A stretch of DNA of 64,000 bases from Candidatus Dormiibacterota bacterium. GTDB lineage: Bacteria; Chloroflexota; Dormibacteria; Dormibacterales; Dormibacteraceae. The DNA lies in the NCBI GenBank assembly GCA_955652705.1, contig CATPBK010000050.1:1-64000 (forward strand), read 5' to 3'. The translations under genes were made by a program, and so were the position numbers. The notes beneath the pieces were generated by a model. The model had not been told where the DNA came from and did not search any database. It saw nothing but the letters and a program-made list of their open reading frames with translations. This document shows, piece after piece, positions 1 to 64,000 of this stretch; position 1 is the stretch's first letter; the number at the start of each line of letters is the position of its first letter.

Positions 1-2119
1 GCCTGGCCGGCCGGGACCCGATGCGTAGACGGCTGATCTCTTCGAGCGGGCTCACCCGAGCGAAGAACTCCGCGAAGCCCGGCCGCCCGAGCAGATCGCG
101 GTAGGCCGCTTCGGACGCGTGGGCCATCAGCGCCGCTTCCTCTGCAAACTTGCTTTCCGCCTCCGCGAGCGCCGCCTCGTGCTCCGGGGTAGACGCCGTG
201 AGGACGGCGCTCGTGACCTGTTCCAGGTGACGCAGCCCGATGCTGAGGTTGCCGTAGCGCCCGAAGATCACCTCGCCCTGTTCGGTGACCTTGAAGCGGC
301 CCGCGACGGAGCCGGGCGCCTGGCCTCGAATCGCCCGGCCCGCCGGACCGCCGCCGCGTCCCACTGCTCCCCCCCGGCCGTGGAAGAGCGTCAGCTCGAC
401 ACGGTTGGCGCGGGCCCAGCCCGCCAGCGCCGTCTGGGCCCGGTAGAGCGCCAGGTTGGCGGCCAGGAACCCCACGTCCTTGGTGGCGTCGGAGTAGCCG
501 AGCATTACCTCCAGGCGCCGCCCGCGGCTTTCGAGCCACTCCCGCCATGGAGGCAGCTCGAGCAGGCCGTCGAGCACCTCCGTCGCCGATTCCAGGTCGG
601 CACGCGACTCGAAAAGCGGCACCGGATCGACCTGCAATGAGCCGTCAGGGACGGCGTGCCGCGCCAGGGTCAGCACGGCCACGACATCGGCGGGCTGGCG
701 CGTGAAGCTGACCACGTAGCGACGGCAGGCCTCCAGACCCCAGCGCGCCTGGAGGTCGGCCATGACGTGGAAAGTTTCGAGGACCTGGCGCGTCTCCTCC
801 GACAGGGAGTCCCGAGCAGACGCCAGCTCCTCGAGCGCTGTCTGGTGCACGAGGCTGTGCTGGCGGACCTCGAGGGAAGCCAGGTGGAAGCCGAAGGTCT
901 GCGCCTGCCAGACGAGGTGTTGCAGCTCGCCGTAGGCAAGCCGCGGCGCTCCGGCGCCGGCGAGCGAGTCTTGTACTAGCCGGAGGTCGGCCAGGTAGGC
1001 GTCCACATCGGGATAGCCGGCCGGCTCCCGCAGCCGCGTCGCCCGGAGCCGCTCGGCGGCGTGCAAGAGCTTGCGGCGGTGCGGTTCGCCCGGCGAGCGC
1101 TGCCGGATCTCGGCGGCGCGCTGGCCGAGGCCGGACTCGTCGCCGGACAGGGAGGCGAGCAGTTCGGCTGAGGCCGGCGTGGAGTCCTGGGAGACGGTTA
1201 GTGAACGGCCGACCCTGCGAGTCGCGTTCTCGAGTCCGAGCAAGATGTGCTCGGCCTGGATCTCCTGCGCACCCCGAGTCACCTCGGCGTCGACCGCCGG
1301 GTTGCCGTCCCGGTCCCCGCCCACCCAGGAGCCCCAGCGCAAGAAGGCTGGGAAGGCAGGTTGTCGTCGACCGCTGCCGTCTGGGCCGGCGAGGGCCCGG
1401 TCGAGCTCTCGATAGAGCAGCGGTACGAGACGGAAGAGCGTCTCGTCGAAGATCGACATCAGGCTCCGGACCTCGTCGAGCGGATCGGGTCGCTCCTGGC
1501 GCAGCTGAGCGGTCCGCCAGAGGATGGTGACCTGTTCTCGCAGACTCCGCTCCGTGTCGGCCCGCTCGCCGGCCGAGAGCCTGGTGTCGTCCAGCCGCTC
1601 GACCAGCTCCCAGATCCGCCGCAGAGCATCGACTACCGCCCGGCGGCGCGCCTCGGTCGGGTGGGCCGTGAGCACCGGGCGGATCTCCAGCTTCTCGAGC
1701 TGGGCGCGGAGCGCCGCCTCGCCCCGCGCCGCCTGCAGCTCGGCTACGGTCACGGCCAGCGACTCCGGCACCGACGCTTGCGCCTGGCTGCGCTCGCGCA
1801 GCGTGCGCACGCGGTGGCGCTCCTCGGCCAGGTTGACGAGCTGGAAGTAGACGGTGAAGGCGCGCGCCACCGACTCGGCGCGAGCCAGGTCGAGGCCATC
1901 CACGAGCTCAACGATGCCGGCCAGCATCTCCTCGGCCCGGGGGCCGCGCGTCTGGCGGAGCTCGATAGTGGCGTGCCGCAGCCGCTCGACGTCGGCCAGC
2001 AGCTCCGGCCCTTCCGCTTCGGCCAGGACCTGGCCGAGGATGGAGCCCAGCAGGCGGACCTCCGCACGCAGCGGGGGCGGCATCTCCTCGACAGTTCCGC
2101 GCCGGGTGGCCTGGGACAT
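1..2119 (-). CDS. ppc: Phosphoenolpyruvate carboxylase, C-terminus cut by window edge
   Basis: Carboxylates phosphoenolpyruvate with bicarbonate to oxaloacetate, the main anaplerotic feed into the TCA cycle; cytosolic and usually tetrameric. About 706 residues are visible and the protein runs off the left edge. Hallmark segments appear in order: TAHPTEA with the catalytic His at about residue 153, GGDRDGNP at about 267-274, GYSDATKDVG at about 541-550 and FHGRGGAVGRGGGP at about 579-592. The missing part would carry the last active-site and allosteric residues. The ATG at 2119 is chosen because the family-like N-terminus begins there and a TAGGAT hexamer ends 7 nt upstream, which fits a leaderless mRNA. 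It is divergent from the reductase gene at 2180. Identity is secure; activity is inferred. Confidence 0.95.
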   Translation of the reverse strand, partial: MSQATRRGTVEEMPPPLRAEVRLLGSILGQVLAEAEGPELLADVERLRHATIELRQTRGPRAEEMLAGIVELVDGLDLARAESVARAFTVYFQLVNLAEERHRVRTLRERSQAQASVPESLAVTVAELQAARGEAALRAQLEKLEIRPVLTAHPTEARRRAVVDALRRIWELVERLDDTRLSAGERADTERSLREQVTILWRTAQLRQERPDPLDEVRSLMSIFDETLFRLVPLLYRELDRALAGPDGSGRRQPAFPAFLRWGSWVGGDRDGNPAVDAEVTRGAQEIQAEHILLGLENATRRVGRSLTVSQDSTPASAELLASLSGDESGLGQRAAEIRQRSPGEPHRRKLLHAAERLRATRLREPAGYPDVDAYLADLRLVQDSLAGAGAPRLAYGELQHLVWQAQTFGFHLASLEVRQHSLVHQTALEELASARDSLSEETRQVLETFHVMADLQARWGLEACRRYVVSFTRQPADVVAVLTLARHAVPDGSLQVDPVPLFESRADLESATEVLDGLLELPPWREWLESRGRRLEVMLGYSDATKDVGFLAANLALYRAQTALAGWARANRVELTLFHGRGGAVGRGGGPAGRAIRGQAPGSVAGRFKVTEQGEVIFGRYGNLSIGLRHLEQVTSAVLTASTPEHEAALAEAESKFAEEAALMAHASEAAYRDLLGRPGFAEFFARVSPLEEISRLRIGSRPAR

Positions 2120-2126
2120 GCCCGAG

Positions 2127-2132
2127 ATCCTA
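2127..2132 (-). promoter_or_regulatory. -10 element of ppc, leaderless arrangement
   Basis: TAGGAT read on the minus strand, followed by exactly 7 nt and then the ppc ATG. No convincing -35 is seen. The same spacing recurs at many starts in this window. Confidence 0.5.
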
Positions 2133-2179
2133 CTGTCCTCCGGAACAGCGCCCCAGCACGCCGGGTTCCCAAGAGATGA

Positions 2180-2557
2180 ATGGCTGAGTTCACCCCGGAG
2201 ATGCTGGAAGCGGCCGGTAAGCAGCGTGAGGTCCAGCTGGTCACGACCGGCCGCAAGAGCGGTGAGCCTCGCCGCGTCGTGATCTGGCTCACGATCGACG
2301 GGCGCCGGCTCTTCATCCGGTCGGGCGGCGGCCTGACCCGGCACTGGCCACAGAACCTGCTAGCCGGCGGCCCGGCCGCGCTCCAGCTGCCTACCGTGGA
2401 GGTGCCGGTGCGAGGCCGGCACGTCACCGACCCTGGCGAGGCCCGCGCCATCTCCGAGTACGTGGCTCGCAAGTACGGAGCCTCGGTTCGGCGCTCGCGT
2501 GAAGGCGAGCCGCTCACCCCCGGCGAGCAGGCGACCTTCGAGCTGCTCCCCGGCTAA
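2180..2557 (+). CDS. Deazaflavin (F420)-type split-barrel reductase family protein
   Basis: A 125-residue protein resembling the small F420H2-dependent nitroreductase/quinone reductase group (Ddn-like, PNPOx-type split barrel). The recognisable core is VTTGRKSGEPRR at about residues 21-32, followed by a strand carrying RSGGG and then HWPQNLLAG, which matches the family pattern TTGRKSGxPR...GGxxxxPxWxxNLLA. The substrate cannot be read from sequence; relatives reduce quinones or nitro compounds with F420H2. The ATG at 2180 follows a weak purine run (AAGAG). It is divergent from ppc. A DUF2255-like assignment is the main alternative. Two LLM-type enzymes elsewhere in the window support F420 use by this organism. 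Confidence 0.7.
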   Translation: MAEFTPEMLEAAGKQREVQLVTTGRKSGEPRRVVIWLTIDGRRLFIRSGGGLTRHWPQNLLAGGPAALQLPTVEVPVRGRHVTDPGEARAISEYVARKYGASVRRSREGEPLTPGEQATFELLPG

Positions 2558-2572
2558 GGCTGCTCAAGGGGG

Positions 2573-2600
2573 TTGTTCCGCTTCAGCGGCCGCTTATGAT
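2573..2600 (+). promoter_or_regulatory. Promoter of the YwaF-like gene
   Basis: TTGTTC at 2573-2578, a 16-nt spacer and TATGAT at 2595-2600. The start codon lies 13 nt after the -10, so the leader would be only about 6 nt. Confidence 0.45.
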
Positions 2601-2613
2601 GACGCTTCCTTAA

Positions 2614-3315
2614 ATGTTCACGAGCCTTGCCAACCCTGAGCATTGGGTCCCTCTCGTGGTCGTCGGGCCGGCTATCGTGGCGGTTCTGGCTTTGGCCCAG
2701 CTGCGTCCCGGGCCCTGGATCCTGACCGGCGCCAAGGTGCTGGCAATCGGCACGCTCCTGGCCGAGTTCTGCTGGTGGGGGGCCGCCATCGTCGAGCACC
2801 GCTGGTACCTCAAATACAACCTCCCACTCCACCTCTGCGAGTTCGGCTCTTTCCTGCTCGCGGGAGCGCTCTGGTCCCGCCGCCGGCTGCTGGTCGAGAT
2901 CAGCTATTTCTGGGGCGTCGGCGGCACGCTGCAGGGCCTGTTCACGCCCGACATACCGAGCCACTTCCCGTACTTCGTGTACTTCCAGTACTACGTCGAG
3001 CACGGCTTCATCGTGCTCGGCGCCTTCTACCTGGTGATCGCGATGCGGATCTTCCCGGCGCCGGGCGCCGTGCTCCGCGTATCCACGTTCACCGCTGCCT
3101 ACGCGGTGGTGGTGGGACTGGTCGACTACGTCACCGGCGGCAACTACCTGTTCCTGCGCCGGATCCCGTCCACCGGCACGCTCTTCGACTACCTCGGGCC
3201 CTGGCCGTGGTACATCGTCAGCTGCACGATCCTGGCCGTGCTGATCTTCACGCTCCTGTACTTGCCCTTCAGGAGCTCGAACCGGCGGCTGGTGGATCTC
3301 GCCCACGCCCGGTAG
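2614..3315 (+). CDS. TIGR02206/YwaF-family integral membrane protein
   Basis: A 233-residue polytopic membrane protein with about six or seven hydrophobic helices. The family signature is clear: PLHLCEFGSFLLAG at about residues 70-83, then a YFWGVGGTLQGLFTPD stretch, a helix containing EHGFIVLGAFY, and GGNYLFL...LGPWPWY near the C-terminus. Members are conserved in many bacteria but their function is unknown; conserved polar residues inside helices suggest a transporter or enzyme rather than a simple anchor. An in-frame TAA sits immediately before the ATG, fixing the start. The glycosidase gene follows after about 40 nt and may be co-transcribed. Confidence 0.8.
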   Translation: MFTSLANPEHWVPLVVVGPAIVAVLALAQLRPGPWILTGAKVLAIGTLLAEFCWWGAAIVEHRWYLKYNLPLHLCEFGSFLLAGALWSRRRLLVEISYFWGVGGTLQGLFTPDIPSHFPYFVYFQYYVEHGFIVLGAFYLVIAMRIFPAPGAVLRVSTFTAAYAVVVGLVDYVTGGNYLFLRRIPSTGTLFDYLGPWPWYIVSCTILAVLIFTLLYLPFRSSNRRLVDLAHAR

Positions 3316-3352
3316 CGCCGCTCGAGGGAGCCGGCCCAGCGCTTTAACCGAC

Positions 3353-4882
3353 CTGGCGCGCCTGCGGCCGAAGGATGGGCTCGGGCTCTACGGGAGCGGC
3401 GCCGACCTCTTCAGCAACGCGATCTTCGGCCGCGATTCGGCGATGGCCGCCGACTACCTCCTGCGCCTGAGGCCGGACGTGGCCCGGGGCGTGATCTTGA
3501 AGCTGGCTCAGCTCCAGGGCACGCGACTGGCCTCGCCCGGCACCGACAGCAACGAAGAGGAGCCCGGCAAGATTCACCACGAGCACCGGCGCCTCTACGT
3601 CGACGGCCGGCGCGTCCGGCATCGGTCCGCCCGGATCCTGCAGCAGCTGTCCGCCGTCTGGGGCGGCGACAAGACGTCGCTGACCTACTACGGTAGCTGC
3701 GACGCCACGCCGCTTTTCGTGCGCACGGCGGTTCGCTACTGCAGGCACTACGGCGACACGATCCTCGGCGAGCCGGTCATCCGCCGCGACGGCACCCAGG
3801 TGACGGTCCGGGACAGCGTCCTCGCGGCGGTCGCTTGGATTACTCGCAAGCTGGACGAGTCGCCGCTCGGTCTGGTCGAGTTCCAGCGCCGCAATCCCAA
3901 CGGCATTCCCTTTCAGGTCTGGAAGGACTCCGGCACGTCCTACGTGCACCTCGACGCGACCATCGCGAACTGGGACGCGCCGATCGCCGCCCTCGAGGTG
4001 CAGGCGTACGCCTATGACGCGCTGCTCGGTGGGGCTCGCCTGTTCGGCGAGTCGGAGCGGGCAGCAGACTGGAGAGCCAGGGCAGAGGCCCTGCGGGAAA
4101 GCATCTTCAAGTGCTTCTGGATGCCTGGCGCCAGCTACTTCGCGATGGGTCTCGATCGCGACGCCAGCGGAAAGGCGCGCTGGATCGAGAGCATCGCGTC
4201 AAACGCGGCGCTGCTCTTGGACACCTCGATCTTCGATGGCCTGCCTGACGCCGAGGAGTACATCGGCGCGGTGGCACGCCGCAGCACCGGCCCGGAGTTC
4301 CTGACCGAGGCCGGCATCCGCTGTCGGTCGCTGAACGAAGAAGCGCTGCTCGACTTCCAGGACTACCACGGCACCTGGACCGTCTGGATGAAGGAAACCT
4401 TCGACGTCACGCGAGGCCTCTACCGCCAGGGACTGCCGGCACTCGCGCGACAGCTCGCGGTGCGCTTGCTCAACGCTGTGAACACCGCGGGCGCTCACGT
4501 CGAGTTCCTTTACGTGAGCCCCGACCAGCGCGTCATGTACGACTTTCGGGGCCGTGATCCGCGCAGCTCGCACGCGGCCGAGATCGTAGCCACGAACGTG
4601 CCGGAGCAGCCGCTGGCGTGGACGCTTAGCGCGGCGCTGGCGTTGAAGTGGCTGCTCGGCTCGGAGCGCCACCTCTACTCGCCTCTGGACTGGCCGGGAG
4701 CGCGTCCGGCGCGTCCGGAGCTGGATGCCCGGCTCCTGCGCGAAATGCCGCGGCTGGCCCTGCTCTCCACAGCGGGCGAGTTCCAGTCCGCCTACGAACG
4801 CCGCGGCGACTTCGTCCTCAATCGTGCCCTCGGGCATGAGCGCGACCAGGCCGCCCGGGCGCGCCACCGAACCCGTGCCTGA
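3353..4882 (+). CDS. GDE-like (alpha/alpha)6-barrel glycosidase, start codon unclear
   Basis: Resembles the amylo-alpha-1,6-glucosidase (glycogen debranching) type of helical-toroid glycosidase, expected to hydrolyse or debranch an alpha-glucan or oligosaccharide. Conserved pieces are GLYGSGADLF, NAIFGRDSAMAADYL, YYGSCDATPLFV, GIPFQVWKDSGTSYVH and EVQAYAYDAL. Conservation begins upstream of the first ATG (3443), yet the frame from its upstream stop at 3242-3244 to 3443 holds no ATG, GTG or TTG. The CTG at 3353 is the best guess and gives about 509 residues. Alternatives are a lost 5' end or a base error. There is no signal peptide, so it is probably cytosolic. Family call firm, start weak. 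Confidence 0.75.
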   Translation: MARLRPKDGLGLYGSGADLFSNAIFGRDSAMAADYLLRLRPDVARGVILKLAQLQGTRLASPGTDSNEEEPGKIHHEHRRLYVDGRRVRHRSARILQQLSAVWGGDKTSLTYYGSCDATPLFVRTAVRYCRHYGDTILGEPVIRRDGTQVTVRDSVLAAVAWITRKLDESPLGLVEFQRRNPNGIPFQVWKDSGTSYVHLDATIANWDAPIAALEVQAYAYDALLGGARLFGESERAADWRARAEALRESIFKCFWMPGASYFAMGLDRDASGKARWIESIASNAALLLDTSIFDGLPDAEEYIGAVARRSTGPEFLTEAGIRCRSLNEEALLDFQDYHGTWTVWMKETFDVTRGLYRQGLPALARQLAVRLLNAVNTAGAHVEFLYVSPDQRVMYDFRGRDPRSSHAAEIVATNVPEQPLAWTLSAALALKWLLGSERHLYSPLDWPGARPARPELDARLLREMPRLALLSTAGEFQSAYERRGDFVLNRALGHERDQAARARHRTRA

Positions 4883-4887
4883 CGAGG

Positions 4888-5663
4888 TCAGGCGCGCAGC
4901 CTGAGAACCGCGTCGTGGGCCTCCTTTGCGAAGTCCTCCCAGCGGCACTCGAGCGAGAGGCTGCCCGCGTAGCCGGCTGCGCGCAGCGCGGACAGAAACT
5001 CGTCGACGTCGGCGTCCTCCGCACGCGGCGGGCGGCGTTCCGGGCCGGCCACGTGGGCGTGGACGAGCAGGTCGGCGCAGCTTTGCAGCACGCTCGCCGG
5101 CTCGCCTTCCTCGCGCATGTGGTAGAGATCGGCCACGAGCCTCGCCGGGCCGCAATCGTGCTCGCGCAGGAAGTCGGCGGTCTCGGCCACCCTGTTCAGG
5201 AGGTTGGTTTCAGCGGCCCGCAGCGGCTCCAAAGCGACAGTGACCCTGTGCCTGGCGCCGGTCTCAGCCGCGAGCCGGAGCGCCGTCTCTAACTGGCTGA
5301 GCGCGGTCTGGCGGTCGAAGCCGTCGGGCACGGAGCGGGCGGCGCCACTTCCGAAGACGAGCACCGCGACTCCCAGGCGTTGCAGGCGAGCCATCGCGAT
5401 TTCACGTGGTTCTCGAAGCGGCGGACGTCGACCTCCGGCCCGACGACCGGCACGCCGGCAGGCAGGAGCACGCTCGCGGCCCGAGCCGGCACCGGGCTCG
5501 CGGCCAACCGCTCGGGGAGCGACTCGAAGTGGGTCTCCGCGCCCATCACCAGCTGAGCCACACTGACCTCGCAGTAGTCGGCGCCGGCCGCCTCCAGGGC
5601 CCCGATCTGCGCCACGTCGCTGATGCAACAGCCGATCCGCAACCTACCTATGATCGCGGCCAT
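4888..5663 (-). pseudogene. Sugar phosphate isomerase/epimerase (TIM barrel) with a 1-nt frameshift
   Basis: AP-endonuclease-2-type TIM barrel, the fold of xylose-isomerase-like sugar epimerases. The N-terminal frame (5663 to about 5405) reads IGCCISDVAQIGALEAAGAD...; it then shifts, and the second frame continues EIAMARLQRLG to the stop at 4888. Inserting one G after CACGTG at about 5400-5406 restores a single ~257-residue protein. Metal-binding positions are all in the second frame: Glu in VALEPL, Asp and His in VADLYH, His in VHAHV and Glu in LSLEC. So this is either a recent frameshift or a base error. Its ATG overlaps that of the divergent gene at 5662 within one CATG. Confidence 0.8.
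5649..5654 (+). promoter_or_regulatory. -10 element for the leaderless isomerase gene
   Basis: TATGAT, then 7 nt, then ATG at 5662. This favours 5662 over the upstream in-frame ATG at 5650, which lies inside the hexamer. Confidence 0.5.
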
Positions 5664-6492
5664 GGGCTGGCGGCTGAGCGCGTTCGGTGACGAGGTGGCC
5701 GCCGAACCCGCCCACCAGGCAGCCGCACTCCGCGACCTCGGGATCGGCTACGTCGAGGTCCGCTCAGCCTGGGGCGTGAACGTGGTCGATCTGGGCAACG
5801 AGCGGCTCGACCGGTTGGGCACAGAGCTGACTGCGTCCGGGATGGGCGTCTCGGCCATAGCCTCGCCGGTCGGAAAGAGCGAGCTGCACGCAGACTTCGA
5901 GGCAGAGCTGGCCAGGCTGGAAGCTGCGCTCGATGCCGCCGAGCGATTGGGGTCCCGCCTCGTGCGCGTCTTCTCTTTCTATATGCGCGGGGGCCACGAC
6001 GCGGCTCGGGACGAGGTCCTCCGGCGGCTCGAGCGCCTCTGCGCCCGCGCCTCGGCCCGGGGCGCCACGCTCGTTCACGAGAACGAGTCCTTCATCTATG
6101 GCGACACGCCGGAGCGCTGCCTGGAGCTGGTGGAAGCGGTCGGGTCGCCGGCTTTCAGGATCGCGTTCGACCCGGCCAACTTCGTGCAAGTCGGCGTGGC
6201 GCCCTTCACGCGCGCTTGGCCGCTGCTCGCTCGCCACGTAGTCCACTTCCACGTCAAGGACGCCGTGGCGATCCCCGGCGAAATGACCCAGGAGGCGCTG
6301 ATGGCCAGCGTGCGGCCCGCCGGCGAGGGCGAGGGTCAGCTCCGCGAGCTTCTCGGCGAGCTGGAAAGTAGCCGGTACGGCGGGTTCCTCACGCTGGAGC
6401 CGCACCTCCAGGCCCGGCTGCCCGACCTCGACGGGCCCGCCCGGCTGCGGGTCGCCGCGGCGGCCTTGCAGGGCCTCCTGGTCGCCCATTGA
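5662..6492 (+). CDS. Sugar phosphate isomerase/epimerase (TIM barrel)
   Basis: A 276-residue AP-endonuclease-2-like TIM barrel. Expected metal-binding residues are present: Glu in LVHENES, Asp in IAFDPANF, His in HFHVKD and Glu in LTLEPH. Relatives epimerise or isomerise sugars or sugar acids. It is the first gene of the sugar operon 5662-9606, and its stop overlaps the next start (TGATG), so translation of the reductase is probably coupled. The start is chosen by the TATGAT-N7-ATG arrangement and by homology beginning at GWRLSAFGDE. The exact substrate is unknown. Confidence 0.8.
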   Translation: MGWRLSAFGDEVAAEPAHQAAALRDLGIGYVEVRSAWGVNVVDLGNERLDRLGTELTASGMGVSAIASPVGKSELHADFEAELARLEAALDAAERLGSRLVRVFSFYMRGGHDAARDEVLRRLERLCARASARGATLVHENESFIYGDTPERCLELVEAVGSPAFRIAFDPANFVQVGVAPFTRAWPLLARHVVHFHVKDAVAIPGEMTQEALMASVRPAGEGEGQLRELLGELESSRYGGFLTLEPHLQARLPDLDGPARLRVAAAALQGLLVAH

Positions 6493-7427
6493 TGGACCCG
6501 CGCGCCACGGTCCAGCTCGGCCGCACCGACCTCCAGGTCACCCGACTCGGTCTCGGCTCGGCACCTCTCGGCATGCTCTTCCAGCCGGTCGAAGAGGAGG
6601 CAGCCCTGGCGGTTGTCGAGCGCGCCTTCGAGCTAGGTGTCCGCCTCTTCGACACGGCGCCGCTCTACGGCTCTGGTCTCGCCGAGCGCCGCTTCGGCCG
6701 GGTGCTGGCGGCTCGCCCACGTGAATCCTTCGTGCTGGGAACCAAGGTGGGCCGGCTGCTGCGCGCTGGCGAGCCGGTCTTCGACTTCAGCTACGAGGGC
6801 GCCAAGCGCTCGCTGGCGGAAAGCCTGGAGCGCCTTCAGCTCGACCGCGTCGACATCCTCCACATCCACGATCCCGACGCCCACTACGAGGAGGCCCTGA
6901 GCGGAGCCTACCGCGCGCTGGCCGAGCTGCGCCGGCAGGGTGTCATCTCAGCGGTTGGCGCCGGCATGAACCAGGCCCCGATGTTGGCCCGCTTCGCGCG
7001 AGAGGGCGACTTCGACTGTTTCCTGCTGGCGGGGCGCTACACGCTCCTGGACCAGTCCGGGCTCGAAGAGCTGCTGCCGCTCTGCCAGTCAAAGAAGATC
7101 GCGGTGATCATCGGCGGCGTCTACAACAGCGGGCTCCTGGCCGATCCAAGACCCGGCGCCCCCTACGACTACAAGCCGGCGGCGGCGGCCCTCGTCGAGA
7201 GGGCGCGGAGTCTGGCGGAGGTCTGCGAGCGCCACGGCGTGCCGCTGAAGGCGGCGGCCATCCAGTTCCCGTTCGGCCACCCGGCGGTCACGACGGTGCT
7301 TGCCGGCTGCCGCTCGGTGGCAGAGCTGGAGGAGAACGTGAGCCTCCTCGAGTCGCCGATCCCGCCGGGCCTCTGGGCCGAGCTGAAGGCCGAACGGCTG
7401 CTGGGCGAGGCGGTGCCGACGCCGTGA
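6492..7427 (+). CDS. Aldo/keto reductase, probable L-fucose (aldose) 1-dehydrogenase
   Basis: A 311-residue AKR of the D-threo-aldose/L-fucose dehydrogenase type, expected to oxidise the sugar C1 to the lactone with NAD(P). The catalytic tetrad is visible: Asp and Tyr in LFDTAPLYGSG, Lys in LGTKVGR and His in ILHIHD. The ATG at 6492 shares its A with the TGA of the preceding gene; a TTG three bases upstream is the alternative. Its stop overlaps the lactonase GTG (GTGA). The neighbours (lactonase, mutarotase, SDR) are what makes a sugar dehydrogenase role likely. Confident on family, moderate on substrate. Confidence 0.8.
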   Translation: MDPRATVQLGRTDLQVTRLGLGSAPLGMLFQPVEEEAALAVVERAFELGVRLFDTAPLYGSGLAERRFGRVLAARPRESFVLGTKVGRLLRAGEPVFDFSYEGAKRSLAESLERLQLDRVDILHIHDPDAHYEEALSGAYRALAELRRQGVISAVGAGMNQAPMLARFAREGDFDCFLLAGRYTLLDQSGLEELLPLCQSKKIAVIIGGVYNSGLLADPRPGAPYDYKPAAAALVERARSLAEVCERHGVPLKAAAIQFPFGHPAVTTVLAGCRSVAELEENVSLLESPIPPGLWAELKAERLLGEAVPTP

Positions 7428-8278
7428 GCGCCAGCGTTGTCGTCGACGCTCACCACCACTTCTGGCCGCAGCCCACGCCGGAGCTGTACCCCTGGATGAC
7501 CGAGCCGCTGGCCCGCCTCCGGCGGCCCTTCGGCCCTGACGACCTGCGCCCCCAGCTGGACGCCGCCGGCGTGGACCGCACCGTCCTAGTCCAGACTCGG
7601 TCCAGCCTGGACGAATCGATCGACCTCCTGGCGACGGCCGCGTCGGCGGGCTTCGTGGCGGGAGTGGTGGCCTGGGTCGACCTCACGGATCCGGAGGTCC
7701 GGCGGGCGATCGCCCGGCTTCGCGCGGCGCCGGGCGGCGATCGCCTGGTCGGGATCCGCCACCAGGTCCACGACGAGGCCGATGCCGGTTGGCTGGCGCG
7801 GGCCGCGGTGCACCGGGGCCTGGCGGCGGTGGCCGAGGCGGGCCTCGCCTATGACCTCCTGGTCAAGACCCCCCAGCTGCCCGCGGCACTCGCCGCCGCC
7901 AAGGCTCTGCCCGGCCTCCGGTTCGTGATCGACCACCTCGCCAAGCCGCGCATCGCGGCCGGCGTCGAAGACCTTGATTGGGCCGCCCGCATGATGCCTT
8001 TCGCCGACCTTCCCAACGTGAGCTGCAAGCTCTCGGGGATGGTTACCGAGGCGGACTGGGCGAAATGGCAGGCGGCCGACCTCCAGCCTTACGTGGACAG
8101 GGTCTTCTCCTGGTTCGGCGAGGACCGCCTGCTCTACGGCTCGGATTGGCCCGTCTGCCTGGTGGCGGCGGACTACGGCCGCGTCGTCGACACTCTGCGC
8201 CAGCTGCTGGCGGGCCGGTCGGAGGAGGCCCGGCGCAAGGTCTTCGGCGCCAACGCGGCGCGTATCTACTCGCTATAA
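7424..8278 (+). CDS. Amidohydrolase-2 family lactonase, L-fuconolactonase type
   Basis: A 284-residue metal-dependent hydrolase. It starts with DAHHHFWPQ (HxH motif, about residues 9-15), has VIDHLAKP in the middle and LLYGSDWPVC with the metal-binding Asp near the C-terminus, the typical L-fuconolactonase/L-rhamnonolactonase layout. It should open the sugar lactone made by the upstream reductase to the aldonic acid. GTG start overlaps the upstream stop by 4 nt. Immediately after its TAA lies a 200-bp inverted-repeat element that separates it from the mutarotase gene. Confidence 0.85.
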   Translation: MSASVVVDAHHHFWPQPTPELYPWMTEPLARLRRPFGPDDLRPQLDAAGVDRTVLVQTRSSLDESIDLLATAASAGFVAGVVAWVDLTDPEVRRAIARLRAAPGGDRLVGIRHQVHDEADAGWLARAAVHRGLAAVAEAGLAYDLLVKTPQLPAALAAAKALPGLRFVIDHLAKPRIAAGVEDLDWAARMMPFADLPNVSCKLSGMVTEADWAKWQAADLQPYVDRVFSWFGEDRLLYGSDWPVCLVAADYGRVVDTLRQLLAGRSEEARRKVFGANAARIYSL

Positions 8279-8476
8279 GCAGGGTGATGAAAAGGATTCC
8301 CGCCGCTTCGCATCGGCATCGGCGCTCCGACGCCCTGCCGGCCGATCCCCATGTCGGCTCGTCCGGTCCTCAGTCACGAAATCGCCGGATGCGCTCCTTC
8401 CGGTCCTCCGTCGCCTCCTCGGGCTCGGCTCGGCAGGACCGCCGGATCGCTCGATGCCCTTTTCACCACCCTGCTT
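8277..8476. mobile_element. 200-bp MITE-like element with 19-bp terminal inverted repeats
   Basis: The ends 8277-8295 (AAGCAGGGTGATGAAAAGG) and 8458-8476 are inverted copies with a single mismatch. The interior is GC-rich and has no plausible gene. It fills the gap between two operon genes that would otherwise be almost adjacent, and its first two bases supply the end of the lactonase TAA. No clear target-site duplication is visible, so a non-duplicating (REPIN-like) element or a structured RNA are alternatives. No second copy is seen in this window. Confidence 0.5.
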
Positions 8477-8490
8477 GAGGAGGCGTCGAT

Positions 8491-8832
8491 TTGCAAAGCT
8501 ACGGTCTCACTCTGCTGCTGCGCGATGATCTGGCAGCCATCGAGCGCTACAAGCAACATCATCGCCAGGTCTGGCCCGAGGTGGCGGCCTGCCTGCGCCG
8601 GATCGGCGTCCGGGAGATGCGGATCTACCTGCTCGGGCGGCGGCTCTTCATGTACCTGGAGGCGGCCGACGGCTTCGATCCGGACGCGGATTTTCCACGG
8701 GCGAACACCGACCCTCGCTACCAGGAGTGGGACGAGTTGATGCGAACCCTGCAGGAGAAGGCGCCCGAAGCCGGCCCGGGCGGCTGGTGGGCGGCAATGG
8801 AGGAGGTCTTCGACCTCAACTGGACCAGCTGA
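8491..8832 (+). CDS. L-rhamnose/L-fucose mutarotase (COG3254)
   Basis: A 113-residue protein of the RhaM-like family, small dimeric alpha/beta-barrel enzymes that interconvert sugar anomers. Family positions seen are YKQHHRQVWPEV at about residues 20-31 (catalytic His), MRIYLLGRRLFMYLE and the closing PGGWWAAMEEVFDLN. The TTG start follows a good Shine-Dalgarno run (GAGGAGG). The start lies just after the inverted-repeat element. It should supply the proper anomer to the dehydrogenase upstream. Confidence 0.85.
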   Translation: MQSYGLTLLLRDDLAAIERYKQHHRQVWPEVAACLRRIGVREMRIYLLGRRLFMYLEAADGFDPDADFPRANTDPRYQEWDELMRTLQEKAPEAGPGGWWAAMEEVFDLNWTS

Positions 8833-8853
8833 GCTGAGATGAGGGAGGGAGCC

Positions 8854-9606
8854 ATGCGACTCAAGGACAAGGTCTGCCTGATCACGGGCGCCGGGTCGGG
8901 CATCGGCCGGGCGACGGCCGAGCTGTTCGCCGGGGAGGGCGCGACCATTCTGGCCACCGACGTGGACGAGGCGGCGGCGCTCAAGACCGCCGCGGATGTC
9001 GCCGGCCGGGGCTGGCGGCTGGACGTGACGGACCAGGCCTCCTGCGAGTCGGTGGTGGCGGAAGCGATCCGCGAGACCGGGCGCATCGACGTGCTCTTCA
9101 ACAACGCCGGCATCGCCGGCGTCGGCAAGCTGCACGAGACCTCGCTCGAACTCTGGGAGCGCGTCATGGCGGTGAATGTCCGCGGCGTCTTTCTGGCCAG
9201 CCGGGCGGTCGTGCCGCACATGATCGAGCGCCGGTCCGGCTCGATCGTCAACATGTCCTCCTGCATCGCCGAGATCGGCCTCGCCGAACGCGCCAGCTAT
9301 GGCGCGTCAAAGGGCGCCGTGCTGGCTTTGACGCGGTGCATGCAGGCGGACTACGCGCAGTTCGGGATTCGCGTCAACGCGCTCCTGCCGGGCACCATTC
9401 ACACGCCGTTCGTCGATCGCTACCTGAAGGAGTCTTACCCCGACCCGCAGGCAGGCCTGGAGAGCATCAAGAAGCGCCAGCTGACCGGAGAGCTGGGCCG
9501 GGCCGAAGACGTCGCCTACGCGGCGCTCTACCTGGCCAGCGACGAGTCGCGCTTCGTGCTGGCCGCGGCGATGTACGTCGACGGCGGGGTCCGCGGCGCC
9601 AAATAG
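8854..9606 (+). CDS. Short-chain dehydrogenase/reductase, sugar-acid operon
   Basis: A classical SDR of 250 residues: the NAD(P) motif TGAGSGIG is at about 11-18, NNAG is in the middle, and Ser plus YGASK form the active site. In fucose-type oxidative pathways such an SDR oxidises either the sugar or the 2-keto-3-deoxy acid; which one cannot be read here. The ATG at 8854 is preferred over 8839 because GAGGGAGGG lies just upstream and homology starts at MRLKDK. It is the last gene of the operon, and its stop lies in a 13-bp tandem repeat shared with the convergent gene. Confidence 0.85.
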   Translation: MRLKDKVCLITGAGSGIGRATAELFAGEGATILATDVDEAAALKTAADVAGRGWRLDVTDQASCESVVAEAIRETGRIDVLFNNAGIAGVGKLHETSLELWERVMAVNVRGVFLASRAVVPHMIERRSGSIVNMSSCIAEIGLAERASYGASKGAVLALTRCMQADYAQFGIRVNALLPGTIHTPFVDRYLKESYPDPQAGLESIKKRQLTGELGRAEDVAYAALYLASDESRFVLAAAMYVDGGVRGAK

Positions 9607-9642
9607 CTAAGGCAAGTAGCTAAGGCAAGTAGCTAAGGAAAG
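9604..9642. repeat. Three 13-bp tandem repeats spanning both convergent stop codons
   Basis: The unit TAGCTAAGGCAAG occurs at 9604, 9617 and 9630 (last copy with one change). The TAGCTA palindrome gives TAG on both strands. The SDR stop is in copy 1 and the VWA gene stop (minus strand) is in copy 3. Confidence 0.8.
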
Positions 9643-10577
9643 ACGCGGAACCAGCGCAGGCTGAGCAGGCCGCCCAGGAGCAGCACCACCGCGCCGGCGA
9701 TCATGGTCGCGACAGTGATGTCGACGCGCAGGAACTGCCATGCAAACTCCGAGCCCAGTCGCTGGTAGATCTTGTTCAGCTGCCCGGCCGCCTGGGCGTA
9801 GTAGTACTTGCCGCCGGTCGTGGTGGCGATGTTCTGGAGCACCGCCTCGTCGACGCCGTCAACCTGCTGGCCGCGGACGTAGGTTGTGGCGCCGCGCTGC
9901 CCGACGCCGATCGTGTCGATCGGAATCCCCCCGGCCTTGGCGCTCTGCGCCGCCACCAGCGGGTCGACGCCCGCATTCGAAGAGCCATCGGTGAGCAGCA
10001 CGATCATGGCGGGCGACTGCCGCGCGGCCGAGGCGGCGCTGCGCCTGCCCAGCTGCTGAACCGCCAGGTTGATCCCGTCGCCGATCGCGGTGCCGCCGCC
10101 CGGCCGCAAGGTGTCCAGGGCAGCCGTCACATCGGAACGGTTGTCAGTCAACGGCGCGACCAGGTCTGCTCGCTCGTTGAATTTGACCAACCCCACCCGG
10201 GCGTTGACCGGCAAGGCCGTGATCAGCGACCGCGCCGCCGTGGTCGCGGCGTCCAGTCGCGAGGGCTGCACGTCGGTGGCCTGCATAGAGCCGGAGACGT
10301 CGATGACGAGGATCACGTCGGCCTGGTTGCGCGCCACCTCCAGGTTCAGGATCGGACCGGCGGCCGCCAGCAGCAGGCCGGCGATACCGAGCAGGAAGAG
10401 GATCGGCGGCAGGTGACGCCGGAAGCGGGGCGGGTGCGGGACCACCGAGCGCAGCAACTCGAGATTCGTGAAACGGACGGCGTAGGCGCGCCGGCGGCCC
10501 TGCATCAGGAGGTAAAGGCCGGCCAGCGCCGGGACCACCAGCAGTCCCAGCAGCCAGAGTGGATTCTGGAAGCTCAT
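9633..10577 (-). CDS. VWA-domain membrane protein (BatA-like)
   Basis: A 314-residue membrane protein with two N-terminal helices (about 7-25 and 57-75), a von Willebrand A domain with MIDAS motif DVSGS at about 93-97, a second MIDAS-type segment LLTDGSSN, and a C-terminal helix. It matches BatA-type partners of MoxR ATPases, which are thought to act in envelope stress or in assembling metal-dependent complexes. It is the last gene of the MoxR-DUF58-VWA operon and overlaps DUF58 by 4 nt. No other Bat component (TPR proteins) is visible downstream. Confidence 0.85.
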   Translation of the reverse strand: MSFQNPLWLLGLLVVPALAGLYLLMQGRRRAYAVRFTNLELLRSVVPHPPRFRRHLPPILFLLGIAGLLLAAAGPILNLEVARNQADVILVIDVSGSMQATDVQPSRLDAATTAARSLITALPVNARVGLVKFNERADLVAPLTDNRSDVTAALDTLRPGGGTAIGDGINLAVQQLGRRSAASAARQSPAMIVLLTDGSSNAGVDPLVAAQSAKAGGIPIDTIGVGQRGATTYVRGQQVDGVDEAVLQNIATTTGGKYYYAQAAGQLNKIYQRLGSEFAWQFLRVDITVATMIAGAVVLLLGGLLSLRWFRVFP

Positions 10578-11509
10578 CGCACGCCCCCTCCCGCCCGCCA
10601 GCGCCCCTGCGCCGCGATCGATCTCAGGAGCCGGATCAGCTGCCGGAGCACGTCCTCGGAGGTGGAGATCGCGATCGGGAAAGCGCCGGCAGTGAGGAGC
10701 TCGGCGCGCAGCTCCGCCTGGCGCTCCGCCGCGGCCTTTTGAAAGCGGTCCCGGAGCCGGCTGCTGCGGGTGTCCACCTCCAGCTGGCGGCCGGTCTCGG
10801 GGTCTTCGAAGGTGACCAGGCCCACGTCCGGGATCGCCTGCTCGCGAGGGTCGGTGATCACGGCCGCCACCACTTCGTGCTTCAGCGCCAGGGCGCGCAG
10901 TTGCAGCTGCCAGCCGGCCGGCGACTGGAAGTCGCTGACGACCAGCAGCAGCGAGGAGCGCCGGATGATGCGTGCCGCCAGGGAGAGCGCCGCGGCCAGG
11001 TCGGTAGGGCCGTCCCCGCCGGGGCCAGGCGCTCGCCGCGCCTCCGCCATCAGGGCGGACCGGGAACGGCGACCGGACGAAGGCGGCAAGACCCTGCCGA
11101 CGGCGCGGTCGAAGGTGATCGCGCCCACCCGGTTGCCGCGCCGCGCGAGCAGCACAGAGGCAGCCACCACCAGGTCGGCGGCGGCCTCGCGCTTCAGGCA
11201 GAGCGAGGTTCCCCAGTCAAGGGACCGGCTGGTATCGAGGAGCAGCCAGGCGTCCAGCCCCCGGTCGGGATGCGCCAGCCTCACGAACGTTCGGCCCGAA
11301 CGGGCGGAGAGGCTCCAGTCGATCTGGCGCGGATCGTCGCCGGGGACGTACTCGCGGGCGTCCGCGTACTCGAGGCCGGCCCCGAGCCCGCGCGAGCGCT
11401 CTTCCCCTGACGGGTGCACACCCAGCCGGCGCAGGACCGGCCAGCGCAAGGCGCCCAGCCGGTACTCGATGGGCGGCGGCTTGGGCGCGCCGGGCTTTGG
11501 GTCAGGCAT
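10574..11509 (-). CDS. DUF58 domain protein
   Basis: A 311-residue protein with the DUF58 signature GLEYADAREYVPGDDPRQID (about residues 45-64, W follows) and a degenerate VWA-like half beginning LLLDTSRSLDWG. DUF58 proteins occur almost always beside MoxR ATPases and VWA proteins and probably act in the same complex; their biochemical role is not known. The start overlaps the MoxR end by 8 nt and the stop overlaps the VWA start, showing one operon. There are no membrane helices, so it is likely cytosolic and peripheral. Confidence 0.85.
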   Translation of the reverse strand: MPDPKPGAPKPPPIEYRLGALRWPVLRRLGVHPSGEERSRGLGAGLEYADAREYVPGDDPRQIDWSLSARSGRTFVRLAHPDRGLDAWLLLDTSRSLDWGTSLCLKREAAADLVVAASVLLARRGNRVGAITFDRAVGRVLPPSSGRRSRSALMAEARRAPGPGGDGPTDLAAALSLAARIIRRSSLLLVVSDFQSPAGWQLQLRALALKHEVVAAVITDPREQAIPDVGLVTFEDPETGRQLEVDTRSSRLRDRFQKAAAERQAELRAELLTAGAFPIAISTSEDVLRQLIRLLRSIAAQGRWRAGGGVR

Positions 11510-12599
11510 GCCGGTCCCGCATGTCCAGCTGGGGAGGGGGGTTCCGCTCGAGCAGGGCTGCCACGATGTGCTCGGCCGTGACGCCGGCCGCGATGCCCTC
11601 GTAGCTGAGGAGCAGCCGGTGCCGGATCACCTCTGGGGCCACGTCGCGCACATCCTGGGGCAACGCGTACTCGCGGCCCCGGATGAAGGCCAGGGAGCGG
11701 GCGGCCGCCACCAGGTGGATCGTGGCGCGGGGACTGGCCCCGTAAGCGATCGCCGTGGCGAACTCCGGCAGCCCCAGCTCGGCGGGTTGCCGGGTGGCCG
11801 TGGTCAGCCTGGCCGCGTAGGCCACGACGGCCGGGTCGACATAGGTCTCGGCGGCTGCCTTCTGCATCTCGGCGAGCTTCTTCAGCGTCAGTACCTGGCG
11901 GAGCTCGACGGGTGGCCCGGTGATGCGGTGGACGACGACGACCTCCTCCGGATAGGAGGGGTAGCCGACCAGGACCTTGAGCATGAAGCGGTCGATCTGC
12001 GCCTCCGGCAGCGGGTAGGTGCCGTCGGCCTCGATGGGGTTCTCCGTCGCCAGCACGATGAACGGCTCCGGGATGGGGAAGGTCTCCTTCCCGATCGTGA
12101 CCTGGTGCTCCTGCATGACCTCCAGGAGGGCGGACTGCACCTTGGCCGGAGCCCGGTTGATCTCGTCGGCGAGCAGCAGGTTGCAGAAGATCGGTCCCAG
12201 CTCGGTGGAAAACTCGGCATTCCGCGGGTCGAAGACACGCGTGCCGACGAGGTCGGCAGGGACCAGATCCGGCGTGAATTGGATGCGGCCGAACTTACCC
12301 CCGACCGCGGTCGCCAGGGCCTTCACCGTCGCCGTCTTGGCGATACCAGGCACGCCCTCAATGAGAACGTGACCCTGGGCGAGCAGTGCCACCAGGAGGC
12401 GCTCCAGGAGCAGGTCCTGGCCGACGATCAGCCGCTTCACCTCGAAGAGGACCTCCTCCAGAGGCGAAGGCCGCGACGTAGGCGCGTGGACCGGCGCAGG
12501 AGGCCGCGCGTGGCCGGGCGGATAGGGCGGCGCGGGCAGGGAGGGCTGGGACGCGGCCGGCGCAGGCGGCGTTTCCGGGGTGGGTTGGGGCTCTTCCAT
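11502..12599 (-). CDS. MoxR-type AAA+ ATPase
   Basis: A 365-residue AAA+ ATPase with a Pro-rich N-terminal tail (about 1-45), Walker A GVPGIAKTA at about 82-90, Walker B LLADEINRA at about 142-150, and an ATENP sensor-1 stretch. MoxR enzymes are chaperone-like remodellers that work with VWA proteins such as the two encoded downstream. The ATG at 12599 has a good ribosome-binding site (AAAGGAGAA) within the 39-nt gap to the protease gene, which is upstream on the same strand and may be co-transcribed. The proline-rich extension is longer than in most MoxR proteins. Confidence 0.9.
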   Translation of the reverse strand: MEEPQPTPETPPAPAASQPSLPAPPYPPGHARPPAPVHAPTSRPSPLEEVLFEVKRLIVGQDLLLERLLVALLAQGHVLIEGVPGIAKTATVKALATAVGGKFGRIQFTPDLVPADLVGTRVFDPRNAEFSTELGPIFCNLLLADEINRAPAKVQSALLEVMQEHQVTIGKETFPIPEPFIVLATENPIEADGTYPLPEAQIDRFMLKVLVGYPSYPEEVVVVHRITGPPVELRQVLTLKKLAEMQKAAAETYVDPAVVAYAARLTTATRQPAELGLPEFATAIAYGASPRATIHLVAAARSLAFIRGREYALPQDVRDVAPEVIRHRLLLSYEGIAAGVTAEHIVAALLERNPPPQLDMRDRHA

Positions 12600-12638
12600 T
12601 CAGGTTCTCCTTTCTTCGGTCAGGGGGTTCTTTTCAGT

Positions 12639-13766
12639 TCAGGGAGTGATAGGCCGCTCGCCGAGCGTGACGGTGACCGTCTTGGTCTGGCCGGTTGCCG
12701 AGCGCAGCGTCACCTTGACCGTGTCCCCAGGCTTGTAACCGGAGAGGACCTGGCTGACCGCGTTCGTGTCCGGCACGGCGTGCCCCCCGATGTCCGTGAT
12801 GGTCCAGCCGGCCTGGATCCCCGCCTTGTCGGCGGGCCCGCCCGCCACGACGCTCTGGACGTTCGCCCCTCCGGACGTGTCGTCGCGGGTCGTGATGCCG
12901 AGGTAGGCCCGGTTGGTGTGCGTCACGGTGCCGCTGCCGATCAGCTGGTTTGTGATGTCGATCACCTGGTTGCTGGGGATCGCGAAGCCGATGTTCTCGG
13001 AGGGCTGGCTCTGGGGCTGGCGGTCGCTGCCGGAGAGCGTCGGGATCCCGATGACCTGGCCCGAGATATTGACGAGAGCCCCACCGGAGTTGCCCGGGTT
13101 GATTCCCGCGGTGGTCTGGATGAGGTCCGTCAGCGTGACGCCGCTGCCCTCCGACTGCGTGCGGCCGGTGGCGCTGACGATGCCCTCGGTGACCGTGTCG
13201 GTAAGTCCGAAAGGAGCGCCGATCGCCAGCACCACGTCGCCGGTCTGGACCTTGGAGGAGTCGCCAAAGGCCGCCGCCTTGAGCGAGCCCGCGTCCGCCC
13301 TGATCACGGCCAGGTCGTTCTGGGCGTAGGAGCCCACGAGCGAGGCCGGATACTGGCGTCCGTCGAAGGCGATGATCGTGATCACGCTCGCCCCGGAGAC
13401 GACATGGGCGTTGGTGACGATGTCGCCGCGGCCGTCCAGCACGACGCCAGACCCGATCCCGTTGCCGACGTTGATCTCTACGACCGAGGGCGAGACCTGG
13501 GTCGCGATCTTGCGGAGCGTGTCCTGGAACTGGTTCAAGGCGCCGCTGCCGGGAGCCGGGTTCACGGAAGGTGCCGGGGCGGGCGAGCTGCCCACGCCGG
13601 GACTCGGCTGCACCGCGGTCGAACCGGTAGCCGGCTTGCCGCCGCGCGTCGCCTGCGAGGTCTCGGCCGGGCTCGCGAAGCGGATCCCAGGGACCGAGCA
13701 GGCGGCGATGAGCAGCACGGCGACGCTTACCATCAGGAGCGGCCGGAACCGGCGCCTCAACCCCAC
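12639..13766 (-). CDS. HtrA/DegP-like trypsin-fold protease, lipoprotein with PDZ domain
   Basis: A 375-residue S1C serine protease. The N-terminus has a signal helix ending in the lipobox LIAAC (Cys at about 23), followed by a Ser/Pro-rich linker. The catalytic triad is visible: His121 in VTNAHVV, Asp151 in NDLAVI and Ser227 in NPGNSGG. A PDZ domain covers about 285-370. It should degrade or refold damaged proteins outside the membrane. The GTG start at 13766 gives a complete signal peptide. It lies directly upstream of the MoxR operon on the same strand, which fits an envelope-stress theme. Confidence 0.9.
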   Translation of the reverse strand: MGLRRRFRPLLMVSVAVLLIAACSVPGIRFASPAETSQATRGGKPATGSTAVQPSPGVGSSPAPAPSVNPAPGSGALNQFQDTLRKIATQVSPSVVEINVGNGIGSGVVLDGRGDIVTNAHVVSGASVITIIAFDGRQYPASLVGSYAQNDLAVIRADAGSLKAAAFGDSSKVQTGDVVLAIGAPFGLTDTVTEGIVSATGRTQSEGSGVTLTDLIQTTAGINPGNSGGALVNISGQVIGIPTLSGSDRQPQSQPSENIGFAIPSNQVIDITNQLIGSGTVTHTNRAYLGITTRDDTSGGANVQSVVAGGPADKAGIQAGWTITDIGGHAVPDTNAVSQVLSGYKPGDTVKVTLRSATGQTKTVTVTLGERPITP

Positions 13767-13834
13767 GGACGAGAACTCTGACCCTTTCTGCTTAAGGAAA
13801 GCTGAGCCGCTACGGCCGGCGGGTCAGCGGCGGG

Positions 13835-15565
13835 TCAGCGGCGGGCGGCGCCTGCGCGGGTCACGTCGTGGCCCGCGTACATGCCCTCGATCTCCTTTGC
13901 GAAGCGCTCCGCGAGCACGCGCCGCTTCGGCTTCAAGGTGGGGGTCAGCTCGCCGCCCTCCTCGCTGAACGTGTAGGGCAGGATCGTGAACTTCTTGACT
14001 GACTCCCAGCTGCCCAGTTCCTGGTTGGCGGAGTCGATCGCGGCCTGGACCACCTCGCGGACGCGGGGATCCGCCGCCAGTCTGTCGGGCGGTCCCTCGA
14101 TCCCGCGCCTCGCCAGCGCCGCCCAGTCGGGCACGATCAGCGCCGACACGAAGGGCCTGGCGTCTCCGATTAAGACCGCCCATTCGATCGCCGGGTCGGC
14201 CATCAGCTTCTCCTCGATCGGCATCGGAGCCACGTACTTGCCGGTCGAGGTCTTCATCAGCTCCTTCTTGCGTCCGGTGATGATCAGGTAGCCGTCCGGG
14301 TCGAGGCTGCCCAGGTCGCCGGTTCGCAGCATCCCGCCGGCCATGACCTCGGCGGTCGCCTCCGGGTTGGCGTGGTAGCCGAGCATGAGGCCCGGCGAGC
14401 GGACCAGGATCTCCTGATCCTCGGCGATCTTGATCTCGACGCCGGGCAGCGCCCGGCCGACGGTCCCCCAGCGATGGGCGACCAGCGTGTTGAGCGTCGC
14501 GCCCGAGCTCAGCTCCGTCATGCCCCAGCCCTGCAGGATCGGGATGCCGACGTCCCAGAAGAAGCGCTCGACGTCGATGCCGAGCGGCGCACCGCCGCTG
14601 ACGAAGAAGCGGAGCCGGCCGCCGGTCAGGCGCTCGCGCAGCCGGCCGAGCACGAGGCGGTCGGCGACGGCGTGCTCGACCGGCAGGTCCCGGCGACCCG
14701 CGGCCTGAGCCCATTCGAAGAGACCCCGCCGGAGCGCGCTGCTCGATCGCACCGTGTCCAGAACCCGCTCCCGCACCTTCTCAAAAATGCGAGGTACGCC
14801 CAGGATCACCGTCGGCCGCACGGCGGCCACATCGTCGACGAGCCGGTCGATGCCGCGCGAGAGCCAGATGGTCGCGCCCGCGCGGATGCCGACGAAGATG
14901 CCGGAGACGCGCTCGAAGACGTGCGCGTAAGGCAGCGCCGAGAGGATCACGTCTTCCTCGCCGACGTGGATCGCGGCCAGGCTGGAGGCGGCCATGTCGA
15001 CCAGGTTCCGGTGGGCGAGCATGGCGCCCTTTGGCTCGCCAGTGGTTCCGGACGTATAGACGATGGTCGCCAGATCGTCGCGCCCGAGCCGGCCCAGCCG
15101 GCGTTCCACCTCGGCCGCATCAGCCTCAGCCGGCGCTTCTGCCCCCAGCCAGGCCGCCACCGCGTCGTCCATCAGCGCTACTTGGAACCCGTGTCCCGGC
15201 TGGCCCAGCTTCTCCGCCAGCGCCGGCGTTGAGGCGATCGCGAACACCGCTTCGCTGTTCTTCAGGACGGAGTGCACGCTGCCCGGCGGGCTGCTTGTGT
15301 AGATCGGAACAGTGACCGCCCCCGCGGCCTGGATCCCGAGGTCGCAGAGCAGCCACTCAGGCCGGTTCTCGGAGATCAGCGCCACTCTTTCGCCCGGCTG
15401 GACACCGGCCCTGGCCAGCGCCGCCGCGATGCGTGACACACCGGTCGCGCCCTCCCTCCAGGTGATGGTCCGCCAGTCCCCGTCTCGGTGGTGATGCAGC
15501 CAGGCACGATCTCCGAGGCGGGCTGCCTGGGCGTAGAAGACCGCGGGCACATTGGTGGGTTCCAT
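13835..15565 (-). CDS. Long-chain acyl-CoA synthetase (AMP-binding, FadD15-like)
   Basis: A 576-residue adenylate-forming enzyme that activates fatty acids to acyl-CoA via acyl-AMP. The AMP-binding P-loop YTSGTTGEPKG lies at about residues 170-180, a second core motif reads GWGMTELSSG, and RTGDLGSLDPDGYLIITGRKK carries the hinge Asp and linker. The C-terminal catalytic Lys region is present (TLKPKRR). A TAGGAT hexamer stands 15 nt before the ATG. The gene is transcribed toward the protease but with a gap of about 70 nt. Substrate chain length is inferred from family resemblance only. Confidence 0.9.
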   Translation of the reverse strand: MEPTNVPAVFYAQAARLGDRAWLHHHRDGDWRTITWREGATGVSRIAAALARAGVQPGERVALISENRPEWLLCDLGIQAAGAVTVPIYTSSPPGSVHSVLKNSEAVFAIASTPALAEKLGQPGHGFQVALMDDAVAAWLGAEAPAEADAAEVERRLGRLGRDDLATIVYTSGTTGEPKGAMLAHRNLVDMAASSLAAIHVGEEDVILSALPYAHVFERVSGIFVGIRAGATIWLSRGIDRLVDDVAAVRPTVILGVPRIFEKVRERVLDTVRSSSALRRGLFEWAQAAGRRDLPVEHAVADRLVLGRLRERLTGGRLRFFVSGGAPLGIDVERFFWDVGIPILQGWGMTELSSGATLNTLVAHRWGTVGRALPGVEIKIAEDQEILVRSPGLMLGYHANPEATAEVMAGGMLRTGDLGSLDPDGYLIITGRKKELMKTSTGKYVAPMPIEEKLMADPAIEWAVLIGDARPFVSALIVPDWAALARRGIEGPPDRLAADPRVREVVQAAIDSANQELGSWESVKKFTILPYTFSEEGGELTPTLKPKRRVLAERFAKEIEGMYAGHDVTRAGAARR

Positions 15566-15699
15566 GAAAGACGCCGCTAAATCCTAGGTCCCCCGAGTCC
15601 CGTCCTAACCATCTACTCAGGTCTGCGGATCAAGCTGGGTCCTGTGCGCCTGCCTGGCCTAAGCTTGTCAGGGCTGAGAGGGATGGGGAGCCGGCCTGT

Positions 15700-15888
15700 A
15701 TGAAGCTGCTGGTCGAGATCCTGCTGGCGATCTTCCTGCATCCGATCGCCTTCGTCCTCTGCGTCGTCAATATCGTGGGACGGCGCGACCTGGGCGGCGT
15801 CCAGAAGGTGGTCTGGATCGTGGTCACCTTCATCTGGGGCATCGGCCCCATCCTCTACGTGCTGCTCGGAGACGGCGCTTTCTGGTAG
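15700..15888 (+). CDS. Small two-helix membrane protein (PLDc_N-like)
   Basis: A 62-residue protein with hydrophobic segments at about 4-26 and 35-56 separated by a short polar NIVGRRDLGG loop. The pattern (helix, G-R-R-D loop, W-x-V helix ending in GPILY) resembles the phospholipase D N-terminal-like small membrane proteins, whose role is unknown. A GGGGAG run upstream of the ATG serves as ribosome-binding site. The 134-bp gap before it, shared with the divergent acyl-CoA synthetase, holds nothing else recognisable. Confidence 0.65.
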   Translation: MKLLVEILLAIFLHPIAFVLCVVNIVGRRDLGGVQKVVWIVVTFIWGIGPILYVLLGDGAFW

Positions 15889-15912
15889 ATCAGCGTCTAC
15901 CCTTCACGGGTT

Positions 15913-17403
15913 TTGGTGAAGTGGTCACTTGTCCTCCTGATGGGAGCCGCCCTGCTCCTCGCCAGCGCCTGCGACGTGCCTTTCCTGACCCCGGCCAGTG
16001 CGGAGCTCAGCCTGAAGGACGGCCAGGTGGACGTTCGCCTCGACCAGCCGCTGGTCCTTCGCTTGAGCCGGGCCGTAGCGTTCAACGCGCTGGCGAAGGC
16101 GCTCCTCATCATGCCGGCGACCGACGGCTCACTGGAATCTCCGCCTGACGGCCGCAGCTTCACTTTCCGCCCCACGCGGGGCTGGCTGGAACTGACCGAG
16201 TACCACGTCTACCTGGCCGGGTTCTACGATTCCGGCGGCAGCGTCGCCGGCCGGAGCTGGACGTTCCTCACCACCATCACGCCGCGCGTGATGAGCGTCG
16301 CCAACGCAGCGGGGACCGTTGTCGCCGAGGGGGACGAGGTGGACGAGGCCAGCCCGCTCACCCTCACTTTCAACAGCCGCATGAACCCCGCCGCCACCAC
16401 CCTGACCGTGAATGGCACCAACGTCGAGCCGACCTGGTCTGCCGACCATTACTCGGCCAGCGTCCCGACTGACGGCCTGCCGGCCGGCGCCGCCGAGCTG
16501 GCCCTGGTCTCGGGGCGGGACGACCTCGGCCACGACGCCGCGGTCTGGAAGTTCGCGGTCACCGTCGCTTTCAGCATCCGCATCCCCACGACACACATCG
16601 GCTTCCCGGTGCTGATCCAGGTACCCAACGACGGCTACGGCGCCCGGCCCCAGGCCGGCCTGCAGGCCGCGGACATGGTTTTCGAGTACCTGACCGAGGG
16701 GGACATCACCCGCCTGACGGCGCTCTACACCGACGTGCCGAGCGTGGTCGGACCGATCCGAAGCGGCCGCCGGATCTCGTTCCGGCTCACCCGGCACTAC
16801 CACGGCACGCTCTTCCTGTCGGGGCTCTCCAATGACGCCAATTCCGTTCTCTGGTCCGACCCGGTCCCCGCCATCTTCGAAACCGGAGGCTTCTACCGCG
16901 ACCGCAGCCGGTATGCCCCCAACAATCTGTTCATCAGCGGGGACGGGGTGGCCTACCTGGCCGGCGGCGTGCGGCTGCCTGACTTCGCCGTCACCAAAGC
17001 GCGTCCCAAGCTGAGCGGCGGGAGCGACGGCGGCGCCTTCGACGTCGCCGAGCACCACAGCAGCTACCGCTACGACGCAGCCACGGGAACCTACGGCAAG
17101 GTGGAGGACGGGCAGCAGATCATGGACGTGGGGCTGGGGCAGCCGGTGAGGGCTTTTATGGTCGTCGTAATGCACACCAGGGAGTTCCTGGTGCCCGACA
17201 TTGAGAGCGGCTGCTGCACCCACGGCCGCGACTTCGACCTCGACTTCGGCGGGACCGCCGAGTTCTGGTACCGCGGCCTTCACTACGGAGGGACCTGGTC
17301 GGCGGCGGATCGCTCCAGCCCGTTCGTATTCAAGCTCTCGGACGGCAGCGAGCTGACCTTGCCGAAGGGCTTGGTCTGGGTAGACGTCGTCGGCGGCGGG
17401 TGA
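15913..17403 (+). CDS. DUF3048 (YerB-like) lipoprotein
   Basis: A 496-residue secreted lipoprotein: signal helix with lipobox LASAC (Cys at about 20), Ig-like domains (about 28-215), then the DUF3048 core with NDGYGARPQAGLQAADMVFE, LTEGDITRLTALY and GPIRSGRR, and a C-terminal half with HGRDFD and WYRG segments. YerB-type proteins are widespread in Gram-positive and Chloroflexota-like bacteria; function is unknown, probably at the cell surface. The start is TTG 15913 or GTG 15916; a TACCCT hexamer ends 9 nt before the first. The two Ig-like modules are an addition to the usual family length. Confidence 0.8.
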   Translation: MVKWSLVLLMGAALLLASACDVPFLTPASAELSLKDGQVDVRLDQPLVLRLSRAVAFNALAKALLIMPATDGSLESPPDGRSFTFRPTRGWLELTEYHVYLAGFYDSGGSVAGRSWTFLTTITPRVMSVANAAGTVVAEGDEVDEASPLTLTFNSRMNPAATTLTVNGTNVEPTWSADHYSASVPTDGLPAGAAELALVSGRDDLGHDAAVWKFAVTVAFSIRIPTTHIGFPVLIQVPNDGYGARPQAGLQAADMVFEYLTEGDITRLTALYTDVPSVVGPIRSGRRISFRLTRHYHGTLFLSGLSNDANSVLWSDPVPAIFETGGFYRDRSRYAPNNLFISGDGVAYLAGGVRLPDFAVTKARPKLSGGSDGGAFDVAEHHSSYRYDAATGTYGKVEDGQQIMDVGLGQPVRAFMVVVMHTREFLVPDIESGCCTHGRDFDLDFGGTAEFWYRGLHYGGTWSAADRSSPFVFKLSDGSELTLPKGLVWVDVVGGG

Positions 17404-17431
17404 GGGCCCGGCGAGGTAACGTCTTGGCGGG

Positions 17432-17728
17432 ATGTATGCGTGGCTCCTCGTAGCTTTCCTGTGCGGCGCCGTCGCCGGCGGGTTGGCGACGTGGTTGCTC
17501 AGCCGCCGCTCCCGCCCGGCCGCTTCTCCAGCAGCCGCCACCCGTACGCCCTCACCCTTGCCTCCGCCGCCAGACCGGGAGGCAACCCGCCCGGCCGATG
17601 ACGTGGTCAGCTCCCTGAGCGAAACCTCCCAAAGGATGCTGACCGACCTCGAGCGTCGCTACGAGGGCCGGCAGGAAGCCGAGCCGGAGGCCCCCAAGCG
17701 CCGCCGCAAGAACCGCCCTCCGCGGTGA
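17432..17728 (+). CDS. Small single-helix membrane protein with charged tail
   Basis: 98 residues: one N-terminal membrane helix with small-residue packing (GAVAGGLATWLL, about 12-23), then a Pro-rich linker and a charged, mostly helical C-terminus ending in KRRRKNRPP. No family is recognised. A TAACGT hexamer ends 9 nt before the ATG, so the message is probably leaderless or nearly so. It converges with the flavin oxidase gene with a 5-nt gap. Reality is supported by the clean start and amphipathic composition, not by homology. Confidence 0.55.
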   Translation: MYAWLLVAFLCGAVAGGLATWLLSRRSRPAASPAAATRTPSPLPPPPDREATRPADDVVSSLSETSQRMLTDLERRYEGRQEAEPEAPKRRRKNRPPR

Positions 17729-17733
17729 AGGGT

Positions 17734-19131
17734 CTAGGTAGCGGGGCGGATGTTGGCATTGAGGTGGAAGACGTTGTCCGGGTCATAGACCGCTTTGATC
17801 CGCGCCAGCCGCTCGTACTTGGCCGGGCCGTAGCTGCTGCGGACCCGGTCGTCGGCGAACTCGGACTCGCCGTTGACGTAGCTGCCGATTCCCATCGCGT
17901 GGGGCTGGAGCGCGTCCCAGAACGTCCTGACCCACTGCCGGTCGGCCTGGAGCCCTTCGACGCTGTCGGCGAGCGCGATGATGAACACTGCATAGCGCGG
18001 CGAGCGGCCGCCACCGAATGCCGTCTCGTCGTCACCCACCGCACTGTAGGCGCCGTCCAGCCGGTAGAAGAAGAGCGCAGAGAGCGGCGACCCCTTGCGA
18101 GGAAGCTGCTCCGCCACCACGGCGATCGCGCCCTCCGAGAGATCTTCGAGGTAGACCGCCTTGTCGTAGGAGCGGAAGCCGAAGGCGTTGCCCTCATCGA
18201 ACATCTTTAGCAGTTGCACGTACGGAATAGGCGTTACCAGGTCGAAAAGAGGAGGCAGCTCTTCGCGGATCCGGGTCACGATCGCTGCGTGCTCTTCCGC
18301 CGAACCGAACCCCGTGACCAGCAGGGCACAGCCCGGCTGGAAGCGGTGCTGCTCCGGGACGAAGGGTTCCGGCGGCGCGTTGATGGCCGCGATGAGGATG
18401 TTCAGCTCCGCCGGCAGAGTCGAAAAGAGATCGCGAGCCAGGCGCAGCACTTCGGCCGTGCGCTCGACCGACCAGAAGAACAGGCCGAGCTGCACCAGCG
18501 GCTCCACCGGATGGAGCGCGAACTCGAAAGCGGTGACCACGCCGAAGTTGCCGCCTCCGCCGCGGATCGCCCAGAAGAGGTCGGGGTTGTCGCTCGCGGA
18601 CGCCTTCAGGATCCGGCCGTCGGCGGTGACGACTTCAGCCGAGACCAGGTTGTCGATTGCAAGCCCGAACTTCCGCGTCAGCCACCCCATGCCGCCGCCG
18701 AGAGTGAGCCCGGCGACGCCTGTGTGGCTCACGATGCCGCCCGTGGTCGCCAGCCCGTGCGCCTGGGTGGCGGTATCCCGGTCGCCCAGGGTGGCTCCGC
18801 CACCGACCACGACCCGCCGGGCGACCGGGTCGACCGTGACGTCCCGCATCGCGCTGAGATCGATCATGAGACCGTCCTCAACCACACAGGACCCGGCCGT
18901 GCTATGCGCACCACCGCGTACCGCAATCTCCAGGTTTCGGCGGCGAGCGAACCCGATGGCAGCGCTGACATCGGCGGTGCTCGCGCAGCGCACGATGATC
19001 GCCGGGCGCCTGTCGATGTCCGCATTCCACACGGTGCGAGCCTCCTCGTACCCTGGGTCGCCCGCTTGCAGCAGCTGTCCGGCTATCGCTGCTCGCAGGC
19101 TCTCGACATCCGGGCTCAAGACCTGTGACAT
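17734..19131 (-). CDS. FAD-linked oxidase with BBE domain
   Basis: A 465-residue berberine-bridge/6-hydroxy-D-nicotine-oxidase-like flavoprotein. RGGAHSTAG at about 72-80 carries the His (about 76) used for covalent FAD attachment. The second, cysteinyl attachment site of bicovalent members is replaced (SHTGVAGLTLGGG has no Cys), so one linkage is expected. The C-terminal BBE signature YDPDNVFHLNANI is present. Substrates in the family range from sugars to alkaloids and cannot be predicted. There is no signal peptide. The ATG at 19131 follows a strong Shine-Dalgarno run (AAGGAGGAGGGA). No operon partner. Confidence 0.85.
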   Translation of the reverse strand: MSQVLSPDVESLRAAIAGQLLQAGDPGYEEARTVWNADIDRRPAIIVRCASTADVSAAIGFARRRNLEIAVRGGAHSTAGSCVVEDGLMIDLSAMRDVTVDPVARRVVVGGGATLGDRDTATQAHGLATTGGIVSHTGVAGLTLGGGMGWLTRKFGLAIDNLVSAEVVTADGRILKASASDNPDLFWAIRGGGGNFGVVTAFEFALHPVEPLVQLGLFFWSVERTAEVLRLARDLFSTLPAELNILIAAINAPPEPFVPEQHRFQPGCALLVTGFGSAEEHAAIVTRIREELPPLFDLVTPIPYVQLLKMFDEGNAFGFRSYDKAVYLEDLSEGAIAVVAEQLPRKGSPLSALFFYRLDGAYSAVGDDETAFGGGRSPRYAVFIIALADSVEGLQADRQWVRTFWDALQPHAMGIGSYVNGESEFADDRVRSSYGPAKYERLARIKAVYDPDNVFHLNANIRPAT

Positions 19132-19261
19132 GCCCGTCTCCCTCCTCCTTGTGGCGCCGGTCCCGGCGAGGCCGCCGGGTGCTTCAACTCGCTCTGCCAG
19201 GGCGGTTGGTGGACACAGCCTGCGCCAGAGTGGCCGCTAAGGCAAGGGCGGAATGAATCCG

Positions 19262-19729
19262 TCAGACGAAGCGCACTTCTTGAAAGCCCTCGGCCCCCAG
19301 CCGCTGGATCGATTCCTGCAGATCGGCCCACTGCAGCCGCACCGCGTCTTCGTCGACGCGGCGCCTGGGACGCAAGCGATTCCGCTCCAGGCAGACCAGG
19401 AGCGGCACATCGAAGACGAGCGCGACCGCAGGCCGGCGAAACCTTGACGCGAGCTGCAGGAACGGCCTCCTGTCGCGAGGCCTCACGTTGGTGGCGTCGA
19501 TCACCGTCAGCCGCCCCCGGGCGAGGCGCCGGGCGGCGATGAAGCGAAGGATGGCAAATGCCTGTGGGCTGGCGGTCTGGTCCGACTCGTCGTCGGAGAC
19601 GAGTCGCCGCGCGTGGTCCGATGAGAGCACCTGGCTCGGCTCGAAGTTGGCCGCCGCGAAGGTCGATTTGCCGGATCCGGCGGGCCCGACCAGCAGGATC
19701 AGCGCCGAGGCCGGGTAGGTCCCCGGCAC
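19262..19729 (-). CDS. P-loop kinase, polynucleotide-kinase-like
   Basis: A 155-residue AAA_33-type P-loop protein: Walker A VGPAGSGKST at about 13-22, SSDHARRLVSDD (the S-D-x-R element of PNK-like kinases) and a basic lid segment RNRLRPRRRVDE. It resembles the kinase domain of bacterial Pnkp (5'-OH polynucleotide kinase), but the phosphatase and ligase domains are absent, so it may instead phosphorylate a small molecule. The GTG start lies 7 nt after the stop of the LLM gene upstream, implying one operon. The 130-bp gap 19132-19261 has no gene. Confidence 0.75.
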   Translation of the reverse strand: MPGTYPASALILLVGPAGSGKSTFAAANFEPSQVLSSDHARRLVSDDESDQTASPQAFAILRFIAARRLARGRLTVIDATNVRPRDRRPFLQLASRFRRPAVALVFDVPLLVCLERNRLRPRRRVDEDAVRLQWADLQESIQRLGAEGFQEVRFV

Positions 19730-19736
19730 CGGGAGG

Positions 19737-20612
19737 TTAGAGGTCGGCGACGGCGGGGATGAGCTCGCGGCCGATGATCTCCAGCGGCTTGATCCGCCAG
19801 ACGTCCTTCACGCTGCCGATGGCGGTCTGGATACCCAGCTTGCTGAGCTGCCGCAGCCGGCCGATCTGCGGGCCCAGCTTCTTGCCGCTCTCGCCGGCGT
19901 CGAAGTTGAACATGCAGGTCTTCTCGATCTCGTCGTAGTTGCGTCCTTCGGCTTCGCAATGGGCCTTCAGGACGTCGAGCTTGCGGCCCACCTCCGGCGT
20001 CGGAAAGAGGTTGCAGGCGTCGGCGTAGCGCGCCACCAGGCGCAGAGTTTTTCGCTCGCCCATGCCCCCGATCATGATCGGCGGGTGGGGCCGGCTCAGG
20101 CTTTGCGGCGAGTTGAGCGGCCGCTCCAGCCGGTAGTGCTTGCCGTGATAGGGGGTGGTGCTGTCGCCCTCCCACATCTGGAGGCAGATCTGGAGGGTCT
20201 CCTCCAGGCGTTCGAACCGCTCGGCGAGAGGCGGGAAAGGAATCCCCAGGCCGCGCGCCTCCTGCTCGTTCCAGGCGGCGCCGATTCCGAGCCAGGCCCT
20301 GCCCCCGGAGAGCACGTCGAGCGCGGTCACCGCCTTGGCCAGCATCCCCGGATGCCGGTACGCCGCGGCCGTCACGAGCGCCATCAGCTTGGCTCGCGAG
20401 GTCACGCCGGCGATGAACCCGAGCGTGGTGTAAGCCTCCAGCATCTCCCGCGTCTGGGCGCCGACTGAGCGGATCTGGAAGAGGTGATCCATGACCCCGA
20501 TGAACTCGAAGCCGCTCTCGTCGGCAGCCCGGGCCACCTCCGCGAGGTCGGCGCCCAACCGAGCCGGACCACCTGGCCAGGTGTAGTCCGGGACCTGGAG
20601 GCCGATCCGCAA
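19737..20612 (-). CDS. LLM-class F420-dependent oxidoreductase
   Basis: A 291-residue luciferase-like monooxygenase of the F420-dependent subgroup: GVMDHLFQ at about 39-46, a conserved GIGAAWNEQEA stretch, and PPIMIGGMGERKTLRLVARYADACN, the recurrent LLM cofactor-site segment. Related proteins use reduced or oxidised coenzyme F420 in redox reactions; the substrate is unknown. The TTG start is chosen because AGGAG lies 4 nt upstream and homology begins at RIGLQV. It is followed by the P-loop kinase in the same operon and is divergent from the dioxygenase gene at 20654. Confidence 0.85.
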   Translation of the reverse strand: MRIGLQVPDYTWPGGPARLGADLAEVARAADESGFEFIGVMDHLFQIRSVGAQTREMLEAYTTLGFIAGVTSRAKLMALVTAAAYRHPGMLAKAVTALDVLSGGRAWLGIGAAWNEQEARGLGIPFPPLAERFERLEETLQICLQMWEGDSTTPYHGKHYRLERPLNSPQSLSRPHPPIMIGGMGERKTLRLVARYADACNLFPTPEVGRKLDVLKAHCEAEGRNYDEIEKTCMFNFDAGESGKKLGPQIGRLRQLSKLGIQTAIGSVKDVWRIKPLEIIGRELIPAVADL

Positions 20613-20653
20613 AGTCTCCTAATCTTGACCCGAAGCCGGCGGCGGACGAAGTT

Positions 20654-21370
20654 ATGGAAAGGGAGCGGCCAGCGGAACCCGAAGCAGTCAGGGAGTTCGA
20701 GCCGCCCTACCTCCACCCGGACTATCTCTCGACCGTCGCCCGCGCGCCCCGGCGGCAGCTGGTCCGCCTGCCATCGGAGTGGTTCCACCGCACCCCCGGC
20801 CCGGCCTTCGGGCGAGTGCCGGTCCGGCCCCTGGACGCCGACCTCACCCGCCAGCACGGAGGCGAGCCCCTTGGCGAGCGGATCATCGTCGCCGGTCGCG
20901 TCCTCGACACGGACGGCGCGCCGGTCGCCGGCACCCTGGTCGAGGTCTGGCAGGCCAACGCCGCCGGCCGCTACGCCGAGCCGGAAGACCGCCACCCGGC
21001 TCCCCTCGACCCCAACTTCAGCGGCGCCGGCCGCTGCCTGACCGATACGACCGGCCACTACCGCTTCCTGACCGTCAAGCCGGGCGCCTACCCCTGGGCC
21101 AACCACCTCAACGCCTGGCGGCCCGCCCACATCCACTTCTCGCTCTTCGGCGCTGAGCTCGGGAGCCGTCTGGTGACGCAGATGTATTTCCCGGGCGATC
21201 CTCTTCTTCGCCTCGACCCGATCTTGCAGGCGATCCCCGATCCACGTGGCCGGGAGCGCCTGCTGGCTCGCTTCGACCTCGAGCTGACCGAGCCCGAATG
21301 GGCCCTTGGCTATCGCTGGGACATCGTGCTCCGTGGTCGCACGGCGACGCCGCGGGAGCACCCCGATTGA
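20654..21370 (+). CDS. pcaH: Protocatechuate 3,4-dioxygenase beta subunit
   Basis: A 238-residue intradiol ring-cleaving dioxygenase subunit that opens protocatechuate between the hydroxyls to beta-carboxymuconate. The Fe(III) ligands are visible: Tyr in GHYRF (about 136), Tyr in GAYPW (about 146) and the two His of AHIHFS (about 159 and 161). An N-terminal family segment is also present. The alpha subunit follows with a 4-nt overlap. A TAATCT hexamer at 20620-20625 may be its -10. No other beta-ketoadipate pathway gene is present in the window, so the later steps must be encoded elsewhere. Confidence 0.9.
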   Translation: MERERPAEPEAVREFEPPYLHPDYLSTVARAPRRQLVRLPSEWFHRTPGPAFGRVPVRPLDADLTRQHGGEPLGERIIVAGRVLDTDGAPVAGTLVEVWQANAAGRYAEPEDRHPAPLDPNFSGAGRCLTDTTGHYRFLTVKPGAYPWANHLNAWRPAHIHFSLFGAELGSRLVTQMYFPGDPLLRLDPILQAIPDPRGRERLLARFDLELTEPEWALGYRWDIVLRGRTATPREHPD

Positions 21371-21861
21371 AAGTGCCGACTCCGTCGCAGACCGTGGGCC
21401 CGTTCTTCGGCTTCGCCTTGCCCTTCGCCGGCGATTCCGAGGCAGGGACCGTGAGTGGCGCCGCCCCGCTCCGCGTTCAGGGCCAGCTGCTGGACGGCGC
21501 CGGCGAGCCGGTGCCGGACGGGCTCCTTGAGGCCTGGCAGGGAGAGCAGTTCGCGCGCTGCCGGACCGACTCCGAAGGCGTCTTTCACTTCACGCTCGCC
21601 AAGCCGGCGCCGGTCCCCGGCCCGGACGGCTCGCCGCAGGCGCCCCACCTGAACCTGAACGTCTTTGCCCGCGGCCTGCTCCGGCACCTGGTGACGCGGA
21701 TCTACTTCCCGGACGAAGCTGTGGCCAACGCCTCCGACTGGGTCTTGAACCAGGTCGAGCCTGATCGGCGGGGGACCTTGATCGCCCTTCCCGACGGCGC
21801 CAACCTGCGCTTCGACGTCCGGCTCCAAGGCGAGGGCGAGACGGTCTTCTTCGAGCTCTGA
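21367..21861 (+). CDS. pcaG: Protocatechuate 3,4-dioxygenase alpha subunit
   Basis: A 164-residue partner of PcaH with the same intradiol dioxygenase fold but lacking the iron ligands, as expected for alpha subunits. Typical features: PSQTVGPFFGF at the N-terminus, a GEPVPDGLLEAWQ strand and NVFARGLLRHLVTRIYFPDE. The TTG at 21367 (TTGA overlap with the pcaH stop) is the best start because homology begins two residues later; GTG 21373 is an alternative. Expected to form alpha-beta oligomers with PcaH. Confidence 0.88.
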   Translation: MKVPTPSQTVGPFFGFALPFAGDSEAGTVSGAAPLRVQGQLLDGAGEPVPDGLLEAWQGEQFARCRTDSEGVFHFTLAKPAPVPGPDGSPQAPHLNLNVFARGLLRHLVTRIYFPDEAVANASDWVLNQVEPDRRGTLIALPDGANLRFDVRLQGEGETVFFEL

Positions 21862-21877
21862 ACCTACCGCCTCGGTT

Positions 21878-23050
21878 TCAGGCAGGGACCCGCACGCGGC
21901 GGCCTTCTGAGGCGGACTCCAGGATGGCGTCGCAGATGACCGCCGTCCGGTAGCCGTCTTCGAAGGTGGCGCCAAGGGGCGCCACGTCGCGGTCGTTGAC
22001 GATGGCGTCCAGCAGGTGGGCGATCTCGTGCACGAAGGTGTGCTCCCAGCCGATCACATGCCCGGGCGGCCACCAGCTCTTGATGAACGGGTGCTCGGGC
22101 TCGGTGACCAGCACCTCGGTCCAGCCTTTGGTCTCGGGCCGGCCCTCGCCCCAGTAGAGGTTGAGCTCGTTGAGATGCTCGAGGTCGAAGCTGAGCGAAC
22201 CCCTGGAGCCGTTGATCTCGAACCCCATGTGGTTCTTGCGGCCGAGCGCGAAGCGGGTAGCTTCGAGCGTTCCCGTCGCGCCTCCCTCGAGCTCGATCGC
22301 CGCCGCGAAGGTGTCGTCCACGTCCACCGGCGCCCGCGCACCACCCGCGACCGCCCGAGCCCCGCGGGGAACCTTTGACGCGCTGGGCAGCGGACGCTCT
22401 TCGATGAACGTCCTGGTCAGCGCGGCCACGGACCTCAATTCGCCGACCAGGAAGCGGGCGAGGTCGATGACGTGCGCGCCGAGGTCGCCCAGGGCGCCGC
22501 TGCCGGCCGTCTTCCGCTCCAGCCGCCAGACGCGCGGAAAGTCGGGGTCCGAGATCCAGTCCTGCAGGTAGTGCGCGCGGAAGTGGCGGATCTCGCCCAG
22601 GTCGCCGGCCCGGATCAGCTCATACGCCTGGCGGACCGCCGGGACGAACCGGTAGTTGAAGGCGACCATGTGCTTGACGCGGGCCCGGCGGGCGGCGGCC
22701 AGCATCTCTTTGGCCTCGGCCCCGTCGCGCGCCAGCGGCTTCTCGCAGATCAGGTGCTTGCCGGCGTCCGCGGCCGCGATGCAGGGCGCGGCGTGCACGT
22801 CGTTGGGGCCGCCGTTGTCCAGCAGCTCGACGCCGGGATCGGAGACCAGCTGCCGCCAGTCGGTGTAGGACTTGCGGAAGCCATAGCGCTCGGCGGCTTC
22901 CAGGACGGCGGCCGCGTCCCGGCCCGCGATGGCCTCCAGCCGAGGTAGGGCCGGCGGCGGCTGGATCATGTAGGGCAGCGTCTTGTAAGCGTTGACGTGG
23001 GCCTTGCCCATGAAGGCGTAGCCGAGCATCCCGACGCCGATCTCGGTCAC
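21878..23050 (-). CDS. Gfo/Idh/MocA-family NAD(P)-dependent oxidoreductase
   Basis: A 390-residue sugar or inositol dehydrogenase-like enzyme. The Rossmann start reads GVGMLGYAFMGKAHV (about 5-19), then the diagnostic CEKPLA with catalytic Lys, and FNYRFVPA. The GTG start overlaps the stop of the isomerase upstream by 4 nt, so the two are translated together; this pairing of an IolE-like isomerase with a Gfo/Idh oxidoreductase is common in polyol and keto-sugar catabolism. The substrate is unknown. It converges with pcaG (17-nt gap). Confidence 0.88.
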   Translation of the reverse strand: MTEIGVGMLGYAFMGKAHVNAYKTLPYMIQPPPALPRLEAIAGRDAAAVLEAAERYGFRKSYTDWRQLVSDPGVELLDNGGPNDVHAAPCIAAADAGKHLICEKPLARDGAEAKEMLAAARRARVKHMVAFNYRFVPAVRQAYELIRAGDLGEIRHFRAHYLQDWISDPDFPRVWRLERKTAGSGALGDLGAHVIDLARFLVGELRSVAALTRTFIEERPLPSASKVPRGARAVAGGARAPVDVDDTFAAAIELEGGATGTLEATRFALGRKNHMGFEINGSRGSLSFDLEHLNELNLYWGEGRPETKGWTEVLVTEPEHPFIKSWWPPGHVIGWEHTFVHEIAHLLDAIVNDRDVAPLGATFEDGYRTAVICDAILESASEGRRVRVPA

Positions 23051-24021
23051 CGCGTCCACCAGGCCTCGGCGAGCGGCGGCTCGCTCGGCATGATCTGCCG
23101 CAGGAAGGCGACGCATTTGCGAAAGCCTTCGTCGACCGAGAAGAGGGCGTCCTCGTGCTCGATCGAGAGCGTGCCCTCGTAGCCCGCCAGGCGGAGCGCG
23201 GTCAGGATGCGCTTCCACTCGATCTCGCCGTGTCCGTAACCGACCGTGCGGAACACCCAGGAGCGGCGCCCGACCTGGTCCAGCGGCGTGGTGTCCAGCA
23301 CCCCGTTGCGAGCCGTGTTGACCGGGTCGATGGCGGTGTCCTTGGCGTGCACGTGGTAGAGGGCGCCGGCCCGGCCCAGCTCGGCGATCGCGACCGGCAC
23401 GTCGATGCCCTGCCAGAAGAGGTGACTCGGATCGAAGTTGGCGCCGACCGCCTCCCCGCAGGCCTCGCGCAGGCGCAAAAGCGTGGCCGGGTTGTAGACG
23501 GCGAAGCCAGGGTGCATCTCGAAGCCGAGTCGAACGCCGTGCTCGGCGGCGAAGGCCGCCTCGGCCTTCCAATAGGGGATCACCTTCTCCCGCCACTGCC
23601 ACTCCAGCACCTCGCCGAAATCGGTCGGCCAGGCGCAGGTGACCCAGTTCGGGAAGTGGGCCTGGTCGGAGTCGCCGGGACAGCCGCTGAAGAGGGTGAC
23701 GCAGGGCACCTCCAGCTTCTGCGCCAGCTCGACGGCGCGCCGGTAGACAGCGTGGCTGGCCTGGGCGACCTCGGCTCGCGGATGGAGCGGATTGCCGTGG
23801 CAGGCGAGCGCGCTGATCTCCAGTCCGCGGGACGCGATGGCTTGCTGGAACTGCTTCCGGCTGCTCTCGGACTCGAGCAGCTCCCCCGCCTTCAGGTGAG
23901 CGTCGCCCGGGTAGTTGCCGGCCCCGAGCTCGACGCAGTCGAGCCCGGCCTCCTTGACGATGTCCAGGACCGCTTCCAGGGGGCGGTCGGCGTAGAGGGC
24001 GGTGAGGACCCCAAGCTTCAT
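23047..24021 (-). CDS. Sugar phosphate isomerase/epimerase (TIM barrel)
   Basis: A 324-residue AP-endonuclease-2-like TIM barrel. Metal-site residues seen are Glu in LGFEMHPG, Asp and His in NFDPSHLFW, His in LYHVHAKD and Glu in LSIEHED. The long insertion between 110 and 150 with SGCPGDSD is typical of one subgroup found next to Gfo/Idh oxidoreductases. ATG at 24021 with a GGAGGA ribosome-binding site. It is the first gene of the two-gene operon and divergent from the VOC gene at 24096. Confidence 0.85.
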   Translation of the reverse strand: MKLGVLTALYADRPLEAVLDIVKEAGLDCVELGAGNYPGDAHLKAGELLESESSRKQFQQAIASRGLEISALACHGNPLHPRAEVAQASHAVYRRAVELAQKLEVPCVTLFSGCPGDSDQAHFPNWVTCAWPTDFGEVLEWQWREKVIPYWKAEAAFAAEHGVRLGFEMHPGFAVYNPATLLRLREACGEAVGANFDPSHLFWQGIDVPVAIAELGRAGALYHVHAKDTAIDPVNTARNGVLDTTPLDQVGRRSWVFRTVGYGHGEIEWKRILTALRLAGYEGTLSIEHEDALFSVDEGFRKCVAFLRQIMPSEPPLAEAWWTR

Positions 24022-24082
24022 GGCATGACTTCCTCCAACAAGCGCACTCGCTGCGGCGCGTCAAACGCCGCCGCAGCTAGGC

Positions 24083-24088
24083 TACCCT
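24083..24088 (+). promoter_or_regulatory. -10 element of the VOC gene
   Basis: TACCCT, then 7 nt, then the proposed ATC start at 24096. The spacing equals that of other leaderless starts in the window. Confidence 0.45.
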
Positions 24089-24095
24089 CTGGGCG

Positions 24096-24497
24096 ATCAG
24101 CGCAGCCCTCTTCGAGCAGCTCGAGTACATCTACTCTCCCAGCCGCGACGTTGCCGCCGACGCCGCCTATTTCGTCGACGTCCTGGGGTCCCGGCTGGTC
24201 TTTGCGGTCGAGGGGATGGGCGCGCGGGTGGCGATGCTCGAGCTCGCCCCGGGGCCGCCGCACCTGCTCCTGGCCGACCACCTGGAGGGCGATCGGCCCA
24301 TCCTCATCTATCGCGTGGCGAATCTCGAGAACGCGATGGCGGAGCTGGCTCGGCGCGGGTGGGAGCGCGGCGTGACCCTGGAGATCCCGCCCGGTCCTGT
24401 CTGCTCCTTCACGGCACCTGGCGGCCACCGTCTCGCCCTTTTCGAGGCGGCCCGGCCGGAGGTCCTGAGGCACTTCGAGGGCCGCCGCGACTTCTAG
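24096..24497 (+). CDS. VOC (glyoxalase/bleomycin-resistance fold) protein, apparent ATC start
   Basis: A 133-residue protein with the paired beta-alpha-beta-beta-beta VOC fold: YIYSPSRDVAADAAYFVDVLG near the N-terminus is a typical first module, and GRRDF closes the protein. Function within the superfamily is unknown. The conserved N-terminal module starts at about 24111, but from the in-frame TAG at 24078 to the ATG at 24216 there is no ATG, GTG or TTG. The only codon at the position predicted by the upstream TACCCT-N7 promoter is ATC 24096. Starting at 24216 would delete the first third of the domain. A G-to-C change of an original ATG, or a base error, would also explain it. Confidence 0.7.
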   Translation: MSAALFEQLEYIYSPSRDVAADAAYFVDVLGSRLVFAVEGMGARVAMLELAPGPPHLLLADHLEGDRPILIYRVANLENAMAELARRGWERGVTLEIPPGPVCSFTAPGGHRLALFEAARPEVLRHFEGRRDF

Positions 24498-24614
24498 GTC
24501 ACCGCTTGACCGCGTATTTGAACCCTACAGTCCGAGTATCACGTTAAGTTGGACGCCGGGTATGGCGAACTTTCGCTCGAATGGGTTAGGGTAGCCGCCG
24601 CAGAGGTTGAGACC

Positions 24615-25919
24615 ATGAGCTCGGAGCAGCTACTTCTGACCGTCGACTCCGGCAGCCGGCGGGTGGAGGTGGTGCTCCCCACGGACACCCCGATCGCTGA
24701 CCTGGTGCCGCGACTGCTGGAGGTCTGCGCAATCCCACCCGGCGGAGAGGATGCCGACCGCGCGCAGTGGGTGCTGGCGCTCCCCGACGGCGAAGTGCTG
24801 CTCGGGAACCGCACGCTCAGCCAGTACGACCTCGACGAGGAGTCGCTGATCGAGCTCCGCGACGTCGCCGGCGCCCCGCTCGAGCCGGCCGCGCCGGCCG
24901 ACTCCACCGCGGCCGGGCCCCGGCTGGTCGCACGCCGCGTCAAGCTGCCACCGCCGGCCGCCCTGCCGCGGCGGCTGCAGGCGATGGGTGAGGCGCTCGT
25001 GACGTCGGGTTCGAGCCGGACATCGGGCGAGCTGGCCGCGCCGGCCGCAAGCGCCGAGCGGCTCCGGATCCCCCGCGCGCATTCGGCCCTAGAACGCGCC
25101 CGCGACGCTTGGCGCGACAGCGACTACCGGAGCCAGCTCGACGAGATGATCTCCGCGCCCCGGCTGACCAGGTGCGCGACCATCGCGGTGATCTCGCCGA
25201 AAGGCGGCGTGGGAAAGACCACGACCGCGGCGCTGCTGGGAACGCTGCTGGCGATGATCCGGAGCGACCGCGTGATCGCGGTCGACGGAAACCCGGACTA
25301 CGGCACGCTGGGCCGCTCGCTTGCGCCTGAGCATCCGATCTTCGTCGATGACCTGCTGGAAGTGATCCACCAGCCGGCGCTCACCGTGACGATGCTGGAG
25401 CGCTGCCTCGGCCGCGCCTCGCATGGTCTCTTTGTGCTGCCCGCGCCGACCGAGCCGGAGCGCATGGAGAAGCTGGACCGCGACGCTTATGACCGCGTCA
25501 TCCGGCGTCTCCAGGAGCTGGCGGGCATCATCGTGCTGGATTGCGGGGCCGGCCTCCACGACCCGGCCACCCGCGCGGCCATGGAGGCCGCCGACCAGCT
25601 GGTGCTCGTCTCCGACGCGGAGCCGCCCACGGCCAGCCTGGTCGCCGGCGCGGCGCTTCGGCTGGCGGGCTCGAGCTCATTCACTGTGGTCGTCAACAAG
25701 CTCCCCCGATCAGGTGGGCGCCTCGACCTGGCGCACCTGGCCGAGGATCTCGGAGCGGCGCGCGGCGTGATTCGGATCAACCAGGACGCCGAAGCCGCGG
25801 CTCGCGTCAGCGACGGGGAATTCACCTGGGACACCGCTCCCGAGGCCTGGCAGGTCGCACTCCGGGAGCTGGCCGCCGTGCTCGCCGTCGACTGGGAGGA
25901 CCTCGGCCTCACAGCCTGA
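24615..25919 (+). CDS. Ubiquitin-like (YukD/EccD-type) domain fused to a MinD/ParA ATPase
   Basis: A 434-residue fusion. Residues about 5-85 look like the ubiquitin-like YukD/EccD fold of type VII secretion (LLLTVDSGSRRVEVVLP, DGEVLLGNRTLSQYDLDE). A low-complexity Ala/Pro linker runs to about 150. The rest is a MinD/ParA-type ATPase with deviant Walker A SPKGGVGKTTT at about 194-204, VDGNPDYGTL and IIVLDCGAG. Such fusions are known from actinobacterial secretion-linked proteins. No secretion ATPase or WXG100 gene lies nearby, so its partner is unknown. The start at 24615 has AGAGG 8 nt upstream; an ATG-like start at 24549 would add a non-conserved tail. Confidence 0.75.
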   Translation: MSSEQLLLTVDSGSRRVEVVLPTDTPIADLVPRLLEVCAIPPGGEDADRAQWVLALPDGEVLLGNRTLSQYDLDEESLIELRDVAGAPLEPAAPADSTAAGPRLVARRVKLPPPAALPRRLQAMGEALVTSGSSRTSGELAAPAASAERLRIPRAHSALERARDAWRDSDYRSQLDEMISAPRLTRCATIAVISPKGGVGKTTTAALLGTLLAMIRSDRVIAVDGNPDYGTLGRSLAPEHPIFVDDLLEVIHQPALTVTMLERCLGRASHGLFVLPAPTEPERMEKLDRDAYDRVIRRLQELAGIIVLDCGAGLHDPATRAAMEAADQLVLVSDAEPPTASLVAGAALRLAGSSSFTVVVNKLPRSGGRLDLAHLAEDLGAARGVIRINQDAEAAARVSDGEFTWDTAPEAWQVALRELAAVLAVDWEDLGLTA

Positions 25920-25933
25920 CGTCCGCTCGCGCC

Positions 25934-25939
25934 TAGCAT
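25934..25939 (+). promoter_or_regulatory. -10 element of the nitroreductase gene
   Basis: TAGCAT followed by 8 nt and the GTG at 25948; no Shine-Dalgarno sequence lies in between. Confidence 0.5.
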
Positions 25940-25947
25940 GGGGTTCC

Positions 25948-26472
25948 GTGACGAGAGCGAGCGAAACGGCACAATCGATCGACCTCCTGCGGAGCCTGCG
26001 CAGCGTCCGCAGGTTCACCTCTGAGCCCGTTTCGCAACAAGCTCTGGACGACATCCTGGCTGTGCTCAGGTGGTCCGGCAGCTCTGGCAACCGCCAGACC
26101 TGGCACGCCATCGTCGTGCGCGACCGCGAGCTGCTCCATGGGCTCGCAAAGCTGGAGGGATACGCCCGTCATCTGGCCGGCGCCGCGCTCGGAATCGTCC
26201 TGGTGAGCGCCGGCGAGGCAGCGGAGAACGAGGCGTTCGACGAAGGCCGCCTCAGCGAGCGGATCATGCTCGCCGCCGCGGCGCACGGGCTGGGATCCTC
26301 CATCGGCTGGTTCGTCGGCCGGGGCCGGGAGCAAGCGAAGCAGCTGCTCAGCGCGCCGGCCGAGCGGGTGGTCCGGACCGCTGTGTCGATCGGACACCCA
26401 GCCGAGGCGAGAGGCGGTCGGCGCAAGCCGCTGCAGGAGCTCGTGAGCTGCGACCGCTTCGGCGAGCGGTGA
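25948..26472 (+). CDS. Nitroreductase-family FMN oxidoreductase
   Basis: A 174-residue nitroreductase fold protein. It opens with LRSLRSVRRFTSEPVS, the FMN-phosphate-binding Arg cluster, followed by a WSGSSGNRQTWH FMN-loop and AAAAHGLGSSIGWF near the C-terminus. It is short compared with the usual 190-220 residues. Such enzymes reduce nitro groups, quinones or flavins using NAD(P)H; the substrate is unknown. GTG start with the leaderless TAGCAT-N8 arrangement. Flanked by the MinD fusion and the secreted amidase without obvious functional link. Confidence 0.8.
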   Translation: MTRASETAQSIDLLRSLRSVRRFTSEPVSQQALDDILAVLRWSGSSGNRQTWHAIVVRDRELLHGLAKLEGYARHLAGAALGIVLVSAGEAAENEAFDEGRLSERIMLAAAAHGLGSSIGWFVGRGREQAKQLLSAPAERVVRTAVSIGHPAEARGGRRKPLQELVSCDRFGER

Positions 26473-26480
26473 AAACCGAA

Positions 26481-26511
26481 TTGACAAGATTCGTGTAACA
26501 AAGACCGTTAT
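26481..26511 (+). promoter_or_regulatory. Promoter of the repeat-bearing amidase
   Basis: A perfect TTGACA at 26481-26486 and a -10-like CGTTAT at 26506-26511 (19-nt spacer), ending 7 nt before the ATG at 26519. This is a locally AT-rich stretch. Confidence 0.5.
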
Positions 26512-26518
26512 TAGGCCG

Positions 26519-29032
26519 ATGGTGCGCCGGCTCCGGTGCCTCTTCGTGCTGCCCCTGGTGATGCTGCTCGCGCCTGCCCAGGCGGGGGCCAGCCCCTCGC
26601 CGTTTGCCTTCGAGCCGGCCATGGAATCCGCGGCGACAGTGCGCCAGGTGCCGCTCCCACTGATCCAGGCGATCGCTTATGTCAACACCCGCTGGGAGGT
26701 CATCGGCAAGCCCTCGGTCGACGGCGGCGTGGGCCCTTTCAACCTCCGCCCGGCCTGGCTTGACGAAGCCGCGCGCTGGAGCGGTCGCCAGCGCGTTGAG
26801 ATCGTCTACGACCCGGCGGCCAACCTCGACGGTGGGGCCGCGCTGCTCGCTCACCTGAACCCCGGCGGCGGCGAGCTCAAGGCCTGGTACCCGGCCGTTT
26901 CGCAGGTTGAAGGCGACTACGTGGCGGTCGAGGTCTTCGACACTCTCCGCAGCGGGGCGACCAGGACCACCAGCTCGGGCGAGACGATCTCGCTAGCTGT
27001 TCAGCCTCTGCCGGCTCAGGTCGCGGCACCGGCCCCGCACAGCTCCAATCCGATGAGCGCCGACTATGGCCCCGCCGCCTGGGTCCCCGCCAGCCCGTCC
27101 AACTACACGGTGGCCGACCGGCCCCGCGATTACCCGGTGGACCTGATCGTGATCCACGACATCGAGGGCAGCTACGGCAGCGCCATCCAGCATTTCCAGG
27201 ACCCGAACGCCCAGGGTTCGGCCCACTACGTGACCTCCGACGCCGGCCAGCTCACGCAGATGGTGGCCGAGCACGACATCGCCTGGCACGCCGGCAACTG
27301 GGACTACAACACGCGCGCCATCGGGATCGAGCACGAGGGCTACGCCTGGTCCTGCTGCTGGTACACGCCGGCGATGTACCAGACCAGCGCCCACCTCATT
27401 GCCTCCATCTGCTCGCGCTGGGGCGTGCCGATGGACCGCCAGCACGTGATCGGCCATAACGAAGTCCCCGACCCAAACAATCCGGGCCAATTCGGCGGCG
27501 CCGGCCACCACACTGACCCGGGCCCGTACTGGGACTGGAACTACTACATGAGCCTGGCGCAGAACTACGCCGCGGCCCTGCCCAGCCCGCCCCACATGGT
27601 GCTCGACGTCGCCGCCGTCGGACGTGACGCGAGCGCCAACCTGACCTGGTCCGCCGCGCGCTCCTGCCACGCCCCGATCACCGGTTACAGCGTGCTGGTG
27701 AGTCCCGGCAATACAGTCTTCAACTTCCCCGCCGGCACCACTTCAGCCACCGTCCAGGGCCTGACCAACGGCACCACCTACACGTTTACGGTCACCGCTA
27801 CGAATTCGGACGGGCAGTCGAGCCTCACCTCCAACCCTGTCATCCCGGGACCGGTCACCCACCGCTCATTCTTCAACTGGTATGACAGCGCCAGTCCCGG
27901 GATGTGGAACGACAACATCCACATCGTCAACCCGGGGCCGACCGCCGCCAGCGGGTACCTCTCCATGCCGGGTCAGCCCGACCTTCCCTTCTCAATCGGG
28001 CCGGGATCGGGTGACCACTTCAGCTGGGGCGGTGGGGTGATCGGAGGTCCGGTCTCGGTGAACCTCCAGGTCGGCCCGGCGGTCATCGCGAGCCAGCGCG
28101 TCCAGTACTTCGACACGTTCAACGAGGTTCTGGCCAAGCAGGCCGGCGAGGCTGCCACCGTCTCCTACTTCAACTGGTACGACAGGGCCAGCCCCGGGAT
28201 GTCGGCTGACAACATCCACATCTTGAACCCGGGCTCCGCGGCAGCGACAGGGAGCATCTCCATGCCCGGGGCGAGCCCGATCGCCTTCTCCGTGGCTGCG
28301 GGTGGCGAGGGCTACTACGCGTGGCCTGCGGGTGTGATCGGTGGGCCCGTGACCGTCACCGCGTCCAGCCCCGTCTTGGCAAGCCAGCGGGTGCTCTTCT
28401 ACCAGAGCTTCAACGAGGTTCCGGCCAAGACCTCCGCAGACGCTGCCGCCCAGCTCTACTTCAACTGGTTCGACAAGGCCAGCCCCGGGATGTCGGTCGA
28501 CAACGTTCATATCCTCAACCCCGGAGGTGTCCCGGCCACCGGAACGATCACGCTCGCCACTGCGGCGCAGGTCTCCTTCTCGGTGCCCGCTGGCGGCGAA
28601 AATTACTACTCCTGGCCGGCCGGGACGATCGGGGGTCCGGTTCAGGTCCGCTCCTCGACCCCGGTCATCGCCAGCCAGCGGGTGCTCTACGGCCAGACGT
28701 TCAACGAAGTGATCGGGCGGAGCCCGGCCAGCGCGAGCCTCGTCTCCTACTTCAGCTGGTACGACAAGGCCAACCCGGGAATGCTGGTCGACAACATCCA
28801 CCTCGTGAACCCGGGCTCAGACACTTCGACGGGCACGCTCACGCTGCCGAGCCAGCCGGCCATCACCTTCTCGATCCCGGCCGGCGGTGAGCGCTACTAC
28901 TCCTGGCCTCAGGGCGTGATCGGCGGACCGGTCACGGTCACTGTCACCACCGGACCGCCGGTGATCGCCAGCCAGCGCGTCGCCTACTGGCAGAGCTTCA
29001 ACGAGGTGATGGGGGCGCCGGCGCCCACTTAG
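26519..29032 (+). CDS. Secreted N-acetylmuramoyl-L-alanine amidase with Fn3 and four ~97-residue repeats
   Basis: An 837-residue exported protein: signal peptide about 1-25 (Ala-x-Ala end), a lytic-transglycosylase-like N-terminal region (about 30-125), an Amidase_2/PGRP domain (about 200-345) with zinc-ligand His in LIVIHD and in GHHTDPG and the active-site stretch HYVTSDAGQLTQMV, then a fibronectin-III domain (about 355-445). From about 450 to the end come four repeats. The amidase should cut the MurNAc-L-Ala bond of peptidoglycan; the repeats may bind wall or exopolymer. The start is preceded by a TTGACA promoter. It ends tail to tail with the hydrolase gene, sharing TTAG. Confidence 0.85.
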   Translation: MVRRLRCLFVLPLVMLLAPAQAGASPSPFAFEPAMESAATVRQVPLPLIQAIAYVNTRWEVIGKPSVDGGVGPFNLRPAWLDEAARWSGRQRVEIVYDPAANLDGGAALLAHLNPGGGELKAWYPAVSQVEGDYVAVEVFDTLRSGATRTTSSGETISLAVQPLPAQVAAPAPHSSNPMSADYGPAAWVPASPSNYTVADRPRDYPVDLIVIHDIEGSYGSAIQHFQDPNAQGSAHYVTSDAGQLTQMVAEHDIAWHAGNWDYNTRAIGIEHEGYAWSCCWYTPAMYQTSAHLIASICSRWGVPMDRQHVIGHNEVPDPNNPGQFGGAGHHTDPGPYWDWNYYMSLAQNYAAALPSPPHMVLDVAAVGRDASANLTWSAARSCHAPITGYSVLVSPGNTVFNFPAGTTSATVQGLTNGTTYTFTVTATNSDGQSSLTSNPVIPGPVTHRSFFNWYDSASPGMWNDNIHIVNPGPTAASGYLSMPGQPDLPFSIGPGSGDHFSWGGGVIGGPVSVNLQVGPAVIASQRVQYFDTFNEVLAKQAGEAATVSYFNWYDRASPGMSADNIHILNPGSAAATGSISMPGASPIAFSVAAGGEGYYAWPAGVIGGPVTVTASSPVLASQRVLFYQSFNEVPAKTSADAAAQLYFNWFDKASPGMSVDNVHILNPGGVPATGTITLATAAQVSFSVPAGGENYYSWPAGTIGGPVQVRSSTPVIASQRVLYGQTFNEVIGRSPASASLVSYFSWYDKANPGMLVDNIHLVNPGSDTSTGTLTLPSQPAITFSIPAGGERYYSWPQGVIGGPVTVTVTTGPPVIASQRVAYWQSFNEVMGAPAPT
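27866..29020 (+). repeat. Four tandem ~97-residue protein repeats in the amidase
   Basis: Copies begin at about residues 450, 549, 646 and 742. Each reads roughly F-N-W-Y-D-x-A-S-P-G-M-x-x-D-N-I-H-I-x-N-P-G, then a G-x-x-x-Y-x-W-P-x-G-x-I-G-G-P-V core, and ends in SQRVxxxxxFNEV. Copy 1 is most diverged (SGDHFSWGGG instead of GGExYYxWPAG). I do not recognise the domain with certainty. Confidence 0.8.
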
Positions 29033-30178
29033 ACGGAGGTCGCCGGGATGCCGGCGTGGGCGGCCAGCCAATCCGCGATCCTCTGGAACGCGCCGACCGC
29101 CAGCTTGTCCGCTTTCGCCTCGTCTGGGAAGAGTCCGCTCGGGTTCTCGAAGAAACCGTGGTCGACGCCCGGCATCACCTCGACGTCCCATTGGGGCCGC
29201 TCGTAGCTCCGCAGGATCTCGGCGTTGACCCTGGTCGGCACCTGGCGGTCGAGGGCGCCGTTCAGCCACAGCGCGGGCTGCGTCATGGCGGCGAGCGCCC
29301 GCCGGGGATCGTATTGCGAATGGTCGGCGCGGACCGCGGCCTGCATCTCGGATTCGGGAGTGCTGGGAAGGCTGATTGACCCGTTGCTGTAGGAGGCCCA
29401 GACCACTTGCTGCCCGACCGTCACCGCCGGCGCCGAGGCGAGTACGGCGAACGCGGCCGCGGGGAAGCGCTGGATGGCCAGCGGTACGGTCCAGCCGCCC
29501 TGGCTGCCGCCGTGGAAGCCGACGCGCCTCGGGTCGACGCCCGGCCAGGCGGCCAGGAAGCCGGCGACCGCGGCGGCGTCGTCGGCGTAAACGGCCAGGC
29601 TGGCGTCGCTCGGCCATTCGCCCGGGTACGTGCCCGTGGAGGCGCCGTTACCACGCTTGTCGTAAGCCAGGACGGTGAGCCCTAGGCTGGCGTAGAGGCC
29701 GACCCAGATCCCGTAGTCGATCCCCGGGTGTCAGCGGCTCGGTCACGGTGCCGGCCAGCGTGGCGTCCTTGGCCGCTACCTTCACCTCGGTCTCCCGGAA
29801 GGCCAGCCGGGTGCCCTTCAGCGGCGGGCGGCCCTTGAACGTCTCGGTCAGCGTGGCCGCCCGGTCGCCCGCGACTTCGAACGCGACGGCTGCCTGCTTA
29901 GGCGTCGGCAGCTGGAATCCGAAGCCGAAGGTGAAGTTGTCGATCGGCGCCGCTGGATAGAGCTGGCGGATCGAGCTGTCGCGCAGGTTGACGATGTAGC
30001 CGTGACCGTTGAAGACGATCGTCGAGCCGTCCTCGATCCGGTAAGCCCCCACGTAGGCGGCGGAATCTCGCGGTTGAGGTGTGGGCGCGGGCGGGCTCGG
30101 CCTGGTGGGCGGCGACCCCGTGGTGCAGGCGGTCATAACGAGGATCACGGCTGCCCAGCCCGGCGCCCTCCGGCCCAC
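29029..30178 (-). pseudogene. Alpha/beta-hydrolase lipoprotein, disrupted by deletion and frameshift
   Basis: The 5' part (30178 to about 29725) encodes a lipoprotein signal (LVMTAC, Cys at about 18) and a beta-rich N-terminal domain ending AGTVTEPLTPG. The 3' part, in another frame, carries a complete hydrolase core: LAYDKRGNG, nucleophile GGSQGG, Asp in GALDRQVP and His in GVDHGFF. Between them the family's PxxxxxHGSG oxyanion-hole strand is missing, so a deletion plus a frame change at about 29720-29730 is inferred, not a simple base slip. The GTG start follows TATCTT-N7. It lies under a predicted MarR operator. It is probably inactive unless re-annotated as two products. Confidence 0.7.
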
Positions 30179-30185
30179 GGCCGCG

Positions 30186-30233
30186 AAGATACCACGAGTT
30201 CGTGCTATCTGCCACGGATCCGTGCTTTATCCT
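30186..30233. promoter_or_regulatory. Divergent leaderless promoters with a paired-palindrome MarR operator
   Basis: Minus strand: TATCTT at 30191-30186, 7 nt before the hydrolase GTG. Plus strand: TATCCT at 30228-30233, 7 nt before the marR GTG at 30241. Between the two -10 boxes lie ACGAGTTCGT (30194-30203; ACGA/TCGT arms) and the perfect palindrome ACGGATCCGT (30214-30223), both followed by GCT, with centres 20 bp apart. Each palindrome sits 2-4 bp upstream of one -10, a placement suited to repression of both genes. Confidence 0.65.
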
Positions 30234-30240
30234 GGGCAAC

Positions 30241-30723
30241 GTGGACCAGCCCGGGCGCCGCATCTCGCTCCTCTTCGACCTCTTCGTGCTGAACCAGCAC
30301 ACGCGCCGGCTGCTCGGCGCCGCGCTCGCCGAGACCGAGCTACGAGCCGATGAGTACGCGGTCTACAGCCTCCTCTTCGAGCAGGGACCGCTGACCGCGA
30401 CCGAGATGGGGCGCCGGCTGGGCACGCCGCTCACCACGCTGCTCGACTACCTGCACTCGATGGAGGCGCGCGGGCACCTGCGGCGCGAGCCGCATCCTCG
30501 GGACGGCCGCGCCCGCCGGCTTTCGCTGACGCTGGCCGGGGCGACCGCGCAGCGGCAGACGAACGAGGCCTGGGAGGTGATGCGAATCCGGCTCGAGGCC
30601 GCCCTTCGGGTACCCCAGGCTACGATCCGGGAGGCGCTCCAGGCCCTGGATGACGCGGTGCTGAAGTCTCTCGAGGAGGCGGAGGAACAGTCCGAGTCGG
30701 GAGGCTCACCGCGCGGAGCTTGA
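30241..30723 (+). CDS. MarR-family transcriptional regulator
   Basis: A 160-residue winged-helix repressor: dimerisation helix LLFDLFVLNQHTRRLL at about 10-25, helix-turn-helix with LTATEMGRRLGTPLTTLLDYLHSM, and the wing basic hairpin EPHPRDGRARRLSLT (the D-x-R of MarR proteins). It probably represses itself and the divergent hydrolase through the paired palindromes. The ligand is unknown. The GTG at 30241 is preferred to an upstream TTG or ATG-like codon because TATCCT ends exactly 7 nt before it. Its 3' end overlaps the convergent ferredoxin gene by about 100 bp. Confidence 0.85.
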   Translation: MDQPGRRISLLFDLFVLNQHTRRLLGAALAETELRADEYAVYSLLFEQGPLTATEMGRRLGTPLTTLLDYLHSMEARGHLRREPHPRDGRARRLSLTLAGATAQRQTNEAWEVMRIRLEAALRVPQATIREALQALDDAVLKSLEEAEEQSESGGSPRGA

Positions 30724-30907
30724 GGGCGAGCACGGGGCAAGCCGCGACGGCTCGCTTAGCATGGTCCAGCTGGTGGGCAGGGAGGGCCCCAGCCGTGATG
30801 ATCGGGTAGCCCCAGTCATCGAGCTGGATCCGCTCCGGGAAGAGCTCCGCGCAGAGCCGGTGCCCGTCGCACTTGGTGCGATCGATCCAGATCTCCTGCT
30901 CTTCCAT
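30620..30907 (-). CDS. Single-cluster ferredoxin with CxxHxxC motif
   Basis: A 95-residue protein whose first ~65 residues are a typical small ferredoxin: DRTKCDGHRLC (Cys at about 13 and 19 with His replacing the central Cys) and AACPVLALK carrying the third Cys. The CxxHxxC...CP type is known from actinobacteria, where it serves cytochrome P450s and other partners and holds a 3Fe-4S or 4Fe-4S cluster. The last ~30 residues are Pro/Arg-rich and read antisense through marR, so they are probably non-functional read-through with no stop until 30620. The ATG lies 2 nt after the apbE stop, so they form an operon. Confidence 0.8.
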   Translation of the reverse strand: MEEQEIWIDRTKCDGHRLCAELFPERIQLDDWGYPIITAGALPAHQLDHAKRAVAACPVLALKLRAVSLPTRTVPPPPRETSAPRHPGPGAPPGS

Positions 30908-30909
30908 CC

Positions 30910-31839
30910 TCAGGCCGTCCTCAAGGCGTCCGCGGGCCAGCCGCCGAGCCTCACGATCGACCCTTCCCGATCGACCAGGCGGGCGGGCAGGCGGGCCGCT
31001 CGGAGTCGGGCAACCGCGCCGTCACCCCGCACGATCGCCTCGGTCGAGGCTGTGTTGGCGGCGACGCAGCTGTGCGCGGCGACGGTCACGGTCCGCCAGC
31101 GGCCGCCGGCCGGGAGGCCACTGGCCGGGTCGATGATGTGGTGCAGCTCGAGTTCGCCCCGGCGCCAGCGACGCACGGTGGTGCTGGAGGTCGCCAGGCC
31201 GCCAGCCATGATCGTGACGACCTCCTCGCCATCGACGATGGGGGCGCCACTGTCCTCGCTGACCTGGATCTGCCAGCCGCCGGGCGGCGCCTGGCCGCTG
31301 ACCGCGATGTCACCGCCCAGGCTGACCAGAACGCCGGCGCTTCCGGCCGCCAGCGCCGCGCCGGCCGCCAGGTCGGCTGCCAGCGCTTTGGCGGTCGCGC
31401 CGAGGTCGACCTCGACTCCCCGGGGCACCCGGACCAGACGGCGCTGAGGGTCGAAGCGCAAGCTCTGCCAGCCCGGGACGCGGCTGGGCTGGAGCCGGAT
31501 CGGCTGGCCGGTGGGGGGCACCAGGTCGAAGTCGCGGTCGTAGCCCAGCAGCCTGACCGCGCTTCCGACGGTGGGGTCGACAGCGCCGTCCGTCCGGCGG
31601 GCGGCGTCCAGCGCAACTCCGAGTGCCAGCGCCAGGAGCGGGCCCAGGTGGTGCTCCGTCTCCGGTGCGGCGTTGACCAATGCGATCTCGCTGTCCGTCC
31701 GGAAACGGCTGCAGGCGGCATCGATGGCACGCAGGACCTCATCCACGGCTTGTGTAGCGGCGTCGAGCGCGAGGGGCCGGGTGACGGCGATGCGCAACCG
31801 GCAGCCAAGCGCGACGTCGTCGGCGATGCCGAGCTTCAC
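30910..31839 (-). CDS. apbE: FAD:protein FMN transferase (ApbE family)
   Basis: A 309-residue ApbE-like flavin transferase, which attaches FMN covalently to Thr/Ser of partner redox proteins. Family features: SRFRTDSEIALVN at about 44-56, GAVDPTVGSAVRLLGYD, VDLGATAKALAAD, SLGGDIAVSG and the C-terminal HHIIDPASGLPA with the Mg-binding region. It lacks a signal peptide, so the target would be cytosolic or on the inner face. GTG start overlaps the preceding stop (GTGA), and a ferredoxin gene follows after 2 nt. No FMN-acceptor protein such as NqrC/RnfG is seen in the window. Confidence 0.88.
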   Translation of the reverse strand: MKLGIADDVALGCRLRIAVTRPLALDAATQAVDEVLRAIDAACSRFRTDSEIALVNAAPETEHHLGPLLALALGVALDAARRTDGAVDPTVGSAVRLLGYDRDFDLVPPTGQPIRLQPSRVPGWQSLRFDPQRRLVRVPRGVEVDLGATAKALAADLAAGAALAAGSAGVLVSLGGDIAVSGQAPPGGWQIQVSEDSGAPIVDGEEVVTIMAGGLATSSTTVRRWRRGELELHHIIDPASGLPAGGRWRTVTVAAHSCVAANTASTEAIVRGDGAVARLRAARLPARLVDREGSIVRLGGWPADALRTA

Positions 31840-32147
31840 CGGGAGCCGCCGGTGACCGCCACGGTGGAGGCCGAGCTCGAGCTCGACGCCTGCGGTGCCG
31901 CCGTCGAAGGCTGGGTGGTCGTCGACGAAGTCGTGGTCGTCGTCGAAGCGGCCGGCGTGGAAGTGGATGTGGAGGTGGAGGTGGAAGCCGTCGCCGGCGA
32001 CGAGGTGCCGGGGATGGTGGCCGCGGCGGTGACGCCGAAGACCGCCAGGGCGGCAGTCGCCATGCCCGCCACGCCCACCGTCAGGCGGCGGAGCCGGCGC
32101 AGGGCCGCATCCCGGAGCTCCGCCGAGGTCCGTTCATTGGTTCTCAT
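31836..32147 (-). CDS. Small membrane protein with Ser/Thr-rich outer tail, co-translated with apbE
   Basis: 103 residues: a basic N-terminal cytosolic part (ELRDAALRRLRRL), one membrane helix at about 25-45 (VAGMATAALAVFGVTAAA) and a Ser/Thr/Pro-rich tail with (ST)n and T-runs likely outside. A similar layout accompanies ferric-reductase and FMN-binding modules in actinobacteria, but no family can be named. It starts the operon, and its stop overlaps the apbE GTG by 4 nt. The ATG at 32147 has CATCCT ending 7 nt upstream. Confidence 0.6.
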   Translation of the reverse strand: MRTNERTSAELRDAALRRLRRLTVGVAGMATAALAVFGVTAAATIPGTSSPATASTSTSTSTSTPAASTTTTTSSTTTQPSTAAPQASSSSSASTVAVTGGSR

Positions 32148-32154
32148 GTGGTCA

Positions 32155-32160
32155 AGGATG
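32155..32160 (-). promoter_or_regulatory. -10 element of the apbE operon
   Basis: CATCCT on the minus strand, 7 nt before the ATG at 32147; one mismatch to TANNNT at the first base. Confidence 0.4.
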
Positions 32161-32221
32161 GTCGCCGGTCCTTGGCTCGGCCTGATGGAATCCTGGGAAG
32201 GAGCTGAGAGATCCGGGACTT

Positions 32222-33103
32222 TCACTCGAGGACGTCGGGCCGCACTGTGCGGACGACCGCCACGACCGCGAAGAAAAGCGCGAAGGCGCCGATCACCGCA
32301 AGGGCGTGATTGGCGTCGACGCTGACGAGCGGCGCCGCGAACGCGGGCCTTGAGATGTGCTTGGGTTCGAGGAGCTTCAAAACGATGTTGAGGTTGGGCC
32401 CCAGCAGGTAGGCGGAAATGTCCGTCCAGGGATGCGGATGGCCAGTCGCGCGCGACGTCAGCTCCAGGATGATGACGAGGAAGTTGTCGGCCGGGAAGAG
32501 GGCCATGGCGGCCGCCAGCGCGAACGCGAGCGAGCGCCCCAATGCCGCAGCTGCCGCGGCGAGCAGGATGACCACGCCGATGCTCATCCCCTGGACCAGG
32601 ACCCAGCGCTCGAAATCGCCCCAGAAGGCCTGCGAGATGGACTGGACGGCCGTCAGGCTGCCGGTCCAGGAGTTCACCAGGACCGCGAGGACCGTACCCA
32701 CCACGAGCAGGTAGCCGGCCAGCAGCAGGACGCCCAGCACGGCCAGGGTCGCCAGCTTGGCCACCAGCAGCTGCAGCCGGCCCACGCCCCGCGCGTAGAT
32801 GACGCGGATCGTCCCGGCCGAGTACTCCATGCCGATCAAGCGCGAGCCGACTAGCAGCAGGAAGATGCCCGAGCCGATCTGGAAGAGAGTGCCGAAGATG
32901 TCGAGCATGTTGTAGGCCCAGGCGGTCGGGTCCTGCTTCGCGAGTGCATGGATGTTTTCTGCGCTGGTGGTGGCGAGGATCGTCACGCCAAGCAGCACGA
33001 AGGCGCCGAGCAGCAGCAGCCAGACGGCCAGCTGCCGGCTGATCTTGATCGTCTCGCCGCGGACGGAGCCGGCGAAGCTCGGGCTCGGCCCCGCGGTGCT
33101 CAA
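32222..33103 (-). CDS. ABC transporter permease (ABC-2 type)
   Basis: A 293-residue membrane protein with about six or seven helices, first at about 28-47 and last near the C-terminus, with a YSAGTIRVIYARGVGRLQLLVAK motif between helices 2 and 3 that is typical of ABC-2/NatB-like permeases (the E-Y-x-x-G-T-I-R coupling segment). It overlaps the ATPase gene by 4 nt, so the pair forms an exporter. Substrate unknown; relatives export antibiotics, ions or lipids. Confidence 0.85.
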   Translation of the reverse strand: MSTAGPSPSFAGSVRGETIKISRQLAVWLLLLGAFVLLGVTILATTSAENIHALAKQDPTAWAYNMLDIFGTLFQIGSGIFLLLVGSRLIGMEYSAGTIRVIYARGVGRLQLLVAKLATLAVLGVLLLAGYLLVVGTVLAVLVNSWTGSLTAVQSISQAFWGDFERWVLVQGMSIGVVILLAAAAAALGRSLAFALAAAMALFPADNFLVIILELTSRATGHPHPWTDISAYLLGPNLNIVLKLLEPKHISRPAFAAPLVSVDANHALAVIGAFALFFAVVAVVRTVRPDVLE

Positions 33104-34011
33104 GAGTCACCTCCGGTCAGGCTCAAGAAGATGTCCTCCAGGTCCCGCTGGCGCTCAGACACCGAATCTGGTTGCTCGCCCCACTCAACCAGCAAGCGGA
33201 TCAGCTCCCTGCCCCGGCCGTTGGGCGCGGGAGTCACCACCAATCCGTCCTCGACCCGGGCCTGCCGGCCCCAGTCGTGAGCTTGCAGCCGGAGAGCCAA
33301 CGCCTGGGGGTCGTCGACCTTCACCTGGAAATCGCCCGGCGACTCGAGAAGGTCGACAACCGGCGCCAGGCGGATCAGCCGGCCGTGGTTGATGATGGCG
33401 ACGCGGGTGCAGATCTGCTGCACCTCGCTCAGGACGTGGCTGGAGAGAAAGACGGTCTTGCCTGCAGCGGAGAGGCCGCGCAGGAGGTCCCGCATCTCGA
33501 CGATGCCGGCCGGGTCGAGGCCGTTGGCAGGCTCGTCGAGGATCAGCAGGTCGGGGTCGTTGAGGAGCGCGATGGCGAGGCCGAGCCGCTGCTTCATGCC
33601 CAGCGAGTAGGTCCGAACCCGGTCCCGGTCTCGGCCCTGGAGCGAGACGGTCTCGATCACCTGGTCGAGCCGCCGCCGCGGAACACCGCCCAGGAGGTCA
33701 GCGATGACACGCAGGTTGTCGCGGCCGGACAGGTATCCGTAGAGGGCGGGCGCTTCAACGAGCGCCCCGACGTGGGGCAGGATCCGGGCGCGATGCCGGC
33801 GCACCTCCCGGCCCAGGATCTCCACTGAGCCCGTCGTCGGCGCGACCAGGCCCAGGGCGATGCGGATGGTGGTCGTCTTGCCCGCCCCATTGGGGCCGAG
33901 GAACCCGAAGAGCTCGCCGCGGGAGACCTCGAGGTCGAGGTTGTCGACCGCGACCCGGGAGCCGTAGGACTTTGAGAGGGCGACGGTCCGCAGCACCGGC
34001 TCTGACGGCAT
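33100..34011 (-). CDS. ABC transporter ATP-binding protein
   Basis: A 303-residue ATPase: Walker A GPNGAGKTTT at about 39-48, signature YSLGMKQRLG, Walker B LLILDEPANGLDP and the switch His in SSHVLSE. It has a C-terminal extension of about 70 residues after the switch, common in NatA/CcmA-like exporters. It energises the permease encoded directly downstream. The ATG at 34011 lies in a 64-bp divergent region with the lyase gene and has no strong ribosome-binding site. Confidence 0.9.
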   Translation of the reverse strand: MPSEPVLRTVALSKSYGSRVAVDNLDLEVSRGELFGFLGPNGAGKTTTIRIALGLVAPTTGSVEILGREVRRHRARILPHVGALVEAPALYGYLSGRDNLRVIADLLGGVPRRRLDQVIETVSLQGRDRDRVRTYSLGMKQRLGLAIALLNDPDLLILDEPANGLDPAGIVEMRDLLRGLSAAGKTVFLSSHVLSEVQQICTRVAIINHGRLIRLAPVVDLLESPGDFQVKVDDPQALALRLQAHDWGRQARVEDGLVVTPAPNGRGRELIRLLVEWGEQPDSVSERQRDLEDIFLSLTGGDS

Positions 34012-34060
34012 TCACTGCTTCAAGCACCGCCGGCGGCGGGTTTGTGGCGCAGCACGCGGT

Positions 34061-34068
34061 GGCATGAT
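34061..34068 (+). promoter_or_regulatory. Extended -10 of the HMG-CoA-lyase-like gene
   Basis: TGG followed by CATGAT at 34063-34068, 7 nt before GTG at 34076. The upstream ATG at 34064 lies inside the hexamer. Confidence 0.45.
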
Positions 34069-34075
34069 CGGGCTG

Positions 34076-34963
34076 GTGAGCCTGGTCATCTGCGATGTAT
34101 GCCCCCGGGACGGACTCCAGAACGAGGCCAAGATCCTGGAACCATCGGTGCGCGCGGAGCTAATCGCGCGGTTGGCGGCGGCGGGCCTGCCGAGGGTCGA
34201 GGCGGTGAGCTTTGTGAACCCGAAGCTGGTGCCCGCCATGGCCGGGGCGGAGGACGTGATGGCGCGCGTCGACCGCAGCGGCGGGACGGTCTACTCCGGC
34301 CTGGTGCTCAACGAGAAGGGCTACGAGCGGGCGACGGCCTGCCGCCTGGACCGCATCAACTACGGCTTCCCGGTCACCGACACCTTCGCGCGCCGCAACC
34401 AGAACACGACAGTCGCGGAAGGGATCGCACTCTGCAAGCGCCTGGTAGCGAGGGCTGAGGACGACGGTCTTCCCATCACCGTGACGCTGAGCTGCTCCTT
34501 CGGCTGCCCCTTCGAGGGGCCAGTCCCGCCGGCCCACGTGCTGGCCGTCGCCGAGCAGGTCTTGCAGTCAGCGCCGGACGAGCTCGTCCTGGCGGACACG
34601 ATAGGTGTCGGGGTGCCGCGTCAGGTCCGCGAGCTGATCTCGGGCGTGCGAGCGCTCGGCAGCGCGCGCGCGGGCGCCCACTTCCACAACACCCGCAATA
34701 CCGGCATCGCCAACGCCCTGGCCGCGCTGGAGTCCGGGGCCGAGCTGCTGGACGCCTCCGTCGGCGGCGCGGGTGGCTGTCCGTTCGCGCCCCGGGCCAC
34801 CGGCAACATCGCCACCGAGGACCTCGTCTACCTGCTTCAGGGCGAGGGGATCCAGACCGGGATCGACCTCGAGGCGTTGATCGCCATCTCGGGCTGGCTG
34901 GGCGAGCAGCTCGGCCGCGAGCTGCCGAGCCTCGTGAGCAAGGCAGGGCCGTTCCCGGGCTGA
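34076..34963 (+). CDS. Hydroxymethylglutaryl-CoA lyase family protein
   Basis: A 295-residue DRE-TIM metallolyase. It opens with VCPRDGLQNE at about 7-16, the HMGL signature, continues with SFVNPKLVPAM, has HFHNTRNTG with two metal-binding His, and the catalytic Cys in GGAGGCPFAPRATGN. HMG-CoA lyase splits HMG-CoA to acetoacetate and acetyl-CoA in leucine or ketone metabolism. Related lyases use other 3-hydroxyacyl-CoAs. The GTG at 34076 is chosen from the promoter position; an ATG at 34064 adds 4 residues. No leucine-degradation genes are next to it. Confidence 0.88.
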   Translation: MSLVICDVCPRDGLQNEAKILEPSVRAELIARLAAAGLPRVEAVSFVNPKLVPAMAGAEDVMARVDRSGGTVYSGLVLNEKGYERATACRLDRINYGFPVTDTFARRNQNTTVAEGIALCKRLVARAEDDGLPITVTLSCSFGCPFEGPVPPAHVLAVAEQVLQSAPDELVLADTIGVGVPRQVRELISGVRALGSARAGAHFHNTRNTGIANALAALESGAELLDASVGGAGGCPFAPRATGNIATEDLVYLLQGEGIQTGIDLEALIAISGWLGEQLGRELPSLVSKAGPFPG

Positions 34964-35036
34964 CCCATTCCGCCCAACCTAGTAAGCTAGCCGCCCGCGC
35001 TCGTCCAGGTCTCGTCGGAGGTCCCCGCCACAACAG

Positions 35037-36275
35037 ATGAGCTTTCACATCACCCGTCGCACGTTCATCCGCGGCCTCGGCACGGGCGTCGCCCTTGGCG
35101 CCGGGATGGGCACGCTGGGCTTGCTCGACTCCCTGCCCATCTATGCGCGGGAGACCATCCGAACGCGAGCCCATGAGTCCACCGGAACCGTCGACGGTGA
35201 GGACAGCCGCGGCCTCCCGTTCGCGGCGTCCCATGTCGCCTTGCACTGGCAGGGCAACCACGAGGCCGCCGTCTTCGCCGCCTTCAGCACCGACGGGCAG
35301 ACCTTCGGGCCCTGGCTGGCCGTCCTCCACGACGAGGTCGGCGAGGTCAAGCAAGACGGCCGGACGTACGGCGCGGTCATGACCGCACCGGGCGCCGTGG
35401 CGGTCAAGGTCCGCTCCGACCGGCGCCTGGAGGACGTCAGGGTGCTCGGGATGGTAGACGGCGAGCGGAGCGTCAGCTACACCCGCGGCGGCGTTTTTGC
35501 GGCTGCCGCGCTGCCGCCCGTCATCACGCGCGCCGGCTGGGGCTGCGACGAGAGCCTGATGAGCTGGACGCCCGAGTTCTATCCCGTCCAGAAGCTGGTC
35601 TGCCATCACACGGCGACCCAGAACCGGGACCCCAATCCCGCCGCGACGATCAGGTCGATCTACTACTACCACGCCGTCACCCAGGCCTGGGGAGACATCG
35701 GCTACAACTTCCTGGTCGACGAAGCGGGCCGGATCTATGAGGGCCGGTACTCGCGGCCCTATCCGACCGGGCAGTCGCCGACGGGGGAGGACACGTCAGG
35801 ACGGGGAGTGACCGGCGCGCATGCCGCTCAGTTCAACTCCGGCACCGTGGGGATCGCGCTGCTGGGCACGCTTACCAGCCAGGACACGACAGCAGCCGGC
35901 CGCAAAGGCATCGAACAGGTGCTGGCCTGGAAAGCGAGCACTCACAGCATCAGCGCAACCGGCTCACAGCGCTACACCAACCCGGTCAGCGGGGTGCGGT
36001 CGACCTTTCCAAACATCGCCGGCCACCGCGATGTCAACTCCACCGAGTGCCCGGGCGGCGTCTTCTACTCGACGCTGCCGAAAGTCCGCAGTGACGTGGC
36101 GCTGCTGGCGAGCGGCGGCCAGCCGCCATCGCCGACTCCGACTCCGACGCCAACTCCAACTCCGACTCCGACTCCGACACCCACGCCGACTCCGACACCC
36201 ACGCCGACTCCGACACCCACGCCGAGGCCAACGCCGACGCCGACGCCAGGAGGCGGCGGAGACTACCAGGGCTAG
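35037..36275 (+). CDS. Tat-exported PGRP-type N-acetylmuramoyl-L-alanine amidase
   Basis: A 412-residue exported protein. The N-terminus TRRTFIRGLGTG (about 6-17) is a twin-arginine signal followed by a hydrophobic stretch. After a beta-rich domain (about 60-155) comes an Amidase_2/PGRP domain starting at ITRAGWGCDE, with zinc-ligand His in VCHHTATQ, the GYNFLVDEAGRIYEGR core and GHRDVNSTECPG with the last His and Cys. It should cleave the peptide from MurNAc. The C-terminus is a long (Pro-Thr)n tail ending GGGGDYQG, likely a wall-spanning spacer. The ATG is 14 nt after GGAGGT. Confidence 0.88.
   Translation: MSFHITRRTFIRGLGTGVALGAGMGTLGLLDSLPIYARETIRTRAHESTGTVDGEDSRGLPFAASHVALHWQGNHEAAVFAAFSTDGQTFGPWLAVLHDEVGEVKQDGRTYGAVMTAPGAVAVKVRSDRRLEDVRVLGMVDGERSVSYTRGGVFAAAALPPVITRAGWGCDESLMSWTPEFYPVQKLVCHHTATQNRDPNPAATIRSIYYYHAVTQAWGDIGYNFLVDEAGRIYEGRYSRPYPTGQSPTGEDTSGRGVTGAHAAQFNSGTVGIALLGTLTSQDTTAAGRKGIEQVLAWKASTHSISATGSQRYTNPVSGVRSTFPNIAGHRDVNSTECPGGVFYSTLPKVRSDVALLASGGQPPSPTPTPTPTPTPTPTPTPTPTPTPTPTPTPTPRPTPTPTPGGGGDYQG
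36127..36252 (+). repeat. CCGACT/CCGACA hexanucleotide tract encoding a Pro-Thr tail
   Basis: About twenty near-perfect hexanucleotide units with synonymous changes code for the (Pro-Thr)n tail. Such tracts vary in length by slippage; multiples of 6 bp keep the frame. Confidence 0.85.
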
Positions 36276-36317
36276 GTTCCCGAGGCGCGCGTGCAGCTTC
36301 CGGCTAAACGCGGAGAC

Positions 36318-36323
36318 TAGGGT
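36318..36323 (+). promoter_or_regulatory. -10 element of the FAD reductase gene
   Basis: TAGGGT followed by 7 nt and the ATG at 36331. Confidence 0.5.
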
Positions 36324-36330
36324 GAAGGCC

Positions 36331-37608
36331 ATGGCCGTCCAGCGACCCATCGTGATCGTGGGCGCCGGACTGGCCGGCGGGAGCGCCGCCGTCGCGCTGC
36401 GGGAAGAGGGTTATCGCGGCGGGCTGAGGCTTGTCGGGCGGGAGCCCGGTGTCCCCTTCGGCAGACCGCCGCTTTCCAAGACCTACCTGCGCGGCGAGGA
36501 GGAGCTGCACGGCTGGTTCGTCAAACCGCCTGGCTGGTACCCGGAGCACGACGTCGACCTGACCTCCGCCAGCGTCGTCAGCCTCGACCCGGCTGCCCGC
36601 GAGGTCCGCCTGGACTCCGGCCAGGTCCTGCCCTACGAGGCGCTCCTGCTCGCGACCGGCGGCCGCAACCGGAGCCTCGACGTGCCCGGCTCGCGGTTGG
36701 CCGGGGTGCACCAGCTCCGCACCGTGGCCGAGTGCGACGCCATCAGGCGCCAGGCCCGACCTGGCGCGCGGGCCGTCGTCGTCGGGCTGGGATTCATCGG
36801 CTGCGAGGTCGCCGCCTCGCTGCGCCAGCTTGGAGTGCGGGTCACGGCGATCCTGAGGAGCGGTTTGCCGCTGGGCCAGGTTCTCGGGAAAGAGGTCGGC
36901 AAGGTGATGGCGGCGGTGCATCGCGAGGAGGGGGTCGAGATTCGAACCGACGACCAGGTCGTCGCCTTTGAAGGCGCCGGCGGACTGGAGCGGGTGATCA
37001 CCGCGAAGGGCGCCCGGCTGCCTTGCGAGCTGGCGGTGGTCGCGGTCGGCATCGAGCCGGACCTGCACGTCGCGGAGAGCGCAGGCCTTGAGGTCGACAA
37101 CGGGATTCTGGTGGACGCGCTCTGCCGGACCAGCCTACCGGGTATCTACGCCGCCGGCGACGTCGCCAACCATTTGCACCCGCTCTTCGGCCGCATCCGC
37201 GTTGAGCACTACAACAACGCCGAGAAGCAGGGGCGGGCGGCCGGCCGGATCCTGGCCGGCAGGGTCGAGCCCTACGACTATCTCCACACCTTCTGGTCCG
37301 ACCAGTACAGCCACAAGCTCGAGTACGTCGGGCACGCCAGGAAGTGGGACCGCTTCGTCATTCGAGGCAGCCTCGACGAGCGCCGCTTCCTCGGCTTCTA
37401 CTTGCAGGCCGGCGTGGTCCGCGCCGCGGTTGGCTTCGACCGTGGCGGCGATCCTGAGCTGGAGGAGCAGAGCGAGATGGCGGCCGCCGGCCGGCTCGTG
37501 GCAAGCGGCGTCAAGGTTCGCGCCGACAGGCTGGCCGACGAGGCGCTCGATCTCTGGTCACTAACCAAACCGGCTCCAATCCATCACTCCCGCACCAAGC
37601 TTTCTTAA
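36331..37608 (+). CDS. FAD-dependent NAD(P)H:ferredoxin/rubredoxin reductase
   Basis: A 425-residue two-dinucleotide-binding flavoprotein of the BphA4/putidaredoxin reductase type: FAD motif IVIVGAGLAGGSAA at about 7-20, the FGRPPLSK segment, NAD motif VVVGLGFIGCEVAA at about 150-163, IYAAGDVAN and a C-terminal reductase domain with YVGHARKWDRFVIRG. It passes electrons from NAD(P)H to a ferredoxin, perhaps the one at 30.6 kb or a partner in the redox module that follows. ATG at 36331 is selected by the TAGGGT-N7 promoter. Confidence 0.88.
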   Translation: MAVQRPIVIVGAGLAGGSAAVALREEGYRGGLRLVGREPGVPFGRPPLSKTYLRGEEELHGWFVKPPGWYPEHDVDLTSASVVSLDPAAREVRLDSGQVLPYEALLLATGGRNRSLDVPGSRLAGVHQLRTVAECDAIRRQARPGARAVVVGLGFIGCEVAASLRQLGVRVTAILRSGLPLGQVLGKEVGKVMAAVHREEGVEIRTDDQVVAFEGAGGLERVITAKGARLPCELAVVAVGIEPDLHVAESAGLEVDNGILVDALCRTSLPGIYAAGDVANHLHPLFGRIRVEHYNNAEKQGRAAGRILAGRVEPYDYLHTFWSDQYSHKLEYVGHARKWDRFVIRGSLDERRFLGFYLQAGVVRAAVGFDRGGDPELEEQSEMAAAGRLVASGVKVRADRLADEALDLWSLTKPAPIHHSRTKLS

Positions 37609-37632
37609 CCGGCCGTGGGAGATGCTGTCCCC

Positions 37633-37749
37633 GTGCAGAGCGTTGTGATCCTCGCGGTCGTCGCCATGGGCGCCGCCCGGCTGGCCTGGCGGATGCTGGG
37701 TCGCACTGCCCCGCTGGACGCGGAAGCACTGCGCCGGGCCGCCGAGTAG
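37633..37749 (+). CDS. Possible 38-residue single-helix membrane peptide
   Basis: A GTG-started frame encoding MQSVVILAVVAMGAARLAW followed by a short amphipathic tail rich in Ala, Arg and Glu. One membrane helix spans about 3-20. It fills most of the gap between the FAD reductase and the COG4280-like gene. No homology can be claimed; the evidence is composition and position only. Confidence 0.35.
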   Translation: MQSVVILAVVAMGAARLAWRMLGRTAPLDAEALRRAAE

Positions 37750-37781
37750 ACCGACCCAGCGCCCCGACTTCCGCGCGCAAC

Positions 37782-37787
37782 TAGCAT
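37782..37787 (+). promoter_or_regulatory. -10 element of the COG4280-like gene
   Basis: TAGCAT followed by 6 nt and GTG at 37794. Confidence 0.5.
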
Positions 37788-37793
37788 TGGGCG

Positions 37794-38519
37794 GTGACCG
37801 GCGTCGCCGTCGTGCTGCTCACGACCTTCCTGGCTTCGGCCGTCGAAGCCGTCGAGATGGTGACGATCGTGCTCGGAGTGGGGGCGACCCGCGGCTGGCG
37901 GGCCACCTTCGCCGGCGTGGGTGCGGGTCTGCTGGTGCTGGCGGTCGTGGTCGTAGCTTTCGGCCTGGCCTTGAGGGCGACCCCGATCGGCCCGCTCCGC
38001 CTGATCATCGGCACCCTCCTGCTCATCTTCGGGCTGCAGTGGTTTCGCAAGGGCGTGCGGCGCGTGGCCGCGCACGGCCTGGCCGGGCTGCGCATGCGGG
38101 CGGCGGACGAGCCCTCCGAATGGACCGGAGAAGGGTTCGACTGGACGGCTTTCGTGCTCGCCTTCAAGGGAGTCGTCCTGGAAGGCCTGGAGGTCGCGTT
38201 CATCGTGGTCTCATTCGGCGTGAACGCGGGCCAGCTCGGGCCGGCTGTGATCGGCGGCGTGGCGGCCCTGGTGGTGATCGCCGCCATCGGAGCGGCGCTC
38301 AGAGGCCTCGTGACCCAGATTCCGCGGAGCCTGCTGCAGCTGATGGTGGGGATCCTGCTGACGACTTTCGGCACCTTCTGGTCGCTGGAAGGTCTGGGGG
38401 TGGCCTGGCCGGCCGGTGACGGCGCCATCCTCGGCCTGCTCGCCCTCTACCTGCTGACGGCCGCCACTTTCATCACCATCGAGCGCCGTCATGCGTTTGG
38501 GTATAGCCCAGGGACCTAG
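37794..38519 (+). CDS. COG4280-like membrane protein with duplicated acidic helix motif
   Basis: A 241-residue polytopic membrane protein. Two segments share a pattern: ASAVEAVEMVTIVLGVG (about 14-30) and VVLEGLEVAFIVVSFG (about 127-142), each placing two Glu three residues apart in a membrane helix. This recalls the R-E-G-L-E motif of Ftr1-type iron permeases and the acidic motifs of UPF0016 cation transporters, so metal or cation transport is possible. The usual annotation is an uncharacterised membrane protein. GTG start follows TAGCAT-N6. The next small membrane gene starts immediately after its stop, opening a five-gene redox module. Confidence 0.7.
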   Translation: MTGVAVVLLTTFLASAVEAVEMVTIVLGVGATRGWRATFAGVGAGLLVLAVVVVAFGLALRATPIGPLRLIIGTLLLIFGLQWFRKGVRRVAAHGLAGLRMRAADEPSEWTGEGFDWTAFVLAFKGVVLEGLEVAFIVVSFGVNAGQLGPAVIGGVAALVVIAAIGAALRGLVTQIPRSLLQLMVGILLTTFGTFWSLEGLGVAWPAGDGAILGLLALYLLTAATFITIERRHAFGYSPGT

Positions 38520-38726
38520 GTGTTCCTGCTGTCCTGGCTCATCGGCTTCGGACGGTTCTGGTACGACTTCATCATCGGCGACGACTGGACGGTGGCGGCC
38601 GCGATCCTGGCCGGGCTCATCGTCACGGCCATTCTGAATTCGCGCGGCGTCACGGCTTGGTGGCTCGTTCCGGTCATCGTGGTTGTGATGGTCGCCGTCA
38701 GCCTGCGCCGCGCCGGCCGCACCTGA
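38520..38726 (+). CDS. Small two-helix membrane protein
   Basis: 68 residues with hydrophobic stretches at about 2-14 and 25-62 (two helices separated by NSRGVTAWW) and a conserved-looking FWYDFIIGDDW segment between. GTG start abuts the stop of the COG4280-like gene with no gap, implying co-translation. No family name is known to me; it is probably a subunit or chaperone of the preceding protein. Confidence 0.6.
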   Translation: MFLLSWLIGFGRFWYDFIIGDDWTVAAAILAGLIVTAILNSRGVTAWWLVPVIVVVMVAVSLRRAGRT

Positions 38727-38732
38727 AGACTC

Positions 38733-39338
<606 letters not shown>

Positions 39339-40062
39339 GCTGGCAGCTCGCCGAGGTGACCGAGGTCGTCCGCGAAACCGACCACGTCTCCAGCCTCGTG
39401 CTCCAGGTGCCGGGCTGGCCCGGCCACCTGGCGGGCCAGCACGTCGACGTGCGGTTGACCGCGCAAGACGGTTACCAGGCCCAGCGCAGCTACTCCATCG
39501 CGTCGCCGCCTGAGGGCGCGCGGGTCGCGCTCACCGTTGAGCGCCTCGAGGATGGCGAGGTCTCGCCTTACCTGGTGGGGGAGGTCGTGGTTGGCGACAA
39601 GTTCGAGCTCCGGGGGCCGATCGGTGGCTACTTCGTCTGGCGGGCCGCCGACGAGGGCCCGCTCCTGCTCCTGGCCGGGGGCTCCGGCGTGGTACCCCTA
39701 ATGGCGATGATCCGCCACCGCCAGGCTCGTAAAGCGCCGACGCCCACGCGTCTTCTTTACTCGTCCCGCTCGCTCGACGACGTGATCTACCGGGAAGAGC
39801 TGGAGCGGTATTCGACGGCTGATCCGCAGCTCCACGTCTACTACACGCTGACGCGAGTTCAACCGCCGCAGTGGACGGGATTCGGACGGCGGATCGACCG
39901 CGCGATGGTCGCCCAGGTGGCCTGGTCCCGTGACGAAACCCCGCTCGCTTACGTCTGCGGCCCAACCACTTTCGTAGAGACCGCCGCCTCGCTCCTGGTC
40001 GAGCTTGGCTACGACCCGCGGCGGATCAAGACCGAGCGCTTCGGCGCGACTGGAGGATAGCT

Positions 40063-40332
40063 GTGCAGCAGAGTGAGATGAAGCTCGACGGGAACGCCAT
40101 CGCCGGTCTCTTGCGGGAGATCTTCACAGTCGAGATGACACTCGCGGAGAGCACCTGCGCGGGTTGCGGGGCCGTCCACCCGGTCGGCCGGGTCGACGTC
40201 TACATGAACGCGCCGGGAGTCGTCGTGCGCTGCCCGTCCTGCGAGCAGGTCCTGATGCGGATCGTGCACGGCAAAGGCCGCTACTGGCTGGACCTGGCGG
40301 GTGTCCGCAGGCTGGAGTTCGCCGACTCTTAG
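40063..40332 (+). CDS. DUF6510-like zinc-ribbon protein
   Basis: An 89-residue protein with a zinc-ribbon (CAGCG at about 32-36 and CPSCEQ at about 57-62). Small ribbon proteins of this type are repeatedly found behind sulfite-oxidase-like enzyme plus reductase pairs; function unknown. GGAGG precedes the GTG start. Its TAG overlaps the msrA stop on the other strand (TTAG). Confidence 0.75.
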
Positions 40333-40994
40333 GAATTGCCGCCGACGCCGGCGACGCCGATCGGGCAGCTGACGCCGGTGCCGCCGAGACCGCAGTACCC
40401 GTTCGGGTTCCGGGCCAGGTACTGCTGGTGGTAGTCCTCGGCGAAGTAGAACTCGGCAGCCGGGACGATGTCCGTCGTGATGGCGCCGTATCCGGCCGCG
40501 GCCAAAGCCTCCCGGAAACGGGCCCGGGATGCCTCGGCCGTGCTGACCTGCTCCTTGGAGCTGGCAAAGATGACGGAGCGGTACTGGGTGCCGGCGTCGT
40601 TGCCCTGGCGCATGCCCTGCGTCGGATCGTGGTCTTCCCAGAACACGCGCAGCAGCTCGTCGTAGGAAACCCGCTTGGGATCGAAAACGACGCGGACGGC
40701 TTCCGCGTGGCCGGTCCGGCCCGAGCAGACCTCCTCGTAAGTCGGGTTCGGGGTGAACCCGCCTTCGTAACCGACCGCCGTCACGATGGCGCCGGGCGTC
40801 TCCCAGAACTTGCGCTCCGCCCCCCAGAAACAACCGAGCGCGAACTCGGCCACCTCGGTTCCCTCGGGGTAAGGCGGCGCCATGGGAGTGCCCAAGACGA
40901 GGTGGCGGCCCGGCGCCACGATCGCGTCCGCTCGCCCGGGCAGCGCGTCTTCCTTGGCCGGCAGCGTCATCGCGTGACGGGAGTTGAACCACAT
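40329..40994 (-). CDS. msrA: Peptide methionine sulfoxide reductase A
   Basis: A 221-residue MsrA that reduces methionine-S-sulfoxide in proteins. The catalytic [11 protein letters not shown] motif is at about 60-70 and the resolving Cys region [14 protein letters not shown] near the end. The N-terminal extension of about 45 residues ([18 protein letters not shown]) belongs to the longer actinobacterial subtype. ATG 40994 is preferred because GAGGCG lies 8 nt upstream; ATG 41009 is possible. It sits tail to tail with the redox module, which shares the theme of repairing oxidised residues. Confidence 0.93.
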
Positions 40995-41063
40995 GGCTAC
41001 ACGCCTCATACCCTGGGCGCTGAGGCACCAAACCCGGCCGGGTCGGGGACCTGAATCAAAGAC

Positions 41064-41375
41064 CTAGACAGAAGCCTTGGTATCTGCCTGGTTCATGGCC
41101 ACGATCTCGCCGTCATGCCATTCGGGAGGTGCAGCCAGCAGCTCCTGGTACGACTGGAACATCCTGTTCGTGTCTGGGTCGTCGGCGTTCGCCCTGTAGC
41201 TCGCCTCATCCTGGAACCCGATGGTCAACCAGGTCTCGTCGGGGTCGGAGGTGCTGCGGTAGACGGCCATGAACTGGAAGCCCTTGGCCTGCCTGCCCTC
41301 CATCCCTTCCATCAGCTTCTGCATCTTTTCAAAGCCACCTGGCTTGAACTTCATCCTGGCGACGGTTCCGAACAT
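41064..41375 (-). CDS. Antibiotic-biosynthesis-monooxygenase-fold (ABM-like) protein
   Basis: A 103-residue dimeric alpha/beta-barrel type protein: MFGTVARMKFKPGGFEKMQKL at the start and YQELLAAPPEWHDGEI near the end are the conserved edges. ABM-fold proteins are very diverse and no catalytic His is obvious, so the role is unknown. AAGGAG lies 10 nt before the ATG at 41375; the GTG at 41384 is too close to it. Confidence 0.65.
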   Translation of the reverse strand: MFGTVARMKFKPGGFEKMQKLMEGMEGRQAKGFQFMAVYRSTSDPDETWLTIGFQDEASYRANADDPDTNRMFQSYQELLAAPPEWHDGEIVAMNQADTKASV

Positions 41376-41456
41376 GGCGGCCACGCTCCTTGATCAGTCG
41401 AACAGAGTCGTCCCATGCTAGTCGTTCGGCGAATCGCGACTACCTGGACACCTGCA

Positions 41457-44400
41457 CTACTCCTCGCGGAGGAGTTCGACGGGATTGAGCCGCCGCAGGC
41501 TGCGCGCCGCCAGCACCACCGAAAGGCCCATGCCGGCCAGGATCAGGGTCGCGAACAGCACCAGCTCGCCGGCCGGGACCGTCAGCGCGGCCGGTGGAAT
41601 CGTGAAGAGAGGAGCCAGGATCTGCACGAACATGACCGCCATGGCCGCGCCGACCCCCGCGCCGACGACCAGGCTCAGGACGGCGACCACGGCTGCCTCG
41701 CCCAGCACCAGGCTGCGGAGCTGGCTCATCCGGATGCCCAGGGCGCGCATGGTCACGTACTCCTTGCGCCGCTGGAGCAACAGGCCGAAGACGAAGATCG
41801 CGATGCCGGCCGCGCTCATGAGCACGGTGTAGATCGCCTCCAGCCCACCGAGGCCTCGGAGGTTGAGGGCGGCCAGGGTCGATGAGTCCCGATTGATGGC
41901 GGTGGCCGTGGTCTCGACCAGGATCGGGTTTGCCCGCCCGGGTCCGGCCTTCAGAAGGTCGGCCACCCGGGTGACTCCGGTGGGGCTGGGATCGGTGGCC
42001 CGCACGAAGAACAGGCTTACTCGGGGGATCCCGGTCGCGGTCTGGTAATAAGCCAGGTTGGAGACCAGGTCGATTCCCTGAGGGAAGCCCGCGAAGTTCT
42101 GGAAGACCCCGGCGGCGTGGAAGGTCACCGGGATCTGTCTCCCCGAGGCGTCGGTGAGCTGGATCTTGACCTGGTCGCCGGGTTGGACATTGAAGGTCCT
42201 CGCCATCTCGGTCGAAACCAGCACCGCCGCCGGGTCGGTCCGCAGGGCGGCCATCGCCGCGGCGGCGCTCCGGTTGGGGAAGAAGGAATCGGGCAACGAG
42301 GCGACCCGGTCGAAGGTGGTCGCATCGATGGCGACCAGCGCCCGCTTGTCGGTGCCGACGAGGGCGTTGGAAGTCTGGGCGACCGGAGTCACGCCGCTGA
42401 CTCCCGCGACCCGGAGCTGAGTGCCGAAGGCCGTGGTCTGGGCATTGAGAGCGCTCGGAGTCACGCGCAGGTCGGAGCCGGTGACAAAGCGGGAGTCGGC
42501 GGCCTTTTCGGCGCCGTAAGTGGCGACGAATAGCGCCAGGCTGGAACCGAAGGCGACGGCGAGGGCGACAGCGATGACTCCGGAGGCAAGCGAGGCGGAT
42601 CGCCGCTCCACGCTTCTGCCCAGCGTGCCCAGGGTCAGGCTGCCGAAGCCGGTGCGCCGGCGCCGGCCCAGGCGGCCACCGGCCAGCAGCGTTAGGCGGA
42701 CCGCAAGGAGGGTCGCGCCGATCCAGCCGAGGAGCGGCGAAAGCAGCGTGTAGAAGGACAGGGAGACCGATTGTCCCTCGGCCGGCGTCGGCTTGAAGCC
42801 ACCGGAGACCTGGGTGACGATCCAGACCAGCGCGGCCGCCGCCAGAAAGACGAGATCCAGGCGCAGCCGAAGCCAGGCCGGCGGAGCACTGACCTCGAGC
42901 TCCCGCCGCTCCTCACCGGCTTCCTTCGACAGTGAGCGGTGACCGGGCAGGTACAGCGCGAGCGCGGTGGTGACCAGGCCGGCCAGTACCGACAGGCCGG
43001 CCGACAGCGCGAAGCTCTGGCGCGACGCCGTCGCCAGCGCTGGCATTCCGAGGACCAGGACAACCGTGAGCAAGCCGAGTGCCAGGCCGAGGGCAGACCC
43101 CAAGATGGCGACGCTGGCCGACGTGTAGGCGAGCCCCCTCAAAAGGTGGCGGGGCTGGGCGCCGCGAGCCCTCAAGGTGGCCTGCTCTCGACGCTGGGCC
43201 TGGGCCAGCAGCCCGCCCGCGTAGCGGGAGAGGTAGGCCGCCAGCAGAACGCCTGGCAATCCCAGGAAGAGGAACAGGATCTTGGCCAGGATGGTGTCGC
43301 CCTTGGCGCTGTTGAGCGCATCGGAGAGGTTGTCGATGACCGACACCTGGCCAGGCGCCAGCCTTTCGATCGACCGCTTCAGGCCCTGCGTGGTGACGGC
43401 CGCAACGGTCGGATCGCTGGCCAGGCGAGCCCGATCGAGGTGGAGGTCGAGCTCGAGCGCGGGAGGCGCCTTCAAGAGTGGGCTGGAAGACGCGGCATCC
43501 ACCCGGAGTGCGGGCAGGATCTCGGTCTCCAGGACCGACATCGGCACCACGAGCACGTTCGGCACCTGGACGAACTCGCCCTGGCTGTCCCCTGACCGGC
43601 TGGCGAAGAGCGGATCCGCCTTCGAAAAGTCCGCGGTGCCGCCCACTTTGAGGGCCAGGGGCGGGGTGCGGCCGGGCAGAGTCAGCGCGACCGCGCTCCC
43701 GGGGCCGGCCCCCAGAGCGCGAGCCGCATCGGGGCTCAACAGCGCCGTTCCGGCGCCGTAAGCGCCGCTCGTCAACCGCACCATCGGGTAGTGCTGGAGA
43801 TACCTGGGATCAAAGGCGAATACGCGCAGCGGCTGGGCGACTACCGCGGAGCCCGAACGAAGGCTGCCGGCGGGCAGATCCAGGGAGCCGAGCCGGTCCG
43901 CGGTCGTCACTGCAGGCACCTTGGCGACGAGCCTGTTGAGCTGGTCAAGGCTCAGCGGCTGCTGAGAGTTGGCGGTGGCCGGGGCGGGCTCCTCCTTGCT
44001 GGCGATCGTGCCGTGCAGGCTCAACGCCTGCGTCGAGGCGACCGCCGCCACGGCCTTCGCCCGGTAGGCGACGGTTACCTTGCCGGCGGGCGCCAGATCG
44101 GCGATTCCGAGGCCAGCGGCGAGTGGGTTTTCGCCCCCCACGTCGGGGACCGGCCGGCCACCAACGGTGACCGACCCGGGCACGTAGGCCAGCTGCGGCG
44201 GGACCTCGTCACGGACGACGACGCTGGTCATCGCTCGGGTTGATCCGTTCACGGCTGTGAGACTCACGGTGACCGTCTGTCCGGCCGCCAGCGTGGTGCC
44301 CCCGTCGAGGGTTTCGGTCAGCCAAAGCGGCGAGGCCAGCGGAGATGTGAGGCCCGCCTGCATGTCGATGGCCACGGGGGCGATCGCCCGCTCGGTCATC

Positions 44401-44528
44401 CGCGCCGCTGAGCTGTCGACGAAGAAGGTGATCGAGGAGAATAGCGCCACCGCCAGGGCCACGCCGGTCAGCGACGCCAGCGTCCGCCGAGGATTGCGGA
44501 GCAGGTCACGCAGGGCGTAGCTAAGCAT
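41457..44528 (-). CDS. Large FtsX-type ABC permease with a DUF11-like outer domain
   Basis: A 1023-residue membrane protein with an N-terminal helix at about 18-36, a long outer region, a central helical block (about 430-620) and a C-terminal FtsX block with helices ending in AARSLRRLNPVELLREE. Residues about 78-160 resemble a DUF11 repeat: GQTVTVSLTAVN, DEVPPQLAYVPGSV and LAPAGKVTVAY. MacB/FtsX permeases move or sense envelope molecules rather than passing them through a pore. The ATG at 44528 overlaps the ATPase stop by 8 nt. It is the last gene of the operon started by the lipoprotein. Confidence 0.85.
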   Translation of the reverse strand: MLSYALRDLLRNPRRTLASLTGVALAVALFSSITFFVDSSAARMTERAIAPVAIDMQAGLTSPLASPLWLTETLDGGTTLAAGQTVTVSLTAVNGSTRAMTSVVVRDEVPPQLAYVPGSVTVGGRPVPDVGGENPLAAGLGIADLAPAGKVTVAYRAKAVAAVASTQALSLHGTIASKEEPAPATANSQQPLSLDQLNRLVAKVPAVTTADRLGSLDLPAGSLRSGSAVVAQPLRVFAFDPRYLQHYPMVRLTSGAYGAGTALLSPDAARALGAGPGSAVALTLPGRTPPLALKVGGTADFSKADPLFASRSGDSQGEFVQVPNVLVVPMSVLETEILPALRVDAASSSPLLKAPPALELDLHLDRARLASDPTVAAVTTQGLKRSIERLAPGQVSVIDNLSDALNSAKGDTILAKILFLFLGLPGVLLAAYLSRYAGGLLAQAQRREQATLRARGAQPRHLLRGLAYTSASVAILGSALGLALGLLTVVLVLGMPALATASRQSFALSAGLSVLAGLVTTALALYLPGHRSLSKEAGEERRELEVSAPPAWLRLRLDLVFLAAAALVWIVTQVSGGFKPTPAEGQSVSLSFYTLLSPLLGWIGATLLAVRLTLLAGGRLGRRRRTGFGSLTLGTLGRSVERRSASLASGVIAVALAVAFGSSLALFVATYGAEKAADSRFVTGSDLRVTPSALNAQTTAFGTQLRVAGVSGVTPVAQTSNALVGTDKRALVAIDATTFDRVASLPDSFFPNRSAAAAMAALRTDPAAVLVSTEMARTFNVQPGDQVKIQLTDASGRQIPVTFHAAGVFQNFAGFPQGIDLVSNLAYYQTATGIPRVSLFFVRATDPSPTGVTRVADLLKAGPGRANPILVETTATAINRDSSTLAALNLRGLGGLEAIYTVLMSAAGIAIFVFGLLLQRRKEYVTMRALGIRMSQLRSLVLGEAAVVAVLSLVVGAGVGAAMAVMFVQILAPLFTIPPAALTVPAGELVLFATLILAGMGLSVVLAARSLRRLNPVELLREE

Positions 44529-45234
44529 CCGCCTCACTCCCTTCCAGCTCCCCGCGGGTGTCTCCCGCGAGGCGGCCGTCACGGAGGCTCACGACCCTTC
44601 CGAAACGGGCGGCCACGTCCGCGTCATGGGTGACGACGACCAGCGTTGCGCCGAGGGCCTTCTGGGCCTCGAGGAGCAGGTCCATGGCGGCCACGGAGGA
44701 CTCGGTGTCCAGCTCGCCGGTCGGCTCGTCACCGAGGATGAGGGCCGGTCGATGGGCCAGAGCACGAGCGATCCCGACCCTTTGGCGCTGGCCGCCTGAA
44801 AGCTGGTCTGGCAGCTTCTCAGAATGCTCATCGAGGCCCAGCCTTTCGATCAGGTCCTGCGCGCGGCCGTTGCCGCTCGCCTGGCCGGTCAGCGCGAGCT
44901 GGAACTCGATGTTCTCTTTCGCCGTCAGGAAGGAGAGCAGATCGTAGGACTGGAAGACAAATCCGATCGAGCTGCGTCGCAGCGCGGCGCGCTTGGCCTC
45001 GCCAAGCGCCGAAAGCTCGACCTCACCGAACCAGACCCGTCCTTCAGTTGGTCGCTCCAGGCCTCCCAGCAGGCCGAGCAGGGTCGACTTGCCGCAGCCG
45101 CTCGGCCCGACGATGGCGACACTGCTGCCGGCCTCGATGTCGAGGTCGATGCCATCGACCGCGCGCACGGAATTGCCGGCCACCCGGTACTCCTTGCTCA
45201 AGGCCTCGAGGCGCAACGCGATGCCGCCGCTCAC
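44521..45234 (-). CDS. ABC transporter ATPase (LolD/MacB type), second copy
   Basis: A 237-residue ATPase with Walker A GPSGCGKST at about 40-48, signature LSGGQRQRVGIA and Walker B LILGDEPTGELD, plus the switch His in THDADVA. It overlaps the first ATPase by 4 nt and the permease by 8 nt. Together with the first ATPase it should drive the single large permease, either as a heterodimer or alternately. Confidence 0.9.
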   Translation of the reverse strand: MSGGIALRLEALSKEYRVAGNSVRAVDGIDLDIEAGSSVAIVGPSGCGKSTLLGLLGGLERPTEGRVWFGEVELSALGEAKRAALRRSSIGFVFQSYDLLSFLTAKENIEFQLALTGQASGNGRAQDLIERLGLDEHSEKLPDQLSGGQRQRVGIARALAHRPALILGDEPTGELDTESSVAAMDLLLEAQKALGATLVVVTHDADVAARFGRVVSLRDGRLAGDTRGELEGSEADA

Positions 45235-45944
45235 GCGCTCTTCACCAGGCCGTCGACGAGCCGCAGCCGGTGGTCGGCCCGGGCGGCCAGCTCAGGGTTG
45301 TGGGTCACGAGAAGGATGGTCGTATGGCGCTGGCGCCAGATCTCGGCGAGCAGACCGATCACTTGCTCGGCGGTGGCCGAGTCGAGCTCTCCGGTCAGCT
45401 CATCGGCGAGCAGCAGATCCGGTTCGTTGGCAAGCGCCACCGCGACCGCCACCCGCTGCACCTCGCCGCCGGAGAGCTGGCGGGGCCGGTGCTGAAGCCG
45501 CTTCCCGAGCCCGACCTCGCCCAGCAGATCCTGAGCCGCCCTACCGTTCCGGCGGGGCTTCTCGGACAGCGCTTGCGCCAGCTGGACGTTCTCGAGCGCG
45601 GATAGGAAAGGGATCAGGTTGCCGCTTTGAAAGACGACGCCGATCCGCTGCGCCCGGATCCGGGCCCGCGCCGCCTCATCGAGCCGGCTCAAGTCCTGGC
45701 CCTCGAGCATCACCTGCCCAGCACTGGGCAGCGCCAGCCCCGCGATGATCGAGAGCAGGGTTGACTTGCCGCTGCCCGAGGGTCCGACCATGCTGGTGAG
45801 CAGGCCTCGAGGCAAGTCCAGGCTGGCGCCGCGCAGCGCCACCGTCTCGGTCGTGCCCTCGCGATAGATCTTGAAGACGTCCTGCAGGCGGACCAGCGGC
45901 TCCGCGGTGGAGACCGCGGCGCCCGCGCGCTCGCCTACTGCCAC
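45231..45944 (-). CDS. ABC transporter ATPase (LolD/MacB type), first copy
   Basis: A 237-residue ATPase: Walker A GPSGSGKST at about 53-61, signature LSGGEVQRVAVA and Walker B LLLADELTGELD, where DELTG replaces the usual DEPTG, and THNPELA with the switch His. GTG start overlaps the lipoprotein stop by 10 nt. The atypical Walker-B neighbour suggests that the two ATPases of this operon have diverged, as in heterodimeric exporters. Confidence 0.9.
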   Translation of the reverse strand: MAVGERAGAAVSTAEPLVRLQDVFKIYREGTTETVALRGASLDLPRGLLTSMVGPSGSGKSTLLSIIAGLALPSAGQVMLEGQDLSRLDEAARARIRAQRIGVVFQSGNLIPFLSALENVQLAQALSEKPRRNGRAAQDLLGEVGLGKRLQHRPRQLSGGEVQRVAVAVALANEPDLLLADELTGELDSATAEQVIGLLAEIWRQRHTTILLVTHNPELAARADHRLRLVDGLVKSA

Positions 45945-46531
45945 TGGAAAGTGCTCGCGATGTCGTCGGCGCCTTGCGGGTCGTAGTGGTTGGACACGAT
46001 TCCGTAAGTGATCACGGCCACCGTCGCGGCATCCTTGGGCACGTAGTAGCGGACTCCGACCAGCGTCACCGGCTTTCCGGTGACCGGGCTCGTCCCGGCG
46101 TTCCAGTTGTAAACGAACTTCTCAACCTTGTGGCCGTTGATGGTGATCGACGCCGGGCTGGAAACCAGGTGGAAGCCGGTGGTGCTGGAGGGAAGACCGG
46201 CGGCATCGTCGCGCGCGAGCGTTCGAACATCCGCCGCCTTGGTGCCCTGGACCACGGCCACCTGAAGTCGCTCGGAAGGACCGACATAAGCTGCGACGCC
46301 GTCCGCGTTTGCGGTCATGTGGCCGGGCGCGTCGATCCGGTAGTGGTAGCGCGAATCGACGTAGGCGACGGCTGGGGCCTCGCCGTTGTTGGCCTCGGCG
46401 CCGGTGGTGGTGCCGCCTGTCCCCGCGCCGGGCGTTGAGGTCCCGCCAAGAGAACCGCACGCGGCCGATCCGATCACCATGACGCTCGCCAGCCCGACCA
46501 GAATCAATTCCCGCCTCTTGTCTTGGAACAC
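45935..46531 (-). CDS. Lipoprotein of the two-component-controlled ABC operon
   Basis: A 198-residue lipoprotein: basic N-terminus, signal helix and lipobox SAACG (Cys about 25), a Thr/Gly-rich linker and a compact beta-rich domain (about 55-198) with YVDSRYHYRIDAPG and ITINGHKVEKF. Not a recognised family beyond a generic lipoprotein. It is probably the outer partner or substrate sensor of the ABC complex. GTG start; the response-regulator box lies 21-42 bp upstream and a -10-like CAGAGT ends 8 nt before the start. Confidence 0.75.
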   Translation of the reverse strand: MFQDKRRELILVGLASVMVIGSAACGSLGGTSTPGAGTGGTTTGAEANNGEAPAVAYVDSRYHYRIDAPGHMTANADGVAAYVGPSERLQVAVVQGTKAADVRTLARDDAAGLPSSTTGFHLVSSPASITINGHKVEKFVYNWNAGTSPVTGKPVTLVGVRYYVPKDAATVAVITYGIVSNHYDPQGADDIASTFQWQ

Positions 46532-46551
46532 GAGGTCCCACTCTGGCCGAT

Positions 46552-46573
46552 CTTTCTAACGGCCACCTAAAGC
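46552..46573 (-). promoter_or_regulatory. Predicted response-regulator box upstream of the ABC operon
   Basis: Read on the minus strand: CTTTAGG, 4 nt, CGTTAGA, AAG; two 7-bp direct repeats with an 11-bp period, typical of OmpR-family regulators. 18 of 22 bases match the box at 48726-48747. Six nt separate it from CAGAGT. Confidence 0.65.
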
Positions 46574-46620
46574 CAATACCCGACGTGCCTCAACGAGCCG
46601 AGTCCTGGCGTCAATGTGCC

Positions 46621-48033
46621 TCAGGTTCGCGGGGTGGGCGTCTTCGGAAGGTGAAGGAGGAAGATCGCTCCTGACTTGCCGTCCGGGAGCAGCTCGAGGG
46701 TGCCGCCGTGCGCTCGGGCGATCGCGGCGCTCAGCGCCAGCCCCAGCCCGGCCCCGCCACCGGCGGGGGTTCGCGCCGCATCCAGCCTGGCGAAGCGCGA
46801 GAAGAGCCGGTCGCGATGTTCGGCCGGAACGCCGGGACCCTGGTCCGCCACCTCCAGCTGCCAGCCCCCGCCGGCCGGAGAGCCGCGCAGGACGACGCGC
46901 GTCCCCTTCGGCGCATGCCGCACGGCGTTATCCAGCAGGTTGTCGAGAACCCGGCGGATCAGGCGTGGATCGGCCCGCATGCGGCCGGAAGGCGGCGCAG
47001 AGACCTCGATCCGCACGCCCTGCTGTCCGGCCACCGTCCCCCAACGGGCTCCGACCTCGTGGAGGAAGTCAGCCACATCGATGTCCTCGGTCTCGGGCAC
47101 CAGGGCACCGGCGTCGGCCCGGGCCAGGATCAGCAGGTGGTCCGCGAGCCGGCTCAGGTGGTCGACCTCGCCGTGCAGCGCGGTCAGCACGCGCTTGTAC
47201 TCTTCGCGGCTGCGGTCACGGGTGAGAGCTCCTTCGAGCTCGCTTCGCATCAGCGCCAGCGGCGCTCTCAACTCATGCGACGCGTCGGAGGTGAACCGGC
47301 GGAGACTCTCGAACGAGGCGTCGAGCCTCGCCAGCATGGAGTTGAAGGTGTCCACCAACTCCTGCAGCTCATCGGGGGGAACTTTGACCTCGACCCGCCG
47401 GTGAAGGTCGCGCTCGCTGATGGACCGCGCCAGGCCGGCGATCGTGCGCACGGGCCGGAGCACCCGGCCGGCTAGCCAGTAGGCGAGGCTCCCGCCCACC
47501 ACCAGCAGGATGGCCGACAGGACCAGCAGGAGGAGCAGCGTTCGCTGCTGGGTGTTGCGCATCTCCTGGACCGACCGGCTGACAACCAGAACGGCGGGCG
47601 GACCCGAGGTGGTGGTCAGCGGCACGGCGTAGGCGCGCCTCGGGACCCCGCGGCTGTCCATCAGGTCGGCCCAGACCGGCCCCTTCGCGGCCTGGGAGCG
47701 ACGCGCAAGGCCGTCCAGGGTTGCGACCGGGAGAGGCTGGGCTTGAGTCTGTGCAAGCACGCCGCCGCTTGACACGACCGCGGCGTCCACGGCGATGCCG
47801 GCCTGAGTCTCGCCGGGGATGTCGGACGCGTCCAGCGTGAGCCGGCCGTTCACATCCTCGAGCGTTGATGAGAGGACGCGAGACTGCGTGATCAGCACCG
47901 AATCCGATTGGTTGCTCTCGGCGAGTGACAGGGAGCCGAGCACGGCGCCGTTCGCAATCACAAGCGCCACTGCCAGGATCGCCACGGAGAAGGCGACCAG
48001 GCGGCCTCGGGTGGTTCCGAGGAAGCGCGTCAT
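46621..48033 (-). CDS. Sensor histidine kinase
   Basis: A 470-residue membrane kinase: helix at about 11-31, outer sensor region about 32-163, helix at about 164-188, HAMP about 190-240, HisKA with phospho-acceptor His253 in SDASHELRAPLA, and an ATPase domain with N-box DNLLDNAVRHA, DQGPGVP and GAGLGLAL. It phosphorylates the OmpR-type regulator encoded directly upstream, with which it overlaps by 4 nt (ATGA). The sensed signal probably relates to the envelope since the ABC operon follows immediately downstream on the same strand. Confidence 0.92.
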   Translation of the reverse strand: MTRFLGTTRGRLVAFSVAILAVALVIANGAVLGSLSLAESNQSDSVLITQSRVLSSTLEDVNGRLTLDASDIPGETQAGIAVDAAVVSSGGVLAQTQAQPLPVATLDGLARRSQAAKGPVWADLMDSRGVPRRAYAVPLTTTSGPPAVLVVSRSVQEMRNTQQRTLLLLLVLSAILLVVGGSLAYWLAGRVLRPVRTIAGLARSISERDLHRRVEVKVPPDELQELVDTFNSMLARLDASFESLRRFTSDASHELRAPLALMRSELEGALTRDRSREEYKRVLTALHGEVDHLSRLADHLLILARADAGALVPETEDIDVADFLHEVGARWGTVAGQQGVRIEVSAPPSGRMRADPRLIRRVLDNLLDNAVRHAPKGTRVVLRGSPAGGGWQLEVADQGPGVPAEHRDRLFSRFARLDAARTPAGGGAGLGLALSAAIARAHGGTLELLPDGKSGAIFLLHLPKTPTPRT

Positions 48034-48707
48034 CCCCGTACGGCGCTGTACCGGTAACCGGAGCCGCGCACAGTTACAAAGGGATCGCCCGCGCCCGCCT
48101 GGATCAGCTTGCTGCGCAGCCGGCCGATGTAGACCTCGATCAGGTTCCGGCCGCCGTCGAACTCGTAGTCCCAGACGTGCTCGAGGATCTGGCCCCGGGT
48201 CAACAACCGTCCCTGGTTCAGCAGGAAGTACTCGAGAATGGCGAACTCCTTAGAGGTCAGCTCCACGGGCTTGCCGTCCACAGTCATGGAATGGGCCGCA
48301 GTGTCGAGCACCACCTTTCCGGCTCGCAGGTCGGACTTGCGGTTCGGCACGTGCCGGCGCGTGAGCGCGCGCAGCCGCGCCACCACTTCTCGAAGCGCGA
48401 ACGGTTTCACGAGGTAGTCGTCCGCGCCCGCTTCCAATCCGGCAACCCGATCGTCGACCGAGTCGCGCGCCGTCAGCATCAGGATCGGGCTCTCGATGCG
48501 CTGGTCACGCAGCCGCCGCGTCACCTGAAAGCCGTCCAGCACGGGAAGCATCACGTCGAGGACGATCGCGTCGTATGGCGTGGTCAGGCCCGCCGCTACC
48601 GCCTCCTCACCGTCGTGGACCACGTCCACGGCCATTCGCGCTTCCATCAGCGACCGGCGGAGGCTCGCCGCGAGCCGATGGTCATCCTCCACGATCAGGA
48701 TTCGCAT
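48030..48707 (-). CDS. OmpR/PhoB-family response regulator
   Basis: A 225-residue regulator: receiver domain with Asp8/Asp9 in VEDD, phospho-acceptor Asp51 in IVLDVMLP, Thr and Lys switch residues in LTARD and LVKPF, and a winged-helix domain with the recognition helix in NLIEVYIGRLRSKL. It is expected to bind tandem direct repeats; such a box lies 19-40 bp upstream of its own start and another precedes the ABC operon. ATG at 48707, with CATGCT ending 6 nt upstream, so the message is probably leaderless and autoregulated. Confidence 0.93.
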   Translation of the reverse strand: MRILIVEDDHRLAASLRRSLMEARMAVDVVHDGEEAVAAGLTTPYDAIVLDVMLPVLDGFQVTRRLRDQRIESPILMLTARDSVDDRVAGLEAGADDYLVKPFALREVVARLRALTRRHVPNRKSDLRAGKVVLDTAAHSMTVDGKPVELTSKEFAILEYFLLNQGRLLTRGQILEHVWDYEFDGGRNLIEVYIGRLRSKLIQAGAGDPFVTVRGSGYRYSAVRG

Positions 48708-48725
48708 GGCCGCAGCATGCCCTTT

Positions 48726-48747
48726 CTTTCTAAAGGACCTCTAAAGC
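48726..48747 (-). promoter_or_regulatory. Predicted response-regulator box upstream of the regulator gene
   Basis: Read on the minus strand: CTTTAGA, 4 nt, CTTTAGA, AAG; perfect 7-bp direct repeats with an 11-bp period. Six nt separate it from the -10-like CATGCT, the same layout as the ABC box. Confidence 0.7.
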
Positions 48748-48839
48748 AACTCGGCGTGGTTTCAGAGGGTTCTCAGCGCCACCCTGCCGGAGATGCGAGA
48801 GTCGCGAAAGGGATTACGCGTCCGTGCCCCTGAGTTCTA

Positions 48840-49181
48840 GTGCGCGTGGGGTTAGGTGAACTCATCCAGGAGACGGTCACATCCTGGCCGGGAGTGGAGG
48901 CTGTGACGCACCGGTTTGGTGGCACCGAATACCTTTACGGGCGCAAGGAGATGGGCCATGTCCACGGGGACCGCCTTGCCGACCTGCCTCTACCTCGCAA
49001 GCTACGGGACGAGCTGATTGCAGCCGGCCGCGTGCAGCCTCACCACGTCCTGCCTCAAAGCGGCTGGGTGAGCTGCTGGATGGATGGGCCGGAGGACGCG
49101 GCTCGGGTGATCGAGCTCCTCAGGATGCAATACGACCGCTATGCGGCTGCCGCGGCGGCGCCTTCAGTCTCGGTCGAATGA
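48840..49181 (+). CDS. DUF5519 (luciferase-like domain) protein
   Basis: A 113-residue protein with the conserved pieces EMGHVHGDRLADLPLP, RDELIAAGRVQPHHVLP and SGWVSCWM that mark the family often labelled luciferase domain or DUF5519, small proteins of unknown function. GTG start at 48840 (or GTG 48846). Divergent from the two-component system; 132 bp separate them. Not obviously linked to its neighbours. Confidence 0.75.
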   Translation: MRVGLGELIQETVTSWPGVEAVTHRFGGTEYLYGRKEMGHVHGDRLADLPLPRKLRDELIAAGRVQPHHVLPQSGWVSCWMDGPEDAARVIELLRMQYDRYAAAAAAPSVSVE

Positions 49182-49281
49182 GCCTGCGAGGCGCGGCGCA
49201 GTCGACTTAGTCGGGCCGCCTTGGTGGGCGTGCGCCCAGTTTCGTCGCCTCGTCAGATCCCCCGGTAAGCAAGATCGAACT

Positions 49282-49344
49282 TTCGTGCGCCTCTCACGAT
49301 GACTCTGACCGTCGCCGCGGCGCACGCTCCTCCAATGGTTGCTT
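49282..49344 (+). repeat. Dispersed ~63-bp repeat, copy 1
   Basis: A 20-bp block around TCTCACGATGAC, a variable 13-bp stretch, then GCGGCGCACGCT, then GTTGCTT. A matching copy is at 55753-55814. The ATG in the block begins the small Cys-rich gene. Confidence 0.65.
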
Positions 49345-49553
49345 TCTGCGCCTCTTGTGCTTGTGAAACCGTCGGCGGAGCCGTCTTGCGAGGTGGTTGG
49401 CTGTTCTGCAGCATCGAGTGTGCGCGCGAACCGGGCGCTTCCAGTTCGGCCTGGCAAGGGCGCCTTCACAGCCGCGGCGAGGAGCAGGTCCTCGAGATGG
49501 CCAGGCAGTCGGTCTCCTCTCCGGATTACCTCCCAGGTCGCGGCTCGAGCTAA
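49299..49553 (+). CDS. Small Cys-rich zinc-finger-like protein
   Basis: An 84-residue frame with FCASCAC at about 16-22 and FCSIEC at about 36-41, i.e. a Cx2C-x16-Cx3C arrangement resembling TRASH/MYM-type zinc fingers. The rest is low-complexity. There is no Shine-Dalgarno sequence. A decayed paralogue lies at about 55770. Function unknown; reality moderately supported by the finger and by the conserved start region. Confidence 0.5.
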   Translation: MTLTVAAAHAPPMVAFCASCACETVGGAVLRGGWLFCSIECAREPGASSSAWQGRLHSRGEEQVLEMARQSVSSPDYLPGRGSS

Positions 49554-49624
49554 AAGGGAAGGCACACGCAAGGTCTCACTCGCGCACGATACCCCCATGC
49601 ATGATATAACTCTTATCAACTCTC

Positions 49625-50311
49625 ATGACAGCGGGCCTTCACGGCAGGCTCCTCGCGTCTCTATTCCTGATGCTGGGGTCGCTGGCCTTCCCGCTGGACG
49701 ATTACACGCTGCCGCAAACGTCGCCGGTTCCGCTGCCGGTTCCGACCCCGGCGTTGTCGGATTCCCTGCCATCTCCCACGCCGGCCATCTCTATCTCTCC
49801 GCTGCCGCTGCCGGTGCCGCTGCCGGTGCCGCTGCCGGCTCCGACCCCGGCGTTGCCGGATTCCCTGCCGTCTCCCACGCCGGTCATCCCTGACTCTCCG
49901 CTGCCGGTGCCGCTACCGGCGGTTTCACCAGCCGGTCTCGCCTCGCTCGATCAGCTGCCGGCGCCGACCTCGGCCGGGATCCCGGCCGGACCGCCCGGCC
50001 AGGACGCTCGAGCAGGTTCAGCCAGCCCCACGGCGGCAACCGCCGGCACCACCAGCACGACGACTGGTCCCGCCGGCGGCGGTTCCGATGCGAAGGTGGT
50101 GGCTGCTGATTCCAGCCCACGCCCGGTGGCCTGCCCGGCTTTGGGTGCGCCCCCGCCCGGCAGCAACTGCCCTCTATTCGCCATTCCTGGGTTGGCCACA
50201 ACGGGGACCAACCTGCTGCTCGAGCTGGCGGCCGGGCTGCTGCTGGTCTTGATCGGATGGTCCAGCCTCTCGGCTCGGAGGCGGCGGGCGCGGGCGCGGC
50301 CCCCGCGGTAG
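49625..50311 (+). CDS. Pro-rich cell-surface protein with LAxTG sorting signal
   Basis: A 228-residue exported protein: signal helix at about 6-22, then Pro/Leu/Val-rich repeats (about 30-110), a Ser/Thr/Gly linker, a CPALGAPPPGSNCP pair of Cys, and the C-terminal sorting layout LATTG (190-194), membrane helix and RRRRARAR. LAxTG is the motif of class E sortases in high-GC bacteria; no sortase gene is in the window. The AT-rich 5' region holds TATAAC at 49605 and TTATCA 6 nt before the ATG. Probably a wall-linked stalk; no enzymatic domain. Confidence 0.7.
   Translation: MTAGLHGRLLASLFLMLGSLAFPLDDYTLPQTSPVPLPVPTPALSDSLPSPTPAISISPLPLPVPLPVPLPAPTPALPDSLPSPTPVIPDSPLPVPLPAVSPAGLASLDQLPAPTSAGIPAGPPGQDARAGSASPTAATAGTTSTTTGPAGGGSDAKVVAADSSPRPVACPALGAPPPGSNCPLFAIPGLATTGTNLLLELAAGLLLVLIGWSSLSARRRRARARPPR
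49742..49889 (+). repeat. Direct repeat inside the Pro-rich surface gene
   Basis: A ~49-bp unit at 49742-49790 recurs at 49841-49889 with only a few changes (ACCCCGGCGTTG...TCCCTGCC...TCCCACGCCGG), 99 bp apart, with CTGCCGGT runs between. Recent internal duplication is likely. Confidence 0.8.
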
Positions 50312-50313
50312 CG

Positions 50314-51189
50314 TCAGGCGCCCTGCAGTCGCCCGGTTTGGATCGCCGATAGCCCCAGCGCCTGATCCTCGACCCCGCTCGCCTCGGAGCCGAGAACCCC
50401 CACCTCGGCGACCAGGTTGCCGAGCTTGAAGGCCAGCCTCACGGTCTTCATCCCCGGACGGTTCGGAGCCGGCTCCACCCACCCCGTGGACTCGTCGCCA
50501 AGGCTGAACGGGACCCGGCCGGCATTCTGACCCGCCGCGACCTGCTGATCGAATCCGACCTTGGCCTCGGCTGGGCTGGGGTAGACGAGAACCAGGGACT
50601 CGGCGACTTGAAAGTCGACACCACCAGGGGTTCCGCGCTGGAAGACCGCGTCCCAGCTGGGAACCGGCTGGCCCGGGCCGGCGGTCGCGGCCGGGCCCGC
50701 CCGCAGCACTGAATAGCCTGCCGGGAGGTCGTCAAGCCGGAGGGTCAGCTGCGCCGGGTCCAGGGCCGCCGGGTGTACAGGAGCCGGCGCCGGCGAGGTC
50801 GTGTGCGCGGGCGAAGCCCTGGCTGCGAATCGATGCGAAAGCGCTGGCGGAGCCAGGATCAGCGCGGCGACGACGCCAACAATCGCCACCCCCGTCATGG
50901 TCACCGCCAGCCTTCTCCGCGCCGGCCTTGTCTGCGGTTTGCCTGTCGCCAGCTCGGTCGCGGCCTGCCGCACCGCCTGGTAGTGGGCAGGCGCCTCGTC
51001 CAGTGCGTTGCGGCGGGGGTTCCAGTACTCCGAGAGCCTGTGATAAGCCTGCTCGACCTCTTCGAGGCTGGCATCGCGTGGCAGCTCAAGCACTTCGTAG
51101 GCATCGTCAGAAGGCCGCGACAGGGCTGCCAGGAAGGGCAGCTTCATTCGAATAGCAAAAACGATCGGCGGAGAAGCATTGGCAGCCAT
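50314..51189 (-). CDS. Membrane protein with a degenerate J-like N-terminal domain
   Basis: A 291-residue protein. Residues about 28-80 look like a J domain (DDAYEVLELPRDASLEEVEQAY) but the HPD tripeptide is replaced (WNPRRN). A membrane helix spans about 94-116, followed by an Ala/Pro linker and an outer domain (about 140-291) with LRLDDLPAGYSV and a GFDQQVAAGQ stretch that occurs in other extracytoplasmic proteins of unknown function. Lacking HPD, it should not stimulate DnaK and may instead bind a partner. It converges on the LAxTG gene with 2 nt between stops. Confidence 0.65.
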   Translation of the reverse strand: MAANASPPIVFAIRMKLPFLAALSRPSDDAYEVLELPRDASLEEVEQAYHRLSEYWNPRRNALDEAPAHYQAVRQAATELATGKPQTRPARRRLAVTMTGVAIVGVVAALILAPPALSHRFAARASPAHTTSPAPAPVHPAALDPAQLTLRLDDLPAGYSVLRAGPAATAGPGQPVPSWDAVFQRGTPGGVDFQVAESLVLVYPSPAEAKVGFDQQVAAGQNAGRVPFSLGDESTGWVEPAPNRPGMKTVRLAFKLGNLVAEVGVLGSEASGVEDQALGLSAIQTGRLQGA

Positions 51190-51242
51190 GTTAGGCCGCT
51201 GGCCAACTCGACGAATCGCGCGGCCTTGACTCGTCGCCGGGA

Positions 51243-52238
51243 TCAGGCAGGCTTGGGTGCGAGGGCCAGTCCGAGGCGGGGGAAGACCTCCTCGGCAAAG
51301 CGGCTTAGGACCCCACCCTCGAAGGCATTCGGGAGGTTGACGACCACGTACTCCATCCCCACTTCGACATAGGACTGGATCAGGCGCGCGAGGTGATCGG
51401 CATCGCCGATCGCCGGGTACCAGGCGCGGACGGCCGCTTCGTCCAATCCGGTGCGACGCGCCGTGTCGGCGACTACCCGGGCGACCTCGCTCGGGTCACC
51501 GAGGATCGCATAGAACTCCATCGTCTTCAGGACCGAGTCGTAGTCGCGGCCGACCGTCTCGCAGTGCCCGCGGAGGACTTCCAGCTTGTGGCGGACGGTG
51601 TCCAGGTCGCCGTTCAGGTTGCAGGCGTTGCCAAACTGGGCGACGAGCTTGAGCGTGACCTTCTCGCCGCCGCCCCCGATCCAGATCAGCGGGTGGGGCT
51701 TCTGCACCGGCTTGGGCTCGTTGATGGCGCCGCGAACCTGGTAATAGCGGCCCTCGAACTCCGCTCGCTCCTGCGTCCACATCGCCTTCAAAACCTGCAG
51801 GGCCTCGCGCAGCATGCGCAGCCGGTCAGGCGTCTCCGGGTACTCGTATCCGTAGGCCTCGAACTCCTCCTGGTACCAACCCGCCCCGATGCCCAGGATC
51901 AGGCGGCCGTGGCTCAGGACATCCACGCAGCTCGCCATCTTGGCCAGCAGCGAGGGCGGGCGATAGCCATTGCAGGTGACCAGCTGGCCGAGCCGGATGG
52001 TGCTCGTGTCGCGGGCCAGGGCGGCCATCGAAGTCCAGCACTCAAAGGTTGCCTCGAGTCGGGCCGTCGGGCGGGTGTGGAAGTGGTCGAAGACCCAGAT
52101 CGAGTCGAAGCCCGCTCGCTCCGCCTCTATCGCGCAGCGGCTCATGGTCTCGTATTTCTCGATCGGGTCCGGCACGTCCGCCAGGTCCATCCGCCAGCCT
52201 TGGGGTACGAAGGCCCCCAGCGTCAACTCTCTCGACAT
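51243..52238 (-). CDS. LLM-class F420-dependent oxidoreductase
   Basis: A 331-residue luciferase-like enzyme of the F420 subgroup: SIWVFDHFHTRP at about 47-58, GQLVTCNGYRPPSLLAKM, LGIGAGWYQEEFEAYGYEYP (a subgroup hallmark) and PLIWIGGGGEKVTLKLVAQFGNACN. Substrate unknown. It shares the IGGxGExxTLxLVAxxxxACN block with the enzyme at 19.7 kb and belongs to the same superfamily. ATG at 52238 follows GAGGTGAGGA. Stands alone between the J-like gene and a gene relic. Confidence 0.88.
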   Translation of the reverse strand: MSRELTLGAFVPQGWRMDLADVPDPIEKYETMSRCAIEAERAGFDSIWVFDHFHTRPTARLEATFECWTSMAALARDTSTIRLGQLVTCNGYRPPSLLAKMASCVDVLSHGRLILGIGAGWYQEEFEAYGYEYPETPDRLRMLREALQVLKAMWTQERAEFEGRYYQVRGAINEPKPVQKPHPLIWIGGGGEKVTLKLVAQFGNACNLNGDLDTVRHKLEVLRGHCETVGRDYDSVLKTMEFYAILGDPSEVARVVADTARRTGLDEAAVRAWYPAIGDADHLARLIQSYVEVGMEYVVVNLPNAFEGGVLSRFAEEVFPRLGLALAPKPA

Positions 52239-52315
52239 GTCCTCACCTCAACTCCGTAGCTCTCTTATGGAGAGACCCTCACAAAGCTAATCGATCGCGT
52301 GTTTGACGTGGCTCG

Positions 52316-52642
52316 ATGGAGGTGGCAAATCTGAGCGTCCCGATGGTCGATTGTGGTCTCATGAGATGCATCGTGCTGACCAACGCCGCCGGGCGATTCA
52401 TCCACGAAGGTGGCATCTGCGACAGCGGGACCACCTGCGTCGCGACCGGCCAGGATCGCAGCCTCGGCGACTACTTCACCAACAGCCTCGACGTTCGCGG
52501 CCGCGTTGTCATCGCCAGTGGTGACACCACGCGGCCCGATGCCATCAGCGGAGGCCCGCGGGCCACGAGCCTTCCCATCTTCATGCGCCAGACGGGCGGC
52601 CCCAGTCTCACGACCGGCCGGAGCTGTGCCCTTTCGCCATGA
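52316..52642 (+). pseudogene. Relic of a BNR/exo-sialidase-type extracellular protein, C-terminal piece
   Basis: A 108-codon frame whose later part (EGGICDSGTTC, LGDYFTNSLDVRGRVVIASGD, IFMRQTGGPSL) resembles the C-terminal end of large BNR-repeat/sialidase-like secreted proteins, where a GxICxxGxxC...LxDFFxIxxDxxG pattern ends in RQxxGPSL. The N-terminal several hundred residues and signal peptide are absent upstream, and no start is convincing, so it is best read as a leftover fragment. Confidence 0.45.
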
Positions 52643-52812
52643 GCTCAGATGGCGACAAGGTCGATCCAAAGTCCCGGGCTAAGCGCCGGCGCCGGCAGCG
52701 CGCCGACCAGCGGCCGGGCGAGGAGGCTGTTCAGGTGAACGACGCCTACGATGGCGGCGGCCCCGCACCCGAGGAGCCCACCGACGACATGCAGCACCCA
52801 ACCGGCGGCTGA
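52639..52812 (+). CDS. 57-residue hydrophilic frame, possibly the split N-terminus of the next gene
   Basis: ATG-started frame rich in Arg, Lys, Asp and Gly (RAKRRRRQRADQRPGEEA...) and ending at TGA 52810. It is in the same reading frame as the glycosyltransferase that follows, and that frame stays open beyond the TGA with the missing first membrane helix. A charged cytosolic head before helix 1 would be normal for this enzyme family. Read either as an independent small protein or as the 5' end of the same gene interrupted by a stop. Confidence 0.45.
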   Translation: MSSDGDKVDPKSRAKRRRRQRADQRPGEEAVQVNDAYDGGGPAPEEPTDDMQHPTGG

Positions 52813-52818
52813 ACCGTC

Positions 52819-54402
52819 CTGCCTCGCGCTCTTGCGCTGGGCCTGCTGGGCCTGCTCCTCGCTGGAATGGCGGCTCAGATGCTCGAACAGGCCTGGGCGG
52901 ATTCCATCACCGTCGACGAGCCGCACTACATCTGGAGCGGAACCTGCCTGGTCTCCGACGGCCTGGACCGCGACCCCTCCCAACCGGTGGGTCACCGCGT
53001 CCTCTCGGGGCTGGCCGTCCGGCTGGCCGGTGCGACGACGGGCGGATGCGCCAGCCAGGACGCGTTTTACCGGGTAAGCCCCGACCAGCTGCGCCGCCTG
53101 ACTCTGGCGGCTCGAGTGCCCAACTTGATCGCGGCGCTGCTGCTGGCGATCGTGGTGTTCTTCTGGGGGCGCGCGCTGTCTGGCGCCGTCGCCGGCGCGA
53201 TCGCGATCTCACTCCTCGTGTTCGAGCCCACAGTGCTCGCCCATGGCCACCTGGCGACCGGCGACCTACCGCTCAGTCTTGGAGTCGTCGGCACGCTTGG
53301 AGCGCACTGGGCGTGGAGCCGCACGCGCCAAGGTGGTTGGCTGCTGCTGGGAGGCCTGGCGCTGGGCTGGGCCCTGCTCAGCAAAGTGAGCGCCCTCGAG
53401 CTGCTGCCGCTGGTTGCCGCCGCCGAATTCTTCGCTGCGCGCCGCCCTCTGGCTCAACGCGCCAGGGCGGCCATCGCCGTGACGGCCGGCTTTGCCGCGG
53501 TCGCCTGGACGCTCGTCTGCCTGGCCTACTTACCGGTCACCCTCCAGCTCCCGCCTGCTGGCGCCCATCCGGCTCCACTCGCCTGGGTCGCACCACCGGG
53601 ATGGCTCTTCAGCCTCAGCCATCAGCTTGGGGCGGCCGGCTCGGGCCGGAACAACTTCATAAACGGGCAGGTCAGCCGAAACGGGTTCGGCTACTACTTC
53701 CTGGAGGCCTTCGCCCTCAAGACGACGCTGGGGATGCTGGCGCTCGTGGCGCTCGCCGCGCTCGCGCACCTGCGCACGCGGGCGCGCACAGAGGCGATCT
53801 ACATCTGGCTCCCGGTGGCGCTGCTCTTCCTCATCCCGAGCTTGGGCAAGCTCGACCTCGGCGTTCGCTACGTGCTGCCGGCCTATCCTCTGCTGGCGCT
53901 GGCTGCCGGCTCCCTGGTTGGCCATTGGCCGCGAGAGCTGACCCGACTCCCCTGGCTGGCCGGACGCCGAGCGGCTCTCGGGTTGGCTTCGGCGCTGGTC
54001 GTCGCCACGGCTCTCTCCAGCCTCGCCCACCGTCCCCTGCACATCGGCTACTTCAACGAGCTGGCCGGGCCCCGCCCCGAGAGATACCTGTCGAACAGCA
54101 ACCTCGACTGGGGCCAGGACGCCTGGCGCCTGCGCGCCTGGTGGGACGGCGCCGGGCGGCCGCCCCTCGGCTTGGTCTGGTCCGGGAGCTTGCCGCCCCA
54201 AAACTTCGGCGTCGATGCTCAGCAGCTGACCCTGGACCAGCCTGCGCCCCGAGTCTGGCTGGCGGTCGGCCTTAACTCACTGGACGAGCAGGCCGGGCCT
54301 GTCGACACCGTGTATCAGGCCCTCAAGGAAAGCCCCGCATCGGCCACCAGAATCGGTTCCTCCATCCAGCTGCTGGACAACTCGGTCGGCAGGGCTACTT
54401 GA
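52819..54402 (+). CDS. PMT/ArnT-type membrane glycosyltransferase, start unresolved
   Basis: About 527 residues with roughly ten or more membrane helices. It resembles the dolichyl-phosphate-mannose/ArnT (GT39/GT83-like) superfamily: an acidic DITVDE-like site (here DSITVDEPHY) right after helix 1, GHLATGDLPLS in an outer loop, LSKVSALELLPL and a C-terminal outer domain with LSNSNLDWGQD. It should transfer a lipid-linked sugar to protein or lipid at the membrane. Helix 1 begins about 15 residues before the first ATG (52867); upstream the frame has only a CTG at 52819 before an in-frame TGA at 52810. Confidence 0.75.
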   Translation: MPRALALGLLGLLLAGMAAQMLEQAWADSITVDEPHYIWSGTCLVSDGLDRDPSQPVGHRVLSGLAVRLAGATTGGCASQDAFYRVSPDQLRRLTLAARVPNLIAALLLAIVVFFWGRALSGAVAGAIAISLLVFEPTVLAHGHLATGDLPLSLGVVGTLGAHWAWSRTRQGGWLLLGGLALGWALLSKVSALELLPLVAAAEFFAARRPLAQRARAAIAVTAGFAAVAWTLVCLAYLPVTLQLPPAGAHPAPLAWVAPPGWLFSLSHQLGAAGSGRNNFINGQVSRNGFGYYFLEAFALKTTLGMLALVALAALAHLRTRARTEAIYIWLPVALLFLIPSLGKLDLGVRYVLPAYPLLALAAGSLVGHWPRELTRLPWLAGRRAALGLASALVVATALSSLAHRPLHIGYFNELAGPRPERYLSNSNLDWGQDAWRLRAWWDGAGRPPLGLVWSGSLPPQNFGVDAQQLTLDQPAPRVWLAVGLNSLDEQAGPVDTVYQALKESPASATRIGSSIQLLDNSVGRAT

Positions 54403-55639
54403 CGCCGAGGACGTGGCTCTCCAGCCAGTCGTTGCTAAAGGCACCGCGCGGGTCGAGCCGCTCGACCAGGCCGGCGAAGTCGGGCAGCCGCTCGTAGAGA
54501 GCGGCGATGGACGCCGCGTCCTGGAGGAAGAGCTTGCCCCAGTGCGGGCGGGCCTCGAAGGGGGACAGCGCGGCTTCGACGTCGACGAGCGCGCGCTCGA
54601 CGGAGGCCTGGTCGCGCGTCCAGCTGAAGTGGATGGCGATCGTGTCCTGCTCGTATTGCGGGCTCATCCAGAGCTGGTCGGCAGCTATGGTGCGGATCTC
54701 GCAGACCTGCAGCAGGTCTCGGATCCTGTCTGCCACCGCACGCAGGGCCTGGATCGCCGCCACTGCATGCCGGCGCGGCACGAAGTACTCCGACTGAATC
54801 TCCTCACCGGCTCCCGGCGTGAAGCCCATGCGAAAGTGCGGCAGGCGGTCCGACCAGAGACCGGGGACGCCCAACTGCTGCGAGCAGTTGGCGGGATCGC
54901 GGCCCGGGACCGGGTGCCGGTCGACTTTCGACGGGACCGCGCCCCAGAGATCGCCGCGCTCCGGCGCCGCCGGCACCCGGTTCTTCACCCACACCTGGTC
55001 GACGCTGTCGCCCCAGCGGGTGAACAGGCTGACGCTGGCGCCGCTCGCGGTGATCTCGTCGAAGTGGTCGACCAGCGCATGCCAGCTCAGGCCCTCGAAC
55101 ACGCGCTGGCTTACGTGGTAGGTGGGTTCGATGTCGAGTGTCAGGCGCATGACCGCGCCGAGCGCGCCCAGTCCGACCACCATGCCCTCGAAGTCGGCGT
55201 CGCCTCGGGACGCCGTGACGATCTCGCCGCTGGAGGTGACGAGCTCCAGGCCGGCGACAGCCGTCGCCAGGTTGCCGTTGGCGTCGCCGGAGCCATGCGT
55301 GGCCGTGGCGACGGCACCCGCGACAGAGATATGGGGGAGCGAGGCCAGGTTGTGCAAGGCCACGCCCTCGGCGTTCAACGCCCGAGCCAGCTGGCCATAG
55401 GTGATGCCGGCGTTGACCGAGACGGTGCGGGCGGCGTGGTCCACGACCGCGTCTATCGGCAGCCCGTCGAGCGAGAGCAGCTCCGACGAATCCGCGATGT
55501 CAGTGAACGAATGCCGCGAGCCGAGCACCCGCAAACGCGGCGTGTTCGCGACGATCTCCCGCACTTGCTGCAGCGTCGACGGCCGGTGCAGCTTGCCGGC
55601 CCGGTAGGTGTAGGTGCCTGCCCAGTTCGTTTCACCCAC
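54395..55639 (-). CDS. Alditol/xylitol oxidase-like FAD enzyme (AldO family)
   Basis: A 414-residue VAO-family oxidase: LGSRHSFTDIADS at about 39-51 carries the FAD-linking His (about 43), then LPHISVAGAVATATHGSG and a C-terminal arabinono-lactone-oxidase domain with HFSWTRD and PRPHWGK-like ARPHWGKLF. AldO relatives oxidise polyols such as xylitol or sorbitol at C1 with O2, giving H2O2. The GTG start has TAGCTT ending exactly 7 nt upstream. Its 3' end overlaps the glycosyltransferase stop by 8 nt. Confidence 0.88.
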   Translation of the reverse strand: MGETNWAGTYTYRAGKLHRPSTLQQVREIVANTPRLRVLGSRHSFTDIADSSELLSLDGLPIDAVVDHAARTVSVNAGITYGQLARALNAEGVALHNLASLPHISVAGAVATATHGSGDANGNLATAVAGLELVTSSGEIVTASRGDADFEGMVVGLGALGAVMRLTLDIEPTYHVSQRVFEGLSWHALVDHFDEITASGASVSLFTRWGDSVDQVWVKNRVPAAPERGDLWGAVPSKVDRHPVPGRDPANCSQQLGVPGLWSDRLPHFRMGFTPGAGEEIQSEYFVPRRHAVAAIQALRAVADRIRDLLQVCEIRTIAADQLWMSPQYEQDTIAIHFSWTRDQASVERALVDVEAALSPFEARPHWGKLFLQDAASIAALYERLPDFAGLVERLDPRGAFSNDWLESHVLGVK

Positions 55640-55646
55640 CGGGTCA

Positions 55647-55652
55647 AAGCTA
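55647..55652 (-). promoter_or_regulatory. -10 element of the alditol oxidase gene
   Basis: TAGCTT on the minus strand, 7 nt before GTG 55639. The 295-bp gap 55640-55934 otherwise holds only the dispersed repeat copy. Confidence 0.5.
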
Positions 55653-55752
55653 GCTCACACGAGCCCGCTCAGCCAAAGCGGATCCGTTGATGCCGCGCCC
55701 TGGTCAGCGCCCGTCGACTACCGCAAGACCCAACTAGATTGGCCTCGGCCAA

Positions 55753-55814
55753 TTCGTGCGCATCTCACGATGACCCAGGCGACTGGCGCGGCGCACGCTG
55801 GTCACGTGTTGCTT
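55753..55814 (+). repeat. Dispersed ~63-bp repeat, copy 2, with a decayed Cys-rich frame
   Basis: Matches 49282-49344: the TTCGTGCGC/TCTCACGATGAC block (20 of 21 bases), GCGGCGCACGCT and GTTGCTT. After the ATG at 55770 the frame reads MTQATGAAHA like copy 1 (MTLTVAAAHA), but the Cys pattern is lost or shifted, suggesting a degenerate paralogue of the gene at 49299. Confidence 0.55.
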
Positions 55815-55934
55815 GTAGTCGACCAGCTACCCCAGGCTGCCGGGCGTCCGCACAGAGCGGAGGCCCGGTGGTCTTCCTTATGGCTGGTTGCAACGCGGGA
55901 GGAATAGACAGCCTCACTTCTGGCAGTTGCGCGG

Positions 55935-57122
55935 TCACAGGATCGGGTCCGGACCGGCCGACTTACGTACAGTCAAAGCGTGGACGCCCAGGAATGTGAG
56001 AAAGGCGAACGCGAACAGCAGCCACGCGAAGGTCACCTCGTTCGACGTCATCCGGTTCGCGAGGGAACTCGCGGGTGTCGAAACGATCGCCACGCCCGCC
56101 GCGACTAAGACGGCGGCTTCCAGCGGGCCGGCGGCCAGCATGATCGCGGCCGCAGCGTCAAGCGCCAGGTAGTCCTGCGGATGCCAGTAGCTGGCCAGCA
56201 GGAACGAGCCCAAAAGGGCCGAAACGACCACCTGCCAGGCGGTGCGCGCGCGGCGGGCGCGGACCGCAATCGCGATTACGGCGATGACCGCGGCCGCCTG
56301 GATGGCAAGCACGGCCGTTCCGCCACCTAGCGCGGTGTTCAGGGTCTCTGCCGTGTCAGTCTTCGGTTTGGGCAGGAACAGCGTCACCAGATAGCCCTGG
56401 ATGCCGTCGGGATGAAGAGTCACGAGCATCGCGATGACCGCGGCCGCCGCCGGCGCCGCGAAGCCCAGCAACGCTCGGAAGCGGCCGGCCACCAGGAGCG
56501 CCAGCGGGAGCAGCAACACCAGGTGCGGCTTGAAGAGCGCCAACGCGAGGATCGCTCCGCCGACGAAGTCACGCCGCGTCTCGAGCAGCCGCCAACCGAC
56601 CAGCAACGCTGCCGCCACCAGGATCGTGACCTGGCCCTCATAAGCTGAGAACCAGAGTGGGCCGAGCGCCGCCCACCAGATGAGGTAGAGCGCGACCGGG
56701 TGATGGCGAGGGCGGGCAAACCACACTGCCGCTGCGAGGGCAGCGACGCTCAGCGCCACCCAAACCCAGTACGCGCGGGAGTAGCCGAGCAGCGTCAGCG
56801 GCGCCACGAGCCAGGTGATTGGCGCAGGTGTCAGCAGCGCGTACCACGGCCCAGCCGGCTGCAGCGCCGCCACCGCCGCCTGCTCGAGTCTGGCGTCGTA
56901 GATGTGGGACCAGCCGTACCGCAGTCCGACCTCGGCTCCCGCGTAGTAGAGCCGGAAGTCGTTCTTACTGAAAAGAGAGTGGACCCGGTTGACATAGATG
57001 AGGAAGTTCAAGAGCGCCGAAACGATCAGAGCGGTGACCCAGACGGGCCGAAGATGCGCGAGCACGCTGCGCGGAGGCGGCAGCCGTTCGGCAGCTGCCA
57101 GACGCCAGGACGTCGCGCCCAT
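55935..57122 (-). CDS. GT87-like (DUF2029) membrane mannosyltransferase-type protein
   Basis: A 395-residue membrane protein with about nine to eleven helices. The family pattern is an Asp pair after helix 1 (NDFRLYYAGAEVG), P-rich and W-rich helices (ALGPLWFSAYEGQVTILVAAALL) and ALFKPHLVLLLPLALL. GT87 enzymes use polyprenyl-phosphate mannose to build cell-wall glycans. ATG 57122, or the TTG just before it with AAACAT-N7. It is next to another membrane glycosyltransferase and may serve the same glycan pathway. Confidence 0.8.
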   Translation of the reverse strand: MGATSWRLAAAERLPPPRSVLAHLRPVWVTALIVSALLNFLIYVNRVHSLFSKNDFRLYYAGAEVGLRYGWSHIYDARLEQAAVAALQPAGPWYALLTPAPITWLVAPLTLLGYSRAYWVWVALSVAALAAAVWFARPRHHPVALYLIWWAALGPLWFSAYEGQVTILVAAALLVGWRLLETRRDFVGGAILALALFKPHLVLLLPLALLVAGRFRALLGFAAPAAAAVIAMLVTLHPDGIQGYLVTLFLPKPKTDTAETLNTALGGGTAVLAIQAAAVIAVIAIAVRARRARTAWQVVVSALLGSFLLASYWHPQDYLALDAAAAIMLAAGPLEAAVLVAAGVAIVSTPASSLANRMTSNEVTFAWLLFAFAFLTFLGVHALTVRKSAGPDPIL

Positions 57123-57251
57123 CAAGCGCGCGATGTTTGCGCGCGGTCGCGAACGGGCCCGACCGTCAGCACGCTGTCCGCCGCGGCCGGCGCCATGACG
57201 CTGTCACAGCTTTCATGATGCTGGAAGACCGTGCCGGCTTGCCGCGGGACT

Positions 57252-58325
57252 CTAAGCCGGATCGTCCGCGAGCATGAACACCCGGAGCGGTTGTTCACGT
57301 CCTCGCAGTTGGACCTCATCTCCGCCGCGCAGCGGCCGCTGTGCTGAGATTCGTTGAGAAGCGGCTTCACTGAGCACAAGCCAGGTGCCGAATCTCTTGT
57401 TCAGGCCCTCGATGCGGACCGCTGTGTTAACCGCGTCTCCGATGATCGTGTACTCCATTCGTTGGGGCGCACCGATCGTGCCCGCGATGACCTGGCCGCT
57501 GTGGATGGCCACACCGATCCGGAGGCCGCCCACCGCCGCGAACGTCCCGGCCAGGTTGCGCTCATCCAGCCGGGCGCGCATTGCAAGCGCCGTCTGGAAG
57601 GCCCTGTCGGCGTCATCGGGATTCGGTCGTGGGAGACCGAAAGTAGCCAGCATTGCATCACCGATGAAGGAGATGAGCGTGCCGCCGTGGTCGAAAAGGA
57701 TCGTCACCATTTCGGTGAAGTAGGTGTTGAGCAAGGGCACCACCTGGTTCGGCTCCAGTCGCTCGGAGAACGCGGTGAACCCTCTGATGTCTGTGTACAG
57801 GATTGTGACGTCGGACTCTCGTCCGCTCTCCTCCAGCTCCTGGCCGCGCGAGATCATCTCCAGAGACTCACGCTCCGGAAAGTAGCGCTCAAACGCAGAT
57901 AGGAGGGTCTCGCGGCGTTCGGCGTCCAGGCGCTCGCGGAGTCCATTCAGTTCGATCATGGACTGCACGCGGGCCTTCAGCTCCAACCGCTCGACTGGTT
58001 TAGAGAGAAAGTCGTCAGCGCCGGCCTCAAGTGCTTTGACGCGGTCCTCCGTTGCATTCAGGGATGTCACCATCACGATCGGGATCAGGCTGGTCGCCTG
58101 TTGTTCTCGCAGCTTCCGGCAGACCTGGAAGCCATCGAGATCGGGAAGGCGTACATCCAGCAGGACGAGGTCAGGGGGACTCTCGCGGGCCATTTCCAGC
58201 GCGCCCAGTCCGCTGTCGACTGTCATGACCTCGTATCCCATCGGCTTGAGATAGGCCTCAATGAGCTGCGTGTTGGCGCGGATATCGTCGACTACCAAGA
58301 TCCGAGGCAGCTTCCGCTCCGTCAT
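57252..58325 (-). CDS. Receiver domain fused to a class III adenylate/guanylate cyclase
   Basis: A 357-residue two-domain signalling protein. Receiver domain about 8-125 with phospho-acceptor Asp57 (LLLDVRLP) and Lys in FLSKPVE, a short helical linker (RERLDAERRETLLSAFERYFPE), then a CHD cyclase domain about 165-345: metal-binding Asp in TILYTDIRGFTAFSE and FIGDAMLATFG, and the transition-state Asn/Arg in GDAVNTAVRIEGL. It should make cAMP or cGMP when phosphorylated. No dedicated kinase or cyclic-nucleotide effector is nearby. The ATG has no clear promoter. Confidence 0.9.
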   Translation of the reverse strand: MTERKLPRILVVDDIRANTQLIEAYLKPMGYEVMTVDSGLGALEMARESPPDLVLLDVRLPDLDGFQVCRKLREQQATSLIPIVMVTSLNATEDRVKALEAGADDFLSKPVERLELKARVQSMIELNGLRERLDAERRETLLSAFERYFPERESLEMISRGQELEESGRESDVTILYTDIRGFTAFSERLEPNQVVPLLNTYFTEMVTILFDHGGTLISFIGDAMLATFGLPRPNPDDADRAFQTALAMRARLDERNLAGTFAAVGGLRIGVAIHSGQVIAGTIGAPQRMEYTIIGDAVNTAVRIEGLNKRFGTWLVLSEAASQRISAQRPLRGGDEVQLRGREQPLRVFMLADDPA

Positions 58326-58555
58326 GCTGGCTTACGACCTCGGCAGCTTGGTCGGTGCCGGGGCGGGTGGAGTCATCTCTCCCTCAGAATTCGTCTCTCC
58401 TGAAGCCATTCGTGTGCCTGGGATGCCGGTCCTTTCCTCCAGTCCGTGCGCCGTTCCGACAGTGCGAGGTACCTAGGATCCTGGGCACGTCAAGTCAAGT
58501 CAAGTTTGGCTTCTGTGGCTGTGACTTCAGTTGTTGGTTCTGAATCCCGGCCGCG
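58326..58555. other. 230-bp intergenic region between divergently placed minus-strand genes
   Basis: Contains a short tandem (TCAAG x3 at about 58494-58509), a GGTACCTAGGATCC palindromic patch near 58470 and a CT-rich stretch. No ribosome-binding site or protein frame with homology is seen. Confidence 0.5.
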
Positions 58556-59191
58556 CTAGTTGGCGATCCGGTACCTGATATGCGTCACCGCCGGCGAGGC
58601 CACCACCTCGACCGGTTCGAGCCTGGGCTCGCCGACGTTCTCAAGTAGCCGCTCGCCCGCCCCGAGCACGACCGGGGCAATGTGGAGATAAAGCTCGTCG
58701 AGCAGCCCCGCCGCCAGATATTGCTGCACGGTGCTGGCGCCGCCGGCGATCACGACGTTCTGGCTGAGGGCGGTTGCTCTGGCTTGATCCAACGCGGAGT
58801 GAATCCCATCGGTCACGAAGTTGAAGGTGGTGCCGCCCTGCATTGCCAGAGGCTTGCGCGCGTGGTGCGTGAGAACAAAGACCGGCACATGGTAAGGAGG
58901 ATCGTCGCCCCACCAGCCTTTCCACTGCTCGCTCCACGGTCCGTCACCGCCGCCGAACATCTTGCGGCCCATGATGAAGGCGCCGATGTTGCGGGAGACG
59001 TCGTCGACAACGTCGGAGTCGGCGGTGCGCGCGCCGCCCTGAAGCCCTTGCTGCTCCCGCCAGCTGGCCGTTGTGAACAGCCACTGGTGTAGCTTCATCC
59101 CGCCTTCGCCGATCGGATTCTCGAGACTCTGGTTGGGTCCGGCGACGAAGCCGTCGAGCGAGATCGAGATCTGACAGGTGACGAAGCTCAA
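58556..59191 (-). CDS. Dihydrofolate-reductase-fold (RibD C-terminal) protein
   Basis: A 211-residue RibD_C/DHFR-like reductase: CQISISLDGFVAGPNQ at the start (substrate pocket), GAFIMGRKMFGGG with the nucleotide-binding turn, FNFVTDGIHSALDQA, VVIAGGASTVQQYLAAGLLDELYLHIAP and a final strand. Such stand-alone RibD_C proteins are common, and their physiological substrate is usually unknown. The TTG start is supported by TAGGTGA and by the family start SFVTCQISIS. Confidence 0.85.
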   Translation of the reverse strand: MSFVTCQISISLDGFVAGPNQSLENPIGEGGMKLHQWLFTTASWREQQGLQGGARTADSDVVDDVSRNIGAFIMGRKMFGGGDGPWSEQWKGWWGDDPPYHVPVFVLTHHARKPLAMQGGTTFNFVTDGIHSALDQARATALSQNVVIAGGASTVQQYLAAGLLDELYLHIAPVVLGAGERLLENVGEPRLEPVEVVASPAVTHIRYRIAN

Positions 59192-59394
59192 ATCACCTAG
59201 AGGTTAGCCAAATCGTTCAAGACAGCCGCGGCCGCCGGGCGGGACATCTCTACGCCATCCCTGGGCGAGAGGTTATGAGCTGTAACGCGGGCGTCGACTG
59301 CGGCGTAGTAAGGGTGCGTGGCAGATATGAAACGACCCGTCACGCGGCCACTGGGATTCCGGCACGCTGAGTTAAGAAGGGAGACAACTGAAAG

Positions 59395-60342
59395 ATGGAC
59401 TATCTACAGATCCTGACACGGGCGCTCGCGATCAGCTGGCGCCACAAGTACCTATGGCTACTCGCGCTCTTCGCTGGGGAGGCAACGACCATAGGCACGA
59501 CTTTCCAGACCGGTTCGAGCAGTAGAAACTCCCACAGCAACCTGTCGGGCCAGGCGGTCTGGAGTCAGCTCACGAATTGGGTCGGCGCCCACGCGGCGCT
59601 GCTCTGGACCATCGGCATCACCGTGGCGTTGCTGTGCGTCGCTTTGTTCGTACTGTCCGCAGTGGCGAACGGGGCGCTGGTCAAGGGCGGCGCCGAGCAC
59701 GATGCGGAGCGGCCGTTCGGTCTCCGCCAGGCCTGGAGCGCCGGCGTCCGCAGCTTCTGGCCGGTGCTGGGGCTCAAGTTCTTTGCTTTCATCGTCTTCG
59801 CGAGTCTCGCGATCGTCATCGGCGGTTTGGGCCTGATGACCATTGTCTTTGGGGCCAGCGGCGCGGTCGGGGCCGCGGTCGCGACCGGCCTGCTTGCCGG
59901 CGTCCTGCTGCTCGCTGCCATCCCCTTCTTCGTCGTCTTCGGGGTCGCCATCGTGCTCGGCGTACGCGTCATCGTGCTCGAGGGCAAAGGAGCGTCCGAC
60001 GGCTTTCGGACAGCGCTCAGCTTGATCTGGCGCCGCCGCGGCCGGGTGGCACTGTTCTGGCTGCTGGTCGTCGTCGCCGGGATCGTCGCCGCGACCGTCG
60101 TGGGGTTGGGCCTGGTGGTGGCTGCCGTCCCCATCGTCGCGCTCGCCGCCGCCGCTTACTTCGCCGGCGGGTGGCTGCTCGCGCTGGCGACGGGACTAGG
60201 TTTCGGCGCCGCCTGGCTGATCGTCGCGGTCACGTTAGTGGGCGGGGTCAACGCATTCACGTCGACCTGCTGGACGGTGGCCTACAGACGCTTCGACCTC
60301 CAGACGCAGCCGGCGGTCAGCACCCAGCCGCAGCCTGCCTGA
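59395..60342 (+). CDS. Six-helix membrane protein (DUF7847-like)
   Basis: A 315-residue polytopic membrane protein with about six helices, first at about 15-35, the rest from 65 to 285. Small-residue-rich helices and a WRHKYLWLLALFAGE start resemble the DUF7847/glycerophosphodiesterase-membrane-domain family of unknown function. AGGGAG precedes the ATG. A strong terminator hairpin follows. The 203-bp gap upstream has no gene. Confidence 0.65.
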   Translation: MDYLQILTRALAISWRHKYLWLLALFAGEATTIGTTFQTGSSSRNSHSNLSGQAVWSQLTNWVGAHAALLWTIGITVALLCVALFVLSAVANGALVKGGAEHDAERPFGLRQAWSAGVRSFWPVLGLKFFAFIVFASLAIVIGGLGLMTIVFGASGAVGAAVATGLLAGVLLLAAIPFFVVFGVAIVLGVRVIVLEGKGASDGFRTALSLIWRRRGRVALFWLLVVVAGIVAATVVGLGLVVAAVPIVALAAAAYFAGGWLLALATGLGFGAAWLIVAVTLVGGVNAFTSTCWTVAYRRFDLQTQPAVSTQPQPA

Positions 60343-60360
60343 TTCGAGAGGTCACCGGGA

Positions 60361-60395
60361 AAGGGGCCTCCACTCGGAGGCCCCTTCCATATTCT
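60361..60395 (+). terminator. Rho-independent terminator after the DUF7847-like gene
   Basis: AAGGGGCCTCC (60361-60371), loop ACTC, GGAGGCCCCTT (60376-60386): an 11-bp perfect stem followed by a CT-rich tail (TTCCATATTCTTT). It lies in the 72-bp gap of two convergent genes and may serve both. Confidence 0.75.
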
Positions 60396-60414
60396 TTGTC
60401 CTGCTGGGTCGAAT

Positions 60415-60891
60415 TCAGCTCGCGGCCGCGAGCGCCTCGGGGCCGGGTAGGCGCCGCGCGTTCATCAGGGCCTTGGCCAGCCGCTCGATGGCCGGCCAGT
60501 TGGCGTCGACCAAGGCTTCCGCGCGCTGCATCAGGGCCTCCTCGTCGGGCGAGTCGAGCAGGCGCAGCCACTCTCTAGCAACCGCTTCGAGATCGAAGCC
60601 GGAGGCATTGGGGTTGCGGAAGCTCGCGTGTCGGGTCTCGGCCACCGTTCCCGCCAGGAATGTGATGACGACTACCTCCGCGAAGCGCCGGTGGCGCTCA
60701 TCCAGAGAGACTCCTGGGCGGTACCAGTCGGGTCGGCGGAAGTTGGTGTGGCCATGGCCGCCCTCGTTGTCCCCGAGGACATCGACGTCGACAAGATCCA
60801 GCCCCAGGCCGTGGCCGACCACGGCGTGGCCGGCTTCGTGGTACGCGACCTCCTCGGGCGTGGAGTCGCGGCTGGGTGGCGCCTCGATCAT
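60415..60891 (-). CDS. Stand-alone FtsH-type (M41) peptidase-like domain
   Basis: A 158-residue protein with HEAGHAVVGH at about 18-27 (zinc HExxH) and a later SGFDLEAVARE (about 97-107) whose Asp matches the third zinc ligand of FtsH-type proteases (TGAxNDLxxAT pattern). There is no AAA domain and no membrane helix, so it is not a conventional FtsH. It may be a stand-alone metallopeptidase or a zinc-binding accessory. ATG 60891; TAACAT stands 15 nt upstream. Confidence 0.7.
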   Translation of the reverse strand: MIEAPPSRDSTPEEVAYHEAGHAVVGHGLGLDLVDVDVLGDNEGGHGHTNFRRPDWYRPGVSLDERHRRFAEVVVITFLAGTVAETRHASFRNPNASGFDLEAVAREWLRLLDSPDEEALMQRAEALVDANWPAIERLAKALMNARRLPGPEALAAAS

Positions 60892-60989
60892 CAGCTCTGC
60901 CGGCTGATGTTACGGTCCCGACACGAGTGGAAACGCGAGCGCAGGGAAGGCATTCAAATTCAATCTGGTGCGCCTGTTGCCCAAGCCTG

Positions 60990-62873
60990 TCAAGCGGGCT
61001 TCGCCCGGTAGTGGAGCACAGGAGTATCACCTGCCCTCCGACGCTCCAACGTGAACTTGTCAGCGGCCGCGAGGCCGGCGCCGTCGTCAAGCATGAGCGT
61101 CTCCTCGGGGGCCATGTGCGTCACCAGCCAGTCGACCGTTCCGGCGGGCGCCTCGGCGGGGACGTATACGAAGCGGCTGTCGAGGCGTGCCTTGCGGGCG
61201 GCAGCCTCCGCTCGCGCGAAGACCTCCTGCGCGGTGGTGTCATCGCGGTAGGGGTCGATGATCTCGAACATCTGCGGATCCTTCGTCGGGGCTGTGTCTG
61301 AGTGGGCGATATAGACGAAGGCGACCGGCCGGCCTGATGTGTCCGCCGCTGCCAGTTCGGCTAGTTGCTCCGCCTGCTCGGTGTCGTGGGGGAGGAGCGC
61401 AAAGACGCGGGATGCCGGCAGCCGGCGACCTTTCGAGATGAAGACCACAGGCTCTTGGTGGTGGTACACATGGGGGAAGAGGAGGGAGGGACCGCGCCGA
61501 TTCGCGCGACGGTAGGTGACGAAGGCGATGCCAACTCCTACGAGGGTCACGCAACCGCCGAAAAGGGTCGCCAGCGGCTTCGCGAAGAGGTTCGTGATCC
61601 AGGCGCCGCTGACGAGCACCGTGGTGATCAGGCCGAGGATGAACCGAATCCGGCCCACATTGACGGCCTCGCGGCCCAGGCGCTGCACCCGGCGCTCATG
61701 GAAGCGCACAACGTCGAGGGCCACGCAGGTTACAGAGAAGGCGCCGAGCAGCCCGAACGCGTAGAGGTCCCCGAGCAGCACGACGTTGCCTCTGGACAAA
61801 ACGACGACTCCCACCGGGACAGCTGTCGCAACGAGGATCGCTACGTGGGGAGTCTTCCGCCAGCGGTTGGTCTTGGTCAGGGCGTTGGGGAGGAAGCCCA
61901 ATTTGGCCAACGCAAGGAAGACGTTGTAGGTCCCGATCAAGGCGGTATTGCTGGCAAAAACGAGCAGCAGCGCCCCGCTGCTGGCCACCGAGATCTGCAA
62001 CACCGGACCGGCTGCAAAGCCTCCTAGCAGGGATACGAACTGATTCGGGTCGTTCTTCGCTGGATCCAGGAGGGTGGTCGACCAGAGCGTCAGCAGCGGA
62101 CTCGTGATCGCGACAGTCATCACCACGAGCCCCATCGCGATTGGCGCCACCCTTTGGCGCGGCTCGGCCATCGCCGGCGCCAGCTGGGCGATGCTTTCGA
62201 GGCCCGAGAAAGCCAGGAAGGCACCCGAGAATCCTGTCAGCACCCCCAGCGGACCCAGGCGTGGGCCCGACAGCAGGTGCGAGAAGGAGTTGAGGACACC
62301 ACTCGGTCCCAGGTGGATGGCGACGCCAGCGACGACGGCGAGTTGGCCGAGCGCGGCCGCGGTCGCAAAGATAGCCGTCGCCTGCGCGCTGGTCTTGACG
62401 CCCACGAGGTTGAGCAGGCCGAGAAGAAGCAGGGCGGCAATCGTCACGATCAGCACCGTCGGCTTCAACGGACCAGCGACAACCGTGACGTAGATGACAC
62501 CGGACAGCGCGCTCAGCGCGGCAGTCAAGAAGTAGTCGACGAGGATTAGAAGGCCACCCACGAGTCCGGCTAACGGATGGATGGCTCGCGTCGCGACCGT
62601 GACCACGCCCCCGCCCTCCGGGTAGCGGACGGCGACCTCCGCGTACTTGATGCAGAGGAGGACGAAGACAACGAGGGTCATCGTGACGAAGAGAGCGGCG
62701 TGGACACCGACCTGCCCGTAGAGGATTCCGGGGGTGTAATAGACGGAGGTCCCGATGTCCGCAAAGACGACCGCCCAGCAGAGAAACGGGCCGAGTCGGC
62801 GTCCCGGCCGCGTACGCGTCAATGTCACCTGAGCCGGGTCCGTCGGAGTGGTTCGGTCTGGGGAGCCCGCCAC
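60990..62873 (-). CDS. APC-superfamily permease with C-terminal USP-like domain
   Basis: A 627-residue transporter: about twelve helices (about 28-445), including the conserved first-helix motif DIGTSVYYTPGIL and a GGGVVTVATRA loop, then a soluble domain of about 155 residues with strand-helix order like a universal-stress fold (VVFISKGRRLPASRVFALL, PVAFVYIAHSD). The domain combination is common among bacterial amino-acid/polyamine and potassium-type permeases; substrate unknown. The GTG start has TAGGTT ending 6 nt upstream. Confidence 0.85.
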   Translation of the reverse strand: MAGSPDRTTPTDPAQVTLTRTRPGRRLGPFLCWAVVFADIGTSVYYTPGILYGQVGVHAALFVTMTLVVFVLLCIKYAEVAVRYPEGGGVVTVATRAIHPLAGLVGGLLILVDYFLTAALSALSGVIYVTVVAGPLKPTVLIVTIAALLLLGLLNLVGVKTSAQATAIFATAAALGQLAVVAGVAIHLGPSGVLNSFSHLLSGPRLGPLGVLTGFSGAFLAFSGLESIAQLAPAMAEPRQRVAPIAMGLVVMTVAITSPLLTLWSTTLLDPAKNDPNQFVSLLGGFAAGPVLQISVASSGALLLVFASNTALIGTYNVFLALAKLGFLPNALTKTNRWRKTPHVAILVATAVPVGVVVLSRGNVVLLGDLYAFGLLGAFSVTCVALDVVRFHERRVQRLGREAVNVGRIRFILGLITTVLVSGAWITNLFAKPLATLFGGCVTLVGVGIAFVTYRRANRRGPSLLFPHVYHHQEPVVFISKGRRLPASRVFALLPHDTEQAEQLAELAAADTSGRPVAFVYIAHSDTAPTKDPQMFEIIDPYRDDTTAQEVFARAEAAARKARLDSRFVYVPAEAPAGTVDWLVTHMAPEETLMLDDGAGLAAADKFTLERRRAGDTPVLHYRAKPA

Positions 62874-62879
62874 CGGCTG

Positions 62880-62885
62880 AACCTA
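62880..62885 (-). promoter_or_regulatory. -10 element of the APC permease gene
   Basis: TAGGTT on the minus strand, 6 nt before GTG 62873. The remaining bases to 63086 contain no gene. Confidence 0.45.
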
Positions 62886-63086
62886 GCAGACGACCCGACT
62901 CCACTCGCCGATTGCACCGGAGTGGGATCAATCCCTCTTTGTCTCCGGCTTGCGAGTGTTTGCCACGCCGGTTCGGCCGGTGTCCTGACCGAGTCCTCGC
63001 GCGGGTGGAGCTTCTCCTACCGCGAGTCACCCACCCTTCTGAATCAGGCCGATGGGCCGCGTGAATTCGATCTCGTTCTCGACGTC

Positions 63087-63473
63087 CTACGCCTTCGACC
63101 AGTCGACAATCCGGCACGGGATGTCGGCGTCCTCGTTGAGGTGATAGCTGGCGCAGATGCGGTGGTAGCCATCGGCGACCGTGAGTGGGACCTGGGCGTC
63201 GAGATGACCTCGAACCAGAAGAACCGGAGAGAGCAGTTTCCCCTTCTTGACCTCCGCGAGGTCCTTCGCGACGTGAACATTGTCTGGGGGAAGTTCGGGC
63301 AGAGCGCTCGCGCGCAGCAAGTCCTTCGCCTTTCGGTGCACGAGGGGTGCGGCGCGGAGGCGGCGGACCAGTTGATCGGCCTTTTTCTGCGGCATGACCA
63401 GGCTCAGATAGTCAGCGGCAGCCGGATAGTCGTGACCATCGGGCGCCGCTGTCCAGTGCTCCTTCGCGGCCAT
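63087..63473 (-). CDS. ParB/Srx-fold-like small protein
   Basis: A 128-residue protein of a widespread uncharacterised family. Conserved segments are PDGHDYPAAADYLSLV, a VHRKAKDLLRASALPELP linker, and TVADGYHRICASYHLNEDADIPCRIV, which recalls the DGxHRxxA core of the ParB/sulfiredoxin fold. Function unknown; not a plasmid-partition gene by context. AGGAG precedes the ATG at 63473. Confidence 0.7.
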   Translation of the reverse strand: MAAKEHWTAAPDGHDYPAAADYLSLVMPQKKADQLVRRLRAAPLVHRKAKDLLRASALPELPPDNVHVAKDLAEVKKGKLLSPVLLVRGHLDAQVPLTVADGYHRICASYHLNEDADIPCRIVDWSKA

Positions 63474-63680
63474 ATCGCTCCTAGTTTTGCAGCGTACAAC
63501 CGCCCTGGATCAGGCGTGGGCGCGGGAAGCGGCGCCGGCGATTAGCGTTCGCGGCTCGATCAGGGTTTGGCCGTCTCCTGGCCCTACGCTTGAACTTCGT
63601 AGTGGCGGCGAAGTCCACGAAAGGCAACATGCCTCATCAGCATTCCCGCCTCGAGGGACCAGGAGCAGACGCCCACCAGC

Positions 63681-64000
63681 GTGCCACGCGGCCTCCGCAT
63701 CGGGCAACTTCCCGCCTGCGCCAACCCCTGGATCTCTCGTAAAGGGAGTCCTGCGCTGCGAGCGAGTCTGAGCCGCCGGGAGCTTCACCTCGCCGAGTGG
63801 GCCTGCGAGGCGCTGGGGATGGGGCTCGTGGTGTTCACCGGCCTCAGCGTGGTTGTGCTCGATTTCGGAACAGGATCGCCGGTCGCCACTGTGATTCCGG
63901 ACCCCGGGTGGCGCCTCCTCCTGACCGGAGTACTCTTCGCCGCGACCGGCAGCCTCTTCGCGCTGACGCCACCCGGCCGACTTAGCGGCGCTCACCTCAA
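63681..64000 (+). CDS. Aquaporin/MIP family protein, cut by window edge
   Basis: The frame running off the right end reads RELHLAEWACEALGMGLVVF as membrane helix 1, a second helix after GWRLLLTGVLFAATGSLFAL, and GRLSGAHL, the residues just before the first NPA motif of aquaporins; the NPA itself is beyond the edge. This is a water or small-solute channel. The start is uncertain: GTG 63681 is used, but a later codon near 63768 would suit homology better. The upstream 207 bp hold no other gene. Confidence 0.65.
   Translation, partial: MPRGLRIGQLPACANPWISRKGSPALRASLSRRELHLAEWACEALGMGLVVFTGLSVVVLDFGTGSPVATVIPDPGWRLLLTGVLFAATGSLFALTPPGRLSGAHL

Follow-up and report, generated by a model that had tools for sequence, protein, structure and literature searches.

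Operators of MarR-family regulators are palindromes of about 16-20 bp that overlap promoter elements. In the EstR/EstC system of Agrobacterium tumefaciens, a MarR repressor is divergent from an alpha/beta-hydrolase esterase and represses both genes; its 14-bp sites are GTTATCGCGATAAC, with footprints from +16 to -18 and from -46 to -82 (PMC5201249). CouR of Rhodococcus jostii, also a MarR repressor, acts at divergent promoters 31 bp apart and is released by a ligand, not by oxidation (PMC4737184). CrtR of Corynebacterium glutamicum is a MarR-type autorepressor divergent from its target, and crtR has been reported to be leaderless (PMC5401885). For SCO3205 of Streptomyces coelicolor, two operators were predicted from orthologous intergenes and their binding was then verified (PMC3737563).

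The locus described here lies in a window of 64,000 nucleotides (the whole stretch of DNA that was analysed) on contig C50 of a 2.79-Mb draft genome. With EstR/EstC, the closest known system, it shares the divergent arrangement of marR and an alpha/beta-hydrolase gene, with palindromic operators (candidates in our case) at both promoters, a likeness for which we claim no homology beyond the two superfamilies. Like the CouR locus it has divergent promoters in one short intergene, and like that of CrtR it has a divergent target and a marR-type gene that is, by prediction, leaderless. The likeness to SCO3205 lies in the two operators (here candidate ones) within one divergent intergene and in the comparative approach itself.

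The divergent intergene and its two genes

The start codons of marR and of the hydrolase gene are 62 bp apart, and both boxes and both -10-like elements fall within this interval. The features are as follows.

29029 to 30178, minus strand: GTG-initiated gene for an esterase-like lipoprotein of the alpha/beta-hydrolase type; reading frame interrupted near 29728
30191 to 30186, minus strand: -10-like TATCTT for the hydrolase, ending 7 nt ahead of the GTG at 30178; TANNNT at the same offset from box 1 in six genomes
30193 to 30204, unstranded: box 1, CACGAGTTCGTG, 12 bp, imperfect palindrome, kept in six genomes
30205 to 30212, unstranded: spacer CTATCTGC, 8 bp, which sets the 20-bp centre-to-centre distance; constant length in six genomes
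30213 to 30224, unstranded: box 2, CACGGATCCGTG, 12 bp, perfect palindrome, kept in six genomes with one mismatch in G101
30228 to 30233, plus strand: -10-like TATCCT for marR, ending 7 nt ahead of the GTG at 30241; TANNNT shifts with the start codon
30241 to 30723, plus strand: marR, 160-aa MarR-family winged-helix protein, GTG start; identified by Pfam, PDB profile and predicted fold

Re-measurement of the sequence places the 10-bp cores, ACGAGTTCGT at 30194-30203 and ACGGATCCGT at 30214-30223, where the first-pass annotation had put them, each followed by GCT and with their centres 20 bp apart. The distances it gave, 2 bp from the hydrolase -10 to the first core and 4 bp from the marR -10 to the second, are likewise correct. 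It had called both cores palindromes, which is accurate for the second; the first is imperfect, as its central GT is not self-complementary. The 10-bp unit with its GCT is present in the window, but the conserved unit is larger, approximately CCACG-N4-CGTGG plus arms, and the trailing GCT is specific to the window copy, with GGTA or GGCA in the orthologues. The extended arms of box 1 read AGATAC...GCTATCT. Box 1 adjoins the -10 of the hydrolase gene and box 2 that of marR, and at a helical distance of 1.9 turns the two boxes would face almost the same side of the double helix.

Assignment of the regulator to the MarR family draws on several comparisons. Pfam scores are 29.4 bits for MarR (cut-off 24.6) and 30.5 for MarR_2 (cut-off 27), with TrmB slightly higher at 32.2, and a PDB profile search returns MarR, PcaV and MexR on top. 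An AlphaFold model built from six orthologues (pLDDT 84.7) aligns with structures of the MarR family, among them DNA-bound MarR (5h3r) at TM 0.72/0.81. The protein has the winged helix-turn-helix, and the predicted model has the six-helix fold, in which terminal dimerisation helices flank this domain. An OhrR-type NCBIfam model scores 32, under its cut-off of 200. Peroxide sensors of the OhrR/EstR type have a redox-active N-terminal cysteine; since cysteine is absent from all six MarR orthologues, a thiol- or peroxide-sensing switch of this type is excluded. Going by the MarR family, the signal is likely to be a small-molecule ligand.

The hydrolase gene, intact in relatives, is damaged in the window. 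Relative to the G090 orthologue, about 47 bp are missing near 29728 and the frame is shifted; the missing part includes PHPGIVIVHGSGPG with the conserved HG loop, the likely oxyanion hole. The junction carries a CCGGG repeat, so either the bases are truly deleted or the assembly has collapsed there, and the frameshifted gene may be a pseudogene or an assembly error of the draft MAG. As a consequence of the frameshift, the switch in the source genome may drive a dead gene.

Other genes of the window surround the pair. An Amidase_2 + fn3 protein is encoded at 26519-29032 (plus strand); its C-terminal part contains tandem 'YFNWYDxASPGMxxDNIHIxNPG'-like modules in several copies, for which there is no Pfam match. 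A Fer4_15 ferredoxin gene (30620-30907, minus strand) adjoins an ApbE flavin-transferase gene (30910-31839, minus strand), and the ferredoxin gene, which converges on marR, shares about 100 bp with the marR 3' end.

Conservation of the double box and of the predicted promoters

We compared 110 genomes of the same class, in which the MarR orthologue was called by profile at E <= 1e-18. Six of the 110, spanning four genera and two families, carry the orthologue (a modest sample, related by descent), and the orthologous proteins are 48-70% identical to that of the window. The hydrolase gene is divergent from marR in all six, with draft G091 keeping only the hydrolase start before its contig ends. 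In five of these genomes the double box stands unaltered between marR and the hydrolase gene; the sixth, G101, departs from it by a single mismatch, AACG instead of CACG in one half-site, with the spacing unchanged. Among the 104 genomes without the orthologue the double box occurs in three, each time inside a long frame with coding-like third-position GC (5/6 versus 3/104, Fisher p = 3e-6, a value that does not correct for phylogeny). When the six intergenes are anchored on box 1 and compared ungapped, the 32-bp core has a mean identity of 82% between the group of the window, G090 and G091 and that of G002, G108 and G101. The flanks of the same two groups are 35% identical on the hydrolase side and 33% on the marR side, which is background. 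By this alignment, the intergene core is a clear phylogenetic footprint.

The signal resides in the pair of boxes and in their distance. A single CACGN4CGTG box is found 4 times in the window, against 2.7 expected from shuffles, and CACGN4CGTGC shows no genome-wide excess (33/29, against 34/32 for the control pattern); significance of the single box was thus rejected, its frequency being at chance level both in the window and in the whole genome. For the double box at 20 bp, base composition predicts about 0.005 occurrences per 2.8 Mb, and one is observed in the source genome. Across the class the exact double box is present in 8 of 110 genomes, and a reversed control pattern in none of the 110. 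A search that admits any spacer of 0 to 30 bp yields 29 places, of which 8 have the 8-bp spacer and at most 3 any other length, so that no other spacing in this range is enriched among the 110 genomes. The promoter elements differ in how they are tied to the boxes: on the hydrolase strand, exactly 1 bp separates TANNNT from the 12-bp box 1 in each of the six genomes, whereas the distance from the marR-side TANNNT to box 2 is 3, 3, 3, 9, 9 and 15 bp and moves with the start codon.

The first-pass annotation also had both genes starting at the first base of their mRNA. Both display the leaderless signature, for which the expected distance from TANNNT to the start is about 6-8 nt; each gene has 7 nt. 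A baseline drawn from 464 kb of the source genome, the window included, with 304 genes predicted by a simple frame-based gene caller that was not trained, shows a TANNNT peak 6-9 nt before 5'-proximal start codons with its maximum at 7, and no such peak at the control start codons deep in genes. By the TANNNT excess, leaderless starts appear to be a general feature of this genome and would account for about one gene in ten; a leaderless share of 4.0-5.7% is on record for the four Chloroflexi genomes where it was detected (PMC3160421). Because TANNNT most often stands 7 nt before the start in the source genome, leaderless starts are plausible for both the hydrolase gene and marR, and would be ordinary there. 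The exact gap, however, is not strictly kept in the orthologues: it ranges from 6 to 12 nt overall, with values as high as 9-12 nt for the hydrolase gene and a marR gap of 12 nt in G101, and some orthologues would therefore have leaders of a few bases. The intergene contains no consensus sigma-70 -35/-10 pair. An RNA element was considered and rejected, as Rfam gives no match and the inferred transcripts would begin downstream of the boxes.

More distant relatives of the regulator have a different neighbour. Those in G246 and G353, from another family of the phylum, adjoin genes for S41-peptidase-like lipoproteins, and no equivalent boxes were seen upstream of them. This neighbourhood is recorded at the loci L044 (a Thermomicrobiales MAG), L079 and L080. 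These associations suggest cell-surface hydrolases as the targets of regulation in the wider clade. At L044 (771-795) a TACCACGTGGTA palindrome overlaps a leaderless-type start, TATTAT-6-GTG; it may represent a variant way of using the same half-site.

Candidate operator and alternative readings

We consider the two boxes to be, very probably, the operator of the adjacent MarR-family protein, controlling both directions, because the double box, its spacing and the hydrolase -10 offset are conserved together with the gene pair. The earlier proposal of an operator that serves both promoters is thereby strongly supported in its conservation part, with the 20-bp double box and the hydrolase TANNNT offset recurring in six of six genomes, and stays a prediction in its binding part. 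That the boxes are chance palindromes of GC-rich DNA would agree with the chance frequency of single boxes; the retention of boxes and spacing in six genomes, which span two families and four genera, between flanks at background identity, leaves this reading with a negligible probability. It is also very improbable that the boxes serve another regulator while the neighbouring MarR protein acts elsewhere, for the double boxes track the MarR orthologue across the 110 genomes and, apart from the coding-frame matches, occur only beside it; divergent autoregulation is, moreover, the usual MarR arrangement (PMC5401885, PMC4737184, PMC5201249).

The remaining alternatives concern how the half-sites are used. 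The order CACG/CGTG/CACG/CGTG can pair as two boxes or around its centre, and a single dimer (or another register) could occupy the central inverted repeat CGTG...CACG, centred at 30208.5, as one core operator, with the outer half-sites as weaker or alternative contacts. The inner repeat is indeed nearly palindromic in the orthologues (GTGGCATTTGCCAC), 10-15 of 16 positions of the 32-bp core show symmetry, depending on which of the six genomes is taken, and the L044 relative has one such palindrome alone beside its start. We nevertheless find this register quite unlikely: the inner repeat of the window is the least symmetric of the six (10/16) while its 12-bp boxes are intact, and five of the six genomes retain every one of the four half-sites. 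Somewhat unlikely, by our estimate, is that the boxes act independently, one per promoter and with no cooperation. Each box does adjoin one -10, and EstR offers a precedent with two separate operators of slightly different affinities, one for each promoter (PMC5201249). Against independence stand the 20-bp spacing, exact in six of six genomes, and the 8-bp spacer as the only enriched one; this fixed distance suggests contact or phasing between two bound dimers.

In the two-box operator that we favor, two MarR dimers would sit side by side, 1.9 turns apart and on nearly one face of the DNA, and would cover the DNA between the two -10 elements. RNA polymerase would be excluded, and the hydrolase gene and marR would both be off. 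Release would probably come from a small-molecule ligand, which may be a substrate or a product of the surface-anchored esterase-like hydrolase; a ligand of this kind would make the pair a self-limiting inducible switch. Both mRNAs would probably begin at the start codon or within a few bases of it. Outside the intergene the six genomes have few matches to the single-box pattern CCACGRNTYCGTG, and each case examined lies inside a long open frame. A wider regulon was rejected, as no further intergenic site appeared among the single-box matches examined in the six genomes; from these matches the operator is probably a dedicated local one, with one target site per genome. We are more doubtful than convinced of a broader proposal: an undescribed MarR subfamily of uncultivated Chloroflexota in which a phase-locked two-dimer operator (approximately TACCACGRATCCGTGGTATTTRCCACGRATCCGTGGT) places two leaderless promoters under one repression complex that serves no target but one cell-surface esterase.

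Relation to known systems

The described regulators differ from the present case in several respects. EstR operators have another sequence and do not abut at 20 bp as the boxes do here, and EstR/EstC has conventional leaders with ribosome-binding sites, in contrast to the near-leaderless promoters predicted at this locus. EstR, an OhrR paralogue, senses organic hydroperoxide by oxidation, while the present protein is devoid of cysteine. In CouR one operator serves both directions, a single inverted repeat over both -35 boxes, and the target is catabolic (PMC4737184). CrtR recognizes short TTAA/AAATTT motifs, and its target, a carotenoid operon, has a 114-nt leader (PMC5401885). The SCO3205 sites follow the consensus TTnAAnnnTCAA, are non-adjacent within 119 nt, and have further counterparts elsewhere in the genome (PMC3737563).

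The layout is that of an ordinary self-regulating on/off switch of the EstR/EstC-like kind and not a new kind of system, and the general picture of MarR regulation is unchanged by it. The locus provides a testable and well-supported candidate operator for a regulator of an uncultivated lineage, and an example of how one 62-bp intergene could control two divergent genes whose leaders are predicted to be very short or absent. What distinguishes it from the known systems is the fixed 20-bp spacing, together with promoters that appear near-leaderless on both sides.
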